Below, in pieces: positions 1 to 26,727 of a DNA stretch of 26,727 bases. A program made the position numbers and the translations under genes. The notes beneath the pieces were generated by a model that was not told the DNA's origin, did no database searches, and was given only the letters and a program-made list of their open reading frames with translations. How positions within the stretch are numbered: position 1 is the stretch's first letter; every line of letters starts with the position of its first letter. The stretch is from a virus: the IMG/VR virus record IMGVR_UViG_3300008111_000177, positions 1 through 26,727 of that record; one strand, given 5' to 3'.

Positions 1-118
1 ACCCACGGTTATTAAGGAGCTAGTGAATTAATAGTGTAGAGTCTAATATAATTTATTGTTAGTTGTTTGCCCCTAGTATTATCTATTTGTTTTGTTTATA
101 ACAATCTATGTGATTTAG

Positions 119-158
119 GTAACAATTTGGTAACAGAGCGTTACAAGTCTTTTGTAAC
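119..158. repeat. GTAAC repeat cluster with inverted repeats
   Basis: GTAACA occurs as a direct repeat at 119-124, 130-135 and 154-159. GTTAC at 140-144 makes two dyads: GTAAC-N5-GTTAC (130-144) and GTTACAA-N5-TTGTAAC (140-158, seven-base arms). The cluster lies in non-coding DNA upstream of a TATAAT box and the terminase gene. It could be an operator, a protein-binding site for packaging initiation, or a weak RNA hairpin. The repeats are seen directly; the role is inferred. Confidence 0.5.
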
Positions 159-185
159 AGGGTTAGTATTAGTAGAGGTTATAAT
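152..185 (+). promoter_or_regulatory. Possible promoter upstream of terminase
   Basis: A perfect TATAAT is at 180-185. The best upstream match to a -35 box, TTGTAA at 152-157, is 22 bases away, which is longer than usual, so the -35 support is poor. It sits after the GTAAC repeats and before two hairpins, so any transcript would have to read through those hairpins to reach the terminase. A/T-rich DNA gives such boxes by chance. Confidence 0.25.
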
Positions 186-190
186 ATTAA

Positions 191-212
191 GCAAGCCTGC
201 CTTATGGCTTGC
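191..212 (+). terminator. Hairpin, first of two upstream of terminase
   Basis: GCAAGCC (191-197) pairs with GGCTTGC (206-212) around an 8-base loop. It stands in an A/T-rich, gene-free stretch. There is no T-run after it, so it may be a terminator that needs a partner, an RNA-processing site, or part of a DNA site. It is followed 10 bases later by a second hairpin. Confidence 0.4.
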
Positions 213-222
213 CTATTAACTA

Positions 223-244
223 CGAGACCTTCTACGAGGTCTCG
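223..244 (+). terminator. Hairpin, second of two upstream of terminase
   Basis: CGAGACCT (223-230) pairs perfectly with AGGTCTCG (237-244) around the loop TCTACG. The following bases are T/A-rich (TATAGTCTTTATAG) but hold no clean T-run. Together with the hairpin at 191-212 it probably separates the unseen upstream gene from the late operon, as a terminator or transcript-processing element. Confidence 0.45.
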
Positions 245-294
245 CTATAGTCTTTATAGTATTATATTATAACTAGAGAATAATTAGGTTTATT

Positions 295-2187
295 ATGGCT
301 GCTAAAGCTGGAGATCAACACCATACCAGACTTCGGCAAATTGAAGATCAGAGAAAGTTTATTTCATTTCTCAAGCAGGGCATCGATATGGATTCCGCCC
401 TTGCTGCTGTGGGAAAGAAGAAGACCAGCCTAAGAACTTGGCTCCTAGATGGGGAATTCGCGGCGCAGGTCGAGGAAGCTTCTAACTTTGGGTCAGATGC
501 CATTGCCGCCTCATTAGGCGAGAATAAACATAATATAGATTTTGCCACGTTCTCCAGAGAGTTCTTGAACACCGAGGTATTCCCTCATCAGCAAAACTGG
601 ATTGACGTTCTTGAGGGTCACGACCCGACGTGGCAACACCCTTCCATGACCTATGAGCCAGGTAACCGCCGTAGGCTCCTGATTAACGTGCCACCTGAAC
701 ACGCCAAATCAACCACAATGACGGTTAACTACGCCATGTACAAAATTGCGCTTAACCCAAATATCCGCATTGTTATCATTTCTCAGACCCAGACCCGCGC
801 CAAAGAGTTCTTATACTCCCTGAAGCAGCGCATGACTGAAGAGCCATGGCTTAAGATGCAACAGGTGTATGGACCCCCAGGGGGCTACAAGGAGACAGCA
901 GACCAATGGACTGCAGACAGAATTTATCTCGAACGCGAATCAGGAGAGAAGGACCCGACGGTTCAAGCTCTTGGTATTGGACAACAGATCTACGGTACTC
1001 GTGCGGATCTAATCATCATGGACGATATTGTCTCAACGACAAACGCGCACGAATGGGAGAAGCAGCTCAACTGGTTGCAGAAGATGGTAGTTACCCGTGT
1101 GGGTTCGACTGGGACGCTGCTGATTGCAGGGACTAGAGTTTCCTCCATAGATCTATATAAAGAAATTAGAAATCCAGAGCACTGGACTGGCGGTAAGTCA
1201 CCTTTCACTTACCTAGCCATGCCAGCTGTACTTGAGTTTGACGATAAGCCTGAGAAGTGGAAGACACTCTGGGCTAGGTCTGATAGACCGCTGGATGGGG
1301 CTGACGAGTTTGATGATCCAGAATTGCTTACACCCGATGAAAACGGGCACTTTGTAAAGTGGGACGGTAGGCGACTGTTTGACCGTCGTAGCGAGGTTAG
1401 CCCCTCCACGTGGGCACTTGTTTATCAACAGCAAGATGTCGAAGAAGATGCTATCTTCCCCCTTCCCGTTGTTAATGGTTCAATCAACCGTATGCGTAAA
1501 GTGGGCAGATTAAACTTTAATGCTCCTGGTCACCCTAAACCAGAGGGTTCTTGGTTTGTTATCATGGGACTCGATCCTGCCATGTCTGGTAAAACCGCCA
1601 TGGTTGTCTATGCAGTTAACCGAGAGACCAACAAACGGTATGTCCTTGACGTGCACAATATGGCTGAATCTACGCCACAAAAAATTGATAGCTTAATCAA
1701 GGAATGGGTAGAAGAATACAAACCCCAAGAGCTACGCATTGAAATCAACGCTTATCAGAAAGCCTTCTCGCTTGATGATCAGCTGCGAATGTGGCTTGCC
1801 AGCCGTGGTACGGCACTACGGGAGCACTTTACCAGCAAGAACAAGTGGGATGTTAACTTCGGTGTAGCTGCCATGTCATCCTTGTTTGGTAGTATGCGTG
1901 ATGGAAAGTACAATCGGGATAACCTTATTGAGCTTCCTGATAACTCTAATGAACACGTTAAGGCTTTGGTTAACCAGTTAATCACCTGGAAAGCTGATAC
2001 TAAAGGACCAACTGACTGTGTCATGGCACTATGGTTCTGTGAGATTAGAGCAAAAGAATTAATTCAACAAAGTAATTTCAGAACGGCTCATGCAAATAAC
2101 AAGTGGGCAACAAGAAGAAACGTTGCTATGCAGGGTATTGTAAACCTTGATGAGATGGCAATGGAAACATTGTCAGGTCTATACTAG
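295..2187 (+). CDS. terL: Terminase large subunit with N-terminal helix-turn-helix
   Basis: This is the ATPase-nuclease that pumps phage DNA into the prohead through the portal and cuts it. Residues about 15-60 look like a helix-turn-helix of the small-terminase type. The ATPase part shows a P-loop-like PPEHAKST (133-140, Lys138) and a Walker B LIIMDD (239-244). The RNase H-like nuclease part shows GLDPA (Asp427), RIEIN (Glu483) and GPTDCVMAL (Asp574), the expected acidic triad. The 630 aa length is normal for a fused HTH-TerL. The Shine-Dalgarno is weak (TTAGG, six bases before ATG). No separate small terminase is present in the 294 bases upstream. The gene is visibly richer in G+C than the genes after it. 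The portal starts 8 bases downstream. Confidence 0.95.
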   Translation: MAAKAGDQHHTRLRQIEDQRKFISFLKQGIDMDSALAAVGKKKTSLRTWLLDGEFAAQVEEASNFGSDAIAASLGENKHNIDFATFSREFLNTEVFPHQQNWIDVLEGHDPTWQHPSMTYEPGNRRRLLINVPPEHAKSTTMTVNYAMYKIALNPNIRIVIISQTQTRAKEFLYSLKQRMTEEPWLKMQQVYGPPGGYKETADQWTADRIYLERESGEKDPTVQALGIGQQIYGTRADLIIMDDIVSTTNAHEWEKQLNWLQKMVVTRVGSTGTLLIAGTRVSSIDLYKEIRNPEHWTGGKSPFTYLAMPAVLEFDDKPEKWKTLWARSDRPLDGADEFDDPELLTPDENGHFVKWDGRRLFDRRSEVSPSTWALVYQQQDVEEDAIFPLPVVNGSINRMRKVGRLNFNAPGHPKPEGSWFVIMGLDPAMSGKTAMVVYAVNRETNKRYVLDVHNMAESTPQKIDSLIKEWVEEYKPQELRIEINAYQKAFSLDDQLRMWLASRGTALREHFTSKNKWDVNFGVAAMSSLFGSMRDGKYNRDNLIELPDNSNEHVKALVNQLITWKADTKGPTDCVMALWFCEIRAKELIQQSNFRTAHANNKWATRRNVAMQGIVNLDEMAMETLSGLY

Positions 2188-2195
2188 GAAATTAA

Positions 2196-3941
2196 ATGGC
2201 ATTATCAACCGAGCAAGTAACCAATAAGGTATTAGCTCTTACACGTCGATATAGTGAACGTGACTATCGCATGGCAGATATTACTGCTGTTCGCCGTGGC
2301 AACATGGAGTCCGTCTACCCAGATATGTTCCCAGAGGGCATGTCTCGTCCAATGATTGCTAACTTTGTTGACGTTGCTGCCCGTGACATTGCTGAAGTTC
2401 TTGCTCCACTTCCTTCGTTTAACTGCTCAACTCCAAGTATTAACTCCGATAAAGCAAAGAAGTTTTCTGACAAGCGAACTATCATTGCCAACAACTATGT
2501 TGAATTCTCTAGTCTTCAGACTCAGATGTATACAGGTGCTGACTGGTACTTAACCTATGGTTTCTTGCCAATCTTTGTTGATGCAAATTTTGACGCAAAG
2601 ATGCCACACATTCGTATTGAGAATCCAATGGGTTCTTACCCAGAGTTTGATCGCTTTGGTCGTTGTGTGTCATTTACCAAGAAGTACATTAAGACTATTC
2701 GTGAATTAGTTGTTGACTTTCCTGAATACGAAAGCGTAATTATTGGAAGTCTTGGTCGTGACATGACTGACTACGACACCAATATGGAACTAATGCGTTA
2801 TGAAGATGCTGATCAGGTAGTTTTGTTCTTACCTCAACGCGGTAACTTGGTTCTTCGTAAGGCTAAAAATCCAATTGGAATGCTTTCAGTTGTAGTTGCT
2901 CGTCGTCCAGGACTTGACTTAGATGACCCCCGCGGTCAGTTTGATGACGTACTTTGGGCGCAGATTGCTCGTGCTCGCTTTAGCATGTTGGCTATGGAAG
3001 CTGCAGAAAAATCTGTACAAGCTCCATTGGTTCTACCTAATGACGTATCTGAATTTGCTTTTGGTCCTGACTCTGTTATCCGCACAAACAATCCTGCTGG
3101 CGTACGTCGTGTAGCCCTTGAGTTGCCTACTGGTGCGTTTACCGAACAGCAACTACTTGAGCAAGAAATGAGAATGGGTGCTCGTTACCCAGAGGGAAGA
3201 TCAGGTAACATTGATGCGTCTATTATTACAGGTTCTGGAGTTCAAGCACTTCTTGGCGGCTTTGATTCGCAGATAAAGGCTGGACAGCAAATTCTTGCTG
3301 AAACATTCCAGAAGGTTATGGAACTTTGTTTCCACATTGATCAGACTTTATTTGACGAAGATAAAAGAATGGCTGGCATTTATCAAGGTGCACCATACGA
3401 AATTAGCTACAAGCCTTCTAAAGATATTAAAAGCGACTACAGTATTCAGGTTCGCTATGGAGTTATGGCTGGACTTGATCCATCTCGCGCACTTATTTTC
3501 TCACTACAGGCTTTGCAAGCTGGCTTGCTATCTCGTGAGTTTGTAATGAGCGAACTACCTTGGAGTATGAATGTTGGTCTTGAAAAAGACCGCATTGATA
3601 TCGAGCGAATGCGAGATGCCCTTTCTGGATCTATTGGAGCATTAACTCAAGCAATTCCACAGATGGCTGCTCAAGGAGCAGATCCTTCAGAAATTATTGA
3701 AAAGATTGCTAATGTAATTGATATGAAAAAGAAGGGCACTTCTATTGAAGATGCTGTTATGGAAATTTTTAAGAAAGAAGAAGGCGAAACAGAAGAAGCT
3801 CCAGGAATGCCTGAACAACCTGAAGCTCCTGAAGGAATGCAACAGGGTGCTCCACCTGCACCACCACAACAAGCAGGTCAACCAGCGGGACCACCACCAG
3901 ATGTTGCTAGTATTCTAGCTCGTCTGGGTGGCGGGGCATGA
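2196..3941 (+). CDS. Portal protein
   Basis: The 581 aa product is the dodecameric ring at the capsid vertex through which DNA enters and leaves and to which terminase docks. Support is its place directly after terL, its length, and portal-like segments such as GADWYLTYGFLPIFVD from residue 114 followed by a proline/aromatic strand region (IENPMGSYPEFDRFGR). The last roughly 60 residues are rich in Pro, Gln, Glu and Gly, a flexible tail. The start has the Shine-Dalgarno-like AGGAAA. It overlaps the next gene by four bases (ATGA), which indicates coupled translation. The family assignment rests on general resemblance and synteny rather than on a diagnostic catalytic motif. Confidence 0.88.
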   Translation: MALSTEQVTNKVLALTRRYSERDYRMADITAVRRGNMESVYPDMFPEGMSRPMIANFVDVAARDIAEVLAPLPSFNCSTPSINSDKAKKFSDKRTIIANNYVEFSSLQTQMYTGADWYLTYGFLPIFVDANFDAKMPHIRIENPMGSYPEFDRFGRCVSFTKKYIKTIRELVVDFPEYESVIIGSLGRDMTDYDTNMELMRYEDADQVVLFLPQRGNLVLRKAKNPIGMLSVVVARRPGLDLDDPRGQFDDVLWAQIARARFSMLAMEAAEKSVQAPLVLPNDVSEFAFGPDSVIRTNNPAGVRRVALELPTGAFTEQQLLEQEMRMGARYPEGRSGNIDASIITGSGVQALLGGFDSQIKAGQQILAETFQKVMELCFHIDQTLFDEDKRMAGIYQGAPYEISYKPSKDIKSDYSIQVRYGVMAGLDPSRALIFSLQALQAGLLSREFVMSELPWSMNVGLEKDRIDIERMRDALSGSIGALTQAIPQMAAQGADPSEIIEKIANVIDMKKKGTSIEDAVMEIFKKEEGETEEAPGMPEQPEAPEGMQQGAPPAPPQQAGQPAGPPPDVASILARLGGGA

Positions 3942-4189
3942 CAGAAGAAGAACGATTAGCTTTATTTAGAACTAAATTAAAAGATTTACTTGACGAGTAC
4001 GGACACACATTTCATAAAGACGGTGCATTTTGTACTACATATTTTGTTACCGCAGAATTTTTTGATGGTGATGGTCAATGGTGGGCAAGTACTATCTACG
4101 ATGATAAGTCACCAGTATGGCATGTAACTGGATTAATTCAACATGCATTAGAGAATGATTTTAATTACGAGGAAGAAGAAGAGGATTAG
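3938..4189 (+). CDS. Small acidic protein of unknown function
   Basis: An 83 aa protein coupled to the portal gene by an ATGA overlap. It has a charged N-terminal helix (TEEERLALFRTKLKDLLDEY), an aromatic middle with FFDGDGQWWAS, and an acidic C-terminus (NDFNYEEEEED). There is no signal peptide or membrane segment. I do not recognise the family. Position between portal and internal proteins suggests a virion or assembly role, but that is inference only. The next gene starts two bases after the stop. Confidence 0.75.
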   Translation: MTEEERLALFRTKLKDLLDEYGHTFHKDGAFCTTYFVTAEFFDGDGQWWASTIYDDKSPVWHVTGLIQHALENDFNYEEEEED

Positions 4190-4191
4190 TT

Positions 4192-4593
4192 ATGGCACAG
4201 CAAGGTGGACCACGTACACAACGTACTAATACTCAAGCCAAACCAGTATCTGGTCCAGGTGCTTTGTCACAGCGTACTGATATGGTTAATAGTGATCCAA
4301 ATGTTTATGGAGATCGCAAGGCTACTCAAGAAATAATGTCTGGTGCTCCAATGGCTAAAGCACAACCAGTTCCAACTCTACCTCCTGTTGTTGGATTATT
4401 TGATCCCACTCAAAATCCAAATGAACCAGTTACTACTGGTAACCCAATGGGTGAAGGTGCTGGTCCAGAAATTCTTAACTTACCTGCACGTACATTTAAT
4501 CCTTCACAAATTCTTACTCGTTTATCTCAAAGCGATCCATCAGGCGAAGTAGAAATGATATTACGAGAAATGCAAAGTAAAGGCATTTTCTAG
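4192..4593 (+). CDS. Proline/threonine-rich protein of unknown function
   Basis: A 133 aa, largely low-complexity protein rich in Pro, Gln, Thr and Asn (for example PVPTLPPVVGLFDPTQNPNE), probably disordered. The last 30 residues (FNPSQILTRLSQSDPSGEVE onward) look helical and may be a docking tail. Its stop codon overlaps the GTG start of the next gene by one base (TAGTG). No known domain is recognised. In this position it may be a linker or assembly partner of the large proteins that follow. Confidence 0.72.
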   Translation: MAQQGGPRTQRTNTQAKPVSGPGALSQRTDMVNSDPNVYGDRKATQEIMSGAPMAKAQPVPTLPPVVGLFDPTQNPNEPVTTGNPMGEGAGPEILNLPARTFNPSQILTRLSQSDPSGEVEMILREMQSKGIF

Positions 4594-7334
4594 TGACAGT
4601 GCAACCAGAATTTGATGGGGCGTCGCCAAGCTTTGCAGCATTTACTCCAGAATTAACTCCAACTGTATCTACTTTTGGAAATACTCCAAATGATCCATCT
4701 AGTGCTGCCATTCGCAAACTAGATGCAAATGTTGCAAATGTTAGTCCTGCTCTTTATGCTGCGGGTGCACGTACCGCTTTAACTCGTGAAGAAAAAAACT
4801 TAATTGAAAACTGGTCAGGTATTAAAACTACGCATGAAAAACTTATGCGTATGCGTGGCGGTCAAGCAGGAGAAGAATTTAAAAAGCTTGAACCTGGTAT
4901 GCAAGAAGTATTAAAGACTTACTACAACATTGATTATCAAAATAAACCAGACAACGGCGCAATTATTCAGAATGAAACATTTAGAAAAGTTTTAGGTCTT
5001 GATGACGGTCTATCTGTTGGTGACGTAATTAAAAGTCCGTTTCGTTTTCTCATGGCAGCTGGAGCACAATACGGTAAAGCAATAAACACTGCTGGCAACA
5101 TGCTTCAAAATTCAATTATTAATCGTGAATCATTTTGGACTCGTGCTAATTTTGATAAATCTTTTGAGGGCAAGTATCTTTACGATGAATCAATATCAGA
5201 TGAATTAGTTAATAAGTATGGCGGAGCTGAAAGCTTTGTAGCTATGCATGTTCTTGCTGGTGATACTCCAGGAGAAATTATTGATGCTTGGGGTCCTAAC
5301 GACCCTGCTATTTTAACTGCCATTAATTCTATGTTTAATGAACCAGAAGCTTTTGGCATTATGGTTGGTGAATTTTCTAGAGCACAACTATCTCCAGGTC
5401 GTAACATTGGCAGGTTTGTAGCTAATTCTTTAGGCGTTAGCGTTGAAGATAATAAAAAATTATTTTCATTAACTAGTGGCACTATTGATTTAGCTTATCA
5501 AATCTTTGCAGATCCATTAACTTATTTAACACTTGGTGGTTCTGTTGCTGCTAAAGCAGCGGGCAAAGCTGAAAAACTTGCTGCTGCAATTAAAACTGGT
5601 GACGATGTTCCCACCTATCTTGCTCGTGCTGATGTTGCTCCAGTATTTGATAGTTACACTCGTGGAATTGGTGACTATACAAAAGCTAAAGAACTTGATG
5701 ATCCAGCTGCAATGAATGAAGCTGTTGCTAGAATTCAAAAAGCATCTCCTGCTCATGGCACAATTGAAGAGATTGAATTCTGGTCAGGTTTAGGCGTAAC
5801 AGATCTTCCAAGTCTTGTTCGTCAGTTTGATAATGATGAAACTGGAGCATTTACTAAATTTGTTCGTGGTCGCACAGTAGATAAAACTTATGCAATTAAT
5901 GGAGCAGATCACGTAAAAAGTTCTCGCGAATTTGTAATGAAAGCAAAAGAACGTACTCGTGAATTTTTTACTGGTAAAGTAGATTACGATGAAACTCCAA
6001 TTCAATATGCAGATCTTCGTCCACAACTTTTAAGTGACAATGTAAGTGGCGTTGAAATTAAAGCGCAAAAACAACAAAACTTTTTACAAAAATTTATTCA
6101 ACAACAAGTTCAGTTGCATCCTGGTCGTTCTATTGTTTACCATGACGATGCAAACGTAGCTAAGACTGCTGACATATTTCGCAAGCAAGCATTCCTTGCA
6201 TTTGGTCGTCGCGATCTAGCTGAAGTTGCTACTATGGATTTCTTAAGATCTAGTCAAGCTGATCGATTTGCAATGCATCGCTCCATCTTTGAATTAAATA
6301 TGCGTCGTGCTGGTATTCATGGCATGGATGGTGGAGAAGAGTTTATTAAAAAATCTCTTGATGCTCACTTTGGTAATAAAACAACTTGGGAAGTATTAGA
6401 TAATGCACCAATGCCTGAAAGATTTGGTTTGGCTCAGGGCAGATCAATCGCTTCAACTGGTCCTTTACATGCTAGTCAATTTCAGAATTACGTAACCGCA
6501 CCAGACTGGAGAGCAATTTCTGAATTTGCTGCTAGTAGATCACTTAATAAAGGTGACAAAAAATTAATTGAATATATTCCACAAGTAATTGGTGGAGCAT
6601 ATAACCACAGAGTTACTGGTATTGCTACAGACCTATGGACAACTCTTACACTTGTTCCTCAGTTGGGTATTCGTACTGCAATTGACGAAGGCTTTATGTT
6701 CTTGATGTACGCTAACGGTGCGTTAATTAAAAACTATGGTGCTGCTCGTAAGTTTAATAAAATCCAAGCTTCAGCAACTGGCGATTTATCTGCTGTTGGT
6801 CCAGTTAAGAATGGTATTCAAGTTGCTATAGGTAAAGTACTTGGTCGTGAATTTGGTGCAGTAAGAGATATCAGCCAAGAAACACGTATTGATATACGTA
6901 AGGGAATTGAAAAGGCTAATAAGAAAAAGTCTCAATGGGAAATTGATGAACTTGTTCGTGCTGAATTAGTTGATCGTGCTATTGCTCGCCGTGCTGGAAG
7001 ACTAGATCCAGTTAAGCAACAGTGGATGCGCGAACTTATTATTGATAATCCAAATGTTTTGCGTGATGTATCTAGCCGTAACGTAAATGCTGCTGCACTT
7101 GGTCGTTCAGATAGCATGGTTACACCAGTACTTTTAGATAGAGGTCAAGTAGACATCTCAATGGATGCTCTTGGTGTTGCACCTAAGGGTTCTATACGTG
7201 CAGTTGATACTAGAGACATGTCAGACTCTGATATTGACATCACTATGTTTGATAATATGACTCGTATCTTTAATGATCGTGGCTTTACGTTTAAAACTAA
7301 AAATGGTGAAGATCGCACATTTAGTTTTGGTTAA
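4593..7334 (+). CDS. Large putative internal virion (ejection) protein, part 1
   Basis: A 913 aa protein starting with GTG that overlaps the previous stop. It has no signal peptide. The sequence is mostly helical, with segments such as SPFRFLMAAGAQYGKAINTA (about 148-167), AYQIFADPLTYLTLGGSV (about 302-319) and an Ala/Lys-rich stretch after it. Similar layouts, with a helical N-terminal part followed by an ADPLTY-type stretch, are what I recall of large uncharacterised phage virion proteins. Size, position between portal and scaffold and lack of a known enzyme motif suggest a capsid-internal or ejected protein. Its stop codon overlaps the next start as TAATG, so the two may act as one unit. 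No lysozyme or protease active site was seen. Confidence 0.8.
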   Translation: MTVQPEFDGASPSFAAFTPELTPTVSTFGNTPNDPSSAAIRKLDANVANVSPALYAAGARTALTREEKNLIENWSGIKTTHEKLMRMRGGQAGEEFKKLEPGMQEVLKTYYNIDYQNKPDNGAIIQNETFRKVLGLDDGLSVGDVIKSPFRFLMAAGAQYGKAINTAGNMLQNSIINRESFWTRANFDKSFEGKYLYDESISDELVNKYGGAESFVAMHVLAGDTPGEIIDAWGPNDPAILTAINSMFNEPEAFGIMVGEFSRAQLSPGRNIGRFVANSLGVSVEDNKKLFSLTSGTIDLAYQIFADPLTYLTLGGSVAAKAAGKAEKLAAAIKTGDDVPTYLARADVAPVFDSYTRGIGDYTKAKELDDPAAMNEAVARIQKASPAHGTIEEIEFWSGLGVTDLPSLVRQFDNDETGAFTKFVRGRTVDKTYAINGADHVKSSREFVMKAKERTREFFTGKVDYDETPIQYADLRPQLLSDNVSGVEIKAQKQQNFLQKFIQQQVQLHPGRSIVYHDDANVAKTADIFRKQAFLAFGRRDLAEVATMDFLRSSQADRFAMHRSIFELNMRRAGIHGMDGGEEFIKKSLDAHFGNKTTWEVLDNAPMPERFGLAQGRSIASTGPLHASQFQNYVTAPDWRAISEFAASRSLNKGDKKLIEYIPQVIGGAYNHRVTGIATDLWTTLTLVPQLGIRTAIDEGFMFLMYANGALIKNYGAARKFNKIQASATGDLSAVGPVKNGIQVAIGKVLGREFGAVRDISQETRIDIRKGIEKANKKKSQWEIDELVRAELVDRAIARRAGRLDPVKQQWMRELIIDNPNVLRDVSSRNVNAAALGRSDSMVTPVLLDRGQVDISMDALGVAPKGSIRAVDTRDMSDSDIDITMFDNMTRIFNDRGFTFKTKNGEDRTFSFG

Positions 7335-9556
7335 TGCGTAACCTTGGTTTTATTAAAAATGCTGAAGGTCGTTGGATACCAGCAGTTGATGAAGCAGATA
7401 ACATCAAAGCATTTATAGATAGCACTAGATTTTTTGATAGTTATAAAGATCTTGCAGATGATGCTGATAAGATGCTTGAGTTTGTTACCGCTGGTCTTAA
7501 AGATACGTACAATGCTTTTCACGGTGGACCATTACAATACAATCCAAAGTTAATTAAATACTTTGAAGAAGCAATGGCTAACGGAATTACTGATCATCGT
7601 AAAATTCTACGTACATTAACCTTTGATGATTACCGAGGATTAATTAAAGGTAAAAGAGTTGAAGGCAGAGTAATGACTGACCTTGACTTTGATGGTGTTA
7701 CTACTGATCTTGCAACTTGGAGTCGTGTTAAACAACTTGAAGATGAAGGTAGAGTTCTTAGCGATAAAGCATTGGATACAATTGATCGCAATGCAAAAGA
7801 ACAAGCAGCTAAAGTATTTGGCAACAAAGCTATAAATGATGCTACTCAACATGTACTTAAGTTCTCTGATAACCCTGCCATGCAGACTGTATTTGCTTAC
7901 AACATGCGAACAGTAGGTCGTTTCTACCGTGCAGTTGAAGACTTTCATCGTCGTATGTATCGTCTCACTAAAGACTACCCGCTTCAAACCATCTATCGTC
8001 TAAGATTAATTAATCAAGGCTTTGATGCTGTAGGTGAAGTACATACGGATCCAGATGGTCAGCCTTATGTAATCTTGCCTATGGATGATGTTATCTACAG
8101 TGCAGTTGATAGCACTATTCGTACATTAACTGGCAATACTGAAAGTATGAAGCAACCTTTATTCAGCAACATTACGTTTAACTTAACTGCTGGTAATCCT
8201 TCGTTCCAGACTGATGCTGGTATGCCTTACCTTTCGGGTCCAATGGCTTCATTGTCAATCCTTACAGGTAAAGCTTTGCTTGGTAAGTTTGATCCAACAA
8301 AGAACCTTGCTGAAGACCTAGATAATACTTTAATGGGTAGCCTTGGTGATAACGTAACGCTTTATAATGCAGTTACTCCTAAGTTTGCACGTAACATCTG
8401 GAGCATGTTAAGTCCTGATGAGAAGTCAACACAGGAAATCTCAGCTCTTACACAAGCTATTAGTTACAATCAAGCCAATGGTTATGGTGTTAATCCAAAG
8501 GATCCTAAGTACATCTTGCCAGATGGCAGTATAGACACTGCTTTGTTTGAAGCAGATAAAATGGAATACCTAAAGAATACACGCATTAGTGCACACAACA
8601 TTATTGTTACACGTGCACTATTGGGAATGGTTCTTCCTATGTCTGTACAACTTAAAGGTAATAAAGACTTACCTGAGTACATGCTTGATTCAGGCGTAGT
8701 ATCTATGCAGGAAACATTCTATGAAGTGCTAGATCAGGTAAAGCAAAAGTATCCAGATGCTAGTGACCCATATGAGATGGCATTAGCAACATGGATGGGT
8801 GATAACCCAGGCAAGATTGCATACCTTGTATCTAAAAAGTCTAAAGAGATTCAACCTATTCTTAAGTTTAGTTCAGAAATGCAGAATTGGACTATTAAAA
8901 ACCAGTCAGATGTTGATCAGTATGGAGCAGGTGCATTACTGTTTGCTCCTAGCAATGGTGAGTTTAGTCCTGGTGTATGGCAATGGGCTACTGCTGCAGG
9001 TATAGCGCAGAATGTGGACATAGATGCATACTTTAATAGAATCATTATGCAAGAACATGTTAATGCGTACTACGATTTAAATGATAAAGAAGCTAATGAA
9101 CTTAAACCACTACCATTTAGCTTTGTTGCAGAGCGTAGAGCAGTTGTAGATAAGTATAAGCAGCAACGTGCATTAATTAAGATGCAAGTTCCTGGTCTTG
9201 AGCAACATATGGCTAGTGGTTTAGATAATACTAGTGCCTATGAATTTGCTAACAATGCTTACAACTATGCAATGTCCCCTAATGCTGATGTACCTAAAGA
9301 TCTTAAGCTTAAAATTATTCAAGCCTATGACATCTACTCAAGGTTTATGAAGCAAGCTGCGTATATTGATTCACTTGAAGCAGCCAATGGATCTGACTTA
9401 AAGCGCGAAGAAAAAGCAGCAGCAGAAGCTGCAATTAAAGAACTAATCCGTTCTGATAATACTAAAACTATTGAACAGTATTACAACTACGGACTATCAA
9501 AACTAATGAATGCTAAATCACGAGATGGTCGTGCTGGAATTAATAGGAATGGGTAA
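7334..9556 (+). CDS. Large putative internal virion (ejection) protein, part 2
   Basis: A 740 aa protein translated from an ATG that shares its A with the preceding TAA, a typical termination-reinitiation arrangement. The N-terminus (MRNLGFIKNAEGRW) has no obvious leader. The body is helical and polar, with few cysteines; the C-terminal third is charged and probably coiled (for example LKREEKAAAEAAIKELIRSD). I do not recognise a named family. With the 913 aa protein it would give about 1,650 residues, in the range of giant internal proteins of podovirus-like phages. It may be the second half of a split ancestral gene. The next gene begins two bases downstream. Confidence 0.78.
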   Translation: MRNLGFIKNAEGRWIPAVDEADNIKAFIDSTRFFDSYKDLADDADKMLEFVTAGLKDTYNAFHGGPLQYNPKLIKYFEEAMANGITDHRKILRTLTFDDYRGLIKGKRVEGRVMTDLDFDGVTTDLATWSRVKQLEDEGRVLSDKALDTIDRNAKEQAAKVFGNKAINDATQHVLKFSDNPAMQTVFAYNMRTVGRFYRAVEDFHRRMYRLTKDYPLQTIYRLRLINQGFDAVGEVHTDPDGQPYVILPMDDVIYSAVDSTIRTLTGNTESMKQPLFSNITFNLTAGNPSFQTDAGMPYLSGPMASLSILTGKALLGKFDPTKNLAEDLDNTLMGSLGDNVTLYNAVTPKFARNIWSMLSPDEKSTQEISALTQAISYNQANGYGVNPKDPKYILPDGSIDTALFEADKMEYLKNTRISAHNIIVTRALLGMVLPMSVQLKGNKDLPEYMLDSGVVSMQETFYEVLDQVKQKYPDASDPYEMALATWMGDNPGKIAYLVSKKSKEIQPILKFSSEMQNWTIKNQSDVDQYGAGALLFAPSNGEFSPGVWQWATAAGIAQNVDIDAYFNRIIMQEHVNAYYDLNDKEANELKPLPFSFVAERRAVVDKYKQQRALIKMQVPGLEQHMASGLDNTSAYEFANNAYNYAMSPNADVPKDLKLKIIQAYDIYSRFMKQAAYIDSLEAANGSDLKREEKAAAEAAIKELIRSDNTKTIEQYYNYGLSKLMNAKSRDGRAGINRNG

Positions 9557-9558
9557 CA

Positions 9559-10812
9559 ATGTCTGTTAATGACGATATTAAGAAGGCAGAAGAAGAGCGT
9601 ATTGCCAGATTAAAAAACCCTTCAAAGCCTTATGGTCCTGGATTTACTCAGTTAACTCCAGAACAGTGGGCTGCTATAACTGAAGAAACAAAAATAAAAA
9701 AAGAAGAAAAGAAAAACAGACCAGCTCCCCCAACAAAAGGTCAAATGGGTGCTGATGCAGTTAAAGCAAAAAAATATCAAGATGCTCTTGAAGCAATCCG
9801 CAATGCTAAAACTGATGCAGAAGCTGCAGAAGCTGCTGCAACAGCAAAAGAACTTGCACCTATAGGTGGAACAAAAACTCAAAGTCCTTATCAAGCTGAC
9901 AGTGCAGATGAACAAGCTAAACTTGATTATCTTACCAACTCTCCTGTTGCTACACCAGATGATGCATTAAGTCAGCGTAGATGGAAGAATGCTTTTATTC
10001 CATCTGCTGATGGTGAACTTATTGTTTATAAAGATCCAAAACTTGGAGCCAGTGATCCTAACTCTGAAGTACCAGTATCTTTTATTGCAAATAAATCAGG
10101 TAATATTTATCAATCAAAAGATCTTAGACCAGAAAGTTTTAATTCTGCAGTAGCTAGAATTGCAATTGAATATCAAAACTCTGGCAAGTTAAATGAATTG
10201 CGTAGTTTATTTATTGCTAATAAATTTGTTACTCGTCCAGAAGATATTAAATATCTTGAAGCAATGAAACAAGCTAGTCCTAACTATGCTGATTCTTTTA
10301 CAAGAGATATTATTGCAAGTGCGGTTTATCGCACTACAGAATTAAATGCTAATATTGCTAATGCTCAAACATATGGCAAGCGTGTATTTTCTACCTTTGA
10401 AGATTTTGTTAAAAGTTACAAGGGTCAATTTAACGTTGACGGCACTAAGGATGGTGGCGGTTACCAATCACCACGCTATGAAAAGAACGTAAGCGTTAAT
10501 AACTTTGATACTGGTGATATTGAAATTGCACTAGATCAGATGTTCCAAAAATACACTGGTCAGGGAGCAGATACTGAGACTGCTAAATTAATTGCTGACA
10601 AGTTAAATGCTATGGCTCCACAGACTACAGAGATTCGCCGTAGTGGTGACAACTCTGTTACCACTATAACTGGTGGAGTTACTGCTGGAGATCAAGCACT
10701 TGCAATGCGAGAGCAAGCACTGGCTGATCCTCAAGCAGAGAACTATAACAAAGCAACTACATTCATTAACTATTTCCGTGATGCTTTAAAAGCTCCAATT
10801 CAATTAGGTTAA
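9559..10812 (+). CDS. Putative virion protein of unknown function
   Basis: A 417 aa protein. The first 110 residues are Lys/Glu/Ala-rich and look like a long charged helix or coiled coil (DDIKKAEEERIARL; AKTDAEAAEAAATAKEL). The rest is mixed, with a short aromatic segment (FEDFVKSYKGQFN). No catalytic motif or membrane segment is visible. It is one of five consecutive large proteins between portal and scaffold, so an internal capsid or ejection role is likely by context alone. One base separates it from the next gene. Confidence 0.75.
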   Translation: MSVNDDIKKAEEERIARLKNPSKPYGPGFTQLTPEQWAAITEETKIKKEEKKNRPAPPTKGQMGADAVKAKKYQDALEAIRNAKTDAEAAEAAATAKELAPIGGTKTQSPYQADSADEQAKLDYLTNSPVATPDDALSQRRWKNAFIPSADGELIVYKDPKLGASDPNSEVPVSFIANKSGNIYQSKDLRPESFNSAVARIAIEYQNSGKLNELRSLFIANKFVTRPEDIKYLEAMKQASPNYADSFTRDIIASAVYRTTELNANIANAQTYGKRVFSTFEDFVKSYKGQFNVDGTKDGGGYQSPRYEKNVSVNNFDTGDIEIALDQMFQKYTGQGADTETAKLIADKLNAMAPQTTEIRRSGDNSVTTITGGVTAGDQALAMREQALADPQAENYNKATTFINYFRDALKAPIQLG

Positions 10813-10813
10813 A

Positions 10814-11866
10814 ATGGCTACGAGTAAAACAACAACGGTTACTAAGGGTAATAAAACTACCTCAACTACCGTAACTGAAGATCGTCCTGGTGCTGCTTGG
10901 GTTAAAGATACAAAGGGCAAATGGGTACAACCACCACAACCAAGTGGTGATTTTGCTTGGGATGATAACGATGGTTGGGTATCTGCCGCCGCACAAGCCG
11001 ATCTGTATAAAGTTCCACTAGCAATTATTCAAGCAGATCCAGAACTAACTAATTTGTTTAATGAAGCTTGGACTGCCATGAAGAATGGTACTGAGTGGAC
11101 TAAAGAACAGTTTAATGTTCGCCTTCAATCTCTTAACTGGTACAAAACAAAGAGTGCTTCACAGAGAAACTACTACACTTTAGAAAACGATCCTGCTCAG
11201 GCAGAAGAATTTAATAAGCAGATTGGCAACGAGAAAGCACGTGTTAGTGCTTTAGCTGCTAAGTATGGAACTACTCTTTCTGATGCTGAACTAACTGAAC
11301 TATCTAAGAACGCATTGCGTGACGGTCTTAATGACAATGAGTTAACAAGTGTTCTTTCAACTTACATAGCCTACGGTAGCCAGAGCGCACAAGATGTTGC
11401 TGGTTCTTTATTTGGTAAGGCTGGAGATACTGAGAGCAGTATCCGCGACTGGGCTAAACGTAATGGTGTAACAGTATCTGATAGTTGGGTACTTGATAGT
11501 GTACGTGCTGCAGCAAAAAGTGGAAACTTTGATCCTGGCAAAGCCAAGGATGATATTACTGCAATGGCTAAACAACAGTATTCACACTGGGCTGACAGAC
11601 TAAGCGACATTAATAGTCTTGACGATCTTGCTGCAGGATTTAAAAATATTATTTCGCAAGAAATGGATATCGATTACCGCACACTTGACATGAATAACAA
11701 GTGGGTACAGCAATCAATGGCAGCTAAAGATGATAAAGGTCAGCCAATTGTTGGAGATGCTTTGCGTAAAACTCTCTACAAAACAGATGATTGGGCTGAC
11801 ATCAAAAAGAATTCAGATAAAATTATGGGCGCAGGACGCGATATCCTAACTAGAATGGGAATGTAG
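10814..11866 (+). CDS. Putative virion protein of unknown function
   Basis: A 350 aa protein. It opens with a Thr/Lys-rich stretch (TSKTTTVTKGNKTTSTTVTE), then a Trp-rich piece (GAAWVKDTKGKWVQPP; FAWDDNDGWVSAAAQ), then a long helical region. The sequence LAAKYGTTLSDAELTELSKN and later helices resemble peptidoglycan-independent helical repeats of phage internal proteins; I cannot name a Pfam family. The gene keeps the operon's tight spacing (one base on each side). Context indicates virion assembly or DNA ejection. Confidence 0.75.
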   Translation: MATSKTTTVTKGNKTTSTTVTEDRPGAAWVKDTKGKWVQPPQPSGDFAWDDNDGWVSAAAQADLYKVPLAIIQADPELTNLFNEAWTAMKNGTEWTKEQFNVRLQSLNWYKTKSASQRNYYTLENDPAQAEEFNKQIGNEKARVSALAAKYGTTLSDAELTELSKNALRDGLNDNELTSVLSTYIAYGSQSAQDVAGSLFGKAGDTESSIRDWAKRNGVTVSDSWVLDSVRAAAKSGNFDPGKAKDDITAMAKQQYSHWADRLSDINSLDDLAAGFKNIISQEMDIDYRTLDMNNKWVQQSMAAKDDKGQPIVGDALRKTLYKTDDWADIKKNSDKIMGAGRDILTRMGM

Positions 11867-11867
11867 C

Positions 11868-12686
11868 ATGGCTGGTTGGGATACTTTACGTCAGTTATTT
11901 ATTGATAATGGTCTACAAGAATTAGCAGATGTTATTACTGAATCAATTCAAAACAATGGAATAGATAATACTAATCTTGTTTATGAAGATTTGCGTAAAT
12001 CAGAAACTTATAAAACAAGATTTAAAGGTAACTTTGATCGTTTAGCTGCTGGTAAAAACATGCTTTCAGAAGGTGCTTACCTTCAGCAAGAAAGTATGTA
12101 TGCTGAAACTCTTGCTTCTTATGGTGCAAACAGTTTAGCTAAACGTGAAAATTATGAAAAGTTTATCGCTAATGATGTATCTGTTAGTGAGTTAAATGAT
12201 CGCTTTGATGTTGCTTATACTCGTGTAACTAAGGCGGTTGACTCTGGAGATAAGGCATTAGTTGATGAACTAAAGCGTATGTATCCAGGTGTTACCGATA
12301 ATGAGTTAGCTACTAGTCTTCTTCTTGGTAAAGAAGGATCTAAATTTCTTAATACAAAAATTAATGTTGCCGAGATTAGAGCTGCTGAAACAGAAACTGG
12401 TGTTACATCAGCTCTTGGTGCAGACTTTATTTCTAGCCAAGGAATTAATCGCAATCAAGCACGTGCTGGATTATCTAAGATTGCTGAACAAAAGACTGGT
12501 ATTGAACAAGCCTCTCGTATGTTTGGTGAAGCAAGTACACAAGGTCTTCAAGAAGAACTTGAAAGAGAAAATCTTCTTGGTCAAACAAGCAAGCGCACTA
12601 AGCGTTTAGCATCTCAAGCTCGTGCAGAATTTGGTGGACAGTCTGGTATTAAGACTGGCTCACTAGGTCGCAAGACTCAAGTATAA
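11868..12686 (+). CDS. Conserved-type phage virion protein, last of the internal-protein run
   Basis: A 272 aa helical protein. The pattern SETYKTRFKGNFDRLAAGKN, then LSEGAYLQQESMYAETLASY, then NDVSVSELNDRFDVA, and a C-terminal TKRLASQARAEFGGQSGIKT, matches a layout I recall from uncharacterised proteins in actinobacterial phages. This is memory of a family pattern, not a search result. The Gly/Ser/Lys-rich C-terminus is probably disordered. It is the last gene before a 118-base non-coding leader, so it may close the first transcription or processing unit. Confidence 0.78.
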   Translation: MAGWDTLRQLFIDNGLQELADVITESIQNNGIDNTNLVYEDLRKSETYKTRFKGNFDRLAAGKNMLSEGAYLQQESMYAETLASYGANSLAKRENYEKFIANDVSVSELNDRFDVAYTRVTKAVDSGDKALVDELKRMYPGVTDNELATSLLLGKEGSKFLNTKINVAEIRAAETETGVTSALGADFISSQGINRNQARAGLSKIAEQKTGIEQASRMFGEASTQGLQEELERENLLGQTSKRTKRLASQARAEFGGQSGIKTGSLGRKTQV

Positions 12687-12691
12687 AACTC

Positions 12692-12772
12692 TCGTTGGAT
12701 CGACCAGCCCCAACGACGTAACAGACTGGTAGTGGAAGCCAAGCTATATTCCCCGTATAGCTTTGTGGTCTG
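12692..12772 (+). promoter_or_regulatory. Structured mRNA leader before scaffold and capsid genes
   Basis: The 118-base gap 12687-12804 folds well. Hairpin 1 pairs TCGTTGG (12692-12698) with CCAACGA (12710-12716). Hairpin 2 pairs AAGCTATA (12741-12748) with TATAGCTT (12756-12763), and CAGAC (12722-12726) with GTCTG (12768-12772) can close it from outside. The loop of hairpin 1 contains ACCAG (12703-12707), complementary to CTGGT (12726-12730), which would give a pseudoknot competing with the outer stem. No T-run follows. A Shine-Dalgarno AAGGGAG at 12789-12795 serves the scaffold start. Function may be transcript processing, stability or translation control of the most abundant virion proteins. 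Confidence 0.5.
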
Positions 12773-12804
12773 CGCTCAACTAATGAATAAGGGAGATAGT
12801 TACG

Positions 12805-13272
12805 ATGAGTAACAACAATGAATGGTACGAAGACGACGACTTCTTGGAAGAAGATGATCAGACTGGTGGGTTACAGAACTTACGTAAAGCTGATCGCGCT
12901 AAGTCTAAGCGTATCAAGGAACTAGAAACTGAACTAGAAGGTTTACGTAGCTTTCAGCGTCAGTCTGTCGTCAGTTCCGTTCTAAATGAAAGAGGAGTTA
13001 ATCCTAAGATTGCTACATTTATTCCATCAGATGTTGCTAATGATCCAGAATCAATTAGCAAATGGTTGGATGAGTATGGAGAAGTCTTTGGTGTTCAGGC
13101 TCAAGTAAAGCAGCCTATGGTAGACCAAGAAAATCTATCTACACTGCGACAGATTGATGCTGTAACAGGCTCTGCTCTTTCTCCTGACGATGTTAATGAC
13201 ATGTTCTCACGTCTTAACAACGCTCAGAGTGCCGAAGAATTAATGGAAATGATTTACGGCGCAGATTCGTAA
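12805..13272 (+). CDS. Capsid scaffolding protein (probable)
   Basis: A 155 aa protein immediately before the major capsid gene, the usual place of a scaffold, which guides capsid-protein assembly inside the prohead and is then removed. The N-terminus is very acidic (NEWYEDDDFLEEDDQ), followed by a basic coiled-coil (LRKADRAKSKRIKELETELE) and a helical C-terminal half ending LNNAQSAEELMEMIYGADS. The size is typical. No protease was seen in the window. The start is set by AAGGGAG nine bases upstream. Confidence 0.82.
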   Translation: MSNNNEWYEDDDFLEEDDQTGGLQNLRKADRAKSKRIKELETELEGLRSFQRQSVVSSVLNERGVNPKIATFIPSDVANDPESISKWLDEYGEVFGVQAQVKQPMVDQENLSTLRQIDAVTGSALSPDDVNDMFSRLNNAQSAEELMEMIYGADS

Positions 13273-13300
13273 TCAATCACACAACCCCTAAGGAATAATC

Positions 13301-14311
13301 ATGGCTGTAACAGGCTTATCGGGTGGTAGTGCAGCAACTAACGGTGGTCTCGGTGGTGGAGCTTACTCTTCCGCTAACAACGTTGGTACATTCACACCAT
13401 CTAACGGTGCTGGTCTGGTTCAGAAGGCGTATGATCGCCTTGTTGAATTTGAACTACGCTCAACCCCATTGCTACGTTCAGTAGCAGACAAGAAGCCAGC
13501 ACGTCAGGCAATGCCAGGTTCATCTGTAGCTCTACAGATCTACAACGACATGGCAGTTGCTAAGAGCGTTCTGTCTGAAGAAGTAGATCCAACTGCAGTT
13601 GCTCTTGCAACTCCAGACATCGTAACTATTACTCTAAACGAGTATGGTAACGCTACTTTGGTTAGCAAGAAGCTTGGTCTTCTATCTCTTGCAGATGTAG
13701 ACCCTGCTGTTGCTAACATCATTGCATTCAACATGGCTGATTCTATTGACGAACTAGCACAGGATGCATTGCTAACAGGTACTAACGTACTTTACGCAAC
13801 TGGTGGAACAACCACTGCAACAACAACTTCAGGTATCACTTCAGATGACACACTATCTGCTGCCGATATCCGTTACGCTGTTGCAAAGCTTCGTTCCAAC
13901 AAGGCTAATGGTCGTAAGGGATCACTATACTGGTGTGGTATTCACCCAGAAGTATCTCACGATCTTCGTGCCGAAACTGGTGCTGCATCGTGGCGTAACC
14001 CGCACGAGTACCAGAGCAATGATGCAATCTGGGCTGGCGAAATTGGTCAGTTTGAAGGTGCTTACTTCATTGAATCTCCACGTCTACGTAAGGGTTCAGA
14101 CGGTGCTTCAAGCATTTCTGTATACCGTACGTTCCTATGTGGACAGCAAGCACTTGCTGAAGCTGTTGCCGAAGAACCACACGTGGTTATCGGTCCAGTC
14201 GTAGATCGTTTGATGCGTCAGCGTCCAATCGGTTGGTACGGTGTTCTAGGACACGCTATCTACCGTAATGAAGCGTTGTACCGTATCGAGTCTGCTTCTA
14301 GCATCGCCTAG
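13301..14311 (+). CDS. Major capsid protein, N4-gp56-like family
   Basis: The 336 aa product forms the icosahedral shell (HK97 fold expected). The N-terminus is Gly/Ser/Ala-rich. The core shows a pattern I associate with N4-gp56-family capsids: a basic stretch, then VTITLNEYGNATLVSKKLGL, then DPAVANIIAFNMADSIDELA and TGTNVLYA (residues 159-166). Later KLRSNKANGRKGSLYWCGIH and the C-terminal GWYGVLGHAIYRNEALYRI also fit. It has an excellent Shine-Dalgarno (AAGGA at 13290-13294, six bases before ATG) and more C-ending codons than its neighbours, as expected for a highly expressed gene. It is bracketed by the scaffold and by a strong hairpin. Confidence 0.92.
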   Translation: MAVTGLSGGSAATNGGLGGGAYSSANNVGTFTPSNGAGLVQKAYDRLVEFELRSTPLLRSVADKKPARQAMPGSSVALQIYNDMAVAKSVLSEEVDPTAVALATPDIVTITLNEYGNATLVSKKLGLLSLADVDPAVANIIAFNMADSIDELAQDALLTGTNVLYATGGTTTATTTSGITSDDTLSAADIRYAVAKLRSNKANGRKGSLYWCGIHPEVSHDLRAETGAASWRNPHEYQSNDAIWAGEIGQFEGAYFIESPRLRKGSDGASSISVYRTFLCGQQALAEAVAEEPHVVIGPVVDRLMRQRPIGWYGVLGHAIYRNEALYRIESASSIA

Positions 14312-14319
14312 TTTAGTAA

Positions 14320-14358
14320 CTAGCTTCACTCCCACCCACAAGGTGGGGGTGTTGCTAG
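14320..14358 (+). terminator. Strong hairpin after the capsid gene
   Basis: Nine bases after the capsid stop, CACTCCCACC (27-36 of 143xx) pairs with GGTGGGGGTG (14342-14351), ten pairs including one G-U, around CACAA. Below two mismatches, CTAGC (14320-14324) pairs with GCTAG (14354-14358). There is no T-run, so full termination is doubtful. It more likely protects the capsid mRNA 3' end, gives partial termination, or is an RNase processing site that lets capsid expression exceed that of downstream tail genes. Confidence 0.65.
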
Positions 14359-14375
14359 GTACTGAAAGGACTTAA

Positions 14376-14627
14376 ATGCCATACCTATTTGTACCACCAG
14401 TAGAGAACGAAGGACCTATGGGTGGTAACCACCTATTTGCTCGCTACACACGTAAACAAGGTGTAACTGTTTACCGTCTTGATGGTGAGTTCTATGAAGA
14501 TAGATTTCCAGCACAAGATGATTTAGATCTTGCTGATCTAGTTTATCTTGGTGGACATGAGTACGTTGTTAATGCTACTGAAAAAGCAGCTCTTGAATCA
14601 GTGGGCTACACGGTGATTACAACATGA
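14376..14627 (+). CDS. Small protein of unknown function after the capsid gene
   Basis: An 83 aa protein with a good Shine-Dalgarno (AAAGGA at 14365-14370, five bases before ATG). It has an N-terminal PYLFVPPVENEGPMGGNHLF, a Tyr/Arg-rich middle and an acidic stretch DDLDLADLVYLGGHEYVV. No transmembrane segment is visible. The family is not recognised. By position it could be a head completion, decoration or connector protein. It overlaps the next gene by ATGA. Confidence 0.75.
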   Translation: MPYLFVPPVENEGPMGGNHLFARYTRKQGVTVYRLDGEFYEDRFPAQDDLDLADLVYLGGHEYVVNATEKAALESVGYTVITT

Positions 14628-14850
14628 CATTGTTAGAATCATTGACTGTTGTATCGTTATCACTGGGTATTATTGCATTAATAGGCAAATGGATTATTGT
14701 AACTCCATTAAAATCTTACATTAAAGAACTGACACATCCTATCCAGCCTACGGCTAATGGTGGTAGAAGTCTTCCAGACATTGCTCGTACAGTAGACAGA
14801 ATTGAAAAGCGTTTAGATGAACACATTACATTACATCTTAAGGATGAACT

Positions 14851-14854
<4 letters not shown>
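14624..14854 (+). CDS. Small single-pass membrane protein
   Basis: A 76 aa protein with one hydrophobic segment at about residues 5-27 (LTVVSLSLGIIALIGKWIIV), then a cytosol-type polar part containing HPIQPTANGG and a charged helix (TVDRIEKRLDEHITLHL). The layout is N-terminal membrane anchor plus coiled coil. A holin-like or XhlA-like role, or a virion membrane-contact protein, is possible, but there is no endolysin gene nearby to back it. It overlaps the genes on both sides by ATGA. Confidence 0.75.
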
Positions 14855-15941
<1,087 letters not shown>

Positions 15942-15942
15942 C

Positions 15943-16272
15943 ATGGCATTTACATATAAGGTGCTTGCACAAAGCGCACCTTCCGCTACAACCTCTACAG
16001 ATATCTACACCGTAGGTGCTGGTAAGCAAGCAGTAGTTTCAACTATTACTGTGGCTAATCGTGGTGCTAGTGCTAGTTCTTACCGAATTTCTGTTCGTCC
16101 TGCAGGTGCTACTTTAGCAAACCAGCACTACTTAGCATATGACATTGCTATTGCCGCTAATGATACAACTGTTTTAACTATTGGATTAACTTTAGAAGCA
16201 ACAGATGTAGTTACTGTTTACGCATTAAGTGCTAACCTATCATTTGGAATTTATGGTACGGAGATTGCCTAA
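15943..16272 (+). CDS. Small beta-sandwich virion protein, probable fibre or decoration protein
   Basis: A 109 aa protein made of alternating polar and hydrophobic beta strands (AFTYKVLAQSAPSATTSTDI; TVLTIGLTLEATDVVTVYAL). It contains no catalytic residue pattern and no cysteine. Such small beta proteins in fibre clusters are usually decoration or attachment modules. It starts one base after the collagen-like gene and ends in a TAATG overlap with the Gly-rich protein, so it is probably part of the same fibre complex. Confidence 0.8.
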   Translation: MAFTYKVLAQSAPSATTSTDIYTVGAGKQAVVSTITVANRGASASSYRISVRPAGATLANQHYLAYDIAIAANDTTVLTIGLTLEATDVVTVYALSANLSFGIYGTEIA

Positions 16273-16967
16273 TGGCTGTACGTCAAGTAAGTAAATCAAC
16301 CATTGCTCAGGGAACTCCAAAAGGAAGTAAAGCTTGGGATCAACTTTCATCTACTGCTTTTGCTGCTGAACTTTTAATAGTTGGAGGCGGTGGCGGTGGT
16401 AGTGGTGACGGCTGTTACTCTGGCGGTGGCGGTAGTGGTCAAACTAGAGATTTAAGTATTACCATTGGTTTAGCTCAAACATATCCAATTACTATAGGTG
16501 CTGGTGCTTACCAGGCTACGGGTGGTTCTAGTACCGCATTTGGATACACTGCAGTTGGTGGAAATAGTTCATCAGGTATTACTGGTGGAACTTCTGGAAA
16601 TGGTCACGGCGGTGGAGGTGGTGCTTTTTGTACCGCTTGTTGTGCTGCAGGAGGCGGCGGCGGTGGTGCCACTGGAGGTGGCAGTAGTGCTGCTGGATGT
16701 TCTACCCACGGAAATGGTGGAGGTGGTTTTAACTGGAAATCACTTGGAACCGTTTATGCCTCTGGTGGACGTGGAATGAATAACTGTACTGGTGCTTCTA
16801 ATGGTGCTGCTAATACTGGTAATGGTGCTGGTGGTAATGCTACTGGTGGTTCTGGTATTGTTATAGTTCGTTATACTGGTGCACAAAAAGGAACTGGTGG
16901 TACAATCACTTCATCAGGTGGATATACTTATCATACATTTACGGCTAACGGAAATTTGGTAACTTAA
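16272..16967 (+). CDS. Glycine-rich tail tip or receptor-binding protein
   Basis: A 231 aa protein. Residues 1-35 are an ordinary beta-type head. The middle is a Gly-rich array (LIVGGGGGGSGDG; GGGGGGATGGGSSAAGCSTH). The end, SGIVIVRYTGAQKGTGGTIT followed by SSGGYTYHTFTANGNLVT, is the ending I associate with Gly-rich phage tail-tip domains. A Cys cluster (FCTACC) lies inside the Gly-rich part. It probably forms the distal tip that touches the host surface. The gene is translationally coupled to the one before it. Confidence 0.85.
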   Translation: MAVRQVSKSTIAQGTPKGSKAWDQLSSTAFAAELLIVGGGGGGSGDGCYSGGGGSGQTRDLSITIGLAQTYPITIGAGAYQATGGSSTAFGYTAVGGNSSSGITGGTSGNGHGGGGGAFCTACCAAGGGGGGATGGGSSAAGCSTHGNGGGGFNWKSLGTVYASGGRGMNNCTGASNGAANTGNGAGGNATGGSGIVIVRYTGAQKGTGGTITSSGGYTYHTFTANGNLVT

Positions 16968-16969
16968 TT

Positions 16970-17473
16970 ATGGCTCATTATGCACTACTTGATGAAAACA
17001 ATATTGTTGTACAGGTATTTGTTGGAGAAGATGAAAACAATCTTATAGACGGCAAAAGTCCTGAAGAGTATTACTCTGAAGAATATGGCAAGCGTTGCTT
17101 GCGTACTTCTTTTAATGGGAATATACGTGGAAATTACGCTAATGCAGGAATGAAATACGACCAAGAGTTGGATATGTTTCTTACTGATAAGCCCTATGCA
17201 TCTTGGACATTAAATTTAGAAACTGGAAAATGGGAAGCTCCATTACCAGAACCAGTAGAATGGCAACCACTTCCATACTTTTGGAATGAAGATACTTTTA
17301 AGTGGGAAATAGAACCATATTACAAGAACTCAATAACCATTGAAAGCCGTGTACTTATTTGTCTTGAGTGTCCATTCTGGGTTCCAGAAACTACAACTTG
17401 TTCTAAATGTAGTTGTCCAGGTAAAACTTTACACACTAATCCTCACGCTACTTGTCCAGATCAAAGATGGTAA
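16970..17473 (+). CDS. Fibre-associated protein with C-terminal Cys-rich domain
   Basis: A 167 aa protein in two parts. Residues 1-125 (AHYALLDENNIVVQVFVGED; RGNYANAGMKYDQELDMF; PYASWTLNLETGKWEAP) fit a widespread phage tail-fibre-linked family in which a Trp/Tyr-rich module repeats. The last 45 residues hold six cysteines spaced C-x2-C-x9-C-x2-C-x-C-x12-C, a likely zinc-binding module. The next gene carries the same Cys pattern alone. The combination may be a fusion. Function is not proven; a virion adhesin or assembly factor is likely by context. Confidence 0.82.
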   Translation: MAHYALLDENNIVVQVFVGEDENNLIDGKSPEEYYSEEYGKRCLRTSFNGNIRGNYANAGMKYDQELDMFLTDKPYASWTLNLETGKWEAPLPEPVEWQPLPYFWNEDTFKWEIEPYYKNSITIESRVLICLECPFWVPETTTCSKCSCPGKTLHTNPHATCPDQRW

Positions 17474-17483
17474 GAAAATAAAA

Positions 17484-17675
17484 ATGACAAGTAAGCCATG
17501 GCATCTATTAAATAAAAATAAGTATCCAAGAAGTATAGATGAAATTGCTACTGATAGACTCTCTATTTGTTACAATTGTCCTTCTTTAATTGCTGGAATA
17601 TGTAAAGAGTGTGGATGTATTATGAATCAAAAAGTAAAGCTTGAATTAGCAACTTGTCCGATAGGAAAATGGTAA
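17484..17675 (+). CDS. Small Cys-rich putative zinc-ribbon protein
   Basis: A 63 aa protein. The C-terminal half has C-x2-C-x7-C-x2-C-x-C-x12-C ending ATCPIGKW, almost the same layout as the C-terminal domain of the preceding protein (ATCPDQRW). Its own start, ATG at 17484 in A-rich DNA, is chosen because the longer upstream reading only overlaps the previous gene. A structural zinc site is likely. The gene ends in TAATG with the next mini-gene. Confidence 0.75.
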   Translation: MTSKPWHLLNKNKYPRSIDEIATDRLSICYNCPSLIAGICKECGCIMNQKVKLELATCPIGKW

Positions 17676-17688
17676 TGGCTTGTAGAAC
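17674..17688 (+). repeat. 15-base direct repeat, copy 1
   Basis: AATGGCTTGTAGAAC is identical at 17674-17688 and 19512-19526. Both copies are the start codon region of a MACRTGCPTQD gene. Homology continues with third-position changes for about 20 more bases. The copies flank the two glycosyltransferase genes, so recombination between them would remove or introduce that pair. Confidence 0.75.
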
Positions 17689-17770
17689 AGGTTGCCCAAC
17701 ACAGGACTGTGAATCATACGCAGACTGTTGTAAGGGTGTAGCTATTAATAAATCCTCACTACGTCCATAG
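17675..17770 (+). CDS. Very small Cys-rich protein, shortened copy of the MACRTGCPTQD gene
   Basis: A 31 aa reading frame, ATG to TAG, starting on the last base of the previous stop. It begins MACRTGCPTQD, identical to the first 11 residues of the 88 aa protein at 19513-19779, then diverges (CESYADCCKGVAINKSS). It holds five cysteines. It may be a working mini-protein or a remnant left by a duplication or insertion that placed two glycosyltransferase genes between the copies. Its coding status rests on the shared N-terminus and the overlap. Confidence 0.55.
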   Translation: MACRTGCPTQDCESYADCCKGVAINKSSLRP

Positions 17771-17787
17771 TGTGCTAGGATAATAGC

Positions 17788-18459
17788 ATGGTTAATACTA
17801 ATCTTGTTATTATTGGCTCTCGGTCAAGACCAGCCAATGCGGTACGTGCATTTGATGCACTTAAAAAAGTCAGCAAAATATCTGACTTTGCTCTGATTAT
17901 CAACGAAGACCAGAAGGACTTATACCCTGAGATAGATGGTGTAACTACTCACGTAGTTGATAGTCACCATGGTGTCAATGGTAAGTTCAACACTATTGTA
18001 CCACAGTACCTAGACAAGTATGAAACTATTACTGGTATAGATGATGACTGTCTGGTACAAACAGATGGTTGGGATAAAATCTTATACGAACCAATCAAGC
18101 GTATTGGTTATGGATTATCATACGGCAATGATGGTATCCAAGGACAGTTACTTCCTACCAAGATAATGATATCTACTAACATTACTAAGATACTAGGGTT
18201 CTGGTGCCCACCTACTTTATTCCACTCTTATGCAGATGATTTCTGGAAGTTAATGGGTGAGTCAATAAATTCACTGCATTACTTTAGAGATGTAAACATG
18301 GAACATCTACATTGGATGAATGGTAAAGCACCAAAGGATGAAACATACGAAAGCAACACTGCTGCTATTACACAAAAAGATAAGCACGCATTTGGTGAGT
18401 ACATACGAGATAGCTATTACCAAGATCTAGAAAGATTAGAAAAGGCTTTAGGTACATGA
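17788..18459 (+). CDS. Glycosyltransferase-like protein, GT-A fold probable
   Basis: A 223 aa protein. It opens with a Rossmann-type strand (LVIIGSRSRPANAVRAFDAL), has a metal/nucleotide-binding acid cluster GIDDDCL (Asp85-87) and then the pattern LGFWCPPTLFHSYADDFWKL, similar to small phage glycosyltransferases. The reaction would be transfer of a sugar from an NDP-sugar to a protein or glycan. The start has TAGGA seven bases ahead. It overlaps the next glycosyltransferase by ATGA, so the two are probably made together. Confidence 0.78.
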   Translation: MVNTNLVIIGSRSRPANAVRAFDALKKVSKISDFALIINEDQKDLYPEIDGVTTHVVDSHHGVNGKFNTIVPQYLDKYETITGIDDDCLVQTDGWDKILYEPIKRIGYGLSYGNDGIQGQLLPTKIMISTNITKILGFWCPPTLFHSYADDFWKLMGESINSLHYFRDVNMEHLHWMNGKAPKDETYESNTAAITQKDKHAFGEYIRDSYYQDLERLEKALGT

Positions 18460-19523
18460 AGATAGCGGTATACGCTATAGCTAAAAATGAAGCTAAACAT
18501 GTTAAACAATGGGCAGAAGTAACTAAAGGTGCTGATGTCCGAATTGTCCTAGATACAGGATCAGAAGATAACACTTATGACCTACTCCTACAGTACGGCA
18601 TAGAAGCCCACAGAGCCACGCTAAGCGACTTTAGGTTTGATGTGGCACGAAATATGGCACTAGATTTAGTACCATCTGACGTAGACATTTGTGTTTCCTT
18701 GGACATGGATGAAGTTCCTGATCCTAACTTCTTTGATCTACTGCGTAAAGGCTGGAAGCCTGACACTGGTAGAGCTTGGGTTATGTGGGACACAGGTAAC
18801 ATCTGGGCTAACAATAATCGTATTCATGCTAGACATAATTACAAGTGGCGGTATCCTTGCCACGAAGTTATAGAACCTATTGATAAAAGTTTAGATAAAC
18901 TTATTATAGTAGAGTCACTAGTATCTCATCAACCTGATAACGATAAACCTCGTAGTAACTATCTGTCACTACTAGAACTAGGACATCAAGAAGATCCTAC
19001 GGATCATCGAATGATTGTTTACTTAGCCCGTGAGTATTACTTTAAGGGTATGTGGCAAGAACTTATTGATGTAGGTAAGAAGCTAGAAGATATTCCAGGA
19101 TGGAATGTTGAACGTGCTCAGACTTGGCGTGGTATGGGTGAAGCCTACTGCAAGTTAGGTAATGATCGTGAAGGTCTTTACTGGTATCAACGCAATGTTG
19201 AAGAAGCACCATTAGATCTAGAAGCTTGGATGCCTATGGCATTCTATTACTATGAACGTAAGATGTGGAATCATTGCTATCAAGCAGCAATGAAAGTAAC
19301 TGAACTATCTAATGAATCTTACAATCACTATGTAGCTGATCAGTCAATGCCTTGGAGAATGTATGACTTGTTATCTATCGCATGTTGGAACTTAGGCAAG
19401 AAGGGTTCTGCTAAAAGATACGCACGCAAAGCAGTTGATCTAAATCCTACTGAAGAGCGTTTGATTAAGAACTATGAGTTTATTATGACTCAGACTGTAA
19501 AGGATTATAAGAATGGCTTGTAG
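18456..19523 (+). CDS. Glycosyltransferase family 2-like protein with TPR-type C-terminus
   Basis: A 355 aa protein. Residues 1-160 fit GT2: KIAVYAIAKNEAKHVKQWAE at the N-terminus, VLDTGSEDNTYD, then SLDMDEVPDP with a DxD at 83-85 and conserved-type His at 136 (CHEVIE) and 158 (SHQ). Residues 165-350 are helical tetratricopeptide-like repeats (for example TWRGMGEAYCKLGNDREGLY), probably a substrate or partner binding surface. It overlaps the preceding transferase by ATGA and the next gene by 11 bases. Targets could be host surface sugars or phage fibres; the position next to the collagen gene favours the latter. Confidence 0.88.
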   Translation: MKIAVYAIAKNEAKHVKQWAEVTKGADVRIVLDTGSEDNTYDLLLQYGIEAHRATLSDFRFDVARNMALDLVPSDVDICVSLDMDEVPDPNFFDLLRKGWKPDTGRAWVMWDTGNIWANNNRIHARHNYKWRYPCHEVIEPIDKSLDKLIIVESLVSHQPDNDKPRSNYLSLLELGHQEDPTDHRMIVYLAREYYFKGMWQELIDVGKKLEDIPGWNVERAQTWRGMGEAYCKLGNDREGLYWYQRNVEEAPLDLEAWMPMAFYYYERKMWNHCYQAAMKVTELSNESYNHYVADQSMPWRMYDLLSIACWNLGKKGSAKRYARKAVDLNPTEERLIKNYEFIMTQTVKDYKNGL

Positions 19524-19526
19524 AAC
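19512..19526 (+). repeat. 15-base direct repeat, copy 2
   Basis: This copy matches 17674-17688 exactly and lies at the start of the full-length 88 aa MACRTGCPTQD gene. The region between the two copies is the glycosyltransferase pair. Confidence 0.75.
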
Positions 19527-19779
19527 TGGATGTCCTACTCAAGACCATGACTCTTGGGGAGATTGTCTAAGAGCTTCTAACATACAGATGTCAACTGGTG
19601 ATGCTAACGGTAATCTAGTTAACAATGGTTGGACCAACAAGAAATGGAACAACGAACTTAAAGCTTACCGTGATGCTCGCGCTCAGGGTATACAACCAGA
19701 CGGAACTTCTACTGCACAGATTCAGAAAGCAGTAGATGTAAGTAACAAAACAGGACACGCATTTGGTTCTGCTTTATAA
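19513..19779 (+). CDS. Small phage protein with MACRTGCPTQD N-terminus
   Basis: An 88 aa protein with three cysteines in the N-terminal quarter (Cys3, Cys7, Cys18), followed by MSTGDANGNLVNNGWTN and a helical polar C-terminal half with NELKAYRDARAQGIQPDGTS. I recall this N-terminus and the AYR-ARAQGIQPDGT segment from small proteins of aquatic phages; no function is known to me. It overlaps the GT2 gene by 11 bases. A short Cys-rich relative lies at 17675-17770. Confidence 0.82.
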   Translation: MACRTGCPTQDHDSWGDCLRASNIQMSTGDANGNLVNNGWTNKKWNNELKAYRDARAQGIQPDGTSTAQIQKAVDVSNKTGHAFGSAL

Positions 19780-19790
19780 AGGAGATAACC

Positions 19791-19943
19791 ATGTGTGCTT
19801 CATGTGGATGTAATCACGTTAACTACGATCACGAAATGCCTACAATGCCAGGCTCTTACAAAGGTATTGACAAAGTAAACTACAACATGCCGAAGGTGCC
19901 AGCAGTTCCTGCTATGCCTAAGTCAACCAAGAAGGGTAAGTAA
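19791..19943 (+). CDS. Very small Cys/Pro/Met-rich protein
   Basis: A 50 aa reading frame with an excellent Shine-Dalgarno (AAAGGAG, six bases ahead of ATG), which is the best evidence that it is a gene. It begins MCASCGCNH, a compact CxxCxC metal-binding type motif, followed by a Met-Pro-rich stretch (EMPTMPGSYKGIDKVNYNMP) and a basic tail (KSTKKGK). The function is unknown. The next gene starts one base after its stop. Confidence 0.7.
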   Translation: MCASCGCNHVNYDHEMPTMPGSYKGIDKVNYNMPKVPAVPAMPKSTKKGK

Positions 19944-19944
19944 C

Positions 19945-20061
19945 ATGGCTATGAAACCAGTAAAAAAAGCAGTAGCTAAGAAAGTTGCAAAGAAAGTCGT
20001 TGCTAAAAAAGAAGATAAGAAAGCAATGATGATGAAAATGTACAAAAAAGGAATGAAGTAA
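19945..20061 (+). CDS. Very small Lys/Ala-rich basic protein, histone-H1-like
   Basis: A 38 aa reading frame: about 16 Lys with Ala/Val between them in an AKKVAKKVVAKK pattern, then MMMKMYKKGMK. Such sequences resemble the tails of histone H1-like and small DNA-binding proteins, so nucleic-acid binding or charge-neutralising packing is possible. It has no transmembrane segment. It follows the previous stop by one base, and six bases separate it from the next gene. The coding call rests on operon spacing and biased composition. Confidence 0.6.
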   Translation: MAMKPVKKAVAKKVAKKVVAKKEDKKAMMMKMYKKGMK

Positions 20062-20067
20062 AAAATT

Positions 20068-20334
20068 ATGGTAGCAAAGAAGGACCCACGTTTAGCACGT
20101 GCAGGTGTTTCTGGCTATAACAAGCCAAAGCGTACACCTAGCCACCCAAAAAAGTCACACGTAGTTGTAGCTAAAGTTGGTACACAGGTTAAAACTATCC
20201 GCTTTGGACAACAAGGTGTGACGGGTGATAGACAACCTACCGCAAGACAGGCTTCGTTTAAAGCCCGTCACGCTAAAAATATTGCTAAAGGTAAAATGTC
20301 AGCAGCATACTGGGCAGATAAAGTTAAATGGTAA
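20068..20334 (+). CDS. Small basic conserved-type phage protein
   Basis: An 88 aa basic protein with KKDPRLARAGVSGYNKPKRT near the N-terminus, a KTIRFGQQGVTGDRQPTARQ core, and SFKARHAKNIAKGKMSAAYW at the end. I recall this C-terminal motif in small proteins of many environmental phages, which suggests a conserved but unassigned role. The high Lys/Arg content would fit nucleic-acid or capsid-interior binding. It overlaps the following gene by seven bases. Confidence 0.8.
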   Translation: MVAKKDPRLARAGVSGYNKPKRTPSHPKKSHVVVAKVGTQVKTIRFGQQGVTGDRQPTARQASFKARHAKNIAKGKMSAAYWADKVKW

Positions 20335-20486
20335 AGAAACAAGTATGGGATAAACCAAATCCTAAAAAGAAATCTAAAGCATTAACACCAGAACAAAAGG
20401 CTAAAGCTAAAGCTCGTGCTAAAAAAGCTGGACGACCTTATCCAAATTTAATTGACAACATGGCAGCTACTCGAAAGAAAAAATAA
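20328..20486 (+). CDS. Very small basic protein of unknown function
   Basis: A 52 aa frame, ATG at 20328 within the end of the preceding gene, stop TAA immediately followed by ATG of the 838 aa gene. The sequence is Lys-rich at both ends with an interesting middle, PEQKAKAKARAKKAGRPYPN, followed by LIDNMAA. I recall the GRPYPN-LIDNM end from other small phage proteins. It may bind nucleic acid. The coupling (7-base overlap, then direct adjacency) supports that it is translated. Confidence 0.65.
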   Translation: MVKKQVWDKPNPKKKSKALTPEQKAKAKARAKKAGRPYPNLIDNMAATRKKK

Positions 20487-23003
20487 ATGGCTAACCGAAT
20501 AACACCACCAACAGATGAGTATCGTGGTACTCACATTGTTGAGGAATCTAAAGGCGTAGCATGGGAAGTTGCTGACTTTTTATTTGGTGTTAAGTCAATA
20601 GAAAAAATTGCTAGTGGCAAAGGAACATGGGGCGATGCTCTTAATGTAGGTATTACTGCTGCTACATTTTTTATTCCTCCAGCAAAACTACTTACATTTA
20701 GTAGTAAAGCTTTAGGTAAAGTTATTGTTGATGCTGAAAAAGTTGCTGCTAATGAAGCCGTGTCAGAAGTAGCAAAGAAGGTAGCTTTACGTACCGCAGA
20801 AGAAGCTAAGTCTATTCGTGATACTGGATTGTCTTTAGCTGAGAATCCAACTAGACCTATGAGCGAAGCTCGCTTTAAAAAGATTACAGAGCCAGAACCA
20901 GAAACTGGTTTTGTTCCTGAGAAGCCACCACTAGATACATTTGAATCAGGTCCTGCTCCATTTAGACAATTTAGTGACGCAGATGAATTTGGTTGGACAA
21001 CAAAACAAGAATCTAAATACTACGGTACTGGATCCGATAAGACCGCAAAAGAAATTGCTGAAGATCGTTTTGAAGCTAGAACAAAACTAAAACAAGATGA
21101 TATAAAACCAGCCCCAAAACAAAAGTTAACACCAGAAGAACAAGCAGTTGTAGATAAAGTTAATGCTGAACTTCCAGAAACATTAACACTTCCAGAAGAA
21201 GCTGGCAAAGTTACTGTTATTAATCGCAAGACTGGTGAACTTGAATTTGAAAGTAGCATGACCGAAAGAACTGCACTTCCATCTGAACTTAGCATATCTC
21301 CACGTGTTGATCGTGCTGCGTGGTTACAAAATCAATTAGATAAATTAGGTCGTAAGAAAAATTCTTTGCCAAAAGAAAAGCGACCAGAGATACAATATAA
21401 AATAGATAAATACGATACTGAATTTAAATCTCTTCGCAAAAAATTAACAGAAGAAGAACGTGTACAAGCTGGAGAGTTGTACAATAAATTAAATAAACTT
21501 GATTTAAAAGAAGCATCTAAGACTGCACCTAAAACTACAAGGTTTAATTTAGATCAATCCAAAAAAGATTTAGAAAAACTTCGTGAACAATGGTCTAATA
21601 CTCCAGCTAAAGATTTTGAAAAACGTAACAAGCTTAAGCAAGAAGGTAAAACTTTAGCAGACAGAATTAAAAAAATGGAAAAAGATTCTGGATTACCTAC
21701 AACTGTAGATGATGTGTCTCCAGCTACATCAACCATATCTAGTGTTTCAGATGTTACTGTCCACTCAGGTGGTGCTAAAGGTGCTGATACTGCATGGGCT
21801 GAAGCTGCTGATTTAGTAGGCATAAAGACTATGGCTCATAGTTTTAAGGGACATGAATCTCTTGGTACTGCTTCTGGTTTTGTTGGTAAACGACCAGCAC
21901 TTGAAGTTAGAAATGATTTAACTGAAGAACAATTACGTCAACAAACAAAACTTGTTAATGATGCAGGTAGCGTTTTAGGTAAGCGAGCAGGTACATCATC
22001 TGCTGGTGGAAAACTTGTGCATAGAAATGCTTACCAAGTTAAAGACTCAGATGCAGTTCTTGCCGTTGCAAGTGGGTGGACAAAAATTGCTGATGAAACA
22101 CGAGTTACTGTAGGTGGCAGGGGTACTCCTTGGGCTGTTGAAATGGGAATTATTCTAGATAAACCAGTATTTGTTTTTGAACAAAACGCATCTAAGTGGT
22201 TTAAGTATAATCCAAAGTCTAAAGAATGGGACGAACTAGATGGTATTCCACCTAAATTTAAAAACTTTGCTGGCATAGGTACGGCAAGTGAGCTTAAAGA
22301 ATCTGGTCGAAGTGCTATTCAAGAATACATGCAACAGTTTGATCCATGGAATGTAAATAATATAAAACCACTTTCTTCTAAATCAACATCTAAAAGTACA
22401 TCTACTGTTAGATTAACTGAAGATAATGTTGATGAACTTTATGAATCTGAATTAGATGCATTAAATAATAATGACTGGACAAAACATAATCAATTACTTA
22501 AAGAAACTAGTTTTGAACAAGCACATGAATCAGATTTTTCTGAATTAAAAGATATTTATAATAGCGGTGATTTAAAACCAATTAATTCTTTTAGAGGAGA
22601 AAGTTCTTTTCTTTCTAATATGAGTGAATCTTCTTTTAAATTTGGCGATGAAACTTATCCAACTGTTGAGCATTTTTTCCAAGCAATGAAGACTACTAAT
22701 ACAACTGAACGTGCAAAAATTCTTGCTGCTAAGACAGCAGGAGAAGCAAAGAAAATTGGTAAAACAGTAACTCTTAGAAGTAATTGGAATAAAATACGTG
22801 AAGAAGTAATGGAAGCTGGACTTCGTGCAAAGTTCCAACAAAATCCAGAATTAAAACAGAAGTTAGTTGATACTGGTTTTGCAGATTTAATTGAAGGTAA
22901 CACTTGGGGAGATACTTTCTGGGGTCAAGTAAATGGCAAGGGACAAAACAAACTTGGAAAGCTTCTTATGAAAATTCGTGATGAACTAATGAAGGGTAAC
23001 TAA
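20487..23003 (+). CDS. SLOG-NADAR fusion protein with virion-type N-terminus
   Basis: An 838 aa protein in three parts. Residues 1-415 have no known enzyme domain: a hydrophobic or amphipathic stretch (about 45-70), then charged coiled-coil segments with Lys/Glu-rich blocks (about 270-410). Residues about 420-625 are a SLOG (YpsA/DprA-type nucleotide-binding) domain, with VHSGGAKGADTAW (425-437), RGTPWAVEMG (545-554) and FAGIGT (594-599). Residues about 699-836 are a NADAR (YbiA-like) domain with YPTVEHFFQAMK (724-735) and WGDTFWG (807-813). SLOG proteins bind NAD/ADP-ribose-type ligands, and NADAR enzymes cleave N-glycosidic bonds of ADP-ribosylated or ribosylated bases. The gene abuts the preceding stop and overlaps the next start by TAATG. 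Confidence 0.88.
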   Translation: MANRITPPTDEYRGTHIVEESKGVAWEVADFLFGVKSIEKIASGKGTWGDALNVGITAATFFIPPAKLLTFSSKALGKVIVDAEKVAANEAVSEVAKKVALRTAEEAKSIRDTGLSLAENPTRPMSEARFKKITEPEPETGFVPEKPPLDTFESGPAPFRQFSDADEFGWTTKQESKYYGTGSDKTAKEIAEDRFEARTKLKQDDIKPAPKQKLTPEEQAVVDKVNAELPETLTLPEEAGKVTVINRKTGELEFESSMTERTALPSELSISPRVDRAAWLQNQLDKLGRKKNSLPKEKRPEIQYKIDKYDTEFKSLRKKLTEEERVQAGELYNKLNKLDLKEASKTAPKTTRFNLDQSKKDLEKLREQWSNTPAKDFEKRNKLKQEGKTLADRIKKMEKDSGLPTTVDDVSPATSTISSVSDVTVHSGGAKGADTAWAEAADLVGIKTMAHSFKGHESLGTASGFVGKRPALEVRNDLTEEQLRQQTKLVNDAGSVLGKRAGTSSAGGKLVHRNAYQVKDSDAVLAVASGWTKIADETRVTVGGRGTPWAVEMGIILDKPVFVFEQNASKWFKYNPKSKEWDELDGIPPKFKNFAGIGTASELKESGRSAIQEYMQQFDPWNVNNIKPLSSKSTSKSTSTVRLTEDNVDELYESELDALNNNDWTKHNQLLKETSFEQAHESDFSELKDIYNSGDLKPINSFRGESSFLSNMSESSFKFGDETYPTVEHFFQAMKTTNTTERAKILAAKTAGEAKKIGKTVTLRSNWNKIREEVMEAGLRAKFQQNPELKQKLVDTGFADLIEGNTWGDTFWGQVNGKGQNKLGKLLMKIRDELMKGN

Positions 23004-23902
23004 TGGCTACATTTGGTCAAATGACTGATGAAGTATCACGCAAGTTAGCAGGTTTTACACTGCGTCAAGATCGTCAGACACACCTTACTGCTGCCGTTAA
23101 TACAACGGCTACTAGTATTACTGTTGCTTCTGCTACTAATATCTCAACTGGTATTATTCAAATTGATGACGAACTTATTTATGTAGATTCATATGACCGC
23201 AATACTGGTGTACTTAGTATTCCTCCTTATGGTCGTGGTTACAATGGTACAACTGCTTCTAGTCATGCAGTTGGTACACGTGTAATTGTATCTCCTACCT
23301 TCCCATCTGTTGATATTAAAGAAGCTATTAACGATACTATTCAAGCTGTGTTTCCAGATCTATATGCTACTGATACTCATACATTTTCTTACTCAACAGC
23401 TAGATCAACGTATGCTTTACCAGATGAAGTAGAAACTGTACTTGGAGTATCTTTTCAAACTACTGGTCCATCTAAAGAATGGCTTCCTGTTCGTGGTTGG
23501 CGTGTTGATCCTATGGCTAACACTAGTGCTTTTAATTCTAAAAATAGTATTAGCTTATACTCTGGCATAGAACCTGGAAGAACTGTACAAATATTTTACA
23601 CTTCTGCTCCAGTTGTAATGGATAATAATGATGATGATTTTGAAATTGTTACTGGCTTACCGCAATCTTGTAAGGATGTAATTGTTCTTGGTGCTTCAGC
23701 GCGGCTAGCTTCATTCGTAGATCCAGGTCGTTTGACCTTTGGTTCTGCTGAGTCTGATCAACAGTCACAAATTGCTGGTCGTTCTTATGGTGCTGGTACT
23801 AACACTGCTAAGTATCTACTTGCATTATATGACAAGAGACTTGCTGAGGAAAGTCGAAAGTTAACTGATCGTAACCCAACTAGAATCCACTTTACAAGAT
23901 AG
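23003..23902 (+). CDS. Putative head-tail adaptor or tail structural protein
   Basis: A 299 aa protein, mixed alpha-beta with a beta-rich insert (AAVNTTATSITVASATNI; IIQIDDELIYVDSYDRNTGV), then PTFPSVDIKEAINDTIQAVF and a C-terminal helical part (KYLLALYDKRLAEESRKLTD). This layout of an N-terminal helix, a beta insert and a terminal helix recalls gp4-like and tail-tubular adaptor proteins at the portal-tail junction. I cannot name the family with certainty. Its TAATG start is coupled to the SLOG-NADAR gene, and seven bases separate it from the fibre gene. Confidence 0.65.
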   Translation: MATFGQMTDEVSRKLAGFTLRQDRQTHLTAAVNTTATSITVASATNISTGIIQIDDELIYVDSYDRNTGVLSIPPYGRGYNGTTASSHAVGTRVIVSPTFPSVDIKEAINDTIQAVFPDLYATDTHTFSYSTARSTYALPDEVETVLGVSFQTTGPSKEWLPVRGWRVDPMANTSAFNSKNSISLYSGIEPGRTVQIFYTSAPVVMDNNDDDFEIVTGLPQSCKDVIVLGASARLASFVDPGRLTFGSAESDQQSQIAGRSYGAGTNTAKYLLALYDKRLAEESRKLTDRNPTRIHFTR

Positions 23903-23909
23903 GTAAATC

Positions 23910-25091
23910 ATGGCACGCAATTACTCTTCCATTGCATCTGAGAAAGCATTAGCAGGTAACGTATCTAACATTGCTACTCAGATTACTCTTGACAACATAA
24001 CCAATCTTCCTAGTCCACCGTATACTTTGGTACTTAACCCAGACACGGCAATTGAAGAAATTATTACTGTTGATGCAGACCAGTCTGGTGTATCTGCACC
24101 AACTTTAAAGGTTACTCGTGCTCAGGATGGCACTACTGCACAGACACACACTGCTGGGCAGATAGTAAAGCACATGATTACTGGTCGTGACTTGCAAGAT
24201 GCACAGAACCACATTGATGCTACTGCTGTTCATGGTGCTACAGGAGCTGTAGTTGGTACAACAAACACACAAACTCTTACTAACAAAACATTAACTACAC
24301 CAAAAATTAATGAGAATGTTACTCTTACTGCTACATCAACAGAGTTAAATGTACTTGATGGTATTACTGCAAGCACAGCAGAACTTAATATTATGGATGG
24401 TGTACTTGCATCTACTGCTGAACTTAATTATGTTGATGGAGTTACATCTAGCATTCAAACACAAATAGATGCTAAAGCACCTAGTGTTAGTCCTACATTT
24501 ACTGGAACAGTAGTACTACCATCAACAACTTCAGTAGGAACTATAACATCTACTGAACTTAGCTATGTAGATGGTGTTACTTCTTCTATTCAAACTCAAT
24601 TAAATGCGTTAAGTGCTGCTATTACTGTTGCAGTACCTGCTGGTGTAATTGTTCCTTATGCTGGTGCTAGTAACAATATACCTGGTGGTTACTTTTTATG
24701 TGATGGGCAAGCAATATCACGTACTACGTATGCAACGCTATTTGGTGTAATTGGTACAACTTATGGTGCAGGTGACACTACAACTACATTTAATGTTCCT
24801 AACCTAAAGGGTAAAGTTCCTGTTGGACTTGACTCAACTCAAGTAGAGTTTGATGCACTTGCTGAAACTGGTGGAGTAAAAGAAGTAACTCTTGACGTAA
24901 CACAAATACCAGCTCATAATCATAGTGGTCAAATTGTATTTGATTCAGGCAATGATTATGGCAGTGGAAGTAGTGGTGTTACAGCCAATGGTATTGGTGA
25001 TTCTCAACCATCGGTTGGTACAACTGGTGGCGGATTGGCGCACAATAACTTGCAACCATACATCGTAGTCAATTACATTATCAAATACTAA
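23910..25091 (+). CDS. Tail fibre protein with phage tail-collar domain
   Basis: A 393 aa protein. The N-terminal part has a beta domain and the phage fibre repeat ELNVLDGITASTAELNIMDG, continued by ELNYVDGVTSSIQTQIDAKA and ELSYVDGVTSSIQTQLNA. Residues about 245-393 fit the tail-collar domain: VPYAGASNNIPGGYFLCDGQ, GTTYGAGDTTTTFNVPNLKG, IPAHNHSGQ, and a C-terminus LAHNNLQPYIVVNYIIKY. Collar domains sit at the ends of trimeric fibres and contribute to host contact. The start has a GTAAATC leader with weak Shine-Dalgarno AGGTAAA. The next gene has its own AGGAG. Confidence 0.93.
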   Translation: MARNYSSIASEKALAGNVSNIATQITLDNITNLPSPPYTLVLNPDTAIEEIITVDADQSGVSAPTLKVTRAQDGTTAQTHTAGQIVKHMITGRDLQDAQNHIDATAVHGATGAVVGTTNTQTLTNKTLTTPKINENVTLTATSTELNVLDGITASTAELNIMDGVLASTAELNYVDGVTSSIQTQIDAKAPSVSPTFTGTVVLPSTTSVGTITSTELSYVDGVTSSIQTQLNALSAAITVAVPAGVIVPYAGASNNIPGGYFLCDGQAISRTTYATLFGVIGTTYGAGDTTTTFNVPNLKGKVPVGLDSTQVEFDALAETGGVKEVTLDVTQIPAHNHSGQIVFDSGNDYGSGSSGVTANGIGDSQPSVGTTGGGLAHNNLQPYIVVNYIIKY

Positions 25092-25100
25092 GGAGCATAA

Positions 25101-25628
25101 GTGCCAACTTATGACATTACAGAAGATGTTCCCATTGACCTTGCTGTTACATCAACGGAAGCAACTTTTGAATTAACTGATACTGCTTACGATATTGTTA
25201 TTGATGACTTGCCATTTATTGTTAAGGTAAATAATCAAGATCCATACGTGCGTCAAACAGCTCCATATAAAAAAGATCAGTTTGATAATAGTCAAGAACC
25301 TGGCGAGCAATCGCTTACTGGTTGGTGGCTACGCTCACAAACATCGTGGCATAACGGTGCAGGTATTTCATTCTATGAACCAGGTACTGACTATCAGCAT
25401 GTAAGCCATAGATTCTTTGATAGTCGTGGTGTTGACATATGGACTATAGGCGAAGCAACCTTATTGCCAGAAGTTTTCCATGCCTACACTGGTGCTAATG
25501 GTATCAACGCTGCCGCTGGTAAGAATGGTGGAAGCGATGCACTTGTATCTGGAGATTCAGCAGGTTACTTAAAGCGCATTACCCTTAGTGGTGATGGCAC
25601 TGCAACTTCCGGCTATCCATACAGGTAA
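25101..25628 (+). CDS. Minor tail protein, N-terminal part (frame broken)
   Basis: A 175 aa frame with GTG start and Shine-Dalgarno AGGAG (25091-25095). It has a beta-rich head, then PYVRQTAPYKKDQFDNSQEP, EQSLTGWWLRSQTSWHNGAG and HRFFDSRGVDIWTIGEATLL, a pattern seen in large phage minor tail proteins that continue into a beta-propeller-like region. It stops at TAA 25626-25628 inside what looks like the middle of a domain. An open frame in the +1 register carries on without a stop to the end of the window. So this is very likely the first third of a longer protein. Confidence 0.75.
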   Translation: MPTYDITEDVPIDLAVTSTEATFELTDTAYDIVIDDLPFIVKVNNQDPYVRQTAPYKKDQFDNSQEPGEQSLTGWWLRSQTSWHNGAGISFYEPGTDYQHVSHRFFDSRGVDIWTIGEATLLPEVFHAYTGANGINAAAGKNGGSDALVSGDSAGYLKRITLSGDGTATSGYPYR

Positions 25629-26727
25629 CATTGCAACTTTGTCTTCAGATGAAGTAGCAATTAACTTTAGTACTTCAGATAGAACAGATACAGTTATCAA
25701 GTACGTAAAGGGCTATGTAGTCTTTGGTCTTGGAAATACAATCTACAACCTAACAATTGTACCTTATGATGCAGGTAGAACTACATCTACTCACAACCAT
25801 AGCGGTGGTACTGACTCATTAGGTACAAACTTTAAGACACACATCAACCCATCTTGGGTATGGAAAGATGCCGCTGGTACACCTGATTCAGTATTCCTTG
25901 CTGGCAATGGTGGCAACAATGGTGAAATCTGGCAAGTAAGGTTTGATGAAACCACAAACACCCTTGACATGGCAGGTGCTGTCATGGCACTGTCAATGCC
26001 TGATGGTGAAGTAATCAATTCCATTCACTACTACCTTGGATACCTAGCACTAGGTACCAATAAGGGTATACGTATCTGTCAAGTTACATCTAATGGAAGT
26101 CTTGTTATGGGTCCATTGCTAGTTGAACTAGCATACGGTGCCAATGGATTTACTGAGCGTGGTACGTATTTATACGCTGCAACCAAGATTGATGATGGTG
26201 CTTACACCAATGCTTCATTGATTCGTATTGACTTGTCTGAACAATTTAGTGATGGAACATTTGCCTACGCAAATGACTTAGAGTATCGCTCGTCATTGGA
26301 CTTAGATAGCTCTGACTGCACAGAGGTGTATGTTCTTGATGATCGTTTAGTTATGGTTGTTGAAGAAGACTCTACTGCTGGTGAACTACAAGTAGAACAC
26401 ACAACAAATAAGCGTGACACTGGTTGGTTACAGACAGGTAAGATTCGTTACGGTACAGTTGAACCTAAGTTCTTCCGTTACTTAAACGTGCAGTGCACTA
26501 CTGGTCAAGGTGATAACGTTACCGTGTACACCATTGATAAAAATGAAACTACAAGTTCACTTGCTATCTTGTCTGAGGGTCTAAGTAATCAAGATGTACT
26601 TATGACCAGTACCCTTGAAAACAAGCAAGAATACATATCCCTTAAGTTTGTATTTAACAACGTAACAGATGACCAAGAACTACCAGTACTTGAGGCTTAC
26701 CAGATTAAGGCAGTGCCAGCTACACGT
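25594..26727 (+). CDS. Minor tail protein, C-terminal part, open to the window end (different frame)
   Basis: An open frame with no stop from 25573 to the last base, cut by the window edge. The nearest in-frame ATG is 25594 (no good Shine-Dalgarno), giving 378 codons. The product begins MALQLPAIHTGNIATLSSDE and continues with beta-strand blocks (VWKDAAGTPDSVFLAGNGGN, EIWQVRFDETTNTLDMAGAV, GYLALGTNKGIRICQVT), like a propeller-type tail protein. It should join to the 25101-25628 frame by a +1 shift. A separate gene start is possible but less convincing. Confidence 0.7.
   Translation, partial: MALQLPAIHTGNIATLSSDEVAINFSTSDRTDTVIKYVKGYVVFGLGNTIYNLTIVPYDAGRTTSTHNHSGGTDSLGTNFKTHINPSWVWKDAAGTPDSVFLAGNGGNNGEIWQVRFDETTNTLDMAGAVMALSMPDGEVINSIHYYLGYLALGTNKGIRICQVTSNGSLVMGPLLVELAYGANGFTERGTYLYAATKIDDGAYTNASLIRIDLSEQFSDGTFAYANDLEYRSSLDLDSSDCTEVYVLDDRLVMVVEEDSTAGELQVEHTTNKRDTGWLQTGKIRYGTVEPKFFRYLNVQCTTGQGDNVTVYTIDKNETTSSLAILSEGLSNQDVLMTSTLENKQEYISLKFVFNNVTDDQELPVLEAYQIKAVPATR

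Follow-up and report, generated by a model that had tools for sequence, protein, structure and literature searches.

Mycobacteriophage virions are glycosylated by phage-encoded transferases, and the glycocin S-glycosyltransferases SunS and ThuS act on cysteine residues of small secreted peptides, the substrates known for them. A further system, to which the locus described here can be likened by layout, size and neighbourhood, is found in a bacterial spore coat: SgtA of Clostridioides difficile, a 358-aa enzyme with GT-A and TPR parts, is encoded next to bclA3 and has been shown in vitro to put O-GlcNAc on the threonine in the GPT repeats of BclA3, serine being accepted too (PMC7157674). Among phages, putative transferases have been described in Maravista, with a suggestion of capsid glycosylation (PMC11256854), and the transferases of Nanopelagicales phages have been proposed to protect the genome from nucleases or to block superinfection (PMC10202952). 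Many phages have collagen-like tail proteins, whose modification is largely unexplored; searches of the literature on phage collagen and glycosylation, mainly at the level of titles and abstracts, yielded no phage enzyme glycosylating collagen-like fibres.

The window, that is, the whole stretch of 26,727 bases analysed here, is a virus record in which terminase, portal, major head protein, collagen-like and other tail genes are co-oriented. No phage record matched in a search for near-identity over most of the window. Judged by the terminase, its closest annotated relatives are OX376640 and OX376641, at about 55-56% identity, followed by Streptomyces phages of about 46 kb. OX376640 bears the name of LanE43-AprE7, a cultivated phage infecting the freshwater actinobacterium 'Ca. 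Planktophila' (PMC10202952), and since it is the nearest terminase relative, the host of the window is likely a freshwater actinobacterium. The features needed below are the following.

14851..15189, plus strand: p112 (phrog_1084), conserved gene immediately 5' of the fibre gene
15189..15941, plus strand: collagen-like tail protein, 250 aa, mainly GPT/GST/GAT triplets; predicted acceptor of GTB
15943..17473, plus strand: three more genes, lying after the collagen-like gene and before the Cys-rich mini-genes, of 109 aa, 231 aa (glycine-rich) and 167 aa (Cys-rich in its C-terminal part)
17484..17675, plus strand: 63-aa CxxC protein (DUF6171 / phrog_13558), directly 5' of SHORT
17675..17770, plus strand: SHORT, a 31-aa Cys-rich micro-protein, MACRTGCPTQDCESYADCCKGVAINKSSLRP, of a conserved stand-alone family
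17788..18459, plus strand: GTA, 223 aa, optional glycosyltransferase of predicted GT-A fold (phrog_14945), a single-gene indel relative to contig L217
17796..18458, plus strand: the 663-nt GTA indel, missing in L217
18456..19523, plus strand: GTB, 355 aa, GT2 glycosyltransferase with C-terminal TPR (phrog_13126), predicted O-glycosyltransferase of the collagen-like protein
19513..19779, plus strand: LONG, 88 aa (phrog_10483), with a CxxxCxxxxH-like N-terminal module
23003..23902, plus strand: p299 (phrog_7578), used as neutral anchor and tree marker

The window also encodes, at 20487-23003, an 838-aa protein that joins a DprA/SLOG-like part (phrog_768) to a C-terminal NADAR domain (PF08719, E 5e-29), a possible counter-defence gene; its counterpart in contig L218 has just 386 aa.

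GTB shows the SgtA-like layout of a GT2/GT-A catalytic domain followed by a C-terminal TPR in about 355 aa, and its gene lies beside, and downstream of, a collagen-like gene with G-X-T triplets. Pfam recognizes the TPR and, weakly, GT2, and the motif D83-x-D85-E86 is invariant. The AlphaFold2 model is confident (mean pLDDT 89), and its six best PDB matches are SunS/ThuS structures (7MSN, 7MSP, 7MSK; E about 1e-14), which the predicted fold matches over nearly the full length of GTB; most lower-ranking matches span one half of the protein. A profile search also matched ThuS, together with a GmaR entry. Because SunS and ThuS modify cysteine, the sugar linkage made by GTB is not readable from the fold. 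Given the SgtA-BclA3 precedent and the triplets of the window's collagen-like protein (16 GPT, 14 GST, 7 GAT and 4 GVT), glycosylation of that protein by GTB is the simplest reading. We consider it likely that GTB O-glycosylates the collagen-like tail protein, with GTA as an optional second enzyme and SHORT and LONG as separate small proteins. GTB would then be a cytoplasmic GT2-TPR protein glycosyltransferase adding a sugar to threonines, perhaps also serines, in the G-X-T repeats of the phage's own fibre, and its TPR half would probably hold the acceptor.

The link between GTB and the collagen-like gene was assessed by neutral sampling, in which contigs were picked by the downstream gene p299 (three scans) to avoid a GTB-based choice, and a gene was called collagen-like if it held at least 20 G-X-Y triplets in long runs. 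Of these contigs, 84 extend 6 kb or more upstream, and GTB is carried by 57 of the 84 and absent from 27; a collagen-like gene is present in 52 of the former and only six of the latter (Fisher P 3.6e-10, kinship ignored). The p299 tree shows 11 changes of GTB and 8 of the collagen-like gene. After phylogenetic correction, 8 independent GTB changes are supported, and the collagen-like gene changes the same way in about 4.8 of them and the opposite way in none (P about 0.06). Collagen runs are also richer in G-X-T where GTB is present (mean share 0.75 vs 0.56 without it, P 1.5e-5), and in a transferase-free member of the window's clade (L218, the same contig as L027) the longest collagen-like run of the fibre gene has only 10 triplets. 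Four GTB contigs with enough flank (L279, L380, L385, L386) lack a detectable collagen-like gene in the stretch examined, so that GTB may have another acceptor there or the fibre gene may lie far away; a fifth exception, L216, ends before the fibre gene of what is apparently the window's own species. In L380 and L386 GTB comes after the major head protein gene.

A search with GTB recovered many phages in which the collagen-like gene, GTB and LONG follow one another without SHORT, their GTB being 40-47% identical to that of the window. We considered whether GTB is instead tied to LONG. Their adjacency is common and deep, yet LONG is universal in the census and sometimes lies several kb away past the fibre block, and this candidate was set aside; in five contigs (L238, L276, L278, L282, L286) the p112-collagen-GTB block is found beyond LONG. 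Since GTB tracks the collagen-like gene and is lost or moved with the p112-fibre block, it is best viewed as a member of the fibre module. Such a tail-fibre module would comprise p112, the collagen-like protein, other fibre genes, SHORT, GTA and GTB, transcribed towards LONG.

The fold matches to SunS and ThuS, and the position of GTB between two small Cys-rich proteins, one of which it overlaps, suggest another possibility: a glycocin-like system in which GTB glycosylates a cysteine or serine of SHORT or LONG. In the p299 census, however, the presence of SHORT is independent of GTB (P 1.0), and none of the 84 contigs lacks LONG, the 27 without GTB included. GTB thus differs from the glycocin enzymes in tracking a collagen-like tail gene and not the presence of a small peptide gene, and no transporter or peptidase is found among the annotated genes of the window. 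A glycocin-like role is improbable in our judgement, though LONG could serve as an acceptor where GTB is present.

The pairing of GTB with collagen-like genes extends to bacteria. Bacterial homologues of GTB, mostly from Firmicutes and 34-40% identical to it, have a collagen-like ORF in 53 of 80 loci, a non-random sample drawn from GTB searches; as a rule the ORF immediately precedes the homologue in the same orientation. Where at least 4 kb is available on both sides, 30 of 41 loci contain one, the 41 including a locus of the isolated phage DSL-LC01, where the GTB homologue comes three genes after a pair annotated as collagen. Five such bacterial genomes, of about 4-6 Mb, have between 2 and 29 collagen-domain matches apiece, so a random 13-kb stretch would, as a rough estimate only, seldom hold one.

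These associations in phages and bacteria bear on the roles put forward for transferases of related phages, namely that GTB and GTA act on DNA or the host surface, giving nuclease protection or a superinfection block (PMC10202952). The predicted fold of GTA is compatible with such a role, being a generic GT-A fold that matches many GT-A enzymes, polysaccharide transferases among them, and names no acceptor; a sequence search of solved structures with GTA gave no match. Neither role, however, predicts a link with a collagen-like tail gene, and the best fold matches of GTB are peptide glycosyltransferases. The cultivated phage E7, moreover, has no GTB or GTA of these families. We regard action on DNA or the host surface as unlikely overall, less firmly so for GTA. 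The sequence-only reading had proposed a change of host-surface or fibre glycosylation; the fibre is what the present inferences favour, and the host surface found no support. As to GTA under the fibre-glycosylation reading, we would guess that it may extend the glycan begun by GTB or else modify another site.

SHORT, GTA, GTB and LONG are consecutive, with tiny gaps or overlaps. As first read from the sequence, only the two glycosyltransferase genes lie between SHORT and LONG, joined by an ATGA overlap, and the 31-aa and 88-aa frames share the start MACRTGCPTQD exactly, along with 15 identical bases (17674-17688 = 19512-19526; an A followed by ATGGCTTGTAGAAC). GTB and LONG share 11 nt, the end of the one being the start of the other, and the TAG stop of GTB comes from the start of LONG, because ATGGCTTGTAGA of LONG read one frame over ends in NGL and a stop. 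The DNA of SHORT and LONG can be aligned over 66 nt at 71%. A degenerate ACRTGCP pattern has exactly two matches in the window, SHORT and LONG, against a shuffle mean of 0.03, so the repeat at the protein level is not due to chance. The first 14 nt, on the other hand, are common to both genes in only 10 of the 37 loci having both, so that the identical DNA reflects shared residues and codon choice and not a recombination footprint. We also rejected a DNA-level constraint or gene conversion holding the repeats alike: they differ within most genomes, and the codon sharing of SHORT at conserved residues in distant pairs (61%) is unremarkable beside p88 (59%), GTB (45%) and LONG (42%).

Viral contigs scanned for the coded motif contained at least 119 loci. 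The proteins that start with this motif split into two groups, one of 31-33 aa with INKSSLRP, IDRTSLQVK or a comparable sequence at the end, the other of 83-105 aa, with intermediates in three loci (L016, L019, L030). C3, C7 and C18 are constant; residue 12 is C in most SHORT proteins, while LONG and the intermediates have H there. This pattern (C3, C7, C/H12, C18) fits a metal site, and the common motif CxxxCxxxx[C/H]x5C is probably zinc-binding, to judge from its residues. SHORT is 98-99% identical in protein while its silent sites diverge; in phage pairs whose GTB is less than 60% identical, 98% protein identity is kept despite differences in 39% of the conserved-residue codons, and SHORT is therefore maintained as a protein. 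In PHROGs it is matched only weakly (E 0.019), and neither Pfam nor NCBIfam has a model for it; LONG matches PHROG 10483 and 24600, to which no function is assigned. SHORT occurs in many phages without LONG or transferases nearby, elsewhere preceding portal or other structural genes.

Several side observations concern these small proteins. As a 32-aa gene, SHORT is distributed over unrelated structural contexts, and in phages of another type it is directly 5' of a portal-like gene (L007, L009, L021, L028, L092, L107, L117). LONG proteins combine one C-terminal domain with interchangeable N-terminal modules, CRxGC...H in some phages and a longer HxxYxxGCFxCK (HxxYxxGCxxC) in others, for example in L011, L022, L093, L098, L099, L126 and L210. 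At 16970-17675 of the window, phrog_13558 is matched by two adjacent proteins with CxxC-rich ends, one of 167 aa (at its C-terminus) and the 63-aa DUF6171 protein; this is a further case of duplicated Cys-rich modules beside SHORT and LONG.

The shared starts had suggested that a two-gene transferase cassette recombined in next to a conserved mini-gene, of which a shortened copy stayed behind on the left side, and that the repeats permit removal of the cassette. The variation that such a proposal implies does exist, related phages having zero, one or two transferases between SHORT and LONG: none in six loci (L015, L027, L080, L102, L106, L237), GTB alone in at least 12 loci of the first scan (e.g. 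L039, L061), and both enzymes in the window, L048, L109 and L128. GTA and GTB also occur together 5' of a LONG with the other N-terminus (L098/L124 and L126) and, in L125, without SHORT. The transferase-free loci, however, still have the two MACRTGCPTQD genes next to each other, so that these empty forms are not products of recombination between the repeats, and no merged single-copy form was found; in L243, which comes nearest to it, the whole block of p112, fibre, SHORT and GTB is absent between the upstream conserved gene and LONG. Nor is the left gene a shortened remnant: SHORT as a truncated copy of LONG is ruled out by its own conserved C-terminus and by its existence as a stand-alone family.

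The two transferases do not form one unit either. L217 is 96.0% identical to positions 13939-17795 and 94.7% identical to 18459-19783 of the window and is without 17796-18458, so that GTA alone is absent, and most loci have only GTB. As SHORT and LONG are intact in L217, the GTA change did not use the repeats; its clean presence or absence between close relatives is that of a single-gene moron. GTB, for its part, is linked to the upstream collagen-like gene and neighbours LONG in phages without SHORT, where it is only about 40% identical to that of the window. Promoters and terminators, sought as cassette borders, show no excess over shuffles. For all that the common MACRTGCPTQD, the 15 bases and the variable content speak for it, insertion of a two-gene cassette appears highly improbable. 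SHORT and LONG are related but separate conserved small proteins, and are neither recombination sites nor cassette products. A further contig, L134, is more than 99.6% identical to the window with three short deletions, of which one of about 184 bp in GTA (5001-5485 of that contig) puts its two halves in different frames, reflecting either decay or an assembly error.

As in mycobacteriophages, phage enzymes are here proposed to decorate virion proteins; the abstract of PMC11256854 draws no link with collagen-like fibres. We see an even chance that a portable module for fibre glycosylation is widespread in freshwater actinophages: a GT2-TPR enzyme would co-evolve with a Thr-rich collagen-like tail protein and cover it in sugar, and the exchange of accessory transferases such as GTA would alter the glycan, so that the coat of the virion varies. 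GTB and the collagen-like protein constitute a putative, directly testable enzyme-substrate pair. Fibre glycosylation would assign to one or more of the transferase families of freshwater actinophages a role other than DNA protection or a superinfection block. If the proposal is true, these phages glycosylate their own collagen-like fibre with an enzyme of the kind used by bacterial spores, and both the stability of the fibre and its receptor binding would be affected.
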